Shown here: positions 1 to 64,000 of the stretch, piece after piece | How the letters are laid out: every line of letters begins with the position of its first letter | Numbering within the stretch: the stretch's first letter is position 1 | Program-made: the position numbers and the translations under genes | Notes under the pieces: generated by a model | The model's database searches: none | What the model was told of the DNA's origin: nothing | What the model saw: the letters and a program-made list of their open reading frames with translations, nothing else | Source of the DNA: Arthrobacter sp. Edens01 | Lineage (GTDB): Bacteria > Actinomycetota > Actinomycetes > Actinomycetales > Micrococcaceae | Reading direction: 5' to 3' | Length of the DNA: 64,000 nt | NCBI RefSeq assembly: GCF_001307035.1 | Contig: NZ_LKIU01000005.1 | Span: forward strand, 767,200 to 831,199

Positions 1-452
1 GCCTGATCATCGGGACCGGTTCCAAGTCGGCTATCGGGACACTGGTGGAACGCTCGACCCGGTTCACGATCCTGCTGCATCTGCCAGAACGCCATACCTC
101 CGAGGCCGTGGCCGAGGCGATGATCGCTGCTATGAAGCACCTGCCGGCCGACCTGCTGCGGACGGTGACCTGGGACCGGGGCGCGGAGATGGTCAAGCAC
201 CGGCAGATCACCATGGAGCTGGGGGCGCCTGTGTATTTCTGCGACCCTCACTCACCCTGGCAGCGAGGCACGAACGAGAACACAAACCGGTTGCTGCGGC
301 ACTGGTTCGAGAAGGGCACGGATCTGAGCGTGTATTCCAAGGCCGATCTGCGAAAAGTCCAGGACTCCTTGAACCGCCGGCCCCGGCCGACGTTGGGCCT
401 GGCGACACCAGCCCAAAGACTTGCGGAGCTGCTGCACCCCGCAGCAGCCTGA
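1..452 (+). mobile_element. IS30-family transposase, C-terminal part (5' truncated by window edge)
   Basis: The reading frame is open from base 3 (LIIGTGSKSAIGTLVER) to a stop at 452, so the gene starts before the window; the GTG at 45 is internal. The sequence matches the catalytic core of IS30-type DDE transposases: WDRG carries the second catalytic Asp, and CDPHSPWQRGTNENTN carries the catalytic Glu, followed by the family's LNRRPR motif. In this family the residue just before LIIG is normally the first catalytic Asp (WEGDLI). Here the visible last two bases of that codon are GC, which cannot encode Asp, so this copy may be inactive. Confidence 0.9.
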
Positions 453-777
453 AACCCGCGTTGCACTAATCGGTTGACTCCGCCCCCACTTTAGCGACGT
501 CAAGTCACCGAGGGTTTGCGTAAATGGAGGCTAAACGACGTTATGTCACCGAGGGTTTGGCGGGCTGGGCCACAGGTCGCGCGGGTGGCCAATCCGCAGC
601 AGCGGACCAACGAGTAGGAATTCAGGTACTGGCTACAGCAGACAGCCAGAGGGTTTCGGGCTAGATTCGGTCCGCCGGGGCGCCCGTTCCGGCACAGTCT
701 CGTATCCCGGGGGATTCTGGTGGAGGCAACGACTCAGGTGAGCCTGCCTGCGCGGGTCCGGCCAGAACGGAGTTGCA
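453..777. other. IS30 right end and non-coding stretch with a direct repeat
   Basis: No convincing gene lies here. The terminal inverted repeat of the IS probably sits within about 460-490 (cgttgcactaatcggttgac), but the left end is outside the window, so the match cannot be tested. It is followed by two near-identical 23-bp blocks at 496-518 and 537-559. Short ORFs on either strand have no ribosome site or family resemblance. Confidence 0.45.
496..559. repeat. Tandem direct repeat, 2 x 23 bp
   Basis: gacgt-ca-agtcaccgagggtttg at 496-518 recurs at 537-559 with 21 of 23 identical bases, offset 41 bp. It lies just outside the presumed IS30 end. It could be a target-site scar, an operator pair or part of a second element. 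Confidence 0.5.
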
Positions 778-951
778 GTGACCCTCACAAAGAAGATCGG
801 CCTTGCGTTTTTGTGTTTCGTGGCCGCCACTGTACTGCTGGCATTCCTTGTTCCAGACGGCTCGCCCCTTCTCGGCGCTCCCGGAACCGTGTTGCTCATC
901 TACGTGGTCGGGCTCGTTTATCGCAGAAACGTGGAAAAGAGGGGAAGGTGA
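778..951 (+). CDS. Small two-helix membrane protein (57 aa)
   Basis: A GTG start has GGAG five bases upstream (769-772). The product begins MTLTKKIGLAFLCFVAA and has two hydrophobic segments, about residues 7-24 and 33-49, followed by a basic tail (YRRNVEKRGR), so the C-terminus is probably cytoplasmic. It is the first gene of a cassette of small membrane proteins. Its stop overlaps a GTG at 948 that opens a 13-codon mini-ORF leading into the next gene. No family is recognised. Confidence 0.55.
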   Translation: MTLTKKIGLAFLCFVAATVLLAFLVPDGSPLLGAPGTVLLIYVVGLVYRRNVEKRGR

Positions 952-989
952 GGCTGTTTGGAAAATCGATACTGGCGACCGGGCCATGA
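948..989 (+). CDS. 13-codon coupling ORF (leader-like)
   Basis: GTG at 948 overlaps the previous stop (GTGA) and follows a purine-rich AGAGGGGAAG. The ORF encodes MRLFGKSILATGP and its TGA at 987-989 overlaps the ATG of the next gene at 986 (ATGA). The double overlap would let ribosomes re-initiate from one small membrane protein to the next, which otherwise has no visible Shine-Dalgarno. Translation is inferred from this geometry only. Confidence 0.3.
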   Translation: MRLFGKSILATGP

Positions 990-1141
990 GCTGGAAGCGG
1001 TTCTGGGCCATCATGGCCGTCTGCCTGGCGCTCATGGTGCTGGCGATAATGCTCGTGCTGGATGGCGGCGACATCAATCACCCGGACTTCATGTGCAGGT
1101 TCGGCATGGGCCGCAGTTCGTGGGTATGCGACCAGTCTTGA
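986..1141 (+). CDS. Small single-pass membrane protein (51 aa)
   Basis: ATG at 986. The product starts MSWKRFWAIMAVCLALMV and has one transmembrane segment at about residues 6-25. An extra-membrane tail of about 25 residues holds two Cys (MCRFG and WVCDQS) that could form a disulfide if the tail is outside. There is no ribosome site of its own; coupling to the mini-ORF ending at 989 is likely. No family is recognised. Confidence 0.5.
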   Translation: MSWKRFWAIMAVCLALMVLAIMLVLDGGDINHPDFMCRFGMGRSSWVCDQS

Positions 1142-1180
1142 CTGTCCATCGCGCAGCCATCTGACAACGAGGAGTGATGA

Positions 1181-1660
1181 GTGGACATTTCCTGGCCCGG
1201 ACTGATCATCGGAACGCTGATGACCGCCGCCTGTATTTTCGCTTTTCGCAAGAGGGACGCCATCAGCGGTTTCGCCAGCTCCCAGCCTGAGTTCTTTCTG
1301 GGGAAGAAGGTCGCGACGAAGGTGGACACGGGCCCGGAGCGTATGAAGGCAGCTCTCCTGTTGCCGATCCTCGGCGGAATCGTGATGGGAGCAGTGTTGG
1401 TCATTCTGTCCCTGACCGGGGTTATGGCACGTTCTGCCCACGACGGGCCTGATCCTTTGAGTCAGGGATTCGACCCGCTGGTGCTCGTTTTTATTGTGCT
1501 GGTGCTGATAGCCCTGGGGTTCGGCGCACTCGGGCTTATCCAGACTGTCGTCCGCAGGACAAACCCGCCAACCCCCGCACAATTGAGGGGCCTGGGGCTG
1601 GCCGGCATGGGCTTTATGGTGGCAGCGGGTGTGGTCTTCTACTTCATAACCAGCAGCTAG
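1181..1660 (+). CDS. Four-helix membrane protein of unknown function (159 aa)
   Basis: GTG start with CGAGGAG six bases upstream (1168-1174). Hydrophobic segments lie at about residues 5-22, 58-80, 98-117 and 137-156. A polar loop follows helix 1 (residues 23-57, KKVATKVDTGPERMK). It is the third gene of the small membrane cassette and is followed by a strong hairpin terminator. No recognised domain; an immunity or envelope role would be speculation. Confidence 0.65.
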   Translation: MDISWPGLIIGTLMTAACIFAFRKRDAISGFASSQPEFFLGKKVATKVDTGPERMKAALLLPILGGIVMGAVLVILSLTGVMARSAHDGPDPLSQGFDPLVLVFIVLVLIALGFGALGLIQTVVRRTNPPTPAQLRGLGLAGMGFMVAAGVVFYFITSS

Positions 1661-1678
1661 CCACTCAAAAAACCACGA

Positions 1679-1711
1679 CCGGCCCGCGCCCCGGATAGGA
1701 GCGCGGGCCGG
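1679..1711. terminator. Bidirectional hairpin between convergent genes
   Basis: An 11-bp perfect GC stem (ccggcccgcgc / gcgcgggccgg) with an 11-nt loop lies between the plus-strand membrane protein gene and the minus-strand reductase gene. A run of A precedes it (U-run in the minus-strand transcript) and AAAA follows at 1718-1721. Confidence 0.75.
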
Positions 1712-1734
1712 AGCGGTAAAACCGGCGAGAAAAG

Positions 1735-2379
1735 CTACGCGGCCGGAACAACCTTCAGCGCAGAATTCCACTGGTAGGCGGGAAGCTCTTCGTTGGCGGA
1801 AAGCAGGATGTGCAGGAAGCCCATGTGCTCGAGCTGGCGGGCACGGCGCTGCGGGCCGACGACGACGGGATTCAGCCCTGCAGCGGAAGCGAACTCGACC
1901 ACGGCCTGGGTTGCAGCGGCGTCGTCCCCTGCGATGAGTACATCCAGCGGGTGTCCGGCAACGGTTCCGTTCGAGAGGGTGGCGGCGAAGGTTGTGTTGA
2001 AGGCCTTGACCACCTTTGCCCCAGTTGCCTTCTGCAGTTCCTCGGCCGCGGAGCTGTCAGCGGGAACGGACAGCGAATCGAAGGTTGCGAAATCCACGGG
2101 GTTGGTGATGTCCACGTACACCTTGCCGGTCAGTGCATCGCCGTACTGCTCCGCGATGGCCCGGGAGGCGTCGAAGTAGACCGCCGGAATTACCAGGGCG
2201 CCGGTGAGCTGCTCACCCAGGACTCCGGTGGTGATCTTCCCGTCCAGTTCTGCCGCGAGGGAGTCGGCCTTCGCCTTGTCCTCGTGGGCCAGGAGCTGGA
2301 CCGAACGTCCCGCTGCCACTGCTCGGGCAGCCAGCCCGCGCGCCATGTTGCCGGTACCGATGATGGTGAGATCAGTCAT
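1735..2379 (-). CDS. NADPH-dependent F420 reductase-like NAD(P)-binding protein
   Basis: A 214-residue protein starting MTDLTIIGTGNMARGLA, a Rossmann GxGxxA dinucleotide motif at the extreme N-terminus. The ITNP turn and KAFNTTFA stretch in mid-protein are typical of the F420-dependent NADP oxidoreductase-like (NADP_Rossmann, Pfam F420_oxidored) family. The ATG at 2379 is chosen over an upstream in-frame ATG because the extension (FRFPLFRKKK) is not family-like and AAAGAAG lies just upstream of 2379. It is monocistronic and sits behind a promoter overlapped by two palindromes. Its electron acceptor is not known from sequence. Confidence 0.8.
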   Translation of the reverse strand: MTDLTIIGTGNMARGLAARAVAAGRSVQLLAHEDKAKADSLAAELDGKITTGVLGEQLTGALVIPAVYFDASRAIAEQYGDALTGKVYVDITNPVDFATFDSLSVPADSSAAEELQKATGAKVVKAFNTTFAATLSNGTVAGHPLDVLIAGDDAAATQAVVEFASAAGLNPVVVGPQRRARQLEHMGFLHILLSANEELPAYQWNSALKVVPAA

Positions 2380-2462
2380 TGTCTTCTTCTTTCGAAAGAG
2401 GGGGAAACGGAAAGCCACTGGATTCTTTTCGGATAGGGGCGGCGGCGAAAACCGCCAAAAAC

Positions 2463-2505
2463 TTGAAGCTTCAACTACTATTGCACAACTTTATTGAAGC
2501 TTCAA
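2463..2505 (-). promoter_or_regulatory. Promoter flanked by two perfect 12-bp palindromic operators
   Basis: The palindrome TTGAAGCTTCAA occurs at 2463-2474 and 2494-2505, with centres 31 bp apart (three helical turns). Read on the minus strand, the distal copy supplies a -35 (TTGAAG). After 17 bp comes AATAGT (2482-2477) as -10, and the second copy covers the transcription start region. A dimeric repressor bound at both would block the reductase gene. MarR/HxlR-type regulators use such sites, but none is encoded next to this one. Confidence 0.6.
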
Positions 2506-2522
2506 CTAGTGTGGGAGTCTAG

Positions 2523-2554
2523 CCACCTAGTGAAATTGCTGTTTTACTAGGTGG
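2523..2554. promoter_or_regulatory. 9-bp inverted repeat, candidate IclR operator
   Basis: ccacctagt (2523-2531) pairs with actaggtgg (2546-2554), spacer 14 bp. It lies directly upstream of the IclR-type gene and covers the alternative GTG start at 2551, as expected of an autoregulatory site. Confidence 0.45.
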
Positions 2555-2580
2555 CAATACCGAGCGACGAAAGCAGCAGC

Positions 2581-3237
2581 ATGGCCGAGACAGCCAAGGC
2601 AGACAGCACCACCCGGACAGTTGAACGCGCGCTGTCCCTGCTCAGCGTGGTGTGCCGGCAGGGTGCGGTGACGCAGTCCGAAGCCGCCAAAGCTGCAGGC
2701 CTTTCCACCAGCACCGCGCTGCGTCTGCTCCGCACCCTGGAAGGAACCGACTTCCTGCGGCGGGAAGAGAACGGGACCTACCGCCCCGGGCCGGCGATCG
2801 TTCAGCTCGGAGTCCTCGCCCTGAGCTCCGAATCACTGATCGCCACCTACCGCGACGCGATGGACCGGATCGTGGATCAGACCGGTGAATCCACCTACCT
2901 CAGCATTCCGGCAGCGGGCGGCCACGGCCTGTACATTGCGATCTCCGAAGGCACGCAGTCCGTCCGGCACGCCAACTGGGTGGGCCGCCGGTTCGATCTG
3001 GAAACCAGTGCAGCTGGAAAGGCGATGCGCGGCGAGGTCGACGGGACCGGCTGCGCCGTGGTGAGCGACGGCGTCGAACCCGACATCACGGCCATCGCCG
3101 TGCCGCTGACCGCAGGCGGAAAAGCCGTGGCCGCCATGAGCGTCGTGGTACCCAGCTACCGCGTGACCCCCGGCCGGATCAAAGACATCAGCCAGATACT
3201 GGCCACCGAGACAGCCGCAGTCCACGCCTTCGGCTAA
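2581..3237 (+). CDS. IclR-family transcriptional regulator of the hut operon
   Basis: A 218-residue protein with an N-terminal winged helix (TVERALSLLSVVCRQGAVTQSEAAKAAGLSTS region, residues ~11-60) and a C-terminal IclR effector domain ending VVPSYR. It ends 33 bp before hutU on the same strand, so control of histidine degradation is the simplest reading; IclR-type HutR is known in corynebacteria. GTG at 2551 is an alternative start, but it lies inside an inverted repeat and neither start has a good ribosome site. The inducer is not known. Confidence 0.85.
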   Translation: MAETAKADSTTRTVERALSLLSVVCRQGAVTQSEAAKAAGLSTSTALRLLRTLEGTDFLRREENGTYRPGPAIVQLGVLALSSESLIATYRDAMDRIVDQTGESTYLSIPAAGGHGLYIAISEGTQSVRHANWVGRRFDLETSAAGKAMRGEVDGTGCAVVSDGVEPDITAIAVPLTAGGKAVAAMSVVVPSYRVTPGRIKDISQILATETAAVHAFG

Positions 3238-3270
3238 CCCACCTTCCCGACAACGACGACGGAGAACCCC

Positions 3271-4944
3271 ATGAACGAAAACACCCCGCGCACCGTCCGT
3301 GCCCCGCGCGGTACCGGCCTGAACGCCCGCAGCTGGCAGACCGAAGCGCCCCTGCGGATGCTGATGAACAACCTGGACCCCGAGGTTGCCGAACGGCCCG
3401 AGGGCCTGGTGGTCTACGGCGGCACCGGCAAGGCTGCCCGGAGCTGGGAATCCTTCGACGCGATTGTCCGCACCCTGAAGACTCTCGACGACGACGAGAC
3501 CCTCCTGGTCCAGTCCGGTAAACCCGTGGGTGTCTTCCGCACTAATGAATGGGCGCCGCGGGTACTGATCGCCAACTCCAACCTCGTGGGGGACTGGTCC
3601 ACCTGGCCCGAGTTCCGCCGGCTGGAAGCCGAAGGCCTGACTATGTACGGACAGATGACCGCCGGGTCGTGGATCTATATCGGCACCCAGGGCATCCTTC
3701 AGGGCACCTACGAGACCTTCGCTGCCATCGCGAACAAGCGGTTCGGCGGCACCCTGGCCGGCACCGCCACGCTCACCGGGGGCTGCGGCGGAATGGGCGG
3801 CGCCCAGCCGCTCGCCGTCACCCTCAACGGCGGAGCGGTACTGATTGTCGACGTCGACGAGTCCCGGCTGCAGCGCCGCGCCGGCAAACGCTACCTCGAC
3901 GACGTCGAGACCGACCTCGACGCTGCCCTCGCCAAGGTGATGGCGGCCAAGGCCGAAGGCCGGGCGCTCTCCGTGGGCCTGGTCGGCAACGCCGCGGAGG
4001 TCTTCCCCGAATTGCTCCGCCGCCGGAACGCCGGCGATGGTGCGGACTTCGACATCGTCACGGACCAGACCTCAGCGCACGATCCGCTCAGCTACCTCCC
4101 GGAAGGCATCCGCATGGAGGACTGGCACCGCGAAGCCGATGCCGATCCGGTGGGTTTCACCAAGAAGGCCCAGGCTTCCATGGCCCGGCACGTTGAAGCC
4201 ATGGTCGGGTTCCAGGACGCCGGCGCCGAGGTGTTCGACTACGGCAACTCGATCCGCGACGAAGCCCGCCAGGGCGGCTATGACCGCGCCTTCGACTTCC
4301 CCGGCTTCGTCCCCGCGTACATCCGGCCGCTGTTCTGCGAGGGCATGGGGCCGTTCCGCTGGGTGGCGCTCTCCGGCGACCCGGCGGACATCGCCGTCAC
4401 GGACGCCGCACTGAAGGAACTCTTTCCGGAAAAGCAGCACCTCCACCGCTGGCTGGACGCCGCCGCGGAACATGTCGAGTTCGAGGGCCTGCCGGCCCGG
4501 ATTTGCTGGCTGGGCTACGGAGAACGCGCCAAGGCCGGGCTGCTGTTCAACCGGCTGGTCGCCGAAGGCAAGGTGTCCGCACCGATCGTGATTGGCCGCG
4601 ACCACCTGGACTCCGGATCGGTCGCGTCGCCGTACCGGGAAACGGAGGCCATGAAGGACGGTTCCGACGCGATCGCTGACTGGCCGCTGCTCAACGCCCT
4701 GCTGAACACGTCCTCCGGTGCCACGTGGGTCTCCATCCACCACGGCGGCGGGGTTGGGATCGGCCGGTCGCTGCATGCCGGGCAGGTTTCCGTGGCGGAC
4801 GGCACCGAACTGGCCGCCCGCAAGCTCGAACGGCTGCTCACCAATGACCCGGGTACTGGGGTCATGCGGCACGTCGACGCCGGCTACGGCGAGGCGGCGC
4901 AGGTCGCCAAAGAGCGCGGCGTCCGCATCCCCATGGCCGAATAG
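3271..4944 (+). CDS. hutU: Urocanate hydratase
   Basis: A 557-residue, full-length urocanase that converts urocanate to 4-imidazolone-5-propanoate using tightly bound NAD+. The glycine-rich [11 protein letters not shown] block lies at about residue 171. The family signature [13 protein letters not shown] has its Cys near residue 412. ATG at 3271 has ACGGAGAA upstream. It is the first enzyme of the hut operon; histidine ammonia-lyase (hutH), which would make its substrate, is not in the window. Confidence 0.97.
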
Positions 4945-5011
4945 GCCCGCGCCTCCGGCCATACCAAGCTTGAACCAGCACCACCGATCCAACCCCGGCA
5001 AGGACACCAGC

Positions 5012-6211
5012 ATGGCAGCAGTTACCACCCTCCTCGAAGCGATCTCCGGCATCGGCCGCGACCCGGTGCGCGGCGGTTACAGCCGTCCGGTCTTCTCCGC
5101 GGCGGAGACGGACCTGCGTTCCTGGTTCGTGTCCGAAGCGCAGGCCCGTGGTCTCGACGTGGAGACTGACCGCAACGGCATTCTGTGGGCCTGGTGGGGC
5201 GAACCCCAGAACGGTGCCCTGGTCACCGGAAGCCACCTGGACTCAGTTCCCGGCGGCGGCGCGTTCGACGGGCCGCTGGGGATCGCCGCTGCCCTGGCCG
5301 CCGTCGACGTCCTGAAGGAACGCGGTGTGCAGCGCAACCGGTCGCTGGCCATCACGGTGTTCCCCGAGGAAGAGGGCTCCCGCTTCGGCGTCGCCTGCCT
5401 CGGTTCGCGGCTACTGACCGGTGCCATCGACCCGGACAAGACCCGGAACCTGCGCGACGACGGCGGAACCACCTTCGCGGAGGCCGCCCGGGCCGCCGGG
5501 CTGGACCCGGAACATATCGGCCGGGACGAGGAAGCACTGGCCCGGATCGGCGATTTCGTGGAACTGCACGTGGAACAGGGCCGCGGGCTCGGTGAGGACG
5601 GCCCGGCCGTCGCCGTCGGCAGTTCGATCCTGGGCCACGGCCGCTGGAAGCTCACCGTGCACGGCCAGGGCAACCATGCCGGCACCACGCTGATGGAGGA
5701 CCGGGCGGACCCCTTGGTGGCCGCAGCGCAGATCATCTCAGCCGTGCAGCAGGCCGCGTCGGCCGAGCCCGGGGCCCGGGCCACCGTCGGCCGGATCTCG
5801 GCCGTCCCCGGGGGCACCAACGTCATCCCGTCACGGGTGGACCTGTGGCTGGACGCCCGACACGAGGAGGACGCGGTCACCGCACAGCTGGTGGAAACCA
5901 TCCACGGCAAGGCCCAGAAGATCGCCGCCTTCGAAGGCTGCTCCGTTTCCCTGGCCCAGGAATCCTTCAGCCCCACCACCTCGTTTGACCCGGCCCTGCA
6001 GCGCCAGCTCCAGCTTGCCCTGCCGCAGGCGCCCGTCCTGGCCACCGGAGCAGGGCACGACGCCGGGATCCTGGCCGGGCATGTGCCGGCGGGTATGGTC
6101 TTTGTCCGCAATCCCTCAGGCATCTCGCATTCCCCGGAGGAGTACGTGGAAGACGCCGACGCCGATTATTCGGCCGAGGCCCTCGCCGACGTCCTGGAGT
6201 CACTGCTGTGA
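5012..6211 (+). CDS. M20-family amidohydrolase (allantoate amidohydrolase/N-carbamoylase type) in the hut operon
   Basis: A 399-residue metallo-amidohydrolase of the M20 peptidase family. Dinuclear-metal motifs are visible: SHLDSV (His75), GGAFDG (Asp86), PEEEGSRFG, ELHVEQG and GAGHDA near the C-terminus. Such genes are usually annotated allantoate amidohydrolase or N-carbamoyl-amino-acid hydrolase. Here it lies between hutU and hutF and no hutG is present, so it may hydrolyse N-formylglutamate, the product of HutF. ATG at 5012 is used; the open frame further upstream overlaps hutU and is not coding. It overlaps hutF by 4 nt. Confidence 0.88.
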   Translation: MAAVTTLLEAISGIGRDPVRGGYSRPVFSAAETDLRSWFVSEAQARGLDVETDRNGILWAWWGEPQNGALVTGSHLDSVPGGGAFDGPLGIAAALAAVDVLKERGVQRNRSLAITVFPEEEGSRFGVACLGSRLLTGAIDPDKTRNLRDDGGTTFAEAARAAGLDPEHIGRDEEALARIGDFVELHVEQGRGLGEDGPAVAVGSSILGHGRWKLTVHGQGNHAGTTLMEDRADPLVAAAQIISAVQQAASAEPGARATVGRISAVPGGTNVIPSRVDLWLDARHEEDAVTAQLVETIHGKAQKIAAFEGCSVSLAQESFSPTTSFDPALQRQLQLALPQAPVLATGAGHDAGILAGHVPAGMVFVRNPSGISHSPEEYVEDADADYSAEALADVLESLL

Positions 6212-7599
6212 CCCGCCCGTCAAGGGCGGTCTGGTGTGAACGGGCCGTTTGGGACGGCCGGATGGGGGCCGGAGTGCGGCTCAGTGTGGACACCGGCGGC
6301 ATTGTGGCCTCCGTTGAAACCGGCACCGATGCCCGCCCGGGGGACCTGGTGCTGAACGGCATCGTTTTCCCCGCTGCCTCCAACGCCCACTCGCATGCCT
6401 TCCACCGGGCCCTGCGCGGGCGCACACACCTCGGCGGTGCAGGGAGTTTCTGGACCTGGCGGCAGGAAATGTACCGCGCCGCCGGCGCGCTTACCCCGGC
6501 GCTTTACGAGGAACTGGCCACCGCCGTTTTCGCCGAAATGGTCACGGCCGGCTACACCTCTGTAGCGGAGTTCCACTATGTCCACCACCGCCTCGACGGA
6601 ACGCCGTATGCCGGGCACGCGATGGAACTGGCACTGGCGCGTGCTGCCCAGAGCGCAGGAATCCGCTTGACCCTGCTGGACACCTGCTACCTGTCCGGCG
6701 GATTCGGCGAGCCGCTCAGCGCAGAACAGGCACGCTTCAGCGACGGCAGCGCAGACGCCTGGCTCAGGCGGCTCACCGACCTGAGGCACGCTTTTGAAGC
6801 GGAGTTCGATCCGGCATACGTTTCCGTCGGCGCGGCTCTACACTCCGTGCGGGCGGTTCCCGCGGAGGCGCTTCAGACGATCGCCGACGGACTGGACCCC
6901 GAACTGCCGCTGCACGTTCACGTCTCCGAGCAGCCGGCGGAAAACCAGGACTGCCTCGAAGCGACAGGGCTCACCCCTGTCCAGCTGCTGCACCGGCACG
7001 GGCTGCTGGGACCCCGGCTGGCCGCCGTGCACGCCACGCATCTGGCTCCGGAAGACATCGCGCTGCTCGGGGACGCCGGAGCAACAGTCGTAATGTGTCC
7101 CAGCACCGAAGCGGACCTCGCAGACGGAATCGGACCTGCTGCAGCACTCTCCGAGGCCGGGTCGCGGATCGCCCTTGGCTCAGACCAGCACGCAGTGCTT
7201 GATCCGTGGCTGGAGATGCGAGCCCTGGAACATGGCGAACGGCTGTCCTCCGGAGTCCGCGGGCGGTTCAGTCCCGCGGCCCTGCACGCATCACTGTCCG
7301 ACGGCGGTGCTGCCGCCCAGGGCCGCCGCGCTCCGGGCTTCGCGCCGGGCAGGGTCTGCGACCTCATGGCGGTAGACCCGCACACCGTCCGGACCGCAGG
7401 ATCCGACCCTGCGCAGCTGGCACTGACCGCCACCGCGCAGGACGTCACCGCCGTCGTCATTGGCGGCGCTCCGGCAGCGGACCGGGGGCGGCACCTTCGC
7501 CTGGGAGACCCTGGTCCGCTGCTGGCCGCGGCCATCGTGAACCTCGATCTGGCTGGGAGCGCCCCCGCCGCAGAACCCGTAAAGGAGGGCCGGCGGTGA
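6208..7599 (+). CDS. hutF: Formimidoylglutamate deiminase
   Basis: A 463-residue amidohydrolase-superfamily enzyme that deaminates N-formimino-L-glutamate to N-formyl-L-glutamate and ammonia. The metal-binding NAHSHAFHRALRG motif is at about residues 55-67. The later LHVHVSEQ, HATHL and GSDQHA motifs supply further metal ligands and the catalytic Asp. The GTG start overlaps the preceding stop (GTGA) and its own stop overlaps hutI, so the three enzymes are translationally coupled. It defines the HutF branch of histidine degradation. Confidence 0.93.
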   Translation: MTRPSRAVWCERAVWDGRMGAGVRLSVDTGGIVASVETGTDARPGDLVLNGIVFPAASNAHSHAFHRALRGRTHLGGAGSFWTWRQEMYRAAGALTPALYEELATAVFAEMVTAGYTSVAEFHYVHHRLDGTPYAGHAMELALARAAQSAGIRLTLLDTCYLSGGFGEPLSAEQARFSDGSADAWLRRLTDLRHAFEAEFDPAYVSVGAALHSVRAVPAEALQTIADGLDPELPLHVHVSEQPAENQDCLEATGLTPVQLLHRHGLLGPRLAAVHATHLAPEDIALLGDAGATVVMCPSTEADLADGIGPAAALSEAGSRIALGSDQHAVLDPWLEMRALEHGERLSSGVRGRFSPAALHASLSDGGAAAQGRRAPGFAPGRVCDLMAVDPHTVRTAGSDPAQLALTATAQDVTAVVIGGAPAADRGRHLRLGDPGPLLAAAIVNLDLAGSAPAAEPVKEGRR

Positions 7600-8840
7600 G
7601 CGGCTCGATTCTGATTACCAACATCAGCGAACTGTCCACCATGGATCCTGCCCGCGGTGATGACGCGGTGATTCGGGATGCCGCGGTGGTGTTCGAAAGC
7701 GAGCGCATCAGCTGGCTTGGTTCCGCCGGCGCCGCCCCCGCCGCTGACCGGATGGTCGACGCCGGCGGGCGGGCCATGCTTCCCGGCTGGGTCGATTCGC
7801 ACACACACCTGGTCTTCGCCGGGGACCGCAGCGCCGAGTTCGCTGCCCGGATGGCGGGGGAGAGCTACAGTGCCGGCGGCATCGCCGTGACCATGGAAGC
7901 CACGCGTGCCGCCGGGGACTACGATCTCACCCGGATGCTGCTGGCGCGCCGGGCCGAAGCCGCCGCAGGCGGAACAACCTGGCTGGAAACCAAGACCGGA
8001 TACGGGCTGGATGTTGAGCAGGAAACCCGCAGCGCCCGGATCGCTTCCAGCGTGGTGGATGACGTGACCTACCTGGGGGCGCACCTGGTCCCGGACGGCC
8101 TGGACGGCGACGAATACACCGACCTTGTCTGCGGTCCCATGCTCGCCGGTGTGCTGCCCTACGTGCAGTGGGCCGACGTGTTCTGCGAGCGCGGCGCCTT
8201 CACCGAAGAACAGTCCCGCCGGGTACTCAATGCCTGCCGGGACGCCGGCCTGGGCCTGCGCGTCCACGGCAACCAGCTTGGCCCTGGCGCCGGGGTGCAG
8301 CTGGCGGCCGAATTCGGAGCGGCCAGCGTGGATCACGTGAACTACCTGTCTGCGCAGGACATCGACGCACTCGCCGGAACCTGGACCGGCTGGAACTCCT
8401 CCACAGGGACGGGAACTCCGGGGACCGTGGCCACCTGCCTGCCGGCCTGCGATCTCTCCACCCGGCAGCCGCTGGCCCCGGGCCGGGAACTGCTGGATGC
8501 CGGCGTCGAAATCGCCCTGGCAACGAACTGCAATCCCGGCACGTCCTACACCTCATCCATGGCGTTCTGTGTGGCGACGGCCGTGCTGCAGATGGAACTC
8601 AGCGTTCCCGAAGCCATCCGTGCCGCGACCTACGGCGGGGCGCTCGCACTGCGGCGGCACACGGGGAACGACGCCGACGGGCAGCGGGCGGTGGGCTCGA
8701 TCGCCGTCGGGCACCGGGCAGATATCCACCTGCTGAACGCGCCGTCTGCCGCTTACCTCGCCTACCGCCCCGGGATGCCCCTCACAGCTGCGGTCTGGCG
8801 GGCCGGGAAGCGGGTTCCCGGGACAAGGGCAGGCAGCTAA
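7596..8840 (+). CDS. hutI: Imidazolonepropionase
   Basis: A 414-residue amidohydrolase that opens the imidazolone ring to give N-formimino-L-glutamate. The signature WVDSHTHLVFAGDR is at about residues 65-78. The conserved ETKTGYGL and VHGNQL segments are present, followed by LATNCNPGTS near the C-terminus. GTG at 7596 has an excellent AAAGGAGG (7581-7588) and overlaps the hutF stop by 4 nt. It is the last gene of the operon; no clear terminator follows. Confidence 0.95.
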   Translation: MSGSILITNISELSTMDPARGDDAVIRDAAVVFESERISWLGSAGAAPAADRMVDAGGRAMLPGWVDSHTHLVFAGDRSAEFAARMAGESYSAGGIAVTMEATRAAGDYDLTRMLLARRAEAAAGGTTWLETKTGYGLDVEQETRSARIASSVVDDVTYLGAHLVPDGLDGDEYTDLVCGPMLAGVLPYVQWADVFCERGAFTEEQSRRVLNACRDAGLGLRVHGNQLGPGAGVQLAAEFGAASVDHVNYLSAQDIDALAGTWTGWNSSTGTGTPGTVATCLPACDLSTRQPLAPGRELLDAGVEIALATNCNPGTSYTSSMAFCVATAVLQMELSVPEAIRAATYGGALALRRHTGNDADGQRAVGSIAVGHRADIHLLNAPSAAYLAYRPGMPLTAAVWRAGKRVPGTRAGS

Positions 8841-8979
8841 GCCGGGGCGGACACGGCAAAAACCCTGTGCTGCCTATGGACCTGCCCCGTAGGGGGTCCT
8901 ACGATACAAGGCACACTGGCCTGCGAGCGGCGGGGCCCGTGTACGGACTGAACCTCCTGCGGACCCCTAGGCGGCGCTG

Positions 8980-10731
8980 ATGTCTACGTTGAAGTATTCG
9001 GCAGATGAAGGAACAACCGTACCGCCGCGCGTCGTGCCGGTCTCCCGCGGCCGCATCGTCGTCGACTGGCTGACCACCACCGACCACAAGAAGATCGGCT
9101 ACCTGTACCTGATCACGTCCTTCATTTTCTTCTGCCTGGCCGGGGTCATGGCCCTGATCATCCGGGCCGAGCTCTTCCAGCCGGGACTTGAAATCGTCTC
9201 TTCCCGCGAGCAGTACAACCAGCTGTTCACCATGCACGGCACACTGATGCTGCTGATGTTCGCCACCCCGCTCTTCGCCGGCTTTGCGAACGTGATGATG
9301 CCGCTGCAGATCGGGGCGCCGGACGTCGCGTTCCCGCGCCTGAACGCCCTGGCCTACTGGTTCTTCCTCTTCGGCTCCCTGATTGCGATCTCAGGGTTCC
9401 TGACCCCGCAGGGAGCGGCATCCTTCGGCTGGACGGCGTACGCACCGTTGTCCAACACCACGTTCTCGCCCGGTATCGGCGGGGACCTGTGGGTCTTTGG
9501 CCTGGCGCTGTCCGGATTCGGAACCATCCTCGGCTCGGTCAACTTCGTCACCACCATCATCTGCATGCGCGCTCCCGGCATGACCATGTGGCGCATGCCG
9601 ATCTTCACCTGGAACACGCTGGTCACCGCCATCCTGGTACTGATGGCGTTCCCGCCGCTGGCAGCCGCGCTGTTCGCCCTGGGAGCGGACCGCAGGTTCG
9701 ACGCCCACATCTTCGATCCGGAGAACGGCGGGGCCATCCTCTGGCAGCACCTGTTCTGGTTCTTCGGCCATCCGGAGGTCTACATCATCGCGCTGCCGTT
9801 CTTCGGGATCATCTCGGAAATCCTGCCGGTGTTCAGCCGCAAACCGATCTTCGGCTACAAGGGCCTGATCTTTGCGACGATCGCGATCGCGGGCCTGTCC
9901 ATGACCGTCTGGGCACACCACATGTACGTCACCGGGCAGGTGTTCCTGCCGTTCTTCGCGATCATGACCATGCTCATCGCCGTGCCCACCGGCGTGAAGT
10001 TCTTCAACTGGATCGGCACCATGTGGCGCGGTTCCATTACCTTCGAGACGCCCATGATGTGGGCCCTCGGATTCCTCATCACGTTCCTGTTCGGCGGGCT
10101 GACCGGCATCATCCTGTCCTCACCGCCGCTGGACTTCCACGTTTCAGACACCTACTTTGTGGTGGCCCATTTCCATTACGTGGTCTTCGGCACGGTGGTG
10201 TTCGCGATGTTCGGCGGGTTCTACTTCTGGTGGCCAAAGTGGACCGGCAAGATGCTCAACGAGCGGCTGGGAAAGATCCACTTCTGGCTGCTGTTCCTGG
10301 GCTTCCACCTGACCTTCATGATTCAGCACTGGCTCGGTGTGCTGGGCATGCCGCGGCGCTATGCGGACTACCTGGTGGAGGACAACTTCACGGCGATGAA
10401 CCAGCTCTCCACCATCGGTTCCCTGATTCTCGGGTTCTCCATGATTCCGTTCTTCTGGAACGTCTACGTGACCTGGCGGCGCGGGAAGAAAGTGGAAGTG
10501 GACGATCCGTGGGGTTTTGGGTGCTCACTCGAATGGGCCACGTCCTGCCCGCCGCCGCGGCACAACTTCACGTCGCTGCCCAGGATCCGGTCCGAGCGGC
10601 CGGCACTGGACCTGCACCACCCGGAGCTCAAGCCGCGGGCCAATGAGAAGACCGACAACCCCGTGGCCAGTGTGCTCGGCGCAGCCGACATGGGATCCGA
10701 GGATCCGAAGAACCCCGACCCCCGGCAGTAG
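8980..10731 (+). CDS. ctaD: Cytochrome c oxidase (aa3 type) subunit I
   Basis: A 583-residue, 12-helix haem-copper oxidase subunit. Ligand motifs are intact: TMHGT (His86, haem a), [10 protein letters not shown] (His264 CuB with the Tyr crosslink partner), AHH (His313/314 CuB) and VAHFHYV (His397 haem a3, His399 haem a). The tail carries [14 protein letters not shown], typical of actinobacteria. No ctaC, ctaE or qcr genes are adjacent, so this may be a second, stand-alone copy. The ribosome site is weak; a possible -10 (TACGAT) lies at 8900-8905. Confidence 0.95.
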
Positions 10732-10853
10732 GGCGGGGCCTAGGTTGCGCCCACTTCTAAACTGGAACCAAGGGGATTCCACCACTGGAACGTGCCATCA
10801 GAGTGCACGCGCAGGGGCAATGCCGCCCTTCGGCCCCGGTGAGAGGAGTTGTT

Positions 10854-11804
10854 GTGAAAGCCTGGCAGTACATGGGGGGGCGCAAGCCGATCCAGCTAAA
10901 TGACATCCCGGAACCGGTTCCGGGTCCAACGCAGGTAATCATCGACGTCAAAGCCGCAGGGCTCTGCCACTCCGATGTGATGTACATGGAAGTCGGGGAC
11001 CAGGCCATGCCGTTCCTGCCCATGACGCAGGGACATGAGAACGCCGGGGTCGTCACCGCCCTCGGGAACGAGGTCACCGGTTTCAAGGTGGGCGACGTTG
11101 TGGGAGTCTGCTCCTCAGGAGTGCAGCCACCGCTGGGGATGTTCACGCCGGGAGGGTTCGCCGACAGACTCGCAGCTGACTACCGGGACCTTGCCAGGGT
11201 TCCCGAAGGGCTGGACCTCTCGCTGGCTGCCCTCGCCACTGATGCGGGCATGACCTCCTACCACGCCATGATCAAGGTTGGCGGCGCGGCGAAAGGCATG
11301 AAAGTAGGTGTCATCGGCTTCGGCGGCCTGGGGCAGATCGGCGCCCGAGCGGCTGTGCTCACCGGTGCCGAAGTCCACGTCGCGGAGATGAAGGAAGAAG
11401 CCTGGGATAACGCCCGCGAGGTTGGTGCCGTCAGCTGCGTCAAGGATGCAGCCGAATGGGTCCAGGACCCGCGCGCCGGCGGGGACTTTGACCTCATCGT
11501 GGACTACGCCGGCTTCGACACCACGCAGAAGGCCATCAACGCCGTGAAGCGCGGCGGCAAAGTCGTGCAGGTCGGTCTGGGAAAACCCACGTTCACGGTG
11601 GCAACCAACACCATCCTGGGCAAGAAGCTAGAAGGCTCGCTTGGCGGCACCGTGGAGGACATCGAGGAGGTCTTTGACCTGATGCTGCGTGGGGAGATCC
11701 GCCCCGGTTACGAGGAAATCGGTTTCGAAGAGATCGCCAACGGCCTTGAACGGCTGAAGAACAACGAGGTCCTTGGCCGCCTGGTGGCGAGGTTTGGCGA
11801 CTGA
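10854..11804 (+). CDS. Zinc-dependent alcohol dehydrogenase, MDR family
   Basis: A 316-residue medium-chain dehydrogenase. GLCHSD and GHE supply the catalytic-zinc ligands, and GFGGLGQIGARAA is the nucleotide-binding Rossmann motif. The lobe that normally carries four structural-zinc cysteines is replaced by a short GVQPPLGMFTPGG stretch, so structural zinc is absent. GTG at 10854 has GAGAGGAG five bases upstream; the ATG at 10803 would add a non-homologous leader. It is monocistronic; substrate unknown. Confidence 0.88.
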   Translation: MKAWQYMGGRKPIQLNDIPEPVPGPTQVIIDVKAAGLCHSDVMYMEVGDQAMPFLPMTQGHENAGVVTALGNEVTGFKVGDVVGVCSSGVQPPLGMFTPGGFADRLAADYRDLARVPEGLDLSLAALATDAGMTSYHAMIKVGGAAKGMKVGVIGFGGLGQIGARAAVLTGAEVHVAEMKEEAWDNAREVGAVSCVKDAAEWVQDPRAGGDFDLIVDYAGFDTTQKAINAVKRGGKVVQVGLGKPTFTVATNTILGKKLEGSLGGTVEDIEEVFDLMLRGEIRPGYEEIGFEEIANGLERLKNNEVLGRLVARFGD

Positions 11805-11835
11805 GGACAGCTCTGCGACACCGGCCCCGCCGCGG

Positions 11836-12741
11836 TTAGGGGCGGATTAAACGCGCGGAACCCTCCCTGAGCCGGGCGGCAAGGTCTGCGGCGTGCGATG
11901 CCGGCCACCAGTGGCCGGCATCGACGACGGTGAACCGTACCTGAGGCGCGAACTCCTCCACACCCTGGTTTAGGGCCGGGGAAAGGAACGGATCGTGCAG
12001 CGGCACAATCACGTCCACGGCTATCTGGACGGTGCCCAGCACCGCGGGCTGCTCCGGGGAAGCGAGGTTGGCCCGGTACAGGGCCAGGCCGCGCTGCGGG
12101 TTGCGTCCGGCAGGCCGCTCCTGGGTTCGCTGATAGAGGCTTGATCCGATTACGGAAAAGAAGAGTTCGGGAAGCACCGGGATCTGGAACGCCCCCACGT
12201 AGGAACTGCGCAGGCATTGCTGGAACACATCGGGCCAGCGGTGCGGCGTCCGCAGCCGCTGGGCGAACCAGCTGCGGAAATGCTGCAGGTCGGGCCCCGA
12301 GATGCTGAGGTACCGGGAGAGCCGGGACTGCGCCCGCGGATCCCGCGCAGCCGCCCAGCCCTGAATAGAACCCCAGTCGTGGCCAACCAGCTGTACGGGT
12401 CCGGCCGACTTCGCTTCCAGGACCGTGTACAGGTCATCGACCAGCAGCGGCAGCCGAAAGTTCGACAACGCGGTTTCCTGGACCGTGGAGAGTCCTGCGT
12501 CGCGGGTGTCGTAGGCGATGACGTGGTGGTCTGCGGCCAGCAGTGCGATAACTCCGGCGAAGACCCTATGGTCGTCGGGATAGCCGTGCACCAGCAGCAC
12601 CTCGGGCACCCCCGGTCCCGGCTCTGGGCCGTATTCGTAGACCGCAAGCTGGGCACCGTGGCCTCTCACCCAGCTTCGCCGTTCGGTGGGATGCAGGGGA
12701 GCGGGGGCAGTTGGGCGGGTTCCTAGGAGGCTCACTGTCAT
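11836..12741 (-). CDS. Epoxide-hydrolase-like alpha/beta hydrolase
   Basis: A 301-residue alpha/beta-fold protein. LLVHGYPDD provides the HGxP oxyanion-hole motif, and VGHDWGS carries an Asp nucleophile as in epoxide hydrolases and haloalkane dehalogenases rather than Ser. DAGHWW supplies the catalytic His. ATG at 12741 has GGAAGGA five bases upstream; the longer frame to 12810 is not supported. It follows the frameshifted SDR gene on the same strand; in mycobacterial EphD the same two domains are fused in one protein. Confidence 0.83.
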   Translation of the reverse strand: MTVSLLGTRPTAPAPLHPTERRSWVRGHGAQLAVYEYGPEPGPGVPEVLLVHGYPDDHRVFAGVIALLAADHHVIAYDTRDAGLSTVQETALSNFRLPLLVDDLYTVLEAKSAGPVQLVGHDWGSIQGWAAARDPRAQSRLSRYLSISGPDLQHFRSWFAQRLRTPHRWPDVFQQCLRSSYVGAFQIPVLPELFFSVIGSSLYQRTQERPAGRNPQRGLALYRANLASPEQPAVLGTVQIAVDVIVPLHDPFLSPALNQGVEEFAPQVRFTVVDAGHWWPASHAADLAARLREGSARLIRP

Positions 12742-12825
12742 GTTCCTTCCATCCGGACGCTTTCCTCCGCGCTGCAGCCAGCGGCGCGTGGCCGCTAGCC
12801 TACCTTCCAACGTGCGGCCCCGGTC

Positions 12826-13696
12826 CTACCGGTTGTCCGACAGTCTGGTGAGGGCTGCACTGATCGCCCACAGGTGTGCGGCGGCCCTCTGGTCGTAGCT
12901 GCGTCTGGATGACCTGCGCACTTTGCCCCTGCTGAAGTACGTCCCGCTCACCGCTTCGAGTTCGGAAGCGGAAGCCAGCCGGACCGAAGTGGCAGCCCCC
13001 GCCTCCGCACGCTGCATAAGGGGCCTCAGCAGCGGCACGAACACGCGCTGGGCCGCTCCGGGGTCCTCCGTCCCGAAGGACGTGCTTACTATTCCGGGAT
13101 GGAGAACATTGGCAGTTACCCTGCTGCCCTCCAGTTTCCGTGCCAGCTCGTAGGTGAAAAGCACATTGGCGAGCTTTGACTGGCTGTAGGCCCGTGCTCC
13201 CGAGTAGGAGTTTGCCCCCTGGAGATCATCGAAATCGATCCGCCCCGAGGCATGTGCGTTGGAGGAGACCGTCACCACCCGGGCAGATGAACTCTCCCGC
13301 AGCCGCGCCAGCAGCAGATTGGTCAGCAGGAACGGGGCCAGATGGTTCAAGGCAAATGTTTGCTCGAGACCGTCAGCGGTGACGTGCCGGGTGTTCCAAT
13401 ACCCGCCGACGTTGTTGACAAGTACATCAATGCGGGGAAGCACTGCCAGGATTTCTCCCGCCAACCGCCGAACGTCGGCCTGGGAAGAGAGGTCACAGGT
13501 AAAGACGTCTACCCTCCCGCCGCTTTCCTTCCTGATCTCTTCCGCAGCCGCCTGCGCGGTCCGGTCTGCGACCGGTGACGGCGAGGCGCGCACCCATTGC
13601 TGCCAGTTTCTGCGCGGTAGCCAGGCCGATCCCGCCGGTGGCGCCGGTGACCAGCACAGTTCTTCCCTGCATTTGGCGGCCTTGGCTCTGTTCCAT
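12826..13696 (-). pseudogene. Short-chain dehydrogenase/reductase, frameshifted
   Basis: The N-terminus ([24 protein letters not shown], starting at 13696) and the remainder ([34 protein letters not shown]) are in different frames. They join near 13555-13572, after VTGRR and before TAQAAAEEI. The span of 871 nt is one base too long for a 289-residue protein, consistent with a single inserted base. All SDR landmarks (TGxxxGIG, NNVG, catalytic Ser, YxxxK) survive across the two frames. Either a recent pseudogene or a sequencing error. Confidence 0.8.
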
Positions 13697-13845
13697 GGCA
13701 TGGATCCTCGAGAATGAACTTCGTCCGAACCACTCCCGCCCAGAAGTAGTCCGGCACCTTGTCCCTTCACGCTACGTCCGAAATCCCGCGTAATCGACAG
13801 GTTCAGCATTCGAACTCCTGCCGGCTGGATTCGTCCGCTGTAAAA

Positions 13846-13887
13846 GAGCGGCGCCGCCCGGACCCGAAGGTCCGGACGGCGCCGCTC
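13846..13887 (-). terminator. Strong hairpin terminator of the secreted nuclease gene
   Basis: gagcggcgccg-c-ccggacc pairs with ggtccgg-a-cggcgccgctc around a cgaa loop: 18 pairs with one mismatch. On the minus strand it is followed by TTTTA, as expected downstream of the gene ending at 13911. Confidence 0.85.
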
Positions 13888-13910
13888 CGTTATTGCCTAG
13901 CCGGTGCGGG

Positions 13911-16900
13911 CTAGCCGCGGCTGATCGTGCAGATCAGGTACCGGGCGTAGTCCACCGCGTACTTGAGCCAGCCCCGGACGTCCCACCAGTTCTTCGGCGG
14001 GACGGGACGGATACAAGTCGGCTGCTGGGGTGCTTCATCCACGGTTACCGGGATGCTCACCGTGGTGCCGGAGGGATCCGCGGTCAGAACCAGGGTTCCG
14101 TTCCCGGACGCCGACGCCGGAATGGCAGCGGTGACGCTGGCGGCACCGGCCGTTACCGGAACCGAACCAAGCGCGACGGCGGTTCCGCCGGCGGGCACCC
14201 AGCTCACCGCGAGCGTGGTGTTGGCGGGGCTGCCCAGCGAGGTCAGGTCCAGCTTGTCCACCGCGAAGGAGACACTGGATCCGGCCTGCACATTGGCCGG
14301 AGCGGCCTTGACGATGACGCCCTGGCGGGCGAAGTCCGGGGAGACCGGGCTGCTGGCCTGCAGGTAGCTGATCCACGCATCCCGGTCGATCAGCCCGGAG
14401 TCACGGGTGTCCGTGCCCTGCGCGAAGGTGGAGAAGTTGTCCCCGCCCTGCGCCAGGAAGCTGAACGTTCCCACCCGGTAAGCCCGGGTGGTATCCAGGG
14501 CCTCGCCGTTGACGGTGACCGACTGGATCCGGGAGCCGCGCGGCTGGTCCGGATCGTAGGTGTAGGTCACGTTGTCAGAAAGTCCCAGCGCCAGGAACGT
14601 CCGGGAACTTCCATCCGGCTGCCACTGTTCTTCCAGGACCGACTTCAGCTGCGCACCGGTGAGGGTGGTGGTCCACAGGTTGTTCACGAACGGCAGCACT
14701 GCGTTGGCTTCGGCGTAGGTAATCACGCCGTCCTCACCGTAGTACAGCTCAGCCCGCAGCCCGCCGGGGTTGACGACGCCGATTTCGGCCCCGCCGCGCT
14801 CGGGCGAGCCCAGGGAGGAGAGCAGCGAATCGGCCACCAGGTTACCCAGGGTGGATTCGTTGCCGCGGTCATCGCGGGAAGTCCCGGCGAAGGCCGTGGT
14901 GATGTCCGCAGTGACCGAGCCGATCGGTTGATTGCCGACCTCGGCCGCGTACGCCAGTGCGGCGTCGACGATCCGGCTGACTTCGGCAACGGCAGGGTAA
15001 GCGGCAACGAGATCCGCCGCGGGCGTGGTGGTACGGGCCACGTTGCCTGCGGTGTAGGAGAGCACCTCGTCAGTCTCAGCGTTGTACGCCAGTTCGATCT
15101 GGCCAATGAACTCGCCGTAGGAGCCGGTCTGGACAACGGGACGGGTCTTGCCGTCCACACCGGGAACAGGGGCATCCCACGCGTACTGCTTGTGCGTGTG
15201 GCCGGTGTAGATGGCATCCACCAGGGCGGAGGTCTCCGTCACGATCTCCGCGAAGGCACCGCCGCCGGCGATTTCCTCTTCCAGGCTGGCGCCGTCGGGC
15301 GTTCCCGAACCGGCACCCTCGTGGTATTCGGCAATGATGACGTCGGCCAGGCCGTCGGCGACGAGCTGTTCAGCGACACGGTTCACGGCTTCCACCGGAT
15401 CCCCGAACTCAAGGTCGGCAATGCCGCCGGGGGAGACCAGGGTTCCGGTTTCCTCGGTGACGGCGCCGATTACAGCCACCTGCACGCCGTCGACGTCCAG
15501 GATGGTGTACTCCGGCAGCGCCGGGGTGGTGGTCCCCTTCAGGTACACATTTGCGCCCAGATATTCGAACTGCGAGGCCGGAACCACGCGGTCGGTGAGG
15601 TCCGCGAACCCGCCGTCGAACTCGTGGTTGCCCACTGCCGAGGCCCGCAGGTCCAGGGCGTTCAGGACGTCGATGGTCGGCTGGTCCTCCTGCACCGAAG
15701 AGGCGAACAGGGAGGCGCCGATGTTGTCGCCGGCGGAGAGGAACAGCGAGCTGCCCTCCGGTGCGGCGGCCTTAAGCTGTTCAACGGTTCCGGCGAAGTT
15801 CACGGTGTTGGCGTCAATCCGGCCGTGGAAATCGTTGATGTTGAGCAGGTTCAGGTCAGTGACCTCGGCCTCGGCCGGGGTCAGGTCCATCCCAACGAGG
15901 ATCGGATCGTGGTCCGAGGAACGGTAGGGATCGGCTGCGTAGTAATCAGTGGCGTTGTAGTTGTACCGGCTGTACTCGAAGGCGATCGATTCAACCGAGT
16001 TGATGTTCCAGATATCGGTGCCGGTGACGTCCTCGGCGGCGGCCGGGGAAGCCAAGACGTGGTCCAGGGATCCGACCAGGCCGCTGAAGGCGTAGGAGTG
16101 CTTGCCGGTAGCCTTGCCCAGGTTCACGTAGCCTGCCTCGGCAAAGACCTGCATGGGGTCTTCCGCGGCGTAGGAGTTGAAGTCGCCGAGCAGGAAGACC
16201 CGCTCGGTTCCGGCTTCCTGCGCCACCGTGTCAGCGAACTCAGCTACGGCCTGGGCCTGACGGACGCGGTCGGCATTCCAGCCGCCCTGTCCGTTGTCTG
16301 CGTTCTCGCCGCTGGACGGTGCCGATCCCTTGGACTTGAAGTGGTTCGCGATCGCCACGAAGCTTTCGCTGTCTTCCCCGCCGGCAGGCTTGAAGGCCTG
16401 GGCGAGGGGCTCGCGGGCGTTGGAGAACACGCTCTCGTCATTCAGGATCACCGAATCTCCCACGGGTTCGGCGGTAGCGGTCCGGTAGATGAACGCAGTG
16501 CGGATTACGTCCTCGTCGTCGGGCAGGGCTGCGGGGGAGCGGACGTAGTCCCAGGTTCCCGGTGCAGCCGCGTTCAGCGCTTCGGTGAGGTGGGCCAGGG
16601 CAGTGTCCCGGTCCTGTCCCAGTTCGGCGGAGTTTTCAATCTCCATGAGCCCGACGACATCGGCGCCCAGGGAATTGATCGCTGCCACGATTTTCGCCTG
16701 CTGGCGGTCAAGGTTCGCCTCGTTGGCTGCGCCGCGTGCATCGCAGCCGCCACGGACGGTGACCGGAGCGCCGGAGCGGTCGTTGTAATAGGTGCAGCCC
16801 GTCAGGTCGTCGCCGGTGGTGCTGAAGTAGTTCAGCACGTTGAAGGCGGCGAGCTTCAGGTTGCCGCCCACACTCTGCGGTGCAGCGGTGCGGGTGTTTT

Positions 16901-18395
16901 CGAACGACGCCGGCTGGACGGTCTCCGCGTTGGCGGGAGTCAGTTCGGTCAGCGGCTGGAACCGCCAGGCGCTGTTGCGGAAGTCCAGGATCACGTTGGT
17001 GGTGAAGGATACCGGCGCCCCGATCCGCACCGGATCGGTGGAGGTCAGGTACGGCAGCGGCTTGGACTGGTTGGCGGCCGAAAGGAAGTTGGTGGTGGCG
17101 CCGTCGTCGAGCTTTACGGCTTTTGCCGCATTGTTGGCGACTACCGCTGCGTGCTCCGGTGTTCCCACAGGTGCGACGGCGGTGGGCTGGACCAGCGTCT
17201 CGCTGCCGGCTGCGAGGCCGATTTCCGCGTACTGGTTCAGGGTGTAGTTGTCCGTGACGGTGAACTCACCCTGGGGCGCCAGGAGCATGCCTTCAAGGGT
17301 TTCCCGCTCGGTGTCCGTGGCGGGCCAGGGAACGGTGGCCGGCTTGACCTCTTCAGCTGCTTCGCTGAGCTTGGTCATGCTGCCGGCAGGGACGGTGAGC
17401 TGGGTCAGGCCGAAGTATTCACCGACGGTTCCGGTGACCTCGACATAGTCCCCGACTGCGACCTGGCCGACTGTGGCCGCGGAGAAGACAAAGATGCCGT
17501 CCGAGGCGGTGTGGGTGGCCGGATCCAGTTCGCCGCCGGTGCCCGGGGTCTGGATGTAGTAGCCGCTGAAGCCGCCGGTCGGGTACGCGGCGGTGACGTT
17601 GCCGCGGGTGGTGACGTTCGCACCGACCAGCGGGCTGGCGTCGCCGGTCCCCTGGATCTCCGCGATGGCAACCGTGCCGGCTGGAGGGTCCGTGGGTTCC
17701 GGGTCCGTCGGTTCGGGATCGGTGGGCTCAGGGTCGGGTACGGTTCCCGTTCCCGCGGTGTTCGTAGGTGTGACGGAGGTGCTGAGGGCGAAGTCTGCCG
17801 CGTTGTTGTTGCTGTCCGCGAAATCGGTCCGGTTCAGGGACTTCGGGTCGGAGTTGCCCGCCGGTGCGGTGGCCGGGGCTGTTTCGAAGGTGTTGGAGCT
17901 GCCGTAGCCAAGCAGGTCCACTACGCCGGGCTGCGTGGTTACCGAGCCGGTGGGCAGGGGATTGACGGCGGCGGCCTGGTTTGCGAGCACCAGGGTGCCG
18001 GAGGCTCCGGAGAAGCTGGCGCCGATCGTCGCGTCGGCTGCGGGCAGGGCAACACCGCTGGAGCCGTTGCTGGCGCCCTGGATCAGGTAGTAACCCCCGG
18101 CCGGAATGCTGCCGGAGAGCCGGCCGATTCCGGTGGGTGCCCCCGTGCTGCCAGCAGCGCGGTACTGAAGCGACCAGCCGTCCAGGCTGACCGCGGAGCT
18201 GGTGGGGTTGTACAGCTCAACGAACTTGTTGGTGAACGGGGCGTTGGCACTGCCGCCGCTTAGATACGCCTCGTTGATGACGACGCCGGACGGGGCCGCC
18301 TCCTCGGCGTGGGCGGGCAGTGCCGCCAGTGGTCCGGCCAGCAGGCCGGCAGACAGTGCTGTGCCCAGCGCTGCCCTCCATCGGGTAAATCTCAT
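13911..18395 (-). CDS. Secreted ExeM/NucH-like nuclease fused to 5'-nucleotidase (1494 aa)
   Basis: A Sec signal peptide (residues 1-30, cleavage after AHA) is followed by a lamin-tail domain (~36-170), a DPEPT repeat linker (~217-233) and an OB-like region (~240-350). Next comes an endonuclease/exonuclease/phosphatase domain (~515-830; FNVLNY, EIENS, GDFNSY, SSDHDP). The C-terminal half is a calcineurin-type 5'-nucleotidase (NINDFHGR ~852, GDN, GNHE ~925, GHTH ~1066, C-domain to ~1358). All catalytic motifs are intact. The protein could cut extracellular DNA and then dephosphorylate the nucleotides. There is no sortase motif or anchor. The RBS AAAGGAG is nine bases before the ATG. Confidence 0.93.
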   Translation of the reverse strand: MRFTRWRAALGTALSAGLLAGPLAALPAHAEEAAPSGVVINEAYLSGGSANAPFTNKFVELYNPTSSAVSLDGWSLQYRAAGSTGAPTGIGRLSGSIPAGGYYLIQGASNGSSGVALPAADATIGASFSGASGTLVLANQAAAVNPLPTGSVTTQPGVVDLLGYGSSNTFETAPATAPAGNSDPKSLNRTDFADSNNNAADFALSTSVTPTNTAGTGTVPDPEPTDPEPTDPEPTDPPAGTVAIAEIQGTGDASPLVGANVTTRGNVTAAYPTGGFSGYYIQTPGTGGELDPATHTASDGIFVFSAATVGQVAVGDYVEVTGTVGEYFGLTQLTVPAGSMTKLSEAAEEVKPATVPWPATDTERETLEGMLLAPQGEFTVTDNYTLNQYAEIGLAAGSETLVQPTAVAPVGTPEHAAVVANNAAKAVKLDDGATTNFLSAANQSKPLPYLTSTDPVRIGAPVSFTTNVILDFRNSAWRFQPLTELTPANAETVQPASFENTRTAAPQSVGGNLKLAAFNVLNYFSTTGDDLTGCTYYNDRSGAPVTVRGGCDARGAANEANLDRQQAKIVAAINSLGADVVGLMEIENSAELGQDRDTALAHLTEALNAAAPGTWDYVRSPAALPDDEDVIRTAFIYRTATAEPVGDSVILNDESVFSNAREPLAQAFKPAGGEDSESFVAIANHFKSKGSAPSSGENADNGQGGWNADRVRQAQAVAEFADTVAQEAGTERVFLLGDFNSYAAEDPMQVFAEAGYVNLGKATGKHSYAFSGLVGSLDHVLASPAAAEDVTGTDIWNINSVESIAFEYSRYNYNATDYYAADPYRSSDHDPILVGMDLTPAEAEVTDLNLLNINDFHGRIDANTVNFAGTVEQLKAAAPEGSSLFLSAGDNIGASLFASSVQEDQPTIDVLNALDLRASAVGNHEFDGGFADLTDRVVPASQFEYLGANVYLKGTTTPALPEYTILDVDGVQVAVIGAVTEETGTLVSPGGIADLEFGDPVEAVNRVAEQLVADGLADVIIAEYHEGAGSGTPDGASLEEEIAGGGAFAEIVTETSALVDAIYTGHTHKQYAWDAPVPGVDGKTRPVVQTGSYGEFIGQIELAYNAETDEVLSYTAGNVARTTTPAADLVAAYPAVAEVSRIVDAALAYAAEVGNQPIGSVTADITTAFAGTSRDDRGNESTLGNLVADSLLSSLGSPERGGAEIGVVNPGGLRAELYYGEDGVITYAEANAVLPFVNNLWTTTLTGAQLKSVLEEQWQPDGSSRTFLALGLSDNVTYTYDPDQPRGSRIQSVTVNGEALDTTRAYRVGTFSFLAQGGDNFSTFAQGTDTRDSGLIDRDAWISYLQASSPVSPDFARQGVIVKAAPANVQAGSSVSFAVDKLDLTSLGSPANTTLAVSWVPAGGTAVALGSVPVTAGAASVTAAIPASASGNGTLVLTADPSGTTVSIPVTVDEAPQQPTCIRPVPPKNWWDVRGWLKYAVDYARYLICTISRG

Positions 18396-18569
18396 GCCTC
18401 ATTGCTCCTTTGGGGGAAAGGATGCCGGCTTCGGGGCGCGCGGTAACGGCTTCGGAAAACGGCAGCGGGTGCGGTGAACCCCTTCTGAATACCATCCCGG
18501 GGTGACAGGCATGTGAATTCGCTCCCTTTGGCGCCCTAACGGGGCGTAACTATTGACAGGAGCAGAAAG

Positions 18570-18602
18570 GGGGCCTAACCGTTTCCGGCTAGGCCCCTTT
18601 TG
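18570..18602 (-). terminator. Hairpin terminator, copy 1 of a duplicated 33-bp sequence
   Basis: ggggcctaaccg pairs with cggctaggcccc around a short loop, with A residues on its left side (18566-18568; weak U tract in the minus transcript). It lies just past the stop of the excalibur lipoprotein gene. The same 33 bases recur at 19560-19592. Confidence 0.85.
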
Positions 18603-18609
18603 TGACGGG

Positions 18610-19395
18610 TTATTCGCAGCCGATGCCGTCTCCGTCGCGGTCGAGGTGCCGTCCGTATCCTGGCTGTCCGGCATACACCGGGGCCGCGCCTGCTGCTCTC
18701 GCCGCATCGCAGTTCTTAAAGTAGGCAGGCGGCGCCGGAGGAGGCGGTGCCGGTGCAGCAGGTGCCTGCCTTGCCTGTTCCTCAGCTACGCGCTGCGCTT
18801 CTGCAGCTGCAGCTGCCGCCGCTGCCGCTGCAGCAGCCGCCTGTTCGTTGGCCTGGCGCTGAGCTTCAGCCGCAGCTGCTTCCTGCTCTGCGGCCAAACG
18901 CTGGGCTTCGAGCTCTGCCTCGGCTGCCGCACGGGCTGCCTCAGCCTCCGCTGCGGCCCGTTCTGCCTTCAGCCTGTCAGCTCGGTCCTTGTCCATCCAT
19001 ACAAGAATCTGGTTTTCGTCCTCGGCGCATATTAGGGCGACGGTTGCGCTGCCTGCTGTTTCCGAAGCGGAAGTGCTCGGTGACGGAGTTGCGGATGGTG
19101 AAGAGGCAGTTGGACTCTCGGACGGGTTCTGCGAGGGGCTCTGAATCGGGGCCGGTGCGCTATCCACCTTGCCTGCGGCAAAGCAGGCTGAACCGGCCAC
19201 CACGGTTCTGGTCGGCGTGGGCGTTGGCGTTGCTGTTGGCGAAGGGGACGTGGTTGGGGAAGGCAAGGTCTCTGCTTCTGCATTGGCCTTGGTGCTTGAG
19301 CACCCCGACACAGAGGCTGCGATGAGGGCGGTCATCAGGATTGCTGTAAGGCGGGCGCGGCCGGTGATGGCTGCGCGGGAAGGCGGGTACGGCAT
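18610..19395 (-). CDS. Lipoprotein with C-terminal excalibur calcium-binding domain
   Basis: A 261-residue protein. The lipobox AASVSGC puts the lipid-bearing Cys at residue 32. A Pro/Ser/Thr-rich stretch follows (~40-115), then a long Ala/Glu/Gln helix (~140-210) likely to form a coiled coil through the wall. The excalibur domain closes the protein (YFKNCDAARAAGAAPVYAG ... DRDGDGIGCE), with a DxDxDG calcium site and two Cys. It is cell-surface; the molecular role of excalibur lipoproteins is not established. The low-complexity tracts make it a poor target for homology-based naming. Confidence 0.85.
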   Translation of the reverse strand: MPYPPSRAAITGRARLTAILMTALIAASVSGCSSTKANAEAETLPSPTTSPSPTATPTPTPTRTVVAGSACFAAGKVDSAPAPIQSPSQNPSESPTASSPSATPSPSTSASETAGSATVALICAEDENQILVWMDKDRADRLKAERAAAEAEAARAAAEAELEAQRLAAEQEAAAAEAQRQANEQAAAAAAAAAAAAAEAQRVAEEQARQAPAAPAPPPPAPPAYFKNCDAARAAGAAPVYAGQPGYGRHLDRDGDGIGCE

Positions 19396-19559
19396 AGGTC
19401 CCCCATGGCTTTCTCGTCAAAACGGATCCGTGGATGCGATCGCATCGAGCGGAGAAGCTAACAGGGATTGTGGAGGAGTAGACAAGTGAGGGGATAACAA
19501 TCGGATAAGCAACGTGGGGTGGTGGACCAGCAAGGGGGCGGGCGGCCGTGCACAAAAAA

Positions 19560-19592
19560 GGGGCCTAACCGTTTCCGGCTAGGCCCCTTTTG
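19560..19592 (-). terminator. Hairpin terminator, copy 2 of the duplicated 33-bp sequence
   Basis: Identical over 33 bp to 18570-18602, preceded on the plus strand by AAAAAA (U-run in the minus transcript). It sits ten bases beyond the stop of the gene ending at 19602. Confidence 0.88.
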
Positions 19593-19601
19593 AGGATCCC
19601 G

Positions 19602-20168
19602 CTAAACCTTGGAGTTGCGGACCGTGCTGGTCAGTTTTTCGCCGTCCACGCGGTAAGCGGTGCACAGGATCTCGCGGTCATTGCCAAGCGTCCAGGAATA
19701 GGAGGTCGGCGTCAGATACCCGATGTCTACAAGGGAATCGGCGTACTCAGTACCGATGTAGGGCTGGAATTCAGCGAGGCAGAAATCCTGGGCCATTGTT
19801 TCCACGGCTTCCTGGCCCGGGTACTCGCCTGCATCGATGTCCATGGCTGCATAGACCTCGGACTCGTGGGGCTGGGTGCAGGGGACTACGTCGACGTCGG
19901 AGACCTCTTCGGTGTCCGGGTCATCGGCCAGGCAGTCACCGACCTTGAGGCTGGTGGCCTCGACGGATTCAGGTGCCGCTTCCTCCTGGGCCACTGTTTC
20001 TGCTTCAGGTGATGCCGAGGCCGAGGCTGCAGGCGGCTGCGTTGACTTGGTGTCATCGCTGTCTGCCGAAGCTCCGGAGGTGCTGCATCCGGCAAGGGCC
20101 AGGGCAAAAGCTGCGGCAGTGATGGTTTTTCCGGCGCGGGCCAGGTGAATCTGGCGGGCGGGTTTCAT
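19602..20168 (-). CDS. Septum-formation-family lipoprotein
   Basis: A 188-residue protein with lipobox ALALAGC (Cys28) and an acidic Ser/Ala linker. The compact C-terminal domain (LKVGDCLAD ... VPCTQPHESEVY ... FCLAEF ... ILCTAY) has four Cys spaced as in actinobacterial septum-formation (DUF4190-associated) proteins. ATG at 20168 is chosen because the lipoprotein signal starts there; the open frame beyond it has no signal-like content. It shares its terminator sequence with the neighbouring lipoprotein gene. Confidence 0.8.
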   Translation of the reverse strand: MKPARQIHLARAGKTITAAAFALALAGCSTSGASADSDDTKSTQPPAASASASPEAETVAQEEAAPESVEATSLKVGDCLADDPDTEEVSDVDVVPCTQPHESEVYAAMDIDAGEYPGQEAVETMAQDFCLAEFQPYIGTEYADSLVDIGYLTPTSYSWTLGNDREILCTAYRVDGEKLTSTVRNSKV

Positions 20169-20355
20169 GCGGATAACTCCTTCTGCAGTAATTGGTTTTA
20201 GGTTGTCCATCCCCCAATGGGCCGGAAACCACCAAGTGAGACTATGTGCAGGGGAAGCATGCTTATAAATCGGGAAAGTAACATCCCAGAGCAATATGCA
20301 TAGGCATTGAGCGGAAACATCGCCCGGCGGTGCAGTAGGACGTCCTGCCGGTGCA

Positions 20356-20388
20356 CAAAAAAGCACCCCGGTCCGAAGACCGGGGTGC
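20356..20388 (-). terminator. Terminator of tRNA-Ser
   Basis: gcaccccggtc-cgaa-gaccggggtgc (20363-20388), an 11-bp perfect stem with a UUCG-type loop on the minus strand, followed by a T run in that direction (20362-20356). Confidence 0.9.
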
Positions 20389-20437
20389 CGGAGATGCTGC
20401 GTGCCCAGCCATAAAACAGGCCGGATCATCTCATCTG

Positions 20438-20525
20438 CGGAAGGTAAGGGATTCGAACCCTTGGTACGGGGTTACCGCACACTGGTTTTCAAGACCAGCT
20501 CCATCGGCCGCTCGGACAACCTTCC
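20438..20525 (-). tRNA. tRNA-Ser (anticodon TGA)
   Basis: The minus strand gives an 88-nt class II tRNA. The acceptor stem is GGAAGGT/ACCTTCC with discriminator G. The anticodon arm CTGGT-CTTGAAA-ACCAG gives TGA. A long variable arm follows, and a T arm with GGTTCGAAT. The 3' CCA is not encoded. Confidence 0.95.
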
Positions 20526-20590
20526 TCCGCTTAGTAGTCTTGCAGATGAGCGCAGATCACCAAAATTTCTCCCCACCAGCAGGAGGTTCC

Positions 20591-21568
20591 ATGAAAGCGA
20601 TCGTCATTACCGAACCGGGTGGTCCGGAAGTCCTGACCCTCTCCGATGTGCCGGCACCGGTGCCGGGACCGGGAGAAGTCCTGATCGACGTCGTCGCTGC
20701 CGGACTGAACCGGGCCGATGTCCTGCAGCGGCAGGGGAACTATCCTGTTCCTCCGGGTGCGCCGGAATATCCGGGACTCGAAGTCTCCGGCCGCGTGGCC
20801 GCCATCGGCACGGGTGTGGAAGGACTGGGAGTGGGGGCCGACGTCGTTGCCCTCCTTTCCGGCGGCGGGTATGCCGAGCAGGTTGTTGTTCCTGCCGGCC
20901 AGGTTCTGCCCGTTCCGGCGGAGATGGACCTGGTGACCGCAGCCGCGCTGCCCGAGGTGGCTGCCACCGTGTTCTCCAACCTCTTTATGTCTGCAGGAGT
21001 CCGCGAGGGTGAGTACGTTCTCATCCACGGCGGGGCCGGCGGCATTGGAACGATGGCCATCCAGCTCGTGGCAGCTTTCGGCGCCGTGCCCATGGTGACG
21101 GCGTCCAGCCAGGCCAAGCTGGACCTTGCGGCCAGCCTGGGGGCCAAGGTGCTCATCAACTACAAGGACCAGGATTTCGTGGAGGAGGTCCGGGCGGCCA
21201 CGGACGGTCACGGCGCGGACGTCATCCTGGATGTCATGGGCGCCAAGTACCTGCAGCGCAATCTCGACGCGCTCGCGGTCGAGGGACGCCTGGTCATTAT
21301 CGGACTCCAGGGCGGCACGCGTGCCGAACTGGATTTGAACGCGCTTATGCGCAAGCGGTGCGCCGTCATGGGTACAACGCTCCGCGCTCGGCCGGAGGAA
21401 GAGAAGAGCGCAATCATGGCCGCAGTTGGAGAGTACGTCTGGCCGATGCTGCGCGACGGAAGCGTCAAACCACTGGTGGACCGCACCTTCCCGTTGGCCG
21501 AGGCTGCTGAGGCACACCGGTACTTCGATTCGGGCCAGCACACCGGAAAGATCCTGCTGACCCTCTGA
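20591..21568 (+). CDS. NAD(P)H-quinone oxidoreductase, PIG3/zeta-crystallin type
   Basis: A 325-residue zinc-free medium-chain reductase. AGLNRADVLQRQGNYPVPPG is the quinone oxidoreductase N-terminal signature, and HGGAGGIGTMAIQLV is the NADPH-binding motif. ATG at 20591 has AGGAGG (20581-20586). The longer frame runs into the tRNA and is not coding. It is a single gene lying divergently from tRNA-Ser. It probably performs two-electron quinone reduction; the physiological substrate is unknown. Confidence 0.92.
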   Translation: MKAIVITEPGGPEVLTLSDVPAPVPGPGEVLIDVVAAGLNRADVLQRQGNYPVPPGAPEYPGLEVSGRVAAIGTGVEGLGVGADVVALLSGGGYAEQVVVPAGQVLPVPAEMDLVTAAALPEVAATVFSNLFMSAGVREGEYVLIHGGAGGIGTMAIQLVAAFGAVPMVTASSQAKLDLAASLGAKVLINYKDQDFVEEVRAATDGHGADVILDVMGAKYLQRNLDALAVEGRLVIIGLQGGTRAELDLNALMRKRCAVMGTTLRARPEEEKSAIMAAVGEYVWPMLRDGSVKPLVDRTFPLAEAAEAHRYFDSGQHTGKILLTL

Positions 21569-21659
21569 CCGGCGGCTGGACCAGGGGCGTGAACGTGCAC
21601 GCCGCTGGGCGCGGACCTGCCACCGTCCGCCGCACCTCCCCGCTGCCCCGGCGTGTGTA

Positions 21660-21675
21660 TGTGATCTGCGTCGCA
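21660..21675 (+). promoter_or_regulatory. Candidate GlxR/CRP-type operator upstream of cstA
   Basis: TGTGA-tctgcg-TCGCA matches the TGTGA-N6-TCACA consensus at 9 of 10 informative positions. It lies about 90 bp before the cstA start. A possible -10 (TACCCT, 21686-21691) is close downstream. cAMP-dependent control of cstA is established in enterobacteria and reported in corynebacteria; here it is inferred. Confidence 0.45.
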
Positions 21676-21764
21676 CCCGTCCTGCTACCCTCGTGCGCAT
21701 CACCCGCGCCTTGCCGCATTGGCAGGGGCCGCACTGCTGACTAATGCTGACAAGGGGTAGCACG

Positions 21765-24068
21765 ATGACAGAAGAGAATCGGCGCCGAAGGGACCCGGAC
21801 CGTCCGGGCTCCGGCGCCACCGACGCAGAGCTCCTGGTCCAGGACCCGGACCTGCCTCCGGTTGCGATCGACGAGCAGGAGGCGGAGGCCGAGGAACGCC
21901 GCTGGACTCCGCTGAAGGTCGCCGTCTGGGTGGCCATCGCGCTGCTCGGAGGCATCAGCTGGACCATGCTCGCGATTGTCCGCGGTGAAACCGTCAACGC
22001 CATCTGGTTCGTCTTCGCCGCCGTCTGTACCTATCTCATCGGGTACCGGTTCTACTCCAAGTACATTGAGCGGCACCTGCTGAAGCCCAATGACCGGCGC
22101 GCAACACCCGCCGAATACAAGGCAGACGGCAAGGACTACGCCGCTACCGACCGACGTGTTCTCTACGGCCACCACTTCGCCGCAATCGCCGGAGCGGGCC
22201 CGCTGGTTGGTCCGGTGCTGGCCGCGCAGATGGGCTACCTGCCCGGCACGGTCTGGATCATCGTGGGCGTCATCCTCGCCGGCGCCGTCCAGGACTACCT
22301 GGTCATGTTCTTCTCGATGCGCCGCGGCGGCCGCTCACTCGGCCAGATGGCCCGTGAGGAACTCGGCCTGATCGGCGGCACTGCAGCACTGGTCGCCACC
22401 CTGACCATCATGATCATCATCGTTGCCATCCTGGCGCTGGTGGTCGTGAACGCGCTGGGCGAAAGCCCCTGGGGCGTCTTCTCCGTAGCCATGACCATCC
22501 CGATCGCCCTGTTCATGGGCGTCTACCTGCGCTACCTGCGCCCGGGCAAGGTCAGCGAAGTCTCGATCATCGGATTCGTACTGCTGATGCTGGCAATCGT
22601 GGGCGGCGGCTGGATCGCCGACACCGAGTGGGGCGTGGCCATCTTCTCGCTGGACCGGGTCACCATTGCCTGGGGCATCATCATCTACGGCTTCATCGCC
22701 GCCGTCCTGCCGGTCTGGCTGCTACTGGCCCCGCGCGACTACCTTTCCACGTTCATGAAGATCGGCACGATCGTGATGCTGGCCGTAGCCATCATCATTG
22801 TCCGTCCCGAAATCTCCGTCCCGGCGTTCAGCGAATTCGCCTCACGCGACGACGGCCCGGTGGTCGCCGGTCCGCTCTTCCCGTTCCTGTTCGTCACCAT
22901 CGCCTGCGGTGCGCTCTCCGGCTTCCACGCCCTGATCTCCTCCGGAACCACACCGAAGATGATCATGAAGGAACGCCAGACCCGCTTCATTGGCTACGGC
23001 GGCATGCTCATGGAGTCCTTCGTGGCCATCATGGCCCTGGTCGCGGCCATCTCCCTGGACCGCGGCATCTACTTCGCCATGAACTCCTCTGCTGCCGCCA
23101 CGGGCGGAACCGTGGAAGGCGCCGTCGCGTTTGTGAACTCACTGGGACTGGTAGGAGTGAACCTCACACCGGACATGCTCACCTCTCTTGCGGCCGACGT
23201 CGGTGAGGAGTCAGTGGTCTCCCGCACCGGCGGTGCGCCCACGCTCGCCGTCGGCCTGGCGATGATTATGCAGAGCTTCATCGGCGGCCCTGCCATGATG
23301 GCGTTCTGGTACCACTTCGCCATCATGTTCGAGGCACTGTTCATCCTCACCGCCGTCGACGCCGGTACCCGCGTTGCCCGCTTTATGCTGCAGGACTCAA
23401 TTGGGAACTTCGTGCCGAAGTTCCGGGATACGGGGTGGCGCACAGGCGCCTGGATCTGTACGGCCATCATGGTCGCGGGATGGGGGTCCATCCTGATCAT
23501 GGGCGTGACGGATCCGCTGGGCGGCATCAACACCCTCTTCCCGCTCTTCGGCATCGCCAACCAGCTGCTGGCCGCGATCGCCCTGGCCATTTGCCTGGCG
23601 ATCCTGGCGAAAAAGAACGTCTTCAAGTACATCTGGGTTGTGGTGCTGCCGCTGGCGTTCGCGTCGGTCGTGACCATCACCGCCTCGATGTACAAGATCT
23701 TCTCGCCGGTCCCGGCCGTGGGCTACTGGGCGCAGCACAACGCCTTCCGGAATGCGCTGGAGGCCGGGGAAACCAGCTTCGGCACGGCAAAGACCGTGGA
23801 AGCGATGGAGGCAGTCGTTCGGAACACCTTCGTGCAGGGCGTGCTTTCAATCCTGTTCGTGACCCTGGCGATCATCGTGATCATCACGGCTGTCATTGCT
23901 TCGGTGCGTTCCTTCCGTTCGGGCGGTGCCCCGAGCGCCGAGGACCCGGCCGTGCCCTCGCGCACCTTCGCTCCCGCCGGTTTCTTCGCCACCCCGCTGG
24001 AGAAGCAGATCGAAGCTCAGTGGGATGCCCTTCCTGAGGACAGGAAGCCGGCAAGGACGCGGCACTGA
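21765..24068 (+). CDS. cstA: Carbon starvation protein CstA, pyruvate/peptide transporter
   Basis: A 767-residue polytopic membrane protein. After a charged N-terminus (~50 residues) the conserved CstA core follows: GYRFYSKYIERHLL, the YGHHFAAIAGAGPLVGPVLAAQMGY block, GAVQDYLVMFFSMRRGG, and a C-terminal ATP-independent carrier region. CstA proteins take up pyruvate or peptides at carbon limitation. ATG at 21765 has AAGGGG seven bases upstream; ATG at 21744 is the weaker alternative. A CRP/GlxR-like site lies upstream. Its stop overlaps the start of the YbdD-like gene by one base. Confidence 0.95.
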   Translation: MTEENRRRRDPDRPGSGATDAELLVQDPDLPPVAIDEQEAEAEERRWTPLKVAVWVAIALLGGISWTMLAIVRGETVNAIWFVFAAVCTYLIGYRFYSKYIERHLLKPNDRRATPAEYKADGKDYAATDRRVLYGHHFAAIAGAGPLVGPVLAAQMGYLPGTVWIIVGVILAGAVQDYLVMFFSMRRGGRSLGQMAREELGLIGGTAALVATLTIMIIIVAILALVVVNALGESPWGVFSVAMTIPIALFMGVYLRYLRPGKVSEVSIIGFVLLMLAIVGGGWIADTEWGVAIFSLDRVTIAWGIIIYGFIAAVLPVWLLLAPRDYLSTFMKIGTIVMLAVAIIIVRPEISVPAFSEFASRDDGPVVAGPLFPFLFVTIACGALSGFHALISSGTTPKMIMKERQTRFIGYGGMLMESFVAIMALVAAISLDRGIYFAMNSSAAATGGTVEGAVAFVNSLGLVGVNLTPDMLTSLAADVGEESVVSRTGGAPTLAVGLAMIMQSFIGGPAMMAFWYHFAIMFEALFILTAVDAGTRVARFMLQDSIGNFVPKFRDTGWRTGAWICTAIMVAGWGSILIMGVTDPLGGINTLFPLFGIANQLLAAIALAICLAILAKKNVFKYIWVVVLPLAFASVVTITASMYKIFSPVPAVGYWAQHNAFRNALEAGETSFGTAKTVEAMEAVVRNTFVQGVLSILFVTLAIIVIITAVIASVRSFRSGGAPSAEDPAVPSRTFAPAGFFATPLEKQIEAQWDALPEDRKPARTRH

Positions 24069-24259
24069 TGAGCACCGTCGCCGTCCACCTGCGCGGACTG
24101 GTGCGCTTCTTCCGTGACGTGATGGGGGAGGACGCCTACCGCAAGTACCAGGCGTACCACGCGGCGTCGGGCTGTTCGTCGCCGCCGCTGACGGAACGGG
24201 AGTTCTGGCGGGACAAGATGGACCGTCAGGACGCCAATCCCGGCAGCCGCTGCTGCTGA
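24068..24259 (+). CDS. YbdD/YjiX family small protein
   Basis: A 63-residue protein with the family's core (GEDAYRKYQAYHAA and LTEREFWRDKMD). The genes regularly follow cstA-type transporters, and YbdD/YjiX proteins are needed for transporter activity in enterobacteria. TGATG overlap with cstA implies coupled translation. The C-terminus ends in vicinal Cys (SRCC). Confidence 0.88.
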   Translation: MSTVAVHLRGLVRFFRDVMGEDAYRKYQAYHAASGCSSPPLTEREFWRDKMDRQDANPGSRCC

Positions 24260-24286
24260 TGCGTTAGCGGCCCCGCCCAACCCATT

Positions 24287-24340
24287 GAGAGGCCAGTTGC
24301 GGCTCATTTCAGTCCTGAAAAGAGCCGTAACTGGCCTCTC
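24287..24340. repeat. 54-nt near-perfect hairpin, terminator or REP-like element
   Basis: gagaggccagtt and aactggcctctc form the outer 12 bp. A G-U wobble, then cggctc/gagccg and tttcag/ctgaaa continue the stem almost to the tip. It lies after the cstA operon but has no U-run, and the stem-start TTGAGAGG recurs at 24359-24366. It may terminate cstA transcription or be one copy of a dispersed palindromic repeat. Confidence 0.6.
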
Positions 24341-24393
24341 GGTGGCAGGGGGAGGGGGTTGAGAGGCTTCGGGGATGCTGCTTTGCTGGGGGA

Positions 24394-24645
24394 ATGGCTG
24401 AAGACAAGTACCTGCCCGATGACCCCCACCTGCGTGAAGACATCAGCATCCCGCTGCCGGAACCGGACAACGAGGACGAGCACTTGGCGCAGGACGCCGG
24501 ACTCCCGGAGGAATCACGGGTTGGTCCCGAGTTCGATGACCGCCACTACACCTCCGGCCAGCTGAATGCCGGACAGTTCGCCGCCGGGCTGAGCCCGGAC
24601 GGGGAGTATGCAGAAAAGCGGGAGGAAGAGCTCGAAAGCGACTGA
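24394..24645 (+). CDS. Small acidic hypothetical protein (83 aa)
   Basis: The product is MAEDKYLPDDPHLRED... with a strongly acidic, low-hydrophobicity composition and no signal or helix-rich core, so it is probably disordered and cytoplasmic. Start at ATG 24394; a GGGGGA abuts the start codon, too close for a standard ribosome site. It lies 41 bp upstream of bpa on the same strand. No family is recognised. Confidence 0.5.
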   Translation: MAEDKYLPDDPHLREDISIPLPEPDNEDEHLAQDAGLPEESRVGPEFDDRHYTSGQLNAGQFAAGLSPDGEYAEKREEELESD

Positions 24646-24686
24646 CTCCCGGAACAACTCCAGCCAGGCGTGAGAGCATTAATTTC

Positions 24687-25382
24687 ATGACTGAACAGAA
24701 CGGCACAGCGCCCGCGAACGGGGCAGGAGAATCCTCCGCCCCGGCCGGCCGGCCTTCGGAGTCCCCGGACCGGGACGGCACGGACATGCCGTCGCCGGAC
24801 AGCGAATCCTCCATCGCCGCAGCCAATGATGGGGAGTCCGCAGCCGCACCTTCGGGCAGCGCGAAGTCAGGTCCCGCCAAGCTCAACGAACTGGTGGACG
24901 AACCGGCCAAGGTCATGCGGATCGGAACCATGATCAAGCAACTGCTTGAGGAAGTCCGCAACGCGCCGCTGGACGACGCCGCCCGCAACCGTCTCGCCGA
25001 AATCCATGAGCGCTCGCTCAAGGAGCTTTACGACGGCCTGGCTCCGGAACTCGTTACCGAGCTCGAACGCATCAACCTTCCGTTCCCGGACGACGCGACC
25101 CCCACTGACGCGGAGCTGCGCATCGCGCAGGCCCAGCTCGTCGGCTGGCTGGAGGGCCTGTTCCGCGGCATCCAAACGGCGATCGCAGCCCAGCAGACCG
25201 CCAACCAGCAGCTGCAGAGCAGGCTCCAGCTGCGCCAGCTGCCACCGGGCACCGTCCTGGCACCCGGCGTCGTGATTGGTGAAAACGGCGAGCCCCGGCG
25301 GGCGGGCACCGCACAGCAGCCGGGCCAGCAGCCAGGGGCCGGCCGCACCGAGCCGCACGCGGGTCCCGGACAGTATCTGTAG
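24687..25382 (+). CDS. bpa: Bacterial proteasome activator
   Basis: A 231-residue Bpa/PafE protein (DUF2587). After a disordered acidic N-terminus (~65 residues) comes the four-helix core: EPAKVMRIGTMIKQLLEEVR, RLAEIHERSLKELYDGLAPEL and DAELRIAQAQLVGWLEGLFRGIQTA. A disordered tail ends in GQYL, the C-terminal motif that docks into the 20S proteasome alpha ring and opens the gate without ATP. The ring-shaped activator delivers unfolded substrates independently of Pup. mpa, pup and prcBA are not in the window. Confidence 0.95.
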   Translation: MTEQNGTAPANGAGESSAPAGRPSESPDRDGTDMPSPDSESSIAAANDGESAAAPSGSAKSGPAKLNELVDEPAKVMRIGTMIKQLLEEVRNAPLDDAARNRLAEIHERSLKELYDGLAPELVTELERINLPFPDDATPTDAELRIAQAQLVGWLEGLFRGIQTAIAAQQTANQQLQSRLQLRQLPPGTVLAPGVVIGENGEPRRAGTAQQPGQQPGAGRTEPHAGPGQYL

Positions 25383-25395
25383 AATTTCCGGCAGG

Positions 25396-25854
25396 ATGGC
25401 ACTTTTCGCAGCAGCCCGTCAGGGGCGCAAGGACGACGTCGAACTCGGCAAGGGTGTGTGGCGCCGCGCCCACGACCGGTTCACCCGGGGACTTGACCGC
25501 TACCACCAGATGCTGGAGGGAGTGGAGGACGACGCGCTTTACAACGAGCTCGCCGTCGTCGCCAACAGCCTCGCTGCGCTGCTTCCCCGGGTCCGCTCCG
25601 TCTGCGCAGGCGCGCAGAAGCAGCTGCCCAGCTCCGGACAGGACATCCCCGGCGGCCTGATCGCCGTCCACCGCGCGCTGTCCCGCTCCGGCAATTCACT
25701 CGCCGCCGCAGCCGAAGCGGCAGCCATGTCCCGGCTGGAAGGTGAACGGTGGGGGATCGCGTCCGCCGGAGTGGAGAACGTCCGCCGCCGTGCGGCCCTG
25801 GTAGAGGAAGACGTGGCTGAGGCAGAACGCGTCCTCGCAGCTTCCCGCCCCTGA
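25396..25854 (+). CDS. Conserved helical protein encoded next to bpa (152 aa)
   Basis: Starts MALFAAARQGRKDD at ATG 25396, 13 bp after bpa. The sequence is almost wholly alpha-helical (RAHDRFTRGLDRYHQMLEG ... ALVEEDVAEAERVLAASRP), with no signal peptide or catalytic motif. The tight spacing suggests one transcript with bpa and possibly a linked role in proteolysis. The larger open frame from 25276 overlaps bpa and is not used. Confidence 0.7.
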   Translation: MALFAAARQGRKDDVELGKGVWRRAHDRFTRGLDRYHQMLEGVEDDALYNELAVVANSLAALLPRVRSVCAGAQKQLPSSGQDIPGGLIAVHRALSRSGNSLAAAAEAAAMSRLEGERWGIASAGVENVRRRAALVEEDVAEAERVLAASRP

Positions 25855-25927
25855 ACAAATTTCGCGGCGAGCTAACACCAGCCCGTTTGGTCACGGAGTT
25901 CACGGACCTGGGTGGAGGATAGTGACT

Positions 25928-26764
25928 ATGACTACATCCCCCCTCGTCACTTTCAACGACGGCAACACCATCCCCCAGCTCGGCTACGGCGTCTGGCGGG
26001 TTGAGGACGAACTCGCGGAAAAGACGGTGGGCATGGCCTTCGAGGCCGGCTACCGCCACATCGACACCGCCAAGATCTACGGCAACGAAGCCGGCGTCGG
26101 CCGTGCTATCGCCGCATCCAGCCTGCCGCGTGAAGACATGTTCATCACCACCAAGGTCTGGAACGCGGACCAGGGCTACGAAGAGACCCTGGCTGCCTTC
26201 GACGCCTCCATGGAGCGCCTGGGCCTGGAATACCTTGACCTGTACCTGATCCACTGGCTGCAGCCGAAGCAGGGCAAGTACGTGGACACTTGGAAGGCGC
26301 TCATCGAGCTGCAGAAGTCCGGCCGGGTCAAGTCCATCGGTGTCTGCAACTTCACCGTTGAGGCCCTGCAGGAGATCATCGACGCCACCGGCGTGGTCCC
26401 CGTCCTGAACCAGGTTGAAACCCACCCGTACCTGGCCCAGGCCGAACTGCGTGAGTTCGAAGCCAAGCACAACATCAAGCACCAGTCCTACTCGCCGCTG
26501 GGCTCCGGCCAGGGCCTGCTGGATGACGCTGTGCTGAAGGACATTGCAGCAAAGTACGACGGCGCCACTCCCGCCCAGGTGGTCATCGCGTGGCACCTGG
26601 CCCTCGGCAACATCGTGATCCCGAAGTCCGTCACCGAGTCCCGCATCCGCGAGAACTGGGCCGCACTGGATCTCAAGCTCTCCGATGAGGACATCCAGGC
26701 CATCAACGCCCTGGACAACGGCACCCGCTTCGGCGCAGATCCGGCAACGTCCGACTTCGCCTAG
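25928..26764 (+). CDS. Aldo/keto reductase
   Basis: A 278-residue (beta/alpha)8 NADPH-dependent carbonyl reductase. The catalytic tetrad is visible: Asp in HIDTAKIYGNE, Tyr in IYGNE, Lys in TTKVWN and His in YLIHW. The cofactor segment IPKSVTESRIREN lies near the C-terminus. It resembles the 2,5-diketo-gluconate reductase group. GGAGG (25913-25917) is ten bases before ATG 25928; GTG at 25922 is a possible alternative. It is monocistronic. Confidence 0.92.
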   Translation: MTTSPLVTFNDGNTIPQLGYGVWRVEDELAEKTVGMAFEAGYRHIDTAKIYGNEAGVGRAIAASSLPREDMFITTKVWNADQGYEETLAAFDASMERLGLEYLDLYLIHWLQPKQGKYVDTWKALIELQKSGRVKSIGVCNFTVEALQEIIDATGVVPVLNQVETHPYLAQAELREFEAKHNIKHQSYSPLGSGQGLLDDAVLKDIAAKYDGATPAQVVIAWHLALGNIVIPKSVTESRIRENWAALDLKLSDEDIQAINALDNGTRFGADPATSDFA

Positions 26765-26793
26765 CATTCCGCCCGCCTTGGCGGGAACTAAAA

Positions 26794-26828
26794 AGCCCTT
26801 TCCGGATTCTTCCGGAAAGGGCTTTTTT
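26794..26828. terminator. Bidirectional terminator between aldo/keto reductase and fliW
   Basis: agccctttccgga-ttct-tccggaaagggct, a 13-bp perfect stem, flanked by AAAA on the left and TTTTTT on the right. It serves the convergent genes on both sides. Confidence 0.95.
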
Positions 26829-26841
26829 ATGTTGGCGGGAG

Positions 26842-27240
26842 CTACGCGGCGGCTACGGCTTCCAGCGGTGCCCGGAGCGGGAGGTCCCTGCCCTCGAGGA
26901 TCACCTGGGCGCACTGCCAGGTCCGGGTGTTCACGATGACCGGAGCCAGCAGGTTCACGGTAGTACCGTTATCCGCCGGGTTGGCGACAACCAGGACACG
27001 GGCATCGGCCGGATCCTGCAGCCCGAGCTGAGCTGCCTGCTCATCGGAAATCTCCGGGTTGTACTCCGGGAGATAGACCGAAGCATCGATGGCGTAGAAG
27101 CGGCGGACGCCGGCCGAGGTGTCCGTCCCGGTGAGTGAATACAGACCGCTTGCACCGTCGATGTCTTCAAGTGCGAACTCGGTCAGCGGTTCAAGGCCGG
27201 GAGGGGGAGCCAGAAAGGAAACCGGCGTTACGGTGCTCAT
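26842..27240 (-). CDS. fliW: Flagellar assembly factor FliW
   Basis: A 132-residue FliW. FliW binds CsrA and flagellin in a partner-switching loop that sets flagellin translation. The conserved FAL..I, FYAIDASVYLPEYNPEISDEQ and VNLLAPVIVNTRTWQCAQVIL segments are present. Its start overlaps the flgL stop by 4 nt, and it is the last gene of the flgN-flgK-flgL-fliW unit. csrA lies at the far end of the flagellar region and the flagellin leader carries matching ANGGA motifs. Confidence 0.92.
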   Translation of the reverse strand: MSTVTPVSFLAPPPGLEPLTEFALEDIDGASGLYSLTGTDTSAGVRRFYAIDASVYLPEYNPEISDEQAAQLGLQDPADARVLVVANPADNGTTVNLLAPVIVNTRTWQCAQVILEGRDLPLRAPLEAVAAA

Positions 27241-28151
27241 CGCAGGAAATCCATCAGCGTGGGCTGCAGGACCTTCGCGGTGACAGCCAGGGAAGACTGG
27301 TAGGCGAGTTCCTGCAGCTTGAGGTCCAGGATGACCTGGGCAGTATCGAGGTCCTCGATTCCGGAGCGCCGGGCTTCAAGGCTGACGGACTGCTCCAAGT
27401 TGGTTTCCTCTGCTTTCAGGACACGTGCGTGGCGGATACCGACGTCCGTCTGCTGCGTGATCACCCTCTGGGTACTGGCGTCGATGCCGGGCAAGTGCGT
27501 GCTGATGTCGCCGTTGTCCCGCAGGGCGCTGACGAGGGAATCGAGTTTGGTGAAGACGTCAGGCTCCCCGTTTACGCCGCCGAAGACCTCCGCGGCGCTG
27601 GCGTCGACGCGGACCTCGGTGTTGGCATCAAGCCGGCGGTTCACAGGGCCGTGGCCTTCACCGGTGAAGGTGTAGGTCTGTGTAGGCGGAGTGCCGGATG
27701 TTTCCGCTTTCACTGCCACGCCGGCGTCGGAGTTCCCGGCAAAAATGTTCCGGCCCAGGAAGGACGTGTTGGCCTGCCCCAGCAGGTCCGACTTCAGTCC
27801 CTCGATTTCGGTGGCGATGGCAGCCTTGTTCGCCGCCGTTGCTGTGGCCGTCGATGCAGTGATCGCCAGGTCCTTGATCCGGGTGAGGATATCCGTGGTG
27901 CGGGTCAGCGCAGCGTCCACGGTGGAGAGCCAGCTGTTCGCGTCCGAGATGTTGCTCTTGTACGCCGTGTTGGCACGCATTTCTGCGCGGACCTTCAGGG
28001 CATCGGCGGTTCCGGCCGGATCGTCGGACGGCCGGGTGATGGCGGCGGACGTCTGGGCCTGCTCCTGGAGCTTGGCCAGCCGGGACATGTTGGCCTGAAG
28101 GTTCTGCTGCGCGTTGCGCGTCAGCATCAGGTTGGAGGTGCGGGTGATCAC
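27237..28151 (-). CDS. flgL: Flagellar hook-associated protein 3 (hook-filament junction)
   Basis: A 304-residue flagellin-like junction protein. The N-terminal coil (MITRTSNLMLTRNAQQNLQANMSRLAKLQEQ) and the C-terminal helix (VILDLKLQELAYQSSLAVTAKVLQPTLMDFL) are the D0/D1 coiled coils needed for export and assembly. It lies 3 bp after flgK and overlaps fliW by 4 nt. Confidence 0.94.
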   Translation of the reverse strand: MITRTSNLMLTRNAQQNLQANMSRLAKLQEQAQTSAAITRPSDDPAGTADALKVRAEMRANTAYKSNISDANSWLSTVDAALTRTTDILTRIKDLAITASTATATAANKAAIATEIEGLKSDLLGQANTSFLGRNIFAGNSDAGVAVKAETSGTPPTQTYTFTGEGHGPVNRRLDANTEVRVDASAAEVFGGVNGEPDVFTKLDSLVSALRDNGDISTHLPGIDASTQRVITQQTDVGIRHARVLKAEETNLEQSVSLEARRSGIEDLDTAQVILDLKLQELAYQSSLAVTAKVLQPTLMDFLR

Positions 28152-28154
28152 GGG

Positions 28155-29555
28155 TTACCTTCCCACAATGCCGGTGCGGTTGATGAGGGTGTCGAGCATT
28201 TCGTCGATGGCTGTCATGACCCGTGCCGCGCCCTGATAGGCGTGCTGGTAGGCCAGGAGGTTGAGGTTTTCCTCGTCCAGGTCCACCGAAGAGTTGGAAA
28301 GCTGCATGTCGATGGCGGCGGAGGCTGCGACGCCGGCCAGTTCGGCCTGCTGCATTTCCACCCGGGTGCTCGCGCCGATGCCGCTGACGAAGTTGGCCCA
28401 CTCCGCGTCGGGGGACTTGGCGGCCGTGCCCAGCTGGGCGATCTTGTCCGCAACGGAGTTATCAAGGTTGCCCATATCCACGGCGCCCGTGGCGATGTCC
28501 GAGGCGCTCTTCGCCACCACCGTCAGCGACTTTGCGGCGGGGTCGGTGCCGTGGCTGAAGAAGTCTCCAACCACGTCGCCCTTGGTGTTGATGCCCCCGT
28601 TGTGAGCCCCGTTCACCGCTGTGGCCAGGGACTTGGCGAAGTTGTTGTAGCCCTCGGCAGCGGAGGCGAGGATGCCGCCGTCGGCCGCCGGGGCCAGGAC
28701 ACTCAGGGCGCCGGCGATCTCGCCGCTGGCAGCCATGTTGGTTCCGGGGCGGTGGCTCCATTCGAGCCGGGGCGCCTCGTCGCCCATCTTGATGCCGCCG
28801 GCAACCTGCACCGGGCGGACAATGTCACCGGAAACAATGGCGTTGCCGTCGATCAGCACGTCCACCATGCCGTTGTCTGACTCGCGGACGGTGCCGCCGG
28901 CCAGGGCGGCGATGGTGGTGGTCAGCGCGTTGCGCTGGTCAATGAGTTCGTTGGCGGTGCCCCCGGAGGCCTGCACGGTGCGGATCTGCGCGTTGAGCGA
29001 GGCGATCTGCGACGCCGTTCCGTTCAGCTCCGCTTCCATGTCCTTCAGCTGCTTGTAGGCGCCGGTCCACTGCTCCTCAACGGCCTTGTAGCCGGTTGAA
29101 ATCTGGGAAGCGAGCGTGGTGGCCTGCCCGATCAATGCCGTAGCCGCGGCTTCATTCCCGGGCTTGTTGGCGACACCCTGCCAGGCTGCCCAGAACTCGG
29201 TCAGCGAGGCGGAGATGCCGTTCTTGCCCGGTTCGTTCAGGCTGGTCTCAAGGCCGGCCAGGGCGTTGGCCCGGATGGCTGAGAAACCGGACGCTGCGGC
29301 AGTGGCCCGTACCCGCGTGTCCAGCTGCATGCTGCCCAGACGCGCTATGCCGTCCACAGACACGCCCTGACCCACACGGGCGCCGGTGGCGAACTTGCCG
29401 GTGATGGCTGCTCCGCCCATGGCGGAGGTGGTGACGCGCTGGCGGGTGTAACCGGGCGTGTTGACGTTGGCGATGTTCTGGCCGACGACGTCGAGTCCCT
29501 TGCGGGCTGCGCTCAGACCGGTATAGGCGGTGTTCAGGCCGCTGAAGGTGCTCAT
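28155..29555 (-). CDS. flgK: Flagellar hook-associated protein 1
   Basis: A 466-residue FlgK. The N-terminus STFSGLNTAYTGLSAARKGLDVVGQNIANVNTPGYTRQRV carries the rod/hook/HAP signature, and the C-terminus (VDLDEENLNLLAYQHAYQGAARVMTAIDEML) is the matching D0 helix. It caps the hook before FlgL. The start is clear, 28 bp after flgN. Confidence 0.95.
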   Translation of the reverse strand: MSTFSGLNTAYTGLSAARKGLDVVGQNIANVNTPGYTRQRVTTSAMGGAAITGKFATGARVGQGVSVDGIARLGSMQLDTRVRATAAASGFSAIRANALAGLETSLNEPGKNGISASLTEFWAAWQGVANKPGNEAAATALIGQATTLASQISTGYKAVEEQWTGAYKQLKDMEAELNGTASQIASLNAQIRTVQASGGTANELIDQRNALTTTIAALAGGTVRESDNGMVDVLIDGNAIVSGDIVRPVQVAGGIKMGDEAPRLEWSHRPGTNMAASGEIAGALSVLAPAADGGILASAAEGYNNFAKSLATAVNGAHNGGINTKGDVVGDFFSHGTDPAAKSLTVVAKSASDIATGAVDMGNLDNSVADKIAQLGTAAKSPDAEWANFVSGIGASTRVEMQQAELAGVAASAAIDMQLSNSSVDLDEENLNLLAYQHAYQGAARVMTAIDEMLDTLINRTGIVGR

Positions 29556-29583
29556 GGCGTGCTGGTTCCTTTGTTCACGGTCT

Positions 29584-30069
29584 TTAGAGTTGCTTGTCCA
29601 CTATGCGGGCACCGCTGCCGGGCTTGGCCGACGTGCCGCTTGCTGTGTACGTCTTGCTTTCGGTGCCCAGACCCGCGAGGGTTTCCTGGGCAGAGCGCGC
29701 AGCAGTCCGCAGGAACTGCTCGTTTGTGTCGCGCAGGTCACGAATCTTCACAGTAAGTTCCGTCATCGCCTGCAGATGGGCCGTGAAGATCTCAGTCCAC
29801 GGGCCCGGAGGCGCGGCGGCAATGATCTCCCGAAGAGTTGCATCTTCGGCTATGCCCCACTCCTGTGCGAGTTCGGAAACGGCCACCGTCCTGGCCAGAT
29901 TTGCGGCTCGCAGGCGTTCAAGAACCTGTTCCACTTCCCGGGTAGCGTGCTGGAGCCAGCGCGTTTTGCCGGAGGTGAGGAGCAGCTGTTCTTCTTCCAG
30001 CTTGAAGGTCAGGAGCTCAAGCAGCTCCCGTTCTTCCCAGAGTAATGCGGATAGTTTTTGGGTCCCCAT
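29584..30069 (-). CDS. flgN: FlgN-type export chaperone
   Basis: A 161-residue, mostly helical protein (LLWEERELLELLTFKLEEEQLLLTSGKTRWLQHATREVE) with the FlgN N-terminal pattern, placed immediately upstream of its expected clients FlgK and FlgL. It would hold these junction proteins ready for the flagellar export gate. It is preceded by a sigma-28-type promoter at 30194-30220. Confidence 0.85.
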   Translation of the reverse strand: MGTQKLSALLWEERELLELLTFKLEEEQLLLTSGKTRWLQHATREVEQVLERLRAANLARTVAVSELAQEWGIAEDATLREIIAAAPPGPWTEIFTAHLQAMTELTVKIRDLRDTNEQFLRTAARSAQETLAGLGTESKTYTASGTSAKPGSGARIVDKQL

Positions 30070-30193
30070 GCTTTGCCCACCTCCTGCGGTTCGCGCGAAT
30101 GTCTTGTCTCCGAAGGATGCAAAGCCGCATCCTGCAACGGGTTCAAAGACCCCGCTCTCACAGGCTTGAAAACTTTTAATCCGTTGGAAACAC

Positions 30194-30220
30194 CTATCGG
30201 CGCTTGTGATTCCAATGTTA
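30194..30220 (-). promoter_or_regulatory. Sigma-28-type promoter of flgN-flgK-flgL-fliW
   Basis: On the minus strand TAAC (30220-30217), 15 bp, GCCGATAG (30201-30194). This is a one-mismatch-per-box match to the FliA/WhiG consensus TAAA-N15-GCCGATAA. The start of flgN is about 125 bp downstream. Confidence 0.75.
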
Positions 30221-30330
30221 GTGGTATGTTGCAGCTACTGCGCCAAAGTGTGGAATGAACCGGGAGACTCAGCTCCCCTCCTAGCGGTCAGCGTATTTTG
30301 TTGGGGAACAAGGACTTGGGGGTCCAAAAG

Positions 30331-31170
30331 TTGAATCGCGAAGAACGCAACCGTCTGGTTGTGGAGAACTTACCGCTGGTCGGATATCTGGTCTCAGAGG
30401 TGTGTGCCAAGGCAACGCACCTTTCCCGGGATGATCTGGCTTCGGTTGGGGCAATTGCCCTGATTACGTCCGCTGAATCTTTTAATGCGGAGCTTGGGGT
30501 GCCCTTCGGCGCCTACGCACGGCGTCGTATTGTTGGCGCTTTCGCCGACGAGATGCGCTCGAATGACTGGGCAACCCGGACAGCACGCAAGCGCATCAAG
30601 GAAACCCTTGCCGTCAAGGAAGCGCTCACTGCTGCCCTGGGCCGGTCACCGAAGGTGGACGAGATCGCTTCCGCCATGGGTGTTGACCGCACCGCCGCCG
30701 AAGACGCGCTGGCTGATGCCTCACGCACCGTCTCCCACTTGGATGACGCCGCTGCGGACTCGCTGGTGAGTGCCCTGCCCTCGCCTGAAGGATCTGCTCT
30801 CTCGGCCGAACGCATGCAGTACCTCAGGGCCGCGGTGGCTGCCCTGCCGGAGAAGATGCGCTACATCGTGGAGCAGGTCTACTTCCACGACCGCTCGGTG
30901 AAGGACCTGGCCGCCGAGCTGGGTGCCACCCACTCCGCTGTTTCACAGCAGCGCGCCGAAGCCGTCCGGCTGCTGCGTGACGGTCTGGGCACCCATTACT
31001 CAGACACGGACACTCCGGCGCCGATCGAGTCGCGGATTTCACCGGCCCGCCGGAATGCCTATCTTGCCTCAGTGGCGGAGTGGACCACGGGCGGCCTAAC
31101 CCGCCAGGATCCGCACCACGGACCCACTTTCCACGTTCCGGGACACGGGCTTAACGCTGCCGTGTCCTAG
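30331..31170 (+). CDS. fliA: Flagellar RNA polymerase sigma factor (FliA/WhiG family)
   Basis: A protein of about 279 residues with sigma-70 regions 2, 3 and 4: ENLPLVGYLVSEV and FGAYARRRIVGAFADEMRSNDW (region 2), SPKVDEIASAMGV (region 3), LPEKMRYIVEQVYFHDRSVKDLAAELG (region 4). A ~45-residue Pro/His-rich tail after region 4 is extra. The start is uncertain: TTG at 30331 (MNREERNRLV) has a G-rich site at 30318-30322 and fits the family; TTG at 30298 is the longer option. No FlgM anti-sigma gene was found nearby. Confidence 0.9.
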   Translation: MNREERNRLVVENLPLVGYLVSEVCAKATHLSRDDLASVGAIALITSAESFNAELGVPFGAYARRRIVGAFADEMRSNDWATRTARKRIKETLAVKEALTAALGRSPKVDEIASAMGVDRTAAEDALADASRTVSHLDDAAADSLVSALPSPEGSALSAERMQYLRAAVAALPEKMRYIVEQVYFHDRSVKDLAAELGATHSAVSQQRAEAVRLLRDGLGTHYSDTDTPAPIESRISPARRNAYLASVAEWTTGGLTRQDPHHGPTFHVPGHGLNAAVS

Positions 31171-31205
31171 CTCTCAAAAAACCCAAAAAATCTCTGCCGA
31201 ATTCC

Positions 31206-31232
31206 TAACACCCGTGGAATGAGGGTCGATAG
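31206..31232 (+). promoter_or_regulatory. Sigma-28-type promoter of flagellin
   Basis: TAAC (31206-31209), exactly 15 bp, GTCGATAG (31225-31232). It matches the FliA consensus with one change in each box. Transcription would start near 31239, giving a leader of about 55 nt. Confidence 0.8.
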
Positions 31233-31242
31233 CTAGGGGTAC

Positions 31243-31286
31243 AGGCCCACGGACGGGCCTCGTAGTTATCGCCCAATCACGGAGGA
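31243..31286 (+). promoter_or_regulatory. Candidate CsrA-binding leader of flagellin mRNA
   Basis: The hairpin aggccc-acggac-gggcct (31243-31260) presents ANGGA in a six-base loop. A second ANGGA (31279-31283) overlaps the Shine-Dalgarno GGAGGA (31281-31286), with the two motifs 30 nt apart. This two-site layout is what CsrA uses to block hag translation in Bacillus subtilis. Binding here is inferred. Confidence 0.65.
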
Positions 31287-31293
31287 ATTCATC

Positions 31294-32175
31294 ATGGGTT
31301 TCACAATTGCAACTAACACCTCTTCGCTCAACGCGATGCGTAACCTGACCCTGAACCAGACGGCTCAGTCCAAGTCGGTGGAGCGTCTCTCCAGCGGCCT
31401 GCGCATCAACCGTGCAGCTGACGACGCAGCCGGCCTGGCCATCTCCGAAGGTCTGAAGAACCAGATCTCCGGTCTGACCGTCGCCGGCCGCAACGCTCAG
31501 GACGGCATTAGCCTGGTCCAGACCGCTGAAGGTGCCCTGACCGAGGTCCACAACATCCTGAACCGTGTTCGTGACCTGGCTGTGCAGGCCTCGAATGATA
31601 CGAACAACGAGGATTCCCGCGGAGCAATCCAGAAGGAAATCACCGCACTTGGTTCTGAACTGGAACGTATCGCTAAGAGCACGAACTTCAACGGCATCGA
31701 CCTGCTGACCGAAGAAGCAGCCGGTGCTCCGCTGAAGATTCAGGTCGGTGCCAACGGTGGTACAACCGACGCCGCACTGAACGAGATCGAAGTCAACCTG
31801 GCTAACATTGAGGCAGTTGCTACGGCTGTCAAAGATATCGCTATTCAGACATTTACTGACGGTGCTCCGACAATGACCTCTGCTGCCAGCCAGACTGCGG
31901 CATCCGAAGCCATTGTCACGCTCGACGCGCAGATCAACAATGTCTCCACGGCCCGCGCAGATCTGGGTGCACAGCAGAACCGCCTCGAGTCCACCGCACG
32001 CTCCATCGCGGTCTCGGTCGAGAACCTCTCCGCTGCCAACTCCCGCATCCGCGACACCGACATGGCTACGGAAATGGGTAACTTCACCAAGTCCCAGATC
32101 CTGTCCAACGCTGCCACGGCAATGCTGGCCCAGGCCAACCAGATGAACTCCGGCGTTATGCAGCTCCTGCAGTAA
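31294..32175 (+). CDS. fliC: Flagellin
   Basis: A 293-residue flagellin, close to the minimum D0-D1 form. The N-terminal coil is MGFTIATNTSSLNAMRNL, with VERLSSGLRINRAADDAAGLAISE. The C-terminal coil is NSRIRDTDMATEMGNFTKSQIL, ending MQLLQ. A short variable region (~140-190) replaces the D2/D3 domains. Codon choice is more T-rich than its neighbours in places, as expected for a highly expressed gene. The Shine-Dalgarno GGAGGA is seven bases before ATG. It has its own sigma-28 promoter and a long hairpin behind it. Confidence 0.97.
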   Translation: MGFTIATNTSSLNAMRNLTLNQTAQSKSVERLSSGLRINRAADDAAGLAISEGLKNQISGLTVAGRNAQDGISLVQTAEGALTEVHNILNRVRDLAVQASNDTNNEDSRGAIQKEITALGSELERIAKSTNFNGIDLLTEEAAGAPLKIQVGANGGTTDAALNEIEVNLANIEAVATAVKDIAIQTFTDGAPTMTSAASQTAASEAIVTLDAQINNVSTARADLGAQQNRLESTARSIAVSVENLSAANSRIRDTDMATEMGNFTKSQILSNAATAMLAQANQMNSGVMQLLQ

Positions 32176-32234
32176 TAACGGAATCATCGGCGGGAATCCC
32201 TCGGCTGCACCGCACCAGCAGTAACCGCTTGACC

Positions 32235-32304
32235 GGCAGGGAATGGGCTGACGGGAAAAGAATGACTTGGACCTCACACTTTTCCCGTCAGCCCATTCCC
32301 TGCC
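32235..32304 (+). terminator. 26-bp perfect inverted repeat between flagellin and fliD
   Basis: Arms 32235-32260 and 32279-32304 are perfectly complementary over 26 bp, with an 18-nt loop. Downstream comes GCGTTTTATCC (32307-32317), a weak U-tract. It probably terminates or stabilises the 3' end of the flagellin mRNA and so separates flagellin from fliD levels. Confidence 0.8.
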
Positions 32305-32418
32305 TGCGGCGTTTTATCCGGCTACGGCCAGCGGTCCCATTTTCAGCAGAACCACACCGGCATTTTCCCTCCGCAGCAGCGGGTCAGAACCTGAGGGAAA
32401 CGTACAAGGAGCATTCGC

Positions 32419-33759
32419 ATGGCGCTAGGCATCGACGGACTGATCAGCGGAATCGAAACTTCCGCGATGATCAAGCAGCTTATGCAGATCGAAGCACGCC
32501 CCCAGACCCTGCTCAAGAACAAGGTCTCCACCACTCAGAGTTTCGTGACGGCGCTGCAGAACCTTAACACCAAGATTGCTTCCCTGACGGAAGCTGCCGG
32601 AAAGACTGCAAAGCCCGCAGGCACGGACCTGTTCAAGGCCAGCACGACTTCGGACAAAGTCACGGCCACCACGACAGCAGGCGCTGCGGCTGGTTCCCTC
32701 GACATCTCTGTCACCCAAACCGCCACCGCTCAGGTTTCGCTCTCCGCGGCCCTGGCTGCCTGGCCGTCCAACAGCGTGCTCGCGATCTCTGCCAATGGCA
32801 CCGTTACATCGTTCGACACCACGGACAAGTCCCTGGACCAGGTGATCAGTGAGGTTAACAAAGCCAATCTTGGTGTCACGGGTGTGAAGATCGCCACCGG
32901 CAGTGTGGATGGCGTGCAGCAGTACCGGGTGCAGTTCACGGCGGCTAAGACCGGCTCCGAAGGCGCCTTCACGGCCAGCCTGGGCGGCACAGACATGGAC
33001 GTCCTCAAACCGGCCCAGGACGCGAAGCTGACCCTCTGGGCAGGAACGCCGGCCGCGCAGGAAATCACCTCGTCTACCAACACGTTCAAGGCACTTATGC
33101 CGGGTGTAGACGTGACCCTTGCCGTGGACACCCCTGCCAATACCGCCTTGACCATCAAAGTTGCCAGGGATGACGAAGCGATCTCCAAGGTTGCCTCGGA
33201 TCTCGTGGCGAGCCTGGCCGATGCCTTCGCCTACATCAACCGCAACAGTGCCGTTACCGTGTCCACATCCTCGGGCAACACGGCCGCTTCCGGTGGCGTC
33301 TTCACCGGCGATGCGGGCATCCGGGACATCAAGCGCCAGATCATGGAAGCCGCCACTTCACCGGTGGACGGCCGGTCGCCGTCGGAAATCGGCGTGGTGA
33401 TCACCAAGGACGGCACCGTTGAGTTCGATGCGGAAAAGTTCGCCGCAGCAATGGCAGCAGACCCGACTAAGACGCAGGAAACGCTGCAGACTATTGCCGG
33501 GCGTGTTGAGGCGGCCGGCAAGGTTGCCTCCGACAAGTACGACGGCCTGCTTACCCAGCGCATCACGGGCCAGGAATCGACTATCCGGTCCCTGAACACC
33601 CAGATCGAAGACTGGGACCGCCGGCTGGCCAGCCGTGAGTCCACCCTGAAAATGATCTGGGGCAACCTCGAGGTCAAACTCAGCCAGCTGCAGAGCCAGC
33701 AGGACTGGCTAACCGGCCAGCTCGCCTCGCTGAACACCTCCAGCTCAGGAAAGAAGTGA
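32419..33759 (+). CDS. fliD: Flagellar hook-associated protein 2 (filament cap)
   Basis: A 446-residue FliD. The N-terminal ALGIDGLISGIETSAMIKQLMQIEARPQ segment is the classic FliD start, and the C-terminal coil (SRESTLKMIWGNLEVKLSQLQSQQDWLTGQLASL) anchors the cap. It promotes flagellin polymerisation at the filament tip. ACAAGGAGC precedes the ATG. It is the first gene of fliD-fliS-fliT-like. Confidence 0.95.
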   Translation: MALGIDGLISGIETSAMIKQLMQIEARPQTLLKNKVSTTQSFVTALQNLNTKIASLTEAAGKTAKPAGTDLFKASTTSDKVTATTTAGAAAGSLDISVTQTATAQVSLSAALAAWPSNSVLAISANGTVTSFDTTDKSLDQVISEVNKANLGVTGVKIATGSVDGVQQYRVQFTAAKTGSEGAFTASLGGTDMDVLKPAQDAKLTLWAGTPAAQEITSSTNTFKALMPGVDVTLAVDTPANTALTIKVARDDEAISKVASDLVASLADAFAYINRNSAVTVSTSSGNTAASGGVFTGDAGIRDIKRQIMEAATSPVDGRSPSEIGVVITKDGTVEFDAEKFAAAMAADPTKTQETLQTIAGRVEAAGKVASDKYDGLLTQRITGQESTIRSLNTQIEDWDRRLASRESTLKMIWGNLEVKLSQLQSQQDWLTGQLASLNTSSSGKK

Positions 33760-33761
33760 CC

Positions 33762-34196
33762 GTGAGCTACGGGCTGCAGGCCAAGCGCGCCGAATTCATC
33801 CGCGATGCCGTGATGTCGGCGTCGCCCGTGCGGCTGCTGACCATGCTGTACGACCGGATGCTGCTGGATCTCAACCGCGCTGAAGCGGCTCAGCAGGCGG
33901 GCAACTGGAACGCTGCGTCCGAGCAGCTGATCCACGCCCAGAGCATCGTAGCCGAGCTCAGCGGCACGCTGAAGGTCGACGAGTGGGAGGGCGGCGAGAA
34001 CCTCCAGGCGATGTACGGCTACGTCATGAAGGCGATGGTGGAAGCCAACCTGCAGCACAGCGCCGCGATGACCCGGGAGTGCATCAACCTGCTCGAACCG
34101 CTCCGCGCGGCCTGGCACGAAGCTGCCGCCCAGCTGCCCGCCCAGGCGCCAGCCGCCGGACCAACAGGAACCGGCGGTACCCTCGGTGTCGGCTGA
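33762..34196 (+). CDS. fliS: Flagellin export chaperone FliS
   Basis: A 144-residue four-helix chaperone (MSYGLQAKRAEFIRDAVMSASPVRLLTMLYDRMLLDLNRAE), matching the FliS family start and the TMLYDRMLLDL core. It keeps flagellin unpolymerised before export. GTG at 33762 is preferred because AGGAAAG (33747-33753) is 8 bases away; GTG at 33756, overlapping the fliD stop, is the alternative. Confidence 0.92.
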   Translation: MSYGLQAKRAEFIRDAVMSASPVRLLTMLYDRMLLDLNRAEAAQQAGNWNAASEQLIHAQSIVAELSGTLKVDEWEGGENLQAMYGYVMKAMVEANLQHSAAMTRECINLLEPLRAAWHEAAAQLPAQAPAAGPTGTGGTLGVG

Positions 34197-34530
34197 ACCA
34201 GCAGAAGAGTACCTGACTCCGCACCAGGAGAACCTGGAACGCTGGGATGAAGTCCTCACCCAGCTGGAGGACAACCTGGTGGCTTTTATGGACGGAACCA
34301 CCGTCCTGGACCAGGCCCGCACAGTAGCCAGCGCGTGGCATCCGCCGCATGAGCTGGGCCCGCTGCCCGCCGAGCTCGCCACCCGCGCCCGGCTGCTTTC
34401 AATGGCGCAGCAGCGTGCCTACGCCCAGCTGCGCAGCGAATCCAGAATGATTCGGCAGCAGGCGGAACTTATTCGCAGCGTCCCAAGCGCATCATCCGGC
34501 GGAGCGGTCTACCTCGACGTCGCGGGCTGA
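34186..34530 (+). CDS. FliT-like flagellar protein (114 aa)
   Basis: A helical protein (HQENLERWDEVLTQLEDNLVAFM ... RARLLSMAQQRAYAQLRSESRMIRQQAELIRSV) in the fliT position directly after fliS, overlapping it by 11 nt. Sequence similarity to enterobacterial FliT is not evident by eye, so the chaperone role rests on gene order and helical content. The GTG start has a distant AGGAA. Confidence 0.7.
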   Translation: MSAEPAEEYLTPHQENLERWDEVLTQLEDNLVAFMDGTTVLDQARTVASAWHPPHELGPLPAELATRARLLSMAQQRAYAQLRSESRMIRQQAELIRSVPSASSGGAVYLDVAG

Positions 34531-34547
34531 CTCGCCCTTCAGGCAGC

Positions 34548-36938
34548 TCAGCCGCCGACATACGCGGCCAGATGCTCACCGGTCAGCGTTGATTGCCCGC
34601 CCACCAAATCCGCCGGCGTCCCCTCGAAGACCACCTTGCCGCCGTCGTGCCCTGCACCCGGACCCATGTCGATGATCCAGTCCGCGTGGGCCATCACCGC
34701 CTGGTGATGCTCGATCACGATCACCGACTTTCCCGAATCCACCAGCCGGTCCAGCAGTCCCAGCAGCTGCTGCACGTCGGCGAGGTGCAGTCCGGTGGTG
34801 GGTTCGTCGAGGACGTAAACATCGCCTTTCTCTGCCATCTGCGCTGCGAGCTTCAGGCGCTGGCGTTCGCCGCCGGACAGCGTCGTCAGCGGCTGGCCGA
34901 GGCTCAGGTAGCCCAGCCCCACGTCAGCGAGCCGGTCCAGGACCTTATGGGCTGCCGGGGTCTTCGCGTCGCCGTCGGCAAAAAACTCCTCCGCTTCGCT
35001 GACCGACATGGCCAGCACCTCGGCAATGTTCCGCCCGCCCAGCGTGTAGTCCAGCACAGCGGCCTGGAACCGCTTGCCCTCGCACTCCTCGCACGTGGAC
35101 TCCACCGTGGCCATGACCCCCAGATCGGTGTAGATGACCCCGGCACCGTTGCAAACCGGGCACGCGCCCTCTGAGTTGGAGGAGAACAGCGCCGGCTTCA
35201 CCCCGTTGGCCTTGGCGAACGCCTTGCGGATCGGTTCGAGCAGGCCCGTGTAGGTGGCCGGGTTGGACCGCCGGGACCCCTTGATCCCGCTCTGGTCAAT
35301 AACGACGACGCCGTCCCGCTTCGCCACCGAACCGCGGATCAGGGAACTCTTGCCGGATCCGGCCACCCCGGTGAAGACGCAGAGGACACCGAGCGGAATG
35401 TCGACGTCGATGTCCTGCAGGTTGTTCAACGACGCACCGCGGACCTCAAGCTTCCCGGAATCGGTCCGCACGGAGTCCTTCAGCCGCGCCCGGTCATCCA
35501 GGTGTTGGCCGGTGACGGTCCCGGAAGTGCGAAGTCCGTCGAGCGTGCCCTCAAAGCAGATTTCCCCGCCGCCGGAACCTGCTCCGGGACCGAGGTCGAC
35601 TACGTGGTCGGCAATCGCAATCATTTCCGGCTTGTGCTCCACCACCAGCACGGTGTTGCCCTTGTCCCGCAGTGCGAGCAGCAGCTGGTTCATCCGCTCA
35701 ATGTCGTGCGGATGCAGTCCAATGCTCGGCTCGTCGAAGATGTAGGTGACGTCCGTGAGGGAGGACCCGAGGTGCCGGATCATCTTGGTTCGCTGGGATT
35801 CGCCGCCGGACAGCGTCCCTGAAGGCCGGTCCAGCGAGAGGTAGCCGAGACCTATTTCGGTGAAGGAGTCCAGCAGGTGCTGCAGCCCGGCCAGCAGCGG
35901 AGCCACCGAAGGCTCGTCGAGTTTCCGCACCCACGCCGCCAGGTCGCTGATCTGCATTGAACACAGGTCGGCGATGTTCTTCCCCTTGATCTTGGAGGAC
36001 AGCGCCTCCTGTGCCAGCCGGGTTCCGCCGCACTCCGGGCACGTGCTGAACGTAATGGCGCGGTCCACGAAAGCCCGGATGTGCGGCTGCATCGCCTCCC
36101 GGTCTTTGGACAGCATGGACTTCTGGATCTTCGGGATCAGCCCTTCGAAGGTGACGTTGATGCCGTCCACCTTCAGCTTGGTCGGCTCCGCATAGAGCAG
36201 AGCCTGCAGCTCCTTCTTGGTGAACTGCGCAATCGGCTTGTCCGCTGGGAAGAGTCCGGTGTTGCTGAAGATCCGCCCGTACCAGCCGTCCATGCTGTAG
36301 CCGGGGATGGTCAGTGCACCTTCCTGGATGGACTTGGAGTCGTCAAAGAGCACGGTGAGGTCGAAGTCGCTGACGTTCCCCATGCCCTCGCAGCGCGGGC
36401 ACATGCCGCCCAGCCGGTTGAACGTGGCCTTCTCCGCTTTGGTCTTGCCGCCGCGTTCCACGGTGATGGCGCCGGACGCCTTCACTGAGGGAACGTTGAA
36501 GGAATAGGCGTTGGGGGAGCCGATGTGCGGATCGCCCAGCCGGCTGAAGAGGATCCGCAGCATGGCGTTGGCATCGGTGGCCGTTCCCACGGTGGACCGC
36601 GGATTGGCGCCCATCCGCTCCTGGTCCACAATGATCGCCGTCGTGAGCCCTTCCAGGCGGTCGACGTCGGGCCGGGCCAGGTTCGGCATGAATCCCTGGA
36701 CAAAGGCACTGTAGGTTTCATTGATCATCCGCTGGGAGTCGGCGGCAATGGTGGCAAAGACGAGTGAGCTCTTCCCTGAGCCGGAAACCCCGGTGAACAC
36801 CGTCAGACGGCGCTTGGGAATGTCGACGCTGATGTTCTTGAGATTGTTCTCCCGCGCCCCAAGAACCTGGATCAGTCCGTGGCTGTCCGCCGGATGAACG
36901 GCATCGTGCTGTGTTGCCGGGTCCGTTGCCGTGCTCAT
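34548..36938 (-). CDS. UvrA-like ABC ATPase (short, class II excinuclease subunit A paralogue)
   Basis: A 796-residue protein with two ABC modules: Walker A GVSGSGKSS (~48) and GVAGSGKSS, and signatures LSGGESQRTKM and LSGGERQRLKLA. Zinc-finger CxxC pairs (CPRC, CPEC, CPVC, CEEC) are present. It is about 150 residues shorter than housekeeping UvrA, like the UvrA2/DrrC group linked to DNA-drug resistance. It lies on the opposite strand inside the flagellar region, between the fliT-like gene and flgB, with no evident flagellar role. Confidence 0.9.
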   Translation of the reverse strand: MSTATDPATQHDAVHPADSHGLIQVLGARENNLKNISVDIPKRRLTVFTGVSGSGKSSLVFATIAADSQRMINETYSAFVQGFMPNLARPDVDRLEGLTTAIIVDQERMGANPRSTVGTATDANAMLRILFSRLGDPHIGSPNAYSFNVPSVKASGAITVERGGKTKAEKATFNRLGGMCPRCEGMGNVSDFDLTVLFDDSKSIQEGALTIPGYSMDGWYGRIFSNTGLFPADKPIAQFTKKELQALLYAEPTKLKVDGINVTFEGLIPKIQKSMLSKDREAMQPHIRAFVDRAITFSTCPECGGTRLAQEALSSKIKGKNIADLCSMQISDLAAWVRKLDEPSVAPLLAGLQHLLDSFTEIGLGYLSLDRPSGTLSGGESQRTKMIRHLGSSLTDVTYIFDEPSIGLHPHDIERMNQLLLALRDKGNTVLVVEHKPEMIAIADHVVDLGPGAGSGGGEICFEGTLDGLRTSGTVTGQHLDDRARLKDSVRTDSGKLEVRGASLNNLQDIDVDIPLGVLCVFTGVAGSGKSSLIRGSVAKRDGVVVIDQSGIKGSRRSNPATYTGLLEPIRKAFAKANGVKPALFSSNSEGACPVCNGAGVIYTDLGVMATVESTCEECEGKRFQAAVLDYTLGGRNIAEVLAMSVSEAEEFFADGDAKTPAAHKVLDRLADVGLGYLSLGQPLTTLSGGERQRLKLAAQMAEKGDVYVLDEPTTGLHLADVQQLLGLLDRLVDSGKSVIVIEHHQAVMAHADWIIDMGPGAGHDGGKVVFEGTPADLVGGQSTLTGEHLAAYVGG

Positions 36939-37070
36939 GGTTTCTCCTCGGGGCGAGCTGTGGTTTGAAGTGCCACGTTACCGGGGCCCGGGAAACTGCG
37001 CTTCTCCAAACCTGATCCGTTTTCTACTTACTCCAGGAATCGGAAATACCTATGTCCCCACCGAAAGTAC

Positions 37071-37097
37071 TTACACTCGCCGTCAAGCCGCCGATAA
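37071..37097 (+). promoter_or_regulatory. Sigma-28-type promoter of the flgB operon
   Basis: TTAC (37071-37074), 15 bp, GCCGATAA (37090-37097): a perfect -10 for FliA and a near-match -35. It is about 80 bp upstream of flgB, in the gap shared with the divergent UvrA-like gene. Confidence 0.6.
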
Positions 37098-37176
37098 CCA
37101 ACAGTGAGCATGGATAGCTCAATTAACAGGCCACGGATAGGCCGCTCTGTTCCCCCATAAGAAGCGGGTTTTCCCT

Positions 37177-37521
37177 GTGTTCGACTCCGTGTCCTCGGTG
37201 GCGCTGCAAAGCGCTTTGAATGGCCTGTCCCTGCGGCAGCGCGCCATCGCCAACAACATCGCAAACGTGAACACCCCCGGCTATCACGCCCAGCGGGTGA
37301 GCTTCGAAGACGCCCTGGCCAAGTCGGTCAAGGCCGGAAGCAAGTCCTTCACGGAGTCTGCCACCGCCCGGTCGCTCGAACCGACCCGCCTGGATGGTTC
37401 CAACGTCAATCTGGACACCGAAACGCTGTCCAACATCGACACCGTCCTGCGGTTCCAGTTCGCTTCCCAGGCCGTTGGCGGAGAAGCCAACTCGCTCCGC
37501 ACCGCCATGAGGACCCAGTAA
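37177..37521 (+). CDS. flgB: Flagellar basal-body rod protein FlgB
   Basis: A 114-residue proximal-rod protein. LRQRAIANNIANVNTPGYHAQRVSFEDAL is the rod signature, and the C-terminus ends FASQAVGGEANSLRTAMRTQ. GTG start. It is the first gene of the long flagellar operon; its stop overlaps the flgC start by one base (TAATG). Confidence 0.95.
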   Translation: MFDSVSSVALQSALNGLSLRQRAIANNIANVNTPGYHAQRVSFEDALAKSVKAGSKSFTESATARSLEPTRLDGSNVNLDTETLSNIDTVLRFQFASQAVGGEANSLRTAMRTQ

Positions 37522-37913
37522 TGACATTTGACGCCATCGGCATTGCCGGCACATCCCTGACCGTCCACCGCAAGTGGCTGGACGCTGTCTCGGACAACCT
37601 CGCCAACATGAACAACGCCTCCTCCACCGACGGCGCTGCCTTCCAGGCCCGGTACGTGGTCGCCAGGGAAGGCGCCGCCAACACCGGCGTGTACGTCTCC
37701 GGTGTTGAATACGGTGACGCCGAGGGCCGGATGGTCCACGAACCCAACCATGCCCTCGCCGATGAAAACGGATACGTCCGCTACCCGGACATCGATATGG
37801 CCGAACAGATGAGCGCCCTGATCATGGCGCAGCGCGGCTACGAGGCGAATGCCGCCGTCGTTGACCGTGCCAAGGCCACCTACGAAGCTGCTCTCCAGAT
37901 TGGACGCTCCTAA
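37521..37913 (+). CDS. flgC: Flagellar basal-body rod protein FlgC
   Basis: A 130-residue proximal-rod protein with FDAIGIAGTSLTVHRKWLDAVSDNLANMNNASSTDG at the N-terminus. The family's VHEPNHALADENGYVRYPDIDMAEQMSALIMAQRGYEANAAVVDRAK block is present. Overlaps flgB and fliE by one base each. Confidence 0.96.
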   Translation: MTFDAIGIAGTSLTVHRKWLDAVSDNLANMNNASSTDGAAFQARYVVAREGAANTGVYVSGVEYGDAEGRMVHEPNHALADENGYVRYPDIDMAEQMSALIMAQRGYEANAAVVDRAKATYEAALQIGRS

Positions 37914-38221
37914 TGCCCGTTCCCGCAGTCGGCGCCGTTGCCGGAACCCTGCCCACCGCATACATCGAGAACACCGCACCGGCCGTCCCGGCTACGGACG
38001 GTTCAGGTTTCGCGACCCAGCTCGCCGGTGCCGTCGACAACGCGCAGCAGCTCTCCTCCGCCTCAAAGGAACTGGCCGTCAAGGCCGTCACCGGGGACCT
38101 GGATGACATCCACGCAGCCACGATCGCCTCCACGCGTGCCTCGGTCACGCTGGAACTGGTCGCCGCCGTGCGCAACAAGAGCGTTGACGCGTTCAACGAG
38201 ATCATGCGGATGCAGGCCTAA
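37913..38221 (+). CDS. fliE: Flagellar hook-basal body complex protein FliE
   Basis: A 102-residue FliE, the adaptor between the MS ring and the rod. GDLDDIHAATIASTRASVTLELVAAVRNKSVDAFNEIMRMQA is the conserved C-terminal half. One-base overlaps on both sides place it firmly in the operon. Confidence 0.94.
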   Translation: MPVPAVGAVAGTLPTAYIENTAPAVPATDGSGFATQLAGAVDNAQQLSSASKELAVKAVTGDLDDIHAATIASTRASVTLELVAAVRNKSVDAFNEIMRMQA

Positions 38222-39831
38222 TGACACAGGTGAACGCGGCATTTGGCCGTTTGGGAAAAACCATCAGCCAGTTCACCTTGGCGCAGAAGACTCTTGCGCT
38301 GATTGGGATCGCTGTCCTGGCACTCGGGATCTTCGCGCTGGCCAGCTGGGCCACCAAGCCCTCCTTCACTCCGCTGTTCTCCGGGCTGCAGCCCGGAGAC
38401 GCCAACAGCATTGTTGAGCAGCTGCAGGCCGACGGCGTTCCCTACGAGATCGCCGGCGGCGGAAGCACCATCATGGTGCCCGAGCAGAACGTATACGACC
38501 AGCGGCTTAAGGCCGCCGGTGCCGGGCTGCCCGCGTCCTCCACCGGGGGCTACTCCCTGCTCGATGACATGGGCGTGACTTCCTCCGAGTTCCAGCAGTC
38601 CGTGACCTACAAGCGGGCGCTGGAAGGCGAACTCGCCAAGACGATTGGTGCGCTCAACGGTGTGAAGACAGCTTCCGTGCAGCTGGCAATTCCGGAAGAC
38701 ACCGTCTTCGTCTCGGAAAAAGTTGACCCAACCGCCTCGGTCTTCATCGACACAGAGAACGGTGTGACGCTCAGCGGTGACCAGGTTCAGGCAATCGTCC
38801 ACCTCACCTCTGCCGCCATCGACGGCATGAAAGCCACCAACGTGGCAGTCATCGACTCAGCCGGAACCGTGCTCTCCGCCGTCGGCGTGGGAGCCACCGG
38901 GTCGGCTGACAAACAGGCCACCGACTACGAACAGCGAATTGCAGCTTCCATCCAGGGCATGCTGGACCAGGTTGTGGGACCGGGCAACGCCACTGTGGCT
39001 GTTGCGGCGGACATGAGCTACGAATCCGCCAACCGCGTGGAGGAAACCTTCACCAACCCGGCCGGGAACCCCGCACTGAACGAAGCCACCACCACCGAGG
39101 AATACACCGGCGGCGGAGCAGGCAACACGGCCGCGGGCATCCTTGGCCCGGACAACATCGCCGTTCCGGACGGAGACGGCGACGACGGCGCGTACACCTC
39201 TGAATCCACCACGAAGAACAACGCCGTGAACAAGGTGACCGAGACCCGGGAAATCCCGGCCGGTGCCCTCAACCGGCAGACCGTCTCCGTGGCACTGAAC
39301 TCAGCAACCGCAGCAGGCATGAACGTCGCGGACATCCGCGCCCTGGTTACCAACGCCGCCGGCATCAACGTGGCACGCGGCGATGAACTCACCGTGGAAA
39401 TGGTGGCCTTCAACGCCAGTGGCGCCGAAGCAGCCCAGGAAGCGCTGGCCGCGGCAGACGCCGCAGCCGAAGCCGAACGCCGGGCCGAGCTGGTGCGGAT
39501 GGGAATCCTGGCAGCCGGCATTGTCGCCATCGTCATCCTGGCCCTCGTGGCCTACGCCATGCGCTCACGCCGGCAGAACCGCCAGGCCGTGGACATTGGC
39601 ATCCTGCCGGAACTCGATCCCCTTGCCCCGCCGGCCGGCCTGGCCATGATTGGCCAGGACCAGGGACGGACCGCCCTGGAGCCGCCGGTTGACACGGCCT
39701 CACTGCGGATCGTGGCGAACGCGGCGGACTCCGAGCGCAAACTCGAAGAACTTGACCACCTGGCACTGCAGGACCCGGTCCGTACCGCGGACTATCTGCG
39801 CAACTTCATGGATGAGGGGCAGCGGGTATGA
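38221..39831 (+). CDS. fliF: Flagellar MS-ring protein FliF
   Basis: A 536-residue protein with transmembrane helices at about residues 21-43 and 427-448. The ring-building motifs carry FTPLFSGLQPGDANSIVEQLQADGVPYEI and VTYKRALEGELAKTIGALNGVKTASVQLAIPED. A short C-terminal tail (LEELDHLALQDPVRTADYLRNFM) binds FliG. Overlaps fliG by 4 nt. Confidence 0.96.
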   Translation: MTQVNAAFGRLGKTISQFTLAQKTLALIGIAVLALGIFALASWATKPSFTPLFSGLQPGDANSIVEQLQADGVPYEIAGGGSTIMVPEQNVYDQRLKAAGAGLPASSTGGYSLLDDMGVTSSEFQQSVTYKRALEGELAKTIGALNGVKTASVQLAIPEDTVFVSEKVDPTASVFIDTENGVTLSGDQVQAIVHLTSAAIDGMKATNVAVIDSAGTVLSAVGVGATGSADKQATDYEQRIAASIQGMLDQVVGPGNATVAVAADMSYESANRVEETFTNPAGNPALNEATTTEEYTGGGAGNTAAGILGPDNIAVPDGDGDDGAYTSESTTKNNAVNKVTETREIPAGALNRQTVSVALNSATAAGMNVADIRALVTNAAGINVARGDELTVEMVAFNASGAEAAQEALAAADAAAEAERRAELVRMGILAAGIVAIVILALVAYAMRSRRQNRQAVDIGILPELDPLAPPAGLAMIGQDQGRTALEPPVDTASLRIVANAADSERKLEELDHLALQDPVRTADYLRNFMDEGQRV

Positions 39832-40955
39832 GCGAGCAGAATTCCGGAACGGCAGTAGCCACTCTGCCGGATCCTGACACCGAACGGCCGGCTGAAGCGC
39901 CCACAGCAGCGGTTCCAGCGGTACGCGCCCCCGTGGCCACCCCGGTACTGCCCAGGCTGACCGGGATGCAGAAGGCTGCAGTGATCCTCATGCAGCTTGA
40001 GACCTCCCGCGCCGCCACCGTTCTCCAGCAGTTCACCGAAGCCGAGGCCCAGGAACTCGCGGCAGAAATCGTGAACCTGCGCCGCGTCGACGTGGCTGTT
40101 GTTGAATCGGTCATCAACGAGTTCTACGACATGACAGTGGACGGCCGGCGCCGTGCCCACGGCGGCCGCGACGTCGCCATGGGCCTGCTCGAGGCTTCCT
40201 TCGGCACCGAACGCGCCTCCGGCGTGATGGACCGGCTGGCCTCCTCGATGGCGGGCAAGTCCTTCGAGTTCCTGGAACGGGCCGAACCTTCCCAGATTGT
40301 GAGCCTGCTGGAGCACGAACTGCCGCAGACCATCGCCCTGGTCCTGGCGCACATGCGTCCGCAGCGGGCCTCTGCCGTAATCGGCGGGTTCCCGGACCAG
40401 CTGCGCACCGACATTGCGCAGTGCATCGCCAACATGTCCCGGGCCACACCGGAGGCCATCCGGATTGTTGCCGAGACCCTCAAGGCGCGCGCCACCGCCG
40501 TCGGCGCCGCACGTGAAGCCGCGGACCAGATCGGCGGCATCCAGCCGCTGGTGGACATCATCAACCGGGCCGATGCCGCAACCGAACGTGCCATCCTCGA
40601 AGCCCTGGACGCACGGGATCCGGAACTGGCAGAAGAAGTACGCTCCCGGATGCTCACCTTCGCGGACCTCACCAAGCTCGAACGCCGCGATGTGCAGCTG
40701 GTGCTGCGCGGAATCGACGTCGGCGTCCTGGCCCTGGCCATGAAGGGCGCCAGCGAGACGGTGCTGGAGACCGTGCGGAGCAACGTCTCCGAACGCAACC
40801 GCGAGATCCTGGACGACGAGATCGCAGCATCGGGTCCCGCCCGCCTGTCCCAGGTGGAGGAGGCCCGCGCCACGATCGTGCGGGCGATCCGCGACCTGGA
40901 AGCCCAGGGTGCGATCACCATCCACCACGCGGACGAGGAAGAGTATGTCTACTGA
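39828..40955 (+). CDS. fliG: Flagellar motor switch protein FliG
   Basis: A 375-residue FliG. The conserved N, middle and C domains begin at LTGMQKAAVILMQLE. The middle-domain EHELPQTIALVLAHMRPQRAS and the C-domain torque helix (EVRSRMLTFADLTKLERRDVQLVLRGID) with its charged residues are intact. An additional Pro/Ala-rich N-terminal extension of about 40 residues is unusual. Confidence 0.96.
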   Translation: MSEQNSGTAVATLPDPDTERPAEAPTAAVPAVRAPVATPVLPRLTGMQKAAVILMQLETSRAATVLQQFTEAEAQELAAEIVNLRRVDVAVVESVINEFYDMTVDGRRRAHGGRDVAMGLLEASFGTERASGVMDRLASSMAGKSFEFLERAEPSQIVSLLEHELPQTIALVLAHMRPQRASAVIGGFPDQLRTDIAQCIANMSRATPEAIRIVAETLKARATAVGAAREAADQIGGIQPLVDIINRADAATERAILEALDARDPELAEEVRSRMLTFADLTKLERRDVQLVLRGIDVGVLALAMKGASETVLETVRSNVSERNREILDDEIAASGPARLSQVEEARATIVRAIRDLEAQGAITIHHADEEEYVY

Positions 40956-41565
40956 GTCCCCGGAACGCACTTTCGCGCGCATGGCCTACCCCGCGCTGGG
41001 TGGCCACGACGTGGAGCGTGCCGTGGAACGGGGACGGACGCAGGGACACGCGGCTGGATACGCAGCAGGCATGCACGCCGCTGCGGCCGAGACCGCGCGT
41101 CTGCGTGAAGAACTTCGGATCCGGTTCGACGCCGAAACGGCGGCCCTGCGCGCCCGCGCGGACCACGCCCTGCAGCTGCTGAACAACGCCGAGCAGAGCC
41201 TGGCCAAGCTGACCGTTCCAGTGGTGGCTGAGGTCCAGGATTCACTGGCCGCGGCTGCCCTGGACCTGGCCGAAGCGCTGCTGGGCAGGGAACTGGCCAA
41301 CGGAGAGACCTCTGCACGGGCTGCCCTTGACCGGGCTCTTTCCGGAGTCGATACCCGGCTGGTCCATCAGGTCCGGATGCATCCCGCAGACCTTGCCGTC
41401 CTGGGGGACGATGTACTTAACCAAGCCGGCGTTGTGTTCACCCCGGATGCGTCCCTGAAACGCGGCGACGCGGTCACGGAGTTCCCGGACGGGTTCCTTG
41501 ACGCCACGCTGGGAACGGCCCTCGCCCGTGCCAAGGCAGCCCTGCTGGGGGACGACACACCATGA
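40945..41565 (+). CDS. fliH: Flagellar assembly protein FliH
   Basis: A 206-residue export-ATPase regulator with a GxxxG-rich helix (ERGRTQGHAAGYAAGMHAAA) and the E/Q-rich coil that dimerises before the FliI-binding C-domain. ATG 40945 overlaps the end of fliG by 11 nt and has GAGGAAG upstream. It overlaps fliI by 4 nt. Confidence 0.9.
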   Translation: MSTESPERTFARMAYPALGGHDVERAVERGRTQGHAAGYAAGMHAAAAETARLREELRIRFDAETAALRARADHALQLLNNAEQSLAKLTVPVVAEVQDSLAAAALDLAEALLGRELANGETSARAALDRALSGVDTRLVHQVRMHPADLAVLGDDVLNQAGVVFTPDASLKRGDAVTEFPDGFLDATLGTALARAKAALLGDDTP

Positions 41566-42992
41566 CCTTGACGGCAGATCCACGTTCCCTGCAAGCCCAG
41601 GACCCCGCCGCGCCCAACGCCGCCGTGCCGCCGAGCCGGCGCGAGCGGCGCCGTGCCGCGGCATCCAAACCAGCCACCTGGCGTCCCCGCGCGGAGGCAT
41701 TCAACCATGCACTGGCCGCTGCCCGGCCGCAGCGGGTAGGGCGGGTCTCCACCGTCGTCGGGCTGAGCGTGGAAGTCACCGGACTGGACTGTGCTGTGGG
41801 CGACCTGGTCAGTCTGGGCGCCCCGGGATCGGACGTCGACGCCGAAGTTGTTGCCGCCACACGGGACGGTGTGCGCTGCATGCCGTTCGGACGGCTTGCC
41901 GGCCTCACCGCCGGCAGCCCTGCCCGGTCCAAGGGCATGCCGCTGCGTGTGCCGACCGGCAACGGACTCTTTGGCCGCGTCCTGGACGGACTGGGCCGGC
42001 CCATTGACGGCAAGGGTCCGCTGCACGTGGAGCAGTACGTCCCGCTGGACCACGACACCCCTTCAGCCATGCAGCGTTCCCGAATCACTGAACCGCTGCA
42101 GCTTGGCGTCCGTGTGCTGGATACCCTGACCACCGTTGGCAAGGGCCAGCGCATGGGCCTATTCGCCGGGTCCGGCGTGGGCAAGTCCTCCCTGCTGTCG
42201 ATGATCGCCCGGGGCACCGACGCCGAGGTCTCTGTCATCGCCCTGGTGGGGGAGCGCGGCCGTGAAGTCCGCGAATTCCTCGAGGACGATCTGGGTGAAG
42301 AGGGCCTGGCACGTTCAATCGTTGTTGTGTCCACCTCCGACGAACCGGCGCTGATGCGCCTGCGGGCAGCCTTCGTAGCGACCCGCATCGCCGAGTCCTT
42401 CCGCGACCGCGGCGCGGACGTCATGCTGATGATGGACTCCCTGACCCGTGTGGCCATGGCCCAGCGCGAAATAGGGCTCTCAGTCGGTGAACCGCCGGCA
42501 ACCCGCGGCTACCCGCCGTCGACCTTTTCATTGCTGGCCCAGCTGCTGGAACGCGCCGGCACGGACAAATCCGGTTCCGTTACCGGCATGTACACCGTCC
42601 TGGTGGACGGAGACGACCACAACGAACCGATCGCTGACTCTGCCCGTTCCATCCTGGACGGCCACGTGGTCCTGGACCGCAAACTGGCTGTCGCAGGTCA
42701 TTTTCCGTCCGTGGACGCCCTTGGGTCGATTTCCCGCGTGGCCTCCAGGGTCAATCCAAAGGACCGCAGCCAGGCTGCGTCAGGCCTGCGCCGGGTGCTT
42801 GCCGCACGCCGGTCAGCGCAGGACCTGATTGACGTTGGCGCCTACCAGCGCGGCACCAATCCCCTGGTAGACGCGGCCGTTGCCAACGAGGACATGATCA
42901 ACACGTTCCTGCAGCAGCGGATGGATGAACAGACACCGGCCGACGCCGCGTGGGAGCAACTGCACCGGCTCACACTGAATTTGGGGGTTTGA
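41562..42992 (+). CDS. fliI: Flagellum-specific ATP synthase FliI
   Basis: A 476-residue F1-beta-like ATPase of the flagellar type III export apparatus. Walker A GSGVGKSS is at residues 203-210, and VMLMMDSLTRVAMAQREIGLSVGEPPATRGYPPSTFSLL is the family signature. A 40-residue basic N-terminal leader (RRERRRAAASKPATWRPR) is longer than usual. Overlaps fliH by 4 nt. Confidence 0.96.
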   Translation: MTLTADPRSLQAQDPAAPNAAVPPSRRERRRAAASKPATWRPRAEAFNHALAAARPQRVGRVSTVVGLSVEVTGLDCAVGDLVSLGAPGSDVDAEVVAATRDGVRCMPFGRLAGLTAGSPARSKGMPLRVPTGNGLFGRVLDGLGRPIDGKGPLHVEQYVPLDHDTPSAMQRSRITEPLQLGVRVLDTLTTVGKGQRMGLFAGSGVGKSSLLSMIARGTDAEVSVIALVGERGREVREFLEDDLGEEGLARSIVVVSTSDEPALMRLRAAFVATRIAESFRDRGADVMLMMDSLTRVAMAQREIGLSVGEPPATRGYPPSTFSLLAQLLERAGTDKSGSVTGMYTVLVDGDDHNEPIADSARSILDGHVVLDRKLAVAGHFPSVDALGSISRVASRVNPKDRSQAASGLRRVLAARRSAQDLIDVGAYQRGTNPLVDAAVANEDMINTFLQQRMDEQTPADAAWEQLHRLTLNLGV

Positions 42993-42994
42993 GA

Positions 42995-43426
42995 ATGGGA
43001 CGAGACTTTCCGCTTGCCGGCCTGCTGCGCCTGCGCCGGCTCCAGCAGGACAGCGCCGCCGGTAACCTGGCAGCTGCCAACGCCGCCCTGCGCCGGAGTT
43101 CCGAAGCGCGCAGCGAGGCCTACGATTCGCTGGCGGCGACACCCCTTGAAGCAGCCGACGCAGCAACCCTCACCGCCATCGCAGCTGCACGTGCCTCTTC
43201 GCGCAGCATGCTGGCAGACCTGCTTGCAGCCGAAGCCCTCGAAAGCGCGGCAGTGAACTCGGCCCAGGCCGAATTCCAGGCTGCCCGCGCCCGTTCCGTG
43301 GGCCTGGAAAAGCTTGAAACCAAGCACTCAGACGCCGTTGCGGTGGAAGACCTGCGCACTGAACAGAACATCCTGGACGAACTTGCCGGAACCGCCTGGC
43401 ACCGCCGGCAGAAAGAAGCACTCTAG
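42995..43426 (+). CDS. fliJ: Flagellar FliJ-like export protein
   Basis: A 143-residue coiled-coil protein (GLLRLRRLQQDSAAGNLAAANAALRRSSEARSEAYDSLAATP ... NILDELAGTAWHRRQKEAL). It sits between fliI and the NlpC gene, as FliJ does. ATG at 42995 starts three bases after fliI; the open frame from 42950 overlaps fliI and is not used. Similarity rests on coiled-coil content and position. Confidence 0.83.
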   Translation: MGRDFPLAGLLRLRRLQQDSAAGNLAAANAALRRSSEARSEAYDSLAATPLEAADAATLTAIAAARASSRSMLADLLAAEALESAAVNSAQAEFQAARARSVGLEKLETKHSDAVAVEDLRTEQNILDELAGTAWHRRQKEAL

Positions 43427-44086
43427 ATGAGCATGACCGACGCGATCGGCCGGATCCAGGAAATCCGTTCCACGATCGACGCCCTGTCCGGAACCCCGGC
43501 CGCTGCCGCGGCGGGCGCTTCCGCAGGTCCGGCTGCGGCCACGGCTGCCGGAAACGGCGCCGGGGACTTCGCTGCCACCCTTTCCGCGCTGACCGGAGCC
43601 AGCTCCGGACTGCCCGGCGGGGCTTCCAACGAGGCGCTTATGGGTTCGGTGGAGAAGTACGTTGGGCTCCCGTATGTGTGGGGAGGCAACGATCCGGCGG
43701 TGGGCCTGGACTGTTCCTCCTTTGTGCAGAACGTCTTCAAGGATCTTGGCTACAGCCTGCCGCGCGTGACCTGGGATCAGATGAACTCCGGTACCAAGGT
43801 GGAGTCCCTCGCCCAGGCCCAGGCCGGTGACCTGCTGTTCACGCACGACGGCGGGCACGTCTCCATCTACCTGGGCAACGGCAAGGTGGTGGACGCCCCG
43901 CAGCCGGGGAAGACCATCCAGATCCGTGACGCCTGGGAGACCGATGCCAACATCACGACCATCCGGCGCATCCTCCCGGCCGAGGCAGCCCAGGGCGCAG
44001 CCTCTCCCGCTGCCACCGCGGCGATTACTGACATGGTGGCTTCCGCCCGCGCCATGCAGGCTTCCCTGATGGGGGCCGGAGCATGA
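43427..44086 (+). CDS. NlpC/P60 peptidoglycan hydrolase in the flagellar operon
   Basis: A 219-residue protein. The C-terminal half is an NlpC/P60 domain: YVGLPYVWGGNDPAVGLDCSSFVQNVF (catalytic Cys) and GGHVSIYLGNGKVVDAP (catalytic His). The N-terminus is a helical segment (MSMTDAIGRIQEIRSTIDAL) plus an Ala/Gly linker and has no signal peptide, so export through the flagellar gate is likely. It starts directly after fliJ and overlaps fliK. It probably opens the wall for the rod, the job of FlgJ elsewhere; no flgJ was found. Confidence 0.85.
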   Translation: MSMTDAIGRIQEIRSTIDALSGTPAAAAAGASAGPAAATAAGNGAGDFAATLSALTGASSGLPGGASNEALMGSVEKYVGLPYVWGGNDPAVGLDCSSFVQNVFKDLGYSLPRVTWDQMNSGTKVESLAQAQAGDLLFTHDGGHVSIYLGNGKVVDAPQPGKTIQIRDAWETDANITTIRRILPAEAAQGAASPAATAAITDMVASARAMQASLMGAGA

Positions 44087-45375
44087 GCGTCCCCGTCACA
44101 TTCCTGACCCCCCGGCTGGCGCCGGCTGGAAACGGTCCCCGGTCCAGCAGCGACGGCGGGGCCGGATTCGGATCAGCCCTGGAAGCGGCCGCCGGCGCAG
44201 CTGCAGAGACGCTGCCGGAAGCACCCGGTTCCGCAGCAGAGCCTGCCGAGCCGGAGACTGCAGCCATGCCTGCCGGCACGGAAGCATCCGCCAGTGCAGC
44301 CGGTCTCAGCTTCGATGACACGTCATTGCTGAACGGGCTGGTTGCCCCGGTGGCGGTACTTCAGCCGCGGCAAGCGGTGACTACCGCAGAGGGCAGCCCG
44401 GAGGGCACCGATCCCGAGTCAGCACTCCTAACCGGCGACGGCACTTTGCTCCCGGCAGTCTCGGCTGCCGGGACGGCTGAAACGCCTGCAGCAGCGGCCA
44501 TGGCAACCGCAGCAGGCATCGCTGCTGCAACCGTTCCAACCGACGCCGACCCGGCCTCCGCCGACAGCGGGGACACCGACACGCCCCGTCCGGTCACTGC
44601 AGCGCAGGGCGAGGCAGCGAAGGCTCCGCAGGCGGCAGCCCAGTTCGCCGGCGGGTCCGGCACGGGGGCTGGAGCCGGCCCTTCCAGCCGTCCGGACCGC
44701 GGTGCCGCTCCAGCGGGTACGCTTCCTGCTGCTTCGGCCGCGTCAGGCACGTTCCAATCCGGTGTGCTTCAGGGCGGAACCGCCGGACCGGTCCCTGCTG
44801 GAGCTGAACCGGCTGCCGAAGCCGCGGCGGAAACGGTCAAGGTTCTCCCCTCGGCTGCCCAGCCTGCCGCGGCCGCAGCCGCCGCGCCCGTCGTATCCGT
44901 GCCGGCAGTCCAGGTGGCCGCTCCGGTGCCCGTCCAGGCCACGGTGCCGGCCCAGCCGGCTCCGCTCCTGACCCAGGTGGCGCAGCCGCTGTTTAGCCTG
45001 AGCTCGGCAGCAGCCGGAGAACACGTCATGACCCTGAGCGTCACCCCCGAGAACCTGGGACCCGTCACCGTCCGCGCCCATGTCAGCGCGGACGGTATCC
45101 GGGTAGAGCTCTTCGCCCCGAATGATGCCGGCCGCGAAGCACTGCGGACCATCCTTACGGATTTGCGCCGGGACCTCTCCGGTTCGGGCATGAACGCGTC
45201 GCTCTCCCTTTCCGCGCAGGACCAGCCGGGGACCGAGGCTGAAGGACGCGGGGAAGCACCGGAGCGCGGCACGGCCCGTACCGGCGCAGAGCCCGACGCC
45301 GGACCAGTTCCCGTGCAGCAGATCTTCCGTCCCGTGGCACACGGGCCGCAAACCACCCTCGACATTCTGGCCTGA
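44083..45375 (+). CDS. fliK: Flagellar hook-length control protein FliK
   Basis: A 430-residue protein with a long disordered Ala/Pro/Gly-rich N-terminal region (to ~300), typical of the molecular ruler. The compact C-terminal domain (GEHVMTLSVTPENLGPVTVRAHVSADGIRVELFAPNDAGREALRTILTDLRRDL) is the FlhB-contact (Flg_hook) domain. It sits between NlpC and flgD. The low-complexity half has poor conservation, so boundaries are approximate. Confidence 0.88.
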   Translation: MSVPVTFLTPRLAPAGNGPRSSSDGGAGFGSALEAAAGAAAETLPEAPGSAAEPAEPETAAMPAGTEASASAAGLSFDDTSLLNGLVAPVAVLQPRQAVTTAEGSPEGTDPESALLTGDGTLLPAVSAAGTAETPAAAAMATAAGIAAATVPTDADPASADSGDTDTPRPVTAAQGEAAKAPQAAAQFAGGSGTGAGAGPSSRPDRGAAPAGTLPAASAASGTFQSGVLQGGTAGPVPAGAEPAAEAAAETVKVLPSAAQPAAAAAAAPVVSVPAVQVAAPVPVQATVPAQPAPLLTQVAQPLFSLSSAAAGEHVMTLSVTPENLGPVTVRAHVSADGIRVELFAPNDAGREALRTILTDLRRDLSGSGMNASLSLSAQDQPGTEAEGRGEAPERGTARTGAEPDAGPVPVQQIFRPVAHGPQTTLDILA

Positions 45376-45390
45376 GAAGGAGAACCACCC

Positions 45391-45879
45391 ATGCCGGTAG
45401 AAGCAATAGCACCAACCAGCGGGGCCGCCGACGCGCAGGCCGTCCGCGCACCCAAGCAGGTCATGGACAGCGAGCTGTTCCTGACCCTGCTGGTCACCCA
45501 GCTGCGCAACCAGGATCCCAGCTCGCCCATGGACACCAACGAAATGATCGGCCAGACCACGCAGCTGGCCACCATGGAACAGCTCACCAACATGGCCACC
45601 ATGAGCGAGGAGAACTTCTCCCTGCAAATGCGCATGGCCGCAGCGGGCCTGATCGGCCAGACCGTCACCTACACCAACGAAGCCGGGGAATCAGTAACCG
45701 GTACCGCGAATTCGGTTTCGTATCTCTACGGAGTGCCGACAGTGAGCGTTAGTGGTGTGGATGTCCTCCTTGACGCCATCTCCGGAGTAGTGGCTCCAGG
45801 CGTCCCGGCACCGGCACCGGGTGACGGTGCGGACACCGGATCCGGCGACGGCTCCGGCAACCCGGGCACGACGGCGTAA
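45391..45879 (+). CDS. flgD: Flagellar hook assembly protein FlgD (hook cap)
   Basis: A 162-residue FlgD with the conserved N-terminal half (QVMDSELFLTLLVTQLRNQDPSSPMDTNEMIGQTTQLATMEQLTNM). A reduced C-terminal part lacks the usual tudor/Fn3-like FlgD domain, so it is a short form. AAGGAG precedes ATG 45391. Confidence 0.93.
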   Translation: MPVEAIAPTSGAADAQAVRAPKQVMDSELFLTLLVTQLRNQDPSSPMDTNEMIGQTTQLATMEQLTNMATMSEENFSLQMRMAAAGLIGQTVTYTNEAGESVTGTANSVSYLYGVPTVSVSGVDVLLDAISGVVAPGVPAPAPGDGADTGSGDGSGNPGTTA

Positions 45880-45959
45880 CCCGGCTGCCGCCGGTCCCTG
45901 CACTCCCGGTATCTCAGGTTTTACAAGCTTCCAGACCCATCAGCTGAAAGGCGTTTCCC

Positions 45960-47168
45960 ATGCTCCGCTCCCTGTACTCCGGAATTTCCGGACTCCGTTC
46001 GCACCAGACCATGCTGGATGTCACCGGCAACAACATCGCCAACGTGAACACCACCGGCTACAAGGCCACCGCAGTCCAGTTCCAGGACACCCTGTCCCAG
46101 CTGACACAGGGCGCCACCGCGCCCGGTGCCAACAACGGCGGCGGAAATCCGGCGCAGGTGGGCCTGGGTGTGCTGGTCTCCGGCATCACCACCAACTTCA
46201 CGCAGGGTTCGGCCCAGTCGACCGGCCGCGCCACGGACATGATGATCTCCGGTGACGGCTATTTCGTGACCAAGGCGGGCAACCAGACCACGTACACCCG
46301 TGCAGGTGCCTTCGACCTCGACGCTGACGGCCGCCTGGTCACCACGGACGGCAAGATCGTCCAGGGCTGGACGGGCGTGAACGGCGTCATCAACACCGGC
46401 GGTGCCGTGGGCAACGTGGCCCTGCCCGACGGCGCTATCGCCCCGGCCGTTGCCACGCGAAACGCCACGATGGGCGGCAACCTTCCCTCCGAGACGCTGC
46501 CTGCAAATCCAACTGCCGTGCCGGCCGTGGCAGCCGGGACGATCGTCCGGGACATGGACGTCTACGACGCCAACGGCAACGCCACTGTTGTATCCCTGAC
46601 CTTCACCCGCACCGCGGGTGGCTGGGATGTGTCTGCACCGGGCGCAACTACCGTTTCACTCGCGTTCAATAACGGCACCCAGGCTGCCGGCAACCCTGCT
46701 GCGCTGACGGTTGCCGGTCCTTCCGGTAACGTCGCCGTGGACCTCACCGGCCTCACCAGCTACGCCGGCGTCAGCACCGCATCGGTCACCGGCCAGGACG
46801 GCCGCGCCGCAGGAACCCTGGAGTCCTTCTCCATCTCCAAGGACGGAACCATCATCGGTTCCTTCACCAACGGCGCCAAGCAGTCCCTGGCCCGCATCGC
46901 CGTCGCTACCTTCGCCAACCCCGCCGGCCTGGAGAAGGCCGGCAACTCCGGCTACACCGCCACCGTGAACTCCGGCAACCCGGTCCTGGGCGGACCGGGC
47001 GACCCCGGCATGGGCAACGCCATCGCCGGTTCGCTGGAAATGTCCAACGTGGACCTCTCCCAGGAATTCACCAACCTGATCGTCGCCCAGCGCGGATTCC
47101 AGGCCAATGCCCGAATCATCACCACCTCGGATGAAGTGCTGCAGGAACTGACCAACCTCAAGCGCTAG
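45960..47168 (+). CDS. flgE: Flagellar hook protein FlgE
   Basis: A 402-residue hook subunit. MLRSLYSGISGLRSHQTMLDVTGNNIANVNTTGYKA is the rod/hook signature, and the C-terminal IAGSLEMSNVDLSQEFTNLIVAQRGFQANARIITTSDEVLQELTNLKR is the D0 helix. It starts 80 bp after flgD and is followed by a terminator. No flgF/flgG homologue accompanies it. Confidence 0.95.
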   Translation: MLRSLYSGISGLRSHQTMLDVTGNNIANVNTTGYKATAVQFQDTLSQLTQGATAPGANNGGGNPAQVGLGVLVSGITTNFTQGSAQSTGRATDMMISGDGYFVTKAGNQTTYTRAGAFDLDADGRLVTTDGKIVQGWTGVNGVINTGGAVGNVALPDGAIAPAVATRNATMGGNLPSETLPANPTAVPAVAAGTIVRDMDVYDANGNATVVSLTFTRTAGGWDVSAPGATTVSLAFNNGTQAAGNPAALTVAGPSGNVAVDLTGLTSYAGVSTASVTGQDGRAAGTLESFSISKDGTIIGSFTNGAKQSLARIAVATFANPAGLEKAGNSGYTATVNSGNPVLGGPGDPGMGNAIAGSLEMSNVDLSQEFTNLIVAQRGFQANARIITTSDEVLQELTNLKR

Positions 47169-47186
47169 CCCGCACCAGCAGCAACA

Positions 47187-47218
47187 GCAGACCCCCGCAC
47201 CGGCGTGCGGGGGTCTGC
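47187..47218 (+). terminator. Hairpin terminator after flgE
   Basis: gcagacccccgcac-cggc-gtgcgggggtctgc, a 14-bp perfect stem with a four-base loop, followed by TGCGTTTG. It would attenuate transcription between flgE and flbD, the only clear break in the long flagellar run. Confidence 0.8.
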
Positions 47219-47352
47219 TGCGTTTGCCCAGCAGCCCTCCCACTAGGAACGGGACCCGGGCCGGAGCCCCGGTTTGCTTACCGATACCGGCCGTCTGCCG
47301 AAAGTATGGGTGACGGCTTAGCCAAGCCGGACGCTGCAACCGGGACGGGCAC

Positions 47353-47670
47353 ATGATTGTTCTTACGCGACTGAACGACGCTCAGTTTGCCATCAACCCT
47401 GACCTGATTGAACGCATCCACTCCAATCCGGACACCACCCTGGTGATGGTGGACGGAGCCAAGTACATCGTCACTGAGTCCCTGGACGAAGTGATTGCCC
47501 TGATCGCCCAGTTCCGGGCCAGGGTAATTTCCATGGCCCGCGATCTTCCGCAGGTCCCGCTGCGGCCGGGAACAGGACTTGGACTGGTGCCGGATGCAGG
47601 CGCCGGGGGGACGCCGGCAGCGAGCGACAGCATTACCAAGACCGTGCCCCTTCGTCCGAGGAACAAATAA
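47353..47670 (+). CDS. flbD: FlbD-family flagellar protein
   Basis: A 105-residue protein whose first 65 residues (MIVLTRLNDAQFAINPDLIERIHSNPDTTLVMVDGAKYIVTESLDEVI) are the short FlbD domain (DUF/PF06289) found beside motA in many Gram-positives. The tail of about 40 residues is Gly/Pro-rich. The exact role is unknown; no ribosome site is obvious. It overlaps motA by one base (TAATG). Confidence 0.85.
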   Translation: MIVLTRLNDAQFAINPDLIERIHSNPDTTLVMVDGAKYIVTESLDEVIALIAQFRARVISMARDLPQVPLRPGTGLGLVPDAGAGGTPAASDSITKTVPLRPRNK

Positions 47671-48455
47671 TGGATCCGGCAACAATCATCGGCTTAGTCC
47701 TCGCGTTCGGTGCGCTCTTCGCGATGATCACCCTCGAAGGCGCGCACCTTACCTCCATCCTGCTCCCGGCGCCGATGATCCTGGTCTTTGGTGCCACGCT
47801 CGCGGTGGGACTGGCCGGCGGCACGCTGAAGGACTTCATCTTCTCCTTCAAGTCACTTCCCCGCGCCTTTATGGGCAAAAAGCCCAAGCCCCAGGAAACC
47901 ATCGACAACGTGGTGGCGCTGGCTGAAAAGGCCCGCTCCGAGGGCCTGCTGTCCCTTGAACGAGATGCCGCTGAGGTGGACGACCCGTTCCTGCGCGTGG
48001 CACTGCAGAACATCGCCGACGGAACAGACGGTGAAGAACTGCGGATCCTGCTCGAAGACGAGATCAACACCAAGGCTTCCAGCGACAAGGTGGCCGTCAA
48101 GTTCTTCAACAGCCTGGGCGGTTACGCTCCGACCATCGGCATCATTGGCACGGTGGTCTCCCTTACCCACGTCCTGGAGAACCTCTCAACTCCCGCGACG
48201 CTGGGCCCAATGATTGCCACCGCCTTCGTGGCGACCCTGTGGGGCCTGTTGTCAGCCAACTTCATCTGGCTGCCGATCAGCGCCCGCCTCAAGCGGCTCA
48301 GCGACCTTGAAGTCGAACAGATGACGCTCCTCATGGAAGGCGTGCTGGCCCTGCAGGCCGGCAGCCAGCCGCGGCTGCTCGGTGAGCGCCTTCGTGCCAT
48401 GGTCCCCGCCCACGAACTGAACGCTCCGGCCCGCGAGACCAGCGAAGCGGCATGA
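47670..48455 (+). CDS. motA: Flagellar motor stator protein MotA
   Basis: A 261-residue four-helix proton-channel subunit. The cytoplasmic loop has EKARSEGLLSLERDAAEVDDPFLRVAL. The TM3/TM4 region is GGYAPTIGIIGTVVSLTHVLENL and GPMIATAFVATLWGLLSANFIWLPISARLK. It overlaps motB by 4 nt. Energises rotation together with MotB. Confidence 0.95.
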   Translation: MDPATIIGLVLAFGALFAMITLEGAHLTSILLPAPMILVFGATLAVGLAGGTLKDFIFSFKSLPRAFMGKKPKPQETIDNVVALAEKARSEGLLSLERDAAEVDDPFLRVALQNIADGTDGEELRILLEDEINTKASSDKVAVKFFNSLGGYAPTIGIIGTVVSLTHVLENLSTPATLGPMIATAFVATLWGLLSANFIWLPISARLKRLSDLEVEQMTLLMEGVLALQAGSQPRLLGERLRAMVPAHELNAPARETSEAA

Positions 48456-49336
48456 GCACGCCCAACCGCCGCCGCCGCAGCCGGGACGAGGAAGAAAGCC
48501 ACCCGGACGAACGCTGGATGGCTTCCTACATGGACATGGTCACAGTACTGATGTGTATGTTCATTGTGCTCTTCGCAATGTCCACGGTGGACCAGGCAAA
48601 GTTCGAGCAGCTGAAGGCCTCCCTCGCCACAGGATTCGGCCAGGTGGAAAGCAACACCGTTGATACCGCCAAGGGCGTGGTGGTTCCCCCTGCCATGGTG
48701 GAGGACGAAGAGATCCTGGACCCGGACGCAGACCTGGCCATGCTCGCGGCCATGGAAGTCCAGGACCTGACCGAGCTGCGGGACCGACTGCAGCACGGTC
48801 TGGAAGACAAGGGGCTCCAGGACGATGTCCGTTTTGAAATCGATGAACGCGGCCTGACCATCCGCCTGGTCAGCTCTGAGATGTTCTTCGAGCCGGATCT
48901 GTCCGACCTCACGCCGCAGGCGCTGGACGTCCTGAACGTTATTGGCCCCATCCTGCAGCCCACCAGCTATGACCTTTCGGTGGAAGGCCACACCGCCCAG
49001 GTGCGGCAGTTCACGGACTCCGCACTGGACTGGGAGCTTTCATCTTCACGTTCCGTCAACGTGCTCCGGTACCTGATGGAGTCCGGCGGAATCGACTACA
49101 GCCGGATCAAGGCTGTTGGCTACGGAGAATCGCGGCCACTCACTGCCGGCGGCACCGCGGCGGAACTGGCGCAGAACCGCCGGGTGGACATCGTGGTGCT
49201 CTCGGGACAGTCCGAGGCAGTGCGGCAGCTGATGCCCGGGGTCGTCAACGGGGAGATTGTGTTCCCTGCTGAGCCCTCTGCGCCAGGTGGCGGAGAGGAT
49301 GCCGGGCAGGAAATCTTGCCCGCGTCCAACCACTAA
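48452..49336 (+). CDS. motB: Flagellar motor stator protein MotB
   Basis: A 294-residue protein. The N-terminal membrane helix with the proton-binding Asp (MASYMDMVTVLMCMFIVLFAMS, Asp28) is followed by a linker. The C-terminal OmpA-like peptidoglycan-binding domain has the signature VEGHTAQVRQFTDSALDWELSSSRSVNVLRYL ... GYGESRPL ... NRRVDIVVL. It anchors the stator to the wall. Confidence 0.95.
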   Translation: MSTPNRRRRSRDEEESHPDERWMASYMDMVTVLMCMFIVLFAMSTVDQAKFEQLKASLATGFGQVESNTVDTAKGVVVPPAMVEDEEILDPDADLAMLAAMEVQDLTELRDRLQHGLEDKGLQDDVRFEIDERGLTIRLVSSEMFFEPDLSDLTPQALDVLNVIGPILQPTSYDLSVEGHTAQVRQFTDSALDWELSSSRSVNVLRYLMESGGIDYSRIKAVGYGESRPLTAGGTAAELAQNRRVDIVVLSGQSEAVRQLMPGVVNGEIVFPAEPSAPGGGEDAGQEILPASNH

Positions 49337-49368
49337 CCAAGCGGTGGCCGTAACCGATAGTTCCCTGC

Positions 49369-50274
49369 GTGACGGTCCAGCAAGATGTACCCCTTGGCAT
49401 GCCCCCCAAATCCCCCCGGCAGGTGGAAGTCTATGACTTCCGCCGGCCCACGACGCTTGCCCGCGAGCATGCCCGGGTCCTGGAGCTGGCTTTCGATACC
49501 TTCGGACGCCAGTGGGGCACCCAGCTGACAGCCAAGGTGAGGGTCCTGTCCCAGGTCACCTCCGAGCAGGTACAGACCATGACGTACGACGAGTACGTTG
49601 CGACACTTCCCGAGAACACCGGCATGGTTCTTTTTTCAATGCCGAACATCTCCGCGAAGGCCGTCATCCAGTTCCCGATGGCTGCAGCGCTGTCCTGGGT
49701 CCGGCACATGCTCGGCGGCAGCGGCAACCAGCCCGCCCCGGAGCGGAAGCTGACCCACATTGAGCAGGCGCTCCTGGGCCGGATCATGGACGAGGCACTG
49801 GAAGACCTCCACTACGCGCTCGGCAGCCTCCTGGCCGCTCCGCTCTCCCCGTCTTCGATCCAGTACAACTCGCAGTTTGCCCAGGCAGCAGGCTCCACAG
49901 TGCCGATGATCGTGGCCCGTTTCGAGATGGTGGTGGGCGACGCCGTCGCTCCCGCCACCGTCGCCCTGCCCGCCGAAGCGATCCTGCCCCAGCTGGGTCC
50001 TGTCCGTCCGAACCTTTCGGACGCGACCCCGGCCGAACTCATTACCGAGCAGCTGGCCAACCTGCCGGTGGACGTCTCCCTGCAGCTGAACCCCGTAATG
50101 GTGAAGCCCAGCAAGGTGCTGGAGCTCTCCGTGGGGGACGTCCTAAGCCTTGAACATCCGCAGCACCGACCCCTGAATGTCACAGTCGACGGCCAGACGC
50201 TGGCCCAAGCCGCGGTGGGGGCCAGCGGCTCCCGTCTGGCCGGAGTGATCGTAAGCACCGAGGAGAACATCTAA
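49369..50274 (+). CDS. fliM: Flagellar motor switch protein FliM
   Basis: A 301-residue FliM. VEVYDFRRPTTLAREHARVLELAFDTFGRQWGTQL opens the conserved middle domain, and the C-terminal SpoA domain (DVSLQLNPVMVKPSKVLELSVGDVLSLEH) follows. The first ~20 residues have no trace of the LSQxEIDALL peptide that binds CheY-P in most FliM. GTG at 49369 is the start; the frame is closed by a stop at 49351, so the peptide cannot be hidden upstream. Confidence 0.92.
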   Translation: MTVQQDVPLGMPPKSPRQVEVYDFRRPTTLAREHARVLELAFDTFGRQWGTQLTAKVRVLSQVTSEQVQTMTYDEYVATLPENTGMVLFSMPNISAKAVIQFPMAAALSWVRHMLGGSGNQPAPERKLTHIEQALLGRIMDEALEDLHYALGSLLAAPLSPSSIQYNSQFAQAAGSTVPMIVARFEMVVGDAVAPATVALPAEAILPQLGPVRPNLSDATPAELITEQLANLPVDVSLQLNPVMVKPSKVLELSVGDVLSLEHPQHRPLNVTVDGQTLAQAAVGASGSRLAGVIVSTEENI

Positions 50275-50972
50275 TGAGCACCACCCTGGCCCAGCACGCC
50301 GAAGCCGCAGCAGCCCTGGTTGGCCTGCTGCCCACCCCGGCTCCGCTCCAGCCCGCCCCGCACTCTTCGCTGGGTCTTCCGCTGGAAGCGATGACGCAGG
50401 CCGTCACTGCCTCCTTCGTCGGATCTGTCTCCGCTGACCTGGCCGTTGTACTGCTGTCCGCAGCGGGCAGCGTCTCTGACGTCGCCGGAACCGATTCCCC
50501 CGTGGTTTCCGCAGCCGACGTGCTGCGCCCTGCACTGGAAGCAGCCAGCGCCACTTTGGGCGCCGGTGTGCTCGGTGACGCCCGGACGGAGGATGCCTCT
50601 GCCCTGTTCAGCCACATGGACGCCTCCGTATTTGAGCTGCGCGGGCCCGAAGGCACCGCCGGCTGGTTCGCGGTGCGCGTGCGCTCCGGTGAAAACGGCA
50701 GCACGGCCGCCCAGTCCGTGGTCGGCAAGCTTGGCCGTATCAACAACGTCGAAATGGCGCTGACCGTCGAAATCGGCCGCACCCGCATGGCGGTGCGTGA
50801 CGTCCTGAACCTCGAACCGGGCCGCGTAGTGGAACTTGACCGTTCCGCCGGCGCTCCGGCAGACATCCTGCTCAACGGCCGGCTGATCGCCAACGGCGAG
50901 ATCGTCGTCGTCGACCAGGACTACGCCGTCCGCATCACCAAGATCCTGGATGTAGCTGAGGGCCTGGGCTAA
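50274..50972 (+). CDS. fliN: Flagellar motor switch protein FliN, long FliY-like form
   Basis: A 232-residue protein. The last ~85 residues are the FliN SpoA domain (MALTVEIGRTRMAVRDVLNLEPGRVVELDRSAGAPADILLNGRLIANGEIVVVDQDYAVRITKIL). The first ~145 residues form an additional domain (TASFVGSVSADLAVVLLSAAG ... ADVLRPALEAASATLGAGVL) with CheC-like hydrophobic spacing but no clear E-x2-N phosphatase motif. That makes it FliY-like rather than a minimal FliN. Overlaps fliM by one base. Confidence 0.9.
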   Translation: MSTTLAQHAEAAAALVGLLPTPAPLQPAPHSSLGLPLEAMTQAVTASFVGSVSADLAVVLLSAAGSVSDVAGTDSPVVSAADVLRPALEAASATLGAGVLGDARTEDASALFSHMDASVFELRGPEGTAGWFAVRVRSGENGSTAAQSVVGKLGRINNVEMALTVEIGRTRMAVRDVLNLEPGRVVELDRSAGAPADILLNGRLIANGEIVVVDQDYAVRITKILDVAEGLG

Positions 50973-51431
50973 ATGGATGATTCCGCAGTCATGGCGCTGC
51001 GGGTCCTGGTATCGCTCGGTGTGGTCCTGGGGCTCCTGTGGTGGCTCCAGCGCCGGCTGGTTCGGGGACGTGCCTCCTCCGGCGTCGAAGCGCCCGTCCG
51101 GGTGCTGAGCCGGCAGGCCATCAGTCCCAAGGCTTCAGTCGTGGTTCTGGAAACCGGCGGCCAGCGCTTCCTCCTCGGAGTCACCGAGGCCAACGTGAAC
51201 GTTCTCCACACCTCCGAGGCTCCGCCTGCGCCCGACGCCGGGTTTGCCGCCTCGCTCCAGGACGCCTCCGGCGTGCCTGTTCCGGGAACGGACGACGGCG
51301 GGCTGCCGCGCCGCCGCGATACGCGGCGCGCCGCCCCGGAGGGCGCAGCCTCCATGCTGAACGGTTCGATTCTCTCTCCTGATACCTGGCGGCAGGGCGC
51401 AGCCTTCCTCCGCCGCGGACGGACCGAGTAA
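50973..51431 (+). CDS. fliO: Flagellar biosynthesis protein FliO
   Basis: A 152-residue protein with one N-terminal membrane helix (VLVSLGVVLGLLWWLQRRLVRG) and a small FliO/FliZ domain (VRVLSRQAISPKASVVVLETGGQRFLLGVTEANVNVLH). It starts immediately after fliN and overlaps fliP by one base. It assists FliP in assembling the export gate. Confidence 0.88.
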   Translation: MDDSAVMALRVLVSLGVVLGLLWWLQRRLVRGRASSGVEAPVRVLSRQAISPKASVVVLETGGQRFLLGVTEANVNVLHTSEAPPAPDAGFAASLQDASGVPVPGTDDGGLPRRRDTRRAAPEGAASMLNGSILSPDTWRQGAAFLRRGRTE

Positions 51432-52324
51432 TGCCCGCGACAGGTCCCGCTATTACCGAGCCCTTTTGCGGCTCTGCAGCCTCGAAGGCGTCCGGCGGTC
51501 CCCGCCGTTACCTGCTCACGGCACTGTTCGTGCTTGCAGCCACGCTGGTGCTGCTTCTCGCCGGCGCTGCCGCCGGACACGCCACGACTTTCGATCCGGT
51601 AGCGCCGGCTGATCCCGCTGCTCCGACGCAGCCCGGGGATCCGGAGGAGACCGGTGGATTCTCGGTAGACATCAACGGTGTTGACGGGACCCCGTCCACT
51701 GCCGTCGTCACCCTCATCGGCATCACACTGCTTTCGGTCGCTCCGGCCCTGCTGCTGATGATGACCTCCTTCACGAAGATTTTCGTGGTACTGGCCATGA
51801 CCCGCAATGCGCTGTCCCTGCCCTCCATTCCGCCGAACCAGGTGCTGGCCGGGCTGGCACTGTTCCTTTCCCTGTTCATCATGTCGCCGGTGCTCACGGA
51901 GATTAACAACCTGGCAGTCCAGCCCTACCTCAACGGCGAGTTCACCTTTAATGACGCGCTCGGGGCCGGTTCCGGGCCGCTGCAGCAGTTCATGCTGGCC
52001 CACACACGGGAAGAGGACATTGCACTGATGACCCGTGCTGCGGGCCAGCCAAACCCGGAGAGCCCGGAGACCGTGCCGCTGCTGACACTGATTCCGGCAT
52101 TCATGATCTCGGAGCTGCGGGCAGCGTTCATTATCGGTTTCGTTATCTTCATCCCGTTCCTGGTCATCGACCTGGTGGTTTCCGCAGCGCTGATGTCCAT
52201 GGGCATGATGATGCTTCCGCCGGTCATGATCTCCCTGCCGTTCAAGATCCTGCTTTTTGTGCTCGTTGACGGCTGGGGCCTGATTATCACGTCGCTGGTG
52301 AACAGCTACCAGGGCGGTGGCTGA
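51431..52324 (+). CDS. fliP: Flagellar export gate protein FliP
   Basis: A 297-residue protein. A signal/membrane segment at about 27-48 is followed by an Asp/Pro-rich periplasmic stretch and the FliP core: VAPALLLMMTSFTKIFVVLAMTRNALSLPSIPPNQVLAGLALFLS ... IPAFMISELRAAFIIGFVIFIPFLVIDLVVSAALMSMGMMMLPPVMISLPFKILLFVLVDGW. It forms the secretion gate with FliQ and FliR. Confidence 0.95.
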   Translation: MPATGPAITEPFCGSAASKASGGPRRYLLTALFVLAATLVLLLAGAAAGHATTFDPVAPADPAAPTQPGDPEETGGFSVDINGVDGTPSTAVVTLIGITLLSVAPALLLMMTSFTKIFVVLAMTRNALSLPSIPPNQVLAGLALFLSLFIMSPVLTEINNLAVQPYLNGEFTFNDALGAGSGPLQQFMLAHTREEDIALMTRAAGQPNPESPETVPLLTLIPAFMISELRAAFIIGFVIFIPFLVIDLVVSAALMSMGMMMLPPVMISLPFKILLFVLVDGWGLIITSLVNSYQGGG

Positions 52325-52599
52325 TGGATACCAGTGCTGTCCTGGACATTGGGCTCCAGGGACTCTGGGTAGCGGCGAAGCTGGCCGCACCGGTGCTGCT
52401 GACCGCCCTGGTGGTCGGTTTCTCGATCTCCCTGCTGCAGTCCATCACGCAGATCCAGGAAATCACGCTCTCCTTCGTGCCGAAGGCGATCGCGGTGTGC
52501 ATCGCACTGCTGGTCTGCGGCCACTGGATGATCACGGAAATGATCACCTTCACGCAGCAGCTGTTCGAGAAGATCCCGTCGCTGCTCGGCGGAGGATGA
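52324..52599 (+). CDS. fliQ: Flagellar export gate protein FliQ
   Basis: A 91-residue two-helix protein with KLAAPVLLTALVVGFSISLLQSITQIQEITLSFVPKAIAVCIALLVCGHWM, the FliQ signature. Overlaps fliP by one base; fliR follows at one base. Confidence 0.95.
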   Translation: MDTSAVLDIGLQGLWVAAKLAAPVLLTALVVGFSISLLQSITQIQEITLSFVPKAIAVCIALLVCGHWMITEMITFTQQLFEKIPSLLGGG

Positions 52600-52600
52600 C

Positions 52601-53359
52601 ATGTCCATCACCATCGACCAGGCCTGGCTGGAAGCGGTAATGCTGGCCGGTGTGCGGATGGTTGCGTTCCTGGTCATCGCCCCGCCGTTCTCCTACAACG
52701 CTTTTCCGGGCAGGGTAAAGGCGATGCTCGCCATCGGGCTGGCGCTGGCCGTGGCCCCGCAGGTCTCCGAGGGCTACTCGAACCTCGGGACGGCGGCTTT
52801 TATCACCGGGCTTGTCCTTGAATTCGTTGTTGGTGCAGTGCTGGGCTTCCTGGTCCTCATCGTGTTTTCGGCAGTGCAGTCGGCCGGTCAGCTGATCGAC
52901 CTCTTTGGCGGCTTTTCCCTGGCCCAGGGATTCGACCCGCAGTCAATGGTCAACGGTGCCCAGTTCACCCGCCTGTTCCAGATCACGGCGCTGGCCCTGC
53001 TCTTTGCCTCCGACGGGTACCAGATGATCATCTCCGGACTGGCCCGCAGCTTCTCAGCCCTGCCGCTGGCCGGCGGAATAGACCTCTCCGACCCGGCGCA
53101 GGCGATGATTACCGCAGTGACCCAGATGTTCATCGCCGCAGTGCAGATCGCCGGACCGCTGCTGGTGGTGCTCTTCCTGGCGGATGCAGGGCTTGGCCTG
53201 CTGACCCGTGTTGCGCCGGCGTTGAACGCCTTTGCCCTGGGCTTCCCGCTGAAGATCTTGCTGACCCTGACCCTGGTATCCGTGGTGTTCGTTGCCCTGC
53301 CCCGCGTGGTTTCGGTGCTTGTGGACCAGATTGTGCGCACGCTGGCGGGGGTGGGATAA
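52601..53359 (+). CDS. fliR: Flagellar export gate protein FliR
   Basis: A 252-residue polytopic membrane protein; MVAFLVIAPPFSYNAFPGRVKAMLAIGLALAV and FSLAQGFDPQSMVNGAQFTRLFQI are family blocks. Several hydrophobic helices continue to the C-terminus. flhB begins at the next base. Confidence 0.94.
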   Translation: MSITIDQAWLEAVMLAGVRMVAFLVIAPPFSYNAFPGRVKAMLAIGLALAVAPQVSEGYSNLGTAAFITGLVLEFVVGAVLGFLVLIVFSAVQSAGQLIDLFGGFSLAQGFDPQSMVNGAQFTRLFQITALALLFASDGYQMIISGLARSFSALPLAGGIDLSDPAQAMITAVTQMFIAAVQIAGPLLVVLFLADAGLGLLTRVAPALNAFALGFPLKILLTLTLVSVVFVALPRVVSVLVDQIVRTLAGVG

Positions 53360-54487
53360 ATGCCGGAACAGGACTCCGGAGAGCGGTCAGAAGCCGCCAC
53401 CCCAAAACGGATGAAGGAAGTCCGGGAAAAGGGCCAGCTTTCCCGCTCCGATGACCTCACCGCCTGGGTGGGCGTGGGTGCGGCGGCAGCCATGATGCCG
53501 ACGACCATTGGCCGCGGCGCAGACAAAGGCGCTGAAAGCCTCATGCGGGTCGACTCGCTGATGGCTGACCCCAGCCCGCAGGCCGCACTGCGGATGTTCC
53601 AGGACGGACTGGGCGGCCTGACCTACGTCCTTGGGCCCATGCTCTCGGTGGTGGTGGTTGCCGTGCTGGCCACTGCAGCACTGCAGGGCGGCATCCACTT
53701 CAAGAAGTTCAAGGGCAAGTACGAACAGTTTGACGTGGTCAAGGGCATGAAACGGGTTTTCGGCGGGCAGGCCATCTGGAACGGCGTGAAGGCCCTGCTG
53801 AAGACTGCCGTCGTCGGGCTCGTTCTGTACGCAGTCATCCAGAACCTGATGCCGGTGCTGATGACGGCCGGCGGCATGTCCATCAGCGCGCTGATCGCCG
53901 AGGCGGGCGGGGGAGTGGCCACGCTGCTTCAGTTTGCCGTCGCTGCGGGACTGGCCCTGGCCGGCGCGGACATCCTGATGGTGATGCGCCGGAACCGTAA
54001 AAGGACCCGGATGACCAAAAAAGAGGTCAAGGATGAGAACAAGAACACCGACGGCGATCCGCTGATCAAGTCACAGCGCCGTTCCCGCCAGCTGGCGATG
54101 AGCCGAAACCGCATGATGGCTGCGGTAGCGGACGCCGACGTCGTGCTCCTCAACCCGACCCACGTGGCCGTGGCGCTGAAGTACGAACCCGGAAAGTCCG
54201 CACCGCGTGTCACGGCGAAAGGTGCCGGCACGATCGCCGCGCGCATCCGTGAAGAAGCCGAGACCAAGGGCGTGCCCATGGTCCGCGACATCCCCCTGGC
54301 GCGGGCCCTGCATTCGGCCTGCGAGCTGGGCCAGGAAATACCGGTCGAGCTGTACAACGCAGTCGCCCGGGTCCTGGCCTTCGTCATGGCCCTGAAGAAC
54401 CGCGGCGCCGCCGCCGGGGTGCACACCATGGCACCCGACCCCGCTTCCACTGTCCCCGCCCCACAACACCGTAAGGCCCCGCTGTGA
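53360..54487 (+). CDS. flhB: Flagellar export switch protein FlhB
   Basis: A 375-residue protein. EQDSGERSEAATPKRMKEVREKGQLSRSDDLTAWV is the cytoplasmic N-terminal signature, followed by four membrane helices. The self-cleavage motif NPTH is at residues 265-268 (N265), as in Salmonella FlhB. A C-terminal Pro-rich tail follows. Cleavage switches export from rod/hook to filament substrates. Overlaps flhA by 4 nt. Confidence 0.96.
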   Translation: MPEQDSGERSEAATPKRMKEVREKGQLSRSDDLTAWVGVGAAAAMMPTTIGRGADKGAESLMRVDSLMADPSPQAALRMFQDGLGGLTYVLGPMLSVVVVAVLATAALQGGIHFKKFKGKYEQFDVVKGMKRVFGGQAIWNGVKALLKTAVVGLVLYAVIQNLMPVLMTAGGMSISALIAEAGGGVATLLQFAVAAGLALAGADILMVMRRNRKRTRMTKKEVKDENKNTDGDPLIKSQRRSRQLAMSRNRMMAAVADADVVLLNPTHVAVALKYEPGKSAPRVTAKGAGTIAARIREEAETKGVPMVRDIPLARALHSACELGQEIPVELYNAVARVLAFVMALKNRGAAAGVHTMAPDPASTVPAPQHRKAPL

Positions 54488-56535
54488 ACCGCAACCTCCT
54501 GAAGCTCACCATTCCCGTGGGCGTGATCGGCATTATCCTGCTGTTGGTGGTCCCCATCCCCGCGGGCATGCTGGACGTGCTGATCATCATCAACATCCTG
54601 CTCGCGCTGGTGATCCTGCTGACCACCATGTTCGTGAAGAAGCCCCTGGACTTCTCCGTCTTCCCGTCCATGCTGCTGGTAGCGACCCTGTTCCGGCTTG
54701 GCCTGAACGTCGCGTCCACCCGCCTGGTGCTCGGCGAAGGGTATGCAGGCCAGGTCATCGAGGCCTTTGGACACGTTGCAGTGGGCGGCTCCCTGATCAT
54801 CGGTGCCGTAATCTTCCTGATCCTGGTTGTCATCCAGTTCGTGGTTGTCACCAAGGGTGCAGAACGCGTCGCCGAAGTCGGGGCACGGTTCACCCTGGAT
54901 GCCATGCCGGGTAAGCAGATGGCCATTGACGCGGATCTGAACGCCGGACTGATCACGGACATCCAGGCCCGTGAACGCCGCGCCGAGGTCTCCGCTGAAG
55001 CAGACTTCTACGGGGCCATGGACGGCGCCTCAAAGTTCGTCAAGGGCGACGCGATCGCCGGCCTGATCATCATCATCATCAACGTCATCGGCGGCATCGC
55101 GATCGGCATGCTGCAGCGCGGGATGTCCGCCGGGGAAGCGATCAACACCTACACCCTGCTGACCATCGGCGACGGTCTGGTCACGCAGATTCCTGCTCTG
55201 CTGATGGCAGTCTCCACGGGCATGATCGTTACCCGGTCCAATGCCGAATCGGACATGGCATCCACTGCTTCCGCCGAGCTGAGCCAGTCCCGCAACGCGC
55301 TGATGATCGCCGGCGCAGCAGCGATTGTCATGGCACTGATCCCGGGTATGCCGAAGATCCCGTTCATCGTGATCGGCGCACTGCTGATCTTCGCCAGCCA
55401 GCGCGTCAAGGCACGCCAGGCCGCCGAGGAGGCCGCTGCTGCGGACCCCGTTGCCCAGCTCACCGCGGCCCCGGCGGCAGACACCACGGAAGACCTGATC
55501 GAACAGATGCGCGTGCACGCACTGGAGGTGATGCTCTCCCCGGACCTCGTGGACATTGTCACCGGCGGCTCGGACGACCTGCTGGCCCGGGTCCGGGCCC
55601 TGCGGCGGAAGATCGCCCTGGAACTGGGCATCGTCGTACCCCCGGTGCGGACCCGGGACAGTGTTGACCTTCCGGCCTCCACCTACGTGATCCGTATTGC
55701 CGGAGTGGAAGCCGGCCGCGGCGAAGCCCCCGCCGGGAAAGTCCTGGCACTGGGCGACTTCCTGGACGGCCTGCCCGGCACCGCGACCGTCGAACCGGTC
55801 TTCGGACTCGCCGGCAAGTGGGTGCCCACCGAAATGCGGCATGCCGCGGAAATGGCCGGCGCCACCGTGATCGACCGGGTCTCGGTGCTCGTCACCCACC
55901 TTTCGGCAATCATCACGGCCAACGCCGCGCGGCTGCTCACCCGTGAGGACGTGCGGGTGCTGACCGAAGGCGTCAAACAGGTCAGCCCCTCCGCCGTGGA
56001 TGAACTCATCCCCGGTGTGCTCTCGCTGGCTGAGGTCCAGCGGGTTCTCCAGGGCCTGCTGGCGGAGCAGATTCCAATTAATGACCTTCCCCGGATCTAC
56101 GAATCCCTGCTGCTCAAGGCGAAGGCCTCGCCGGACCCGGAAGGGCTCGTTGAGGCAGCCAGGCAGGCCCTTGGGCCGGCGCTGGCCGCCCAGTACGTCA
56201 ACTCCGGGGTGCTGAGGGTGATCATGATCGATCCCTCGCTGGAGCAGTCCATGCTCGAGAACCTGCGTCCCTCAGACCAGGGCACCCAGATCCTGCTTGA
56301 CCCGACCCGGATCGAAAGCATCATAGGATCACTTAAGTCCACTGTGGCCACAGTGGAGAACGCGGGCCACACGGCGGTGCTCGTCTGCGCACCCGCGCTC
56401 CGGCCGGCCATCCGGCGCCTCGTGGCAGCGCAGACCAACGGGCTGCCCGTGCTCTCCTACCAGGAGGCCACCGCTGCAAACGTGAACATTGAGACAGTAG
56501 GAGTGCTCCGTGGAACCGAGACGATTTCAGCTTGA
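54484..56535 (+). CDS. flhA: Flagellar export apparatus protein FlhA
   Basis: A 683-residue protein with an N-terminal half of eight membrane helices (family signature FPSMLLVATLFRLGLNVASTRLVL; EVSAEADFYGAMDGASKFVKGDAIAG). The C-terminal cytosolic ring domain begins about residue 330 and binds chaperone-substrate complexes. It overlaps the FlhF-like gene by 26 nt. Confidence 0.97.
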   Translation: MNRNLLKLTIPVGVIGIILLLVVPIPAGMLDVLIIINILLALVILLTTMFVKKPLDFSVFPSMLLVATLFRLGLNVASTRLVLGEGYAGQVIEAFGHVAVGGSLIIGAVIFLILVVIQFVVVTKGAERVAEVGARFTLDAMPGKQMAIDADLNAGLITDIQARERRAEVSAEADFYGAMDGASKFVKGDAIAGLIIIIINVIGGIAIGMLQRGMSAGEAINTYTLLTIGDGLVTQIPALLMAVSTGMIVTRSNAESDMASTASAELSQSRNALMIAGAAAIVMALIPGMPKIPFIVIGALLIFASQRVKARQAAEEAAAADPVAQLTAAPAADTTEDLIEQMRVHALEVMLSPDLVDIVTGGSDDLLARVRALRRKIALELGIVVPPVRTRDSVDLPASTYVIRIAGVEAGRGEAPAGKVLALGDFLDGLPGTATVEPVFGLAGKWVPTEMRHAAEMAGATVIDRVSVLVTHLSAIITANAARLLTREDVRVLTEGVKQVSPSAVDELIPGVLSLAEVQRVLQGLLAEQIPINDLPRIYESLLLKAKASPDPEGLVEAARQALGPALAAQYVNSGVLRVIMIDPSLEQSMLENLRPSDQGTQILLDPTRIESIIGSLKSTVATVENAGHTAVLVCAPALRPAIRRLVAAQTNGLPVLSYQEATAANVNIETVGVLRGTETISA

Positions 56536-57478
56536 GGGTCCGTCCATTGACGCCCTGAAAGCCAAGGTCCTCGCAGAACACGGACCCCGGGCGCGGATCA
56601 TCGGGGCAGAGAAGGTCACCGTCGGAGGTATCGGAGGGTTCCTCGCCCGCCACCACTACGAGGTGACGGTAGAGCTGCCGCCCCGCGGCCGCCGCGCTGC
56701 ACCTGTGGAGGCGGACCTGCCCAGCCGGGCCGGCATCGGGGCGCTGCTGGCCAGCGCGGAAGAGGCCGAAAGCAAACTCAGTCCCAGGACGCCGCCGTTG
56801 CCGGACGTTTCCACCGCCACCAGCGCCTTCGCGGACCTCATCGCCGACCTGTCACAGAACACCGGCGCGCCTGCCCGCGCACCTGAACCTGCCCGCGCAC
56901 CTGAACCGGCCCGGATTCTTGAACCGGTGGAGTTCCCGCAAATTTCCTCCCCCGGTCCCGGGGACGCCGTCCAGCGGCAGGAGGTCCCTTCGCCCCTGGC
57001 GGGTGCGGGCGACCTGGTGATCGTAGTAGGGCTGGGGCAGGACCCCATGCTGGTCTGCGAGTCCATGGCCGCGGCTGCCGGATTCAGTGCCCAGGCGCTT
57101 CGCGCGGCCGGTGCAGTGGACGGCGGCGGTGTGGGGCGGGCCGGTGACCGCCGCTCCGTGGCCACTGCCCGCGCGGCCGGGGTGCTGGCCGGCCACCCCA
57201 TTTTCCTTGCTTACGGCATCGGCCGCGGCGTCAGCGAAATCGCACGCCACACCACCCTGATCTCGGCGTTGTCTCCAGACCAGCTGTGGGTCGCAGTTGA
57301 CGCCGGGCGCAAGACTGAGGACACCGCGGCCTGGGTAGGTGCGGTCCGGGCGGCGGCTCTCGTCCACGCAGTCGCTGTCGAAGGGCTGGAAGGTACTTCG
57401 ACGCCGCAGACGGTAAATACGCTGGGCCTGCCTGTTGGCTGGCTCGACGGCGCCGCTGCGCCCGCGCCAATCCTGTGA
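56510..57478 (+). CDS. flhF: FlhF-like protein lacking the GTPase P-loop
   Basis: A 322-residue protein in the flhF position. The N-terminal ~60 residues (FQLEGPSIDALKAKVLAEHGPRARIIGAEKVTVGGIGGF) resemble the FlhF B-domain. An APARAPEP repeat linker follows (~120-140). The expected SRP-type GTPase region begins VIVVGLGQDPMLVCESMAAAAGF, where the GxTGxGKT Walker A has been lost. It is also about 60-100 residues shorter than active FlhF. GTG at 56510 has GTAGGAG close upstream. A pseudo-GTPase role is inferred. Confidence 0.7.
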   Translation: MEPRRFQLEGPSIDALKAKVLAEHGPRARIIGAEKVTVGGIGGFLARHHYEVTVELPPRGRRAAPVEADLPSRAGIGALLASAEEAESKLSPRTPPLPDVSTATSAFADLIADLSQNTGAPARAPEPARAPEPARILEPVEFPQISSPGPGDAVQRQEVPSPLAGAGDLVIVVGLGQDPMLVCESMAAAAGFSAQALRAAGAVDGGGVGRAGDRRSVATARAAGVLAGHPIFLAYGIGRGVSEIARHTTLISALSPDQLWVAVDAGRKTEDTAAWVGAVRAAALVHAVAVEGLEGTSTPQTVNTLGLPVGWLDGAAAPAPIL

Positions 57479-57530
57479 CATCCCGGGTGCAGTATCTGTG
57501 CCGCATCGATAATGCCGTGCATGCTTGCGA

Positions 57531-57536
57531 TAGAGT
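57531..57536 (+). promoter_or_regulatory. Candidate -10 box of leaderless csrA
   Basis: TAGAGT lies six bases before the csrA ATG (57543), there is no ribosome-binding site, and the actinobacterial leaderless layout (TANNNT 6-8 nt before the start) is met. No clear -35 was seen. Confidence 0.4.
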
Positions 57537-57542
57537 GACTAA

Positions 57543-57788
57543 ATGCTCGTGCTAACGCGGAAATCAGGAGAGCAGATCCTGATCGGTGATGACATTGTCA
57601 TTACCGTGCTCGATTCGCGGGGCGACGGTGTCCGAATTGGCATTGATGCACCCCGCGGAATGAAAATCCAGCGCAATGAAGTTGTCCGCGCTGTCGAAGA
57701 AGCCAACGTTGCGGCAGCCACGCCTTCCCCCGACGGCGAAGAGCGAATCAAAGCGCTCCTGGAACTGCGCCGGCCGCAGGCCGACTAG
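57543..57788 (+). CDS. csrA: Carbon storage regulator/translational repressor CsrA
   Basis: An 81-residue CsrA. The RNA-binding core is MLVLTRKSGEQILIGDDIVITVLDSRGDGVRIGIDAPRGMKIQRNEVV; the two RNA-contact strands and the conserved Arg are intact. A C-terminal extension (PSPDGEERIKALLELRRPQAD) resembles the tail that FliW contacts in Gram-positives. It is the last gene of the flagellar region. The likely target is the flagellin leader at 31243-31286. Confidence 0.95.
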   Translation: MLVLTRKSGEQILIGDDIVITVLDSRGDGVRIGIDAPRGMKIQRNEVVRAVEEANVAAATPSPDGEERIKALLELRRPQAD

Positions 57789-57847
57789 CAAGCCTTCTTC
57801 CTCCGGGACAACGTGTCCCGCCCATCCGTAACTCCAGCCGGTGGCTG

Positions 57848-57924
57848 CCGTCCGTTAAAAGCCGAGCCCCGGCAACCATTGGGGTGGCAGCCGGGGCGGC
57901 GAGCCAGGCTCTTTCCGCGGACGG
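57848..57924. other. GC-rich nested inverted repeats after csrA
   Basis: ccgtccg (57849-57855) pairs with cggacgg (57918-57924), enclosing a hairpin gccccggc...gccggggc (57866-57897) and a small gagcc-agg-ctc. Read on the minus strand the inner hairpin is followed by a CTTTTAA tract, so it may terminate the gene ending at 58007. As a whole it could also be a structured RNA. The rest of 57789-58006 holds nothing recognised. Confidence 0.4.
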
Positions 57925-58006
57925 GCGGTCAGAGCGGACACATGCAACTGTGCGGCTCGATTGGGTGCAGTAATTACTTGGGGATACTGCGGTTTTGGGG
58001 AAAGTT

Positions 58007-58354
58007 CTAGCTTCCGGACCGTACCTTGGTGCCGAAGAGACGAATGGTGCGGCGGGCGGGTGCGGACATCCGCGTGCGGGAGCCGGCGACCTGGCGGACG
58101 ACCTGGCCTTTGTCGGAGCGGGTGCCGTAGTAGTCCTGAAGGACCCGGCGCTCGTGAGTGGAGCAGCGCACTCCGGGGTAGCGGTAGCCGCGGATTACCC
58201 AGTAACCGGTCTTGTCCGAGGGACGCTTGTCATCGGCCCAGTCCGGAACCAGACGGCGGCCGCATTCAGCGCAGAGGGCTGCAACGTGGCTGTCCCGCTG
58301 GGCATCCGTGTAGCGCTTGACCAACACATCGGTACCGGCGTTCCATGCGTTCAC
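58007..58354 (-). CDS. Hypothetical protein with a CxxC zinc-finger-like motif (115 aa)
   Basis: GTG at 58354 has GGGGG about eight bases upstream. The product begins MNAWNAGTDVLVKRY and contains CAECGRRLVPDW, then a second Cys in GVRCSTHERRV, a possible C-x2-C...C-x2-H zinc site. The basic C-terminus (KGQVVRQVAGSRTRMSAPARRTIRLFG) suggests nucleic-acid contact. Family not recognised. Confidence 0.6.
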   Translation of the reverse strand: MNAWNAGTDVLVKRYTDAQRDSHVAALCAECGRRLVPDWADDKRPSDKTGYWVIRGYRYPGVRCSTHERRVLQDYYGTRSDKGQVVRQVAGSRTRMSAPARRTIRLFGTKVRSGS

Positions 58355-58533
58355 GTTCTACCCCCAAAAGTTTGCGGTCCTGATGTCCCGCGTGGCTTGC
58401 TGTTTTGCTGATGGGTATGACGATATAGCTGCTCTCCAAAACAAACGCTCAAGTTCGGCCCGCATGACGCGCAATGTTTCCTGAAGAATTAGTTGAGCCA
58501 ATCTTGAGCTTCGCGGGCCTGTCTTTGGTAATG

Positions 58534-58573
58534 GAAAAAGCGGCAGCTGCCCTCGGGCAACTGCCGCTTTTTT
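58534..58573. terminator. Bidirectional hairpin terminator
   Basis: aaaaagcggcagctgccc-tcgg-gcaactgccgctttttt, an A/T-flanked GC stem with a run of T on the right and A on the left. It lies between the small membrane protein gene at 58625 (minus) and the gene at 58007-58354. Confidence 0.85.
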
Positions 58574-58624
58574 CGTCTTTTATGCCGTTCCCGGAAGGGG
58601 CAGGACCCAATTCCCGAGGAACAT

Positions 58625-58789
58625 TCAGCGGGGGCGACGCCGCAGCAGGAACCGGCGCAGTGCACGAATGAGTCCCATCAGCCCGAAGACGACGGGCATG
58701 ATGGCAATGATGCGTGCCACGGGATCGTCAACGAAGGCGAAGATGCAGACGCCGAAGAATACGTGGAGGGCGTAGCCGGCCGTCTGCAT
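58625..58789 (-). CDS. Small basic membrane protein (54 aa)
   Basis: MQTAGYALHVFFGVCIFAFVDDPVARIIAIMPVVFGLMGLIRALRRFLLRRRPR, here named by its ends only (MQTAGYALHV...LLRRRPR). Two hydrophobic helices (~3-19, 26-43) are followed by a strongly basic C-terminus. ATG at 58789 is used because the longer frame upstream reads through tRNA-Thr (VERLTRNEKVASSILAGG, a well-known tRNA-derived false N-terminus). No ribosome site is clear. Ends just before a terminator. Confidence 0.5.
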   Translation of the reverse strand: MQTAGYALHVFFGVCIFAFVDDPVARIIAIMPVVFGLMGLIRALRRFLLRRRPR

Positions 58790-58863
58790 GGCGGGGGAGT
58801 GCTTCCGGAGCGCTTTGCGAAAGGTAGTGATTTTGGCTCCCGGAAGTTCTTGGTTCTGCTGCA

Positions 58864-58903
58864 GCAAAGCCCCCGGGACCAGTGGTGGTGCCGGGGGCTT
58901 TGC
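58864..58903. terminator. Hairpin next to the 3' end of tRNA-Thr
   Basis: gcaaagcccccgg (58864-58876) pairs perfectly with ccgggggctttgc (58891-58903) around a 14-base loop. It follows tRNA-Thr by two bases on the minus strand, suggesting a terminator or processing hairpin; no long U tract follows. Confidence 0.65.
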
Positions 58904-58905
58904 GG

Positions 58906-58981
58906 TGGAGCCTCCTGCCAGAATCGAACTGGCGACCTTCTCATTACGAGTGAGACGCTCTACCAACTGAGCTAAGGAGGC
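58906..58981 (-). tRNA. tRNA-Thr (anticodon CGT)
   Basis: The minus strand reads GCCTCCTTAGCTCAGTTGG... with acceptor stem GCCTCCT/AGGAGGC, anticodon loop C-T-CGT-A-A, T-arm GGTTCGATTCC-type, and an encoded 3' CCA (76 nt including CCA). The tRNA overlaps the reading frame of the small membrane protein upstream of its true start. Confidence 0.95.
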
Positions 58982-59112
58982 GGGCTTCCTCTAACCGGTA
59001 ACGGCCAGAATCCACAAGGAATAACTTTATACGGCGCAGGCAGCCGGGTCAAAAGCGAGGCAAAGCTGCGGCACCCGTGCATGCACCGGGTGCCGCAGCG
59101 CGGCTGTACTTC

Positions 59113-60684
59113 CTAGGAACAAACCAGCCCGTCCTCGGGGACGGTGCCGTCTATGAAGTAGTCCTCGACGGCGTCGGCAATGCACTGGTTGCCGCGGCCG
59201 TAGGCGGTGTGCCCCTCGGCTTCCCAGGTGACCAGGACAGCGGAGTCCAGCTGGCCGGCCAGCGCCTGCGACCATTCGTACGGTGTGGCGGGGTCTCCGG
59301 TGGTGCCGATCACGAGGATCGGCGCCGCGCCCTCAGCTGTCAGCGGGCGGGGCTCATTCACCGGCTCGTAGGCCCACGCTTCGCAGGTCAGCCCGCCGTA
59401 GGCGAGGAACCGTCCCAGGGTGGGGGAAGCGGCCTCGAGTTCGGCGGCGTCAGCAGCCATCTGCTCCGGGTCGCTTTCCATCGGGTAATCCAGGCAGTTC
59501 ACTGCGCTGAAAACCTCATAGGAGTTGGACTCGTAGGTGCCGTCGGGGTTCCGTTCGGCGCCCAGATCCGCCAGCATCAGCATGGTAGTCGGGTCCCCGC
59601 GCAGAGCGGATCCGAGCGCCTGCGTCAGGGCGGGCCAGTTGGCATCGTTATACAGCGGCAGGATGAATCCGCTGACGAAGGTGGCAGCGGTGACCAGGCG
59701 GCCGTCGGCAGCACTGAGGGGGCTGGCCTCCACTGAGGCGATGAGGTCACGGATGGTTTGCACGCCGTCGTCCACGGTGCCGTCCAGCGGGCAGTTGGAG
59801 GAAGTCTGGCAGTCTTCCACGTAGGCCCGGATTGCCTGTTCAAACGCACGCGCCTGTCCAAGGGTGATCTCTTCGTTGCTCGCAGCGGGGTCAATGGCGC
59901 CGTCGAGCACCAGCCGCCCCACCTTCTCCGGGAACAGCTCAGCGTAGGTGGCTCCGAGGTACGTGCCGTAGGAGAAACCGAGGTAGTTCAGCTTGGGGTC
60001 CCCGGCCACGGCGCGCAGGATATCCATGTCCCTGGCAGCACTCTCGGTGTCCACGAAGCCGAGGAGTTCCCCGGACGTTTCGGCGCAGGCAGCGGCGTAT
60101 TCAGCGGCGCTGGCCCGGGCTTCTTCAAGTCCGGCGGGAGTGGACGGGTCTGTCATTTCGGCGCGTGCCTCGTCCACCTCCTTGTCGCTGAGGCAGTCCA
60201 CGGGAGTGGACCTGCCGACTCCGCGGGGATCGAAGCCCATGATGTTGAACTCGCCGCGCAGCCGGGCGGTGGTGATTCCTTCCAGCGAATCGCGGACCGT
60301 GGCGTAGCCGGATCCGCCGGGGCCGCCCGGGTTTACCAGTACTGTTCCCTCGGGGGTGCCCCCGGCTTCGGCCAGAATCACGCTGAGTTCAATGCTTTGC
60401 CTGCCGGGATCTTCGTAATCAAGCGGTACTTCCACCGTGGCGCACAGGAATGAATCGTCCTCGCAGGACTCCCACACCACTTTCTGGGAGTAAAAGTCCT
60501 GGAGGTCTTCGGGCACCTCACCGACTACTTCGGGGGCAGCGGACTGTGTTCCCTCCCGGGGTGCCTCCGAATCGCCGGGGGTGCAGGCCACCAGGCCAGC
60601 CAGTACGACGGCGGCTGTGCCGGCCGCCGCTGCACGGCGCAGCGTGCGGGACAGGCCCCGGGGAGGGCGTCGTTCATGGGTCAT
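59113..60684 (-). CDS. Secreted lipoprotein alpha/beta hydrolase, tripeptidyl aminopeptidase-like
   Basis: A 523-residue S33-type serine peptidase: GFSYGTYLG carries the nucleophile Ser, VNPGGPGGSGY forms the oxyanion region, and EGHTAYGRGNQC holds the catalytic His. The C-terminal TAP-like domain (ILVIGTTGDPATPYEWS) is present. Lipobox AGLVAC (Cys34) indicates membrane anchoring after an Arg-rich signal. ATG 60684 has CAGGAG about nine bases upstream. It lies in the tmk-holB operon on the minus strand, probably for extracellular peptide trimming. Confidence 0.9.
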   Translation of the reverse strand: MTHERRPPRGLSRTLRRAAAAGTAAVVLAGLVACTPGDSEAPREGTQSAAPEVVGEVPEDLQDFYSQKVVWESCEDDSFLCATVEVPLDYEDPGRQSIELSVILAEAGGTPEGTVLVNPGGPGGSGYATVRDSLEGITTARLRGEFNIMGFDPRGVGRSTPVDCLSDKEVDEARAEMTDPSTPAGLEEARASAAEYAAACAETSGELLGFVDTESAARDMDILRAVAGDPKLNYLGFSYGTYLGATYAELFPEKVGRLVLDGAIDPAASNEEITLGQARAFEQAIRAYVEDCQTSSNCPLDGTVDDGVQTIRDLIASVEASPLSAADGRLVTAATFVSGFILPLYNDANWPALTQALGSALRGDPTTMLMLADLGAERNPDGTYESNSYEVFSAVNCLDYPMESDPEQMAADAAELEAASPTLGRFLAYGGLTCEAWAYEPVNEPRPLTAEGAAPILVIGTTGDPATPYEWSQALAGQLDSAVLVTWEAEGHTAYGRGNQCIADAVEDYFIDGTVPEDGLVCS

Positions 60685-60731
60685 TGCGGCGGCTCCTGGA
60701 TCCGGGGTGGTGGTCTTGGTGGTGCGGTGCT

Positions 60732-61874
60732 TCACAAAAGGCTGACGGCCATGGCCTCGATGGCCAGCAGCGGGGCGACGTTGGTGGTGACCAGCCGGCG
60801 CCGCACCGCGTTGATCTCTTCCATCCGGCCCAGGATCGCTTCGGGAGTGGTCTGCCCGGCGAAGGCTTCGAGCTCCGGCCGAAGGGATTCATTGACCAGG
60901 TCGGTGCCGGAGTCCATCGCGAGCACCAGGGCGTCGCGGTAGAAGGAGAGAAGGTCAGTGAGGGCGCGGTCGAAGTAGTCATTCTTGGACCGCTTGGCCC
61001 GCCGCACCTGGTCCTCTTCCAGGCGTTTGACCTGGCTGCGCATGGAGGGAGGCAGCGTTCCTGATTCAGGGGCGCCCAGGGAAGCCAGCAGCGCGGCCTT
61101 CTCCTCGGCGTCGCGCGCTTCGAAGGAGCTGGCGGCTTCCGCCTCGGCCAGCGCCACCAAATCCGCCGCGGCCTTCATGGCGCCGGAAACACTGCGCAGG
61201 GAAAGCGGGAGCCGGACGATCTTCTCCCGGCGCTGCCGTGCCCCTTCGTCGGTGGCGAGGCGTTTGGCAACTCCTACATGGCTCTGCGCCGAACGGGCAG
61301 CGTCCTGCGCCACCTGGGGATCAATCCCGTCCCGGCGCACCAGGAGCTCGGCGACGTCGGCAACCGGCGGAAGGCGCAGCCCCACCGGGCGGCAGCGGGA
61401 CCGGATAGTGACCAGCACATCCCCGGGGCTGGGGGCACACAGCAGCCAGATGGTGCGCGGCGGCGGTTCTTCGATGGCCTTGAGCAATACGTTTGTGCTG
61501 CGTTCCTGCATACGGTCGGCGTCTTCGACAATCAGCACACGCCAGCGTCCGGTGGAAGGCTTGTCCTGGGCCTTCTTCACCAGTTCCCGGGCCTCTTCGA
61601 TGCTGATGGTGACCTTTTCCGTGGTCACGGATGAAACGTCCGCGTGGGAACCGGCCATCGCTGTCCGGCAGGAGTGGCACGTCCCGCACCCGCGGAGGGC
61701 AGGGTCAGGCTCCTCGCACAACAGGGCAGCGGCGAAGGCACGGGCAGCGTTGGAACGGCCGGAACCGGGCGGACCGGTGAACAGCCAGGCGTGGGTCGGG
61801 CGTTCTTCGGCAGCCGCGCGGCGCAGCTGCTCCACTACCGGTGCCTGGCCCTGCAGGTCATCCCAGACGCTCAC
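60732..61874 (-). CDS. holB: DNA polymerase III delta' subunit
   Basis: A 380-residue clamp-loader protein. GPPGSGRSN is a P-loop in which the usual Lys is Arg, as in many delta' subunits that do not hydrolyse ATP. GCGTCHSC is the zinc site, and VEDADRMQERSTNVLLKAIEEPP is the AAA+ Walker B/sensor region. The C-terminal domain is all helical. It overlaps tmk by 4 nt, a common actinobacterial pair. Confidence 0.94.
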   Translation of the reverse strand: MSVWDDLQGQAPVVEQLRRAAAEERPTHAWLFTGPPGSGRSNAARAFAAALLCEEPDPALRGCGTCHSCRTAMAGSHADVSSVTTEKVTISIEEARELVKKAQDKPSTGRWRVLIVEDADRMQERSTNVLLKAIEEPPPRTIWLLCAPSPGDVLVTIRSRCRPVGLRLPPVADVAELLVRRDGIDPQVAQDAARSAQSHVGVAKRLATDEGARQRREKIVRLPLSLRSVSGAMKAAADLVALAEAEAASSFEARDAEEKAALLASLGAPESGTLPPSMRSQVKRLEEDQVRRAKRSKNDYFDRALTDLLSFYRDALVLAMDSGTDLVNESLRPELEAFAGQTTPEAILGRMEEINAVRRRLVTTNVAPLLAIEAMAVSLL

Positions 61875-62512
61875 GGCAGCAGGCCTCCGATCCGCGCCAG
61901 GATTTTCTGTGCCAGATCCGCCACGGGTGCCGATGCATCCAGGACCAGGTACCTGCCGGGGGATGCTTCAGCCAGGGCAAGGAACGCCTGGCGGATACTG
62001 CCGTGGAAACTGTCTGGTTCCGATTCCAGCCGGTCTTCGGCTGCATCGGAGGCCGTGCGGCGGCTGCGGCCGGATTCGGGATCCACGTCAAGCAGGACAG
62101 TGAGGTCCGGAACCAGGCCTTCGGTGGCCCATTCGTTGATGGAGCGGACGGCGTCCGTACCCAGATTCCGCCCGGCGCCCTGGTAGGCCACGGAGGAATC
62201 GATGTAGCGGTCACAGACTACGACGTCGCCGCGGTCCAGGGCGGGCCGGATCACCTGGTCCACATGGGCAGCGCGCGAGGCGGCGAAAATGAGGGCTTCG
62301 GTGCGGGCATCGATCTGGCCGTGGCCGTGTTCCAGGACCAGCGAGCGCAGTTTCTCGCCCACCGGCGTGCCCCCGGGTTCGCGGGTGCGGACCACGCTCC
62401 GTCCGGCGTCCTGCAGTGCCTGGGTGAGCAGCGACGCCTGTGTCGACTTGCCCGCGCCGTCCCCGCCTTCGAAGGCGATGAAAAGACCGGCACGGGATTC
62501 AGAAATACTCAC
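61871..62512 (-). CDS. tmk: Thymidylate kinase
   Basis: A 213-residue kinase phosphorylating dTMP to dTDP. GGDGAGKSTQ is the P-loop, RTREPGGTPVGEKLR the dTMP-specific segment, and DRYIDSSVAYQG the DRY motif. GTG at 62512 is preceded on the minus strand by TAGGCT (62524-62519) six bases away and no Shine-Dalgarno, so a leaderless start is likely. Essential housekeeping gene. Confidence 0.95.
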   Translation of the reverse strand: MSISESRAGLFIAFEGGDGAGKSTQASLLTQALQDAGRSVVRTREPGGTPVGEKLRSLVLEHGHGQIDARTEALIFAASRAAHVDQVIRPALDRGDVVVCDRYIDSSVAYQGAGRNLGTDAVRSINEWATEGLVPDLTVLLDVDPESGRSRRTASDAAEDRLESEPDSFHGSIRQAFLALAEASPGRYLVLDASAPVADLAQKILARIGGLLP

Positions 62513-62556
62513 CCGCCTAGCCTACCCAGTCAGGCTGGGAATGAGCTGTCGGCGGC

Positions 62557-62721
62557 GTGCCCCCGCTGCCCGGCGAGCAGCCGCAGGATCTCGTCGAGCT
62601 GTGCCGTGTGGTTCAACAGGCGTCGAGAGCTGATGCGGCCGTCCTCAGCCTGGCGCTGGCCATCACCGCACTGCGGCAGCCGTCAGATCCGGATCCCACT
62701 CCCGGAGGACAGTTCGTCTAG
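62557..62721 (+). CDS. Possible small helical protein (54 aa)
   Basis: A GTG-started frame gives a helical product ending LSLALAITALRQPSDPDPTPGGQFV, with Ala/Leu-rich amphipathic content plausible for a small coding gene. There is no ribosome site or family. It lies between the divergent tmk and trans-sulfuration genes, so the frame may be a by-product of GC bias. Confidence 0.25.
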   Translation: MPPLPGEQPQDLVELCRVVQQASRADAAVLSLALAITALRQPSDPDPTPGGQFV

Positions 62722-62750
62722 CCGCGTAGCCGCGTGTCGGAACATGACGC

Positions 62751-62781
62751 CTGCGCCGGTGCCCTTGAAGCACCGGCGCAG
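62751..62781. terminator. Hairpin upstream of the trans-sulfuration gene
   Basis: ctgcgccggtgc-ccttgaa-gcaccggcgcag is a 12-bp perfect stem with a seven-base loop. It ends 10 bp before the -10 box of the next gene, so it is either a terminator or an operator-like palindrome at that promoter. Confidence 0.55.
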
Positions 62782-62791
62782 ACGTGCGGTC

Positions 62792-62797
62792 TACGCT
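62792..62797 (+). promoter_or_regulatory. -10 box of a leaderless transcript
   Basis: TACGCT seven bases before ATG 62805 with no Shine-Dalgarno, the usual actinobacterial leaderless arrangement. Confidence 0.5.
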
Positions 62798-62804
62798 AAA
62801 TCCC

Positions 62805-63959
62805 ATGAGCACAGCAACCGGGCACGGGCACACCGCCGCACAGTTTTCACCGGAAACCACAGTCGTCGCAGCCGGCCGTCCGGAGCGGACCGCGGATTCC
62901 GCCGTGAACCCTCCGATCGTCCTCAGCTCCACGTTCCACGGCACACGGGCCACCCGGGAGGGGGACCGGATTTACGGCCGGTATTCAAACCCCACGTGGG
63001 ACCCGTTTGAAGAAGCCCTCGGAACCCTTGAAAACGCCGAACTTCCCGCCCTGGTCTACTCTTCCGGGCTCGCTGCAGTCATTGCGGCAATGTCCCTGAT
63101 CCCTGCGGGCGGCACGCTGGTGATGCCCCGCCACAGTTACCAGGGGTCATTGCTGCTGGCCGCGGGGGACGCCCGCGACGGCCGTATCACCGTGCGTACC
63201 GTGGACATTGCGAACACGGACGAAGTCATCGCCGCCCTCGACGGCGCGGCCATGCTTTGGCTTGAGAGCCCCACTAACCCGATGCTTGAGGTCGCCGAGC
63301 TGGCTGTGCTGGCCGATGCGGCCCACGCCGCCGGTGCCCTGGTGGTTGTGGACAACACGTTCTCCACGCCCCTGGTGACCAGGCCGCTGGACCTGGGGGC
63401 CGACGTCGTTGTGCACTCGGTGACGAAGTACCTATCCGGGCATTCCGACGTCGTGCTGGGCGCCACCGTAACCTCCGATCCCGAGCTGCGCTCGCGGCTG
63501 CTCACCTACCGGTCGCTGCACGGAGCCGTGGGCGGCCCGTTCGAGGTGTGGCTGGCGCTGCGGGGCCTGCGTACCCTCGCCCTTCGGGTGCAGCGCTCGA
63601 TGGAAACGGCCATGGAACTGGCCGGGAGGCTGGCAACCCATCCCGGTGTGGAAGCCGTGCGCTATCCCGGGCTGCCCCAGGACCCCGGCCATAGCCGGGC
63701 AGCCGCCCAGATGGACGGATTCGGCTCGATTCTCTGCATCGAGGTTGCCGGCGGTGCCGAAGCCGCTGACGCCGTAACGGAGAAGGTGGAACTCTGGCTT
63801 CCGGCCACGTCGCTCGGAGGCGTCGAGTCGCTGATTGAACGCCGCCGCCGGCAACCCGAGGAACCCGTCTCCGTTCCGGAGAACCTGCTCAGGCTGTCCG
63901 TAGGAATCGAAAACGTTGAGGACCTCTGGAACGACCTCGATCAGGCTCTTCCACGGTAG
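62805..63959 (+). CDS. Cystathionine gamma-synthase/lyase-family PLP enzyme
   Basis: A 384-residue Cys/Met-metabolism PLP enzyme. YGRYSNPTWDPFEEALGTLE and SSGLAAVIAAMSLI are the N-terminal motifs, NTFSTPLVTRPLDLGADVVVHSVTKYLSGHSDV includes the PLP-binding Lys (SxTKY), and the substrate region SLGGVESLIERR follows. Synthase, gamma-lyase and other trans-sulfuration activities cannot be told apart by eye. The ATG at 62805 appears leaderless. It starts 292 bp from tmk, divergently. Confidence 0.9.
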   Translation: MSTATGHGHTAAQFSPETTVVAAGRPERTADSAVNPPIVLSSTFHGTRATREGDRIYGRYSNPTWDPFEEALGTLENAELPALVYSSGLAAVIAAMSLIPAGGTLVMPRHSYQGSLLLAAGDARDGRITVRTVDIANTDEVIAALDGAAMLWLESPTNPMLEVAELAVLADAAHAAGALVVVDNTFSTPLVTRPLDLGADVVVHSVTKYLSGHSDVVLGATVTSDPELRSRLLTYRSLHGAVGGPFEVWLALRGLRTLALRVQRSMETAMELAGRLATHPGVEAVRYPGLPQDPGHSRAAAQMDGFGSILCIEVAGGAEAADAVTEKVELWLPATSLGGVESLIERRRRQPEEPVSVPENLLRLSVGIENVEDLWNDLDQALPR

Positions 63960-63969
63960 GGTGGACCCG

Positions 63970-64000
63970 TGGCACTCGTTCTTATACTGCAGAACCTCAT
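63970..64000 (+). CDS. Start of an unidentified gene, truncated by window end
   Basis: GTG at 63970 opens a frame MALVLILQNL that continues beyond the window. Only ten codons are visible, so no function can be given. Confidence 0.35.

Follow-up and report, generated by a model that had tools for sequence, protein, structure and literature searches.

The flagellin gene of Arthrobacter sp. Edens01 very probably carries a two-site CsrA-type translational operator in its sigma-28-dependent leader, where CsrA would repress synthesis and FliW would relieve the repression. The window analyzed here is the whole stretch of 64,000 nucleotides (64 kb) from contig NZ_LKIU01000005.1. Two ANGGA motifs lie in the leader, and this motif pair is real and correct to the base. 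An earlier note on this DNA had described a sigma-28 site, a perfect 6-bp hairpin with an ANGGA loop, and a Shine-Dalgarno (SD) ANGGA 30 nt further on; each of these coordinates proved exact. The proposal is based on several findings: both sites and the way they are conserved and covary, the presence and joint occurrence of the genes, the residues kept in CsrA, and the one strong match in each genome scanned. The relevant features are as follows.

26842..27240, minus strand: fliW, 132 aa (PF02623, E=7.9e-21), the last gene after flgN, flgK, and flgL.
30298..31170, plus strand: sigma factor gene (PF04542, PF04545, PF08281) directly upstream of flagellin, likely FliA/sigma-28.
31206..31232, plus strand: sigma-28-type flagellin promoter, TAAC-N15-GTCGATAG, with TAAC at 31206-31209 and GTCGATAG at 31225-31232, read directly.
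31243..31260, plus strand: upstream candidate CsrA site, a 6-bp stem with hexaloop ACGGAC, seen in the sequence and conserved and covarying.
31279..31283, plus strand: second candidate CsrA site, ACGGA, overlapping the SD sequence CACGGAGGAA.
31294..32175, plus strand: flagellin gene, 293 aa (PF00669, E=4.5e-44; PF00700, E=1.2e-23), the proposed regulated gene.
33756..34196, plus strand: fliS, flagellin chaperone gene (PF02561, E=1.3e-29), in the flagellin gene block.
57543..57788, plus strand: csrA, 81 aa (PF02599, E=1.2e-23).

On the minus strand the gene order is flgN-flgK-flgL-fliW; the plus strand carries, in order, the sigma factor gene, flagellin, fliD, and fliS. Pfam identified flgN, fliS, fliW, flagellin, and the sigma factor gene; flgL was recognized via PF00669, and flgK and fliD were assigned by eye. 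The start of fliW overlaps the stop of flgL (27237-27240). The csrA and fliW genes named in the earlier note were found at exactly the positions given, and their identities were borne out by PF02599 and PF02623. To place them in the same locus was generous: both are in the window, but csrA lies about 30 kb from fliW on the opposite strand. No evident SD sequence was seen by eye before the csrA start at 57543, which might keep CsrA scarce. Just past fliS, a 114-aa ORF (34186-34527, plus strand) had no Pfam match, and its position suggests a FliT-like chaperone. The closest named relatives of the flagellin were eight Arthrobacter loci with 68-81% identity (A. citreus, 81%), followed by Modestobacter at 52%. 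A search for near-identical plasmid copies gave one flagellin match, at 78%.

By analogy with B. subtilis and C. jejuni, CsrA would bind this leader and repress it, FliW would release it, and flagellin synthesis would be coupled to export. A CsrA dimer would set one RNA-binding face on the hexaloop hairpin and the other on the SD ACGGA, and the bridging dimer would block ribosomes on the flagellin mRNA. Unexported flagellin would hold FliW, and FliW not so held would bind CsrA near N55 and the C-terminal extension. FliW-bound CsrA would then leave the mRNA, and flagellin would be made only during its export.

The window CsrA has 81 aa compared with 53 positions in the Pfam domain, and its homologues have 77-109 aa, which amounts to a C-terminal extension. 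Together with the presence of N55, this agrees with the FliW-responsive type that the earlier note had ascribed to the extension. Residues L4, R6, R44, and N55 were present in 20/20 aligned CsrA sequences, the window sequence included (21 were tried, and one was left out). Of these, L4 and R44 are RNA-contact residues. In the published passages on the substitutions N55D in B. subtilis and N55A in C. jejuni, N55 is required for FliW binding. Among PDB sequences, the window CsrA was closest to the Geobacillus CsrA in 5dmb, an entry that also contains a FliW chain.

FliW was detected in 96/295 Micrococcaceae genomes (17/32 genera) and CsrA over the cut-off in 95/295, with both in 95. The genome with FliW only is 82% complete (G029). 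Another genome had no FliW match and, in place of CsrA, a sub-threshold remnant interrupted by a stop, and a further genome had three CsrA matches over the cut-off. Among the flagellates of the phylum draw, 56/57 had CsrA and 55/57 had FliW; in the order draw (Actinomycetales), the corresponding counts were 69/72 and 70/72. The four genomes that gave no CsrA match were all drafts in 70 to 1060 contigs, and three leaders were read from them. No well-assembled flagellate clearly without CsrA, which would serve as a natural negative control, was found among the sampled genomes.

Gene arrangement was compared as well; for the order this covered genomes in which a single contig carries both genes, and the nearer copy was taken where csrA was present twice. 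In the order, fliW and csrA were on the same strand within 120 nt in 15/61 genomes and more than 25 kb apart in 42/61. Elsewhere in the phylum, they were on the same strand within 300 nt in 44/50 genomes.

An unlikely alternative, although the likeliest of those considered, is that CsrA represses as proposed and that in this order the mRNA is freed by something other than FliW or in addition to it; CsrA could be titrated by the plentiful flagellin leader, or another protein or an sRNA could act. The uncoupling of fliW and csrA fits this alternative, as does the divergence of the window FliW, which matched PDB sequences (2aj7, 5dmb/5dmd/5jak) only at E about 1e-5. In addition, the flaA mRNA of C. 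jejuni itself titrates CsrA, as described in part of PMC4894983. Two genomes, G839 (99% complete) and G674, had CsrA and no FliW match, and G839 keeps both leader sites; their FliW may be divergent and hence missed. FliW scores were also weak in several relatives of G839 in family f81. The joint presence of FliW and CsrA in 95 Micrococcaceae genomes, with one incomplete FliW-only genome and one CsrA remnant as the exceptions, argues against this alternative, and so does the FliW-contact residue N55, kept in every aligned CsrA. Release of CsrA by FliW is the preferred reading.

The region 31206..31232 was called sigma-28-like by comparison with the sigma-28 consensus. The hairpin at 31243-31260 reads AGGCCC-ACGGAC-GGGCCT, and 6/6 of its pairs are Watson-Crick. 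The two ANGGA motifs are 30 nt apart, start to start, and the flagellin ATG is at 31294. The hairpin alone (18 nt) gave a folding z of -3.0. The folding energy of the whole leader was unremarkable (z -1.14 and -0.90) and was dropped as evidence, being uninformative. When the Rfam 15 models were compared with 31100-31500, none was over threshold, and the one sub-threshold match (31396-31473, E 1.1) lay within the gene in opposite orientation. On both strands of the window, 473 ANGGA sites were counted; three of the 473 form hexaloops closed by at least five contiguous pairs, and only the one in the flagellin leader is followed by another ANGGA ahead of a start codon. The decisive support for the leader element is comparative and does not come from single-sequence folding.

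Conservation was analyzed in fliW-adjacent stretches from 95 other Micrococcaceae genomes. A flagellin start was present in 91 of them, which gave 95 leaders including that of the window. Four fliW loci without a flagellin start, two of them contig ends, were left out, as were, by hand, nine FlgL starts among the second hits. Start codons were picked from alignments, taking the closest start in frame. Both ANGGA motifs were present in 95/95 leaders, with the upstream one 30-65 nt upstream and a spacing of 28-38 nt. The SD motif was TCACGGAGGA in 86/95 leaders and TCATGGAGGA in 9/95. In three loci with tandem flagellin genes, the two-site leader was seen on both copies.

The stem was conserved as well. 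When the best upstream site was taken, at least 5/7 flanking pairs formed in 95/95 family leaders and at least 6/7 in 84/95; when the site was chosen by position only, the counts were 88/95 and 82/95. As background in the relatives' loci, 8.0% of 8189 ANGGA sites reached at least 5/7 pairs and 1.7% at least 6/7. At least five contiguous hexaloop pairs were found at 69/8204 other ANGGA sites (0.84%) and at least six at 26 (0.32%). A CCGAT/TCGAT-type -10 sequence precedes the stem by 16-18 nt in 89/95 leaders, by exactly 17 nt in 73, and the pattern was not found in 6/95. Because the -10 sequence sits at this distance, the hairpin probably forms the extreme 5' end of the flagellin transcript.

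Flagellin was found in 84/297 genomes of the order. The 77 further order leaders contained the upstream ANGGA in 77/77 and the SD motif in 73/77. For the best upstream site, at least 5/7 pairs formed in 67/77, and the other 10/77 fell short, some by a single mismatch; by position only, at least 5/7 pairs formed in 63/77 and at least 6/7 in 54/77. The spacing of the two sites in the order had a median of 30 nt and a range of 24-40.

Stem arms are interchangeable among these leaders, for example AGGCCC/GGGCCT, AGGTCC/GGACCT, and CAGGCC/GGCCTG. In 138 distinct hairpins of the order, obtained after two misregistered hairpins had been swapped for one corrected row, both sides had changed in 8/9 stem pairs. 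The covariation score of the 138 hairpins was 0.422, compared with 0.158 +/- 0.012 for shuffles, of which 0/500 were as high, and with 0.060-0.158 for slid registers. Relatedness can inflate covariation, and therefore one leader per genus was drawn (46 genera, 50 draws) and scored more strictly, using only sequence pairs that differ on both sides. The mean was 0.415 and the lowest value 0.373; 2000 shuffles had a mean of 0.106 and a highest value of 0.174. Thus, the A.GGA loop persisted in 46 genera of the order, and the covariation of its stem was far higher than in shuffles. An invariant loop on a freely changing stem is a signature that points to protein recognition. The earlier note had proposed to look for conserved ANGGA positions among relatives with csrA and for compensatory stem changes. 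The former were found in all family leaders, which leaves the claim unrefuted, and many of the latter were found across the order.

It was also considered that CsrA is uninvolved, the 5' hairpin serving only to stabilize the mRNA or as a standby structure and the SD motif being simply a good ribosome-binding site. The fixed register of the hairpin after the promoter is what a 5'-end stabilizer would show, and ANGGA readily arises in strong SD sequences, where it is partly expected since AAGGAGG contains it. However, a stabilizer requires the stem and not an A.GGA loop held constant while the stem changes. The SD motif itself was compared with 115 other GGAGG-type SD sequences from the same loci, whose ORFs were called mechanically. 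A[C/T] stood directly before GGAGG in 16/115 (14%) of these versus 95/95 flagellin leaders. Given also that CsrA occurs in nearly every sampled flagellate, a role without CsrA is very improbable. That the motif arose by chance in GC-rich sequence is hardly credible despite the frequency of ANGGA in the window, being refuted by the 95/95 conservation and by covariation over 46 genera above all shuffles. The background rate of comparable hairpins, 0.3-3%, also speaks against chance.

The proposed two-site CsrA operator was assessed for specificity with a leader covariance model, R1, built from 66 leaders, each with at least 5/7 pairs, out of 101 non-redundant ones. With filters off, R1 scored the flagellin leader at 57.4 bits in the window, and nothing else exceeded 9.6 bits. 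In the own genome, flagellin scored 57.5 bits and the next best match 18.0 bits. Ten genomes were scanned, with 150 first-look candidates scored per genome out of 1712-3485, and each had one strong match, located at flagellin (10/10) and scoring 53.8-61.7 bits; the next best anywhere was 22.7. Further full-leader CsrA targets in the window or the ten genomes were rejected, with none above 22.7 bits among the 150 candidates per genome. By this search, the complete two-site leader appears specific to flagellin; weaker, single-site, or differently arranged CsrA targets are possible. The model can be used for finding similar leaders.

FlgM (PF04316), the anti-sigma factor that usually acts as checkpoint on late genes, was searched for in the same order, with E. 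coli, B. subtilis, and T. maritima as controls, all of which were positive. None of 53 order genomes, the own genome included, had FlgM over the cut-off, and one sub-threshold match had E=0.0996. Outside the order, 9/27 genomes had FlgM over the cut-off. Passages of two papers are in line with this: FlgM is described as missing from later-branching classes (PMC10746217), and its absence from four genomes was noted in 2008 (PMC2587704). We suggest only tentatively, and with more doubt than confidence, that in this order, where FlgM was not detected, the CsrA leader could be the sole export-coupled flagellin checkpoint, with CsrA a near-dedicated regulator of a single target. The features that could speak for such a dedicated CsrA, a reading we favor no more strongly, are one leader per genome, a fixed 5' hairpin, an open SD, a spacing of about 30 nt, and a separate fliW operon. 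For a lineage without detectable FlgM, the matching of flagellin synthesis to export becomes a specific, testable hypothesis.

The system was compared with hag/FliW/CsrA of B. subtilis (Yakhnin 2007 and Mukherjee 2011/2016, as cited in passages of PMC7652899 and PMC6529632). Both have two leader CsrA sites with one on the SD, FliW, and an extended CsrA C-terminus with N55. In B. subtilis, fliW and csrA are in tandem and translationally coupled, and this arrangement and coupling help to set the protein ratio according to a section of PMC6529632, whereas in the window the genes lie on opposite strands, separated by 30 kb. The same section has FlgM and CsrA acting jointly and names CsrA as the dominant inhibitor of flagellin accumulation (PMC6529632), whereas FlgM was not found in the 53 genomes of the order. 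A further difference from Bacillus is that in the order the sites are about 30 nt apart and the SD site is open. The Bacillus-type hag-FliW-CsrA loop named in the earlier note is supported by the motifs, the covariation, N55, and the C-terminus, and its wiring differs, with fliW and csrA uncoupled and FlgM not found.

The flaA leader of C. jejuni, where CsrA represses and FliW relieves, likewise has ANGGA in a hexaloop and at the ribosome-binding site, with compensatory changes, as described in part of PMC4894983. Its two sites are both in stem-loops and 21 nt apart according to the same part, whereas here the SD site mostly has 2-3 closing pairs (84/91 family leaders) and the distance is about 30 nt. 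Lachnospiraceae-type leaders also combine a hexaloop ANGGA hairpin (at least four contiguous pairs) with an SD ANGGA, in 40/57 cases. For this set, 7/64 loci were skipped (three duplicates and four without a usable start or upstream region), and three more loci, whose origin was different or unclear, were left out. Their spacing was 20-27 nt in 38/40 (median 23), 20-28 in 39, and 45 in one, compared with a median of 30 in the order of the window.

Within the Actinobacteria, Kineococcus radiotolerans resembles the present case, with csrA in a motility island and a proposed CsrA site on the SD, 9/12 bases of which match hag BS2 (part of PMC2587704). The Life cycle section of that paper gives this proposal for one species, without an upstream hairpin, FliW, or covariation. 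Zere 2015 listed Actinobacteria among the phyla that may use FliW, and a passage of PMC9019756 places adjacent fliW and csrA among phoP-affected genes of Actinosynnema. The earlier note had held that the loop deserves a test in an actinobacterium with this spacing; CsrA control of actinobacterial flagellin had already been proposed for Kineococcus in 2008, and the hairpin and its covariation are what is added here. No description of an actinobacterial upstream hairpin or its covariation was found in open-licence PMC papers. Specialists would expect leader control in outline, and strong support is now added; base-pair covariation places a probable hag-type flagellin switch firmly in the Actinomycetota.

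Elsewhere in the phylum, flagellin was found in 58/396 genomes, and 58 leaders were read, 53 from the draw and five from named loci. The upstream site was present in 36/58, a stem of at least four contiguous pairs in 22/58, and the SD motif in 54/58. The SD motif formed a hairpin loop with at least four pairs in 20/58 of these leaders, versus 5/77 in the order and 7/91 in the family. These results point to two arrangements in one phylum, an upstream hairpin with an open SD in the order and an SD site in its own hairpin in several clades. In family f22, the SD ANGGA was a hairpin loop with 4-6 closing pairs in 8/8 leaders, and in family f16 with 3-4 closing pairs in 6/6; both clades are mostly without the upstream hairpin. 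Modestobacter had both the hairpin and the SD site. Four genomes had 4-6 flagellin matches in a row. The leader of one genome (G355) had tandem ANGGA hexaloop hairpins, GGCACGCC[ACGGAC]GGCGTGCC and GTCCC[ACGGAC]GGGAC, before the SD site, giving three candidate CsrA sites in total.
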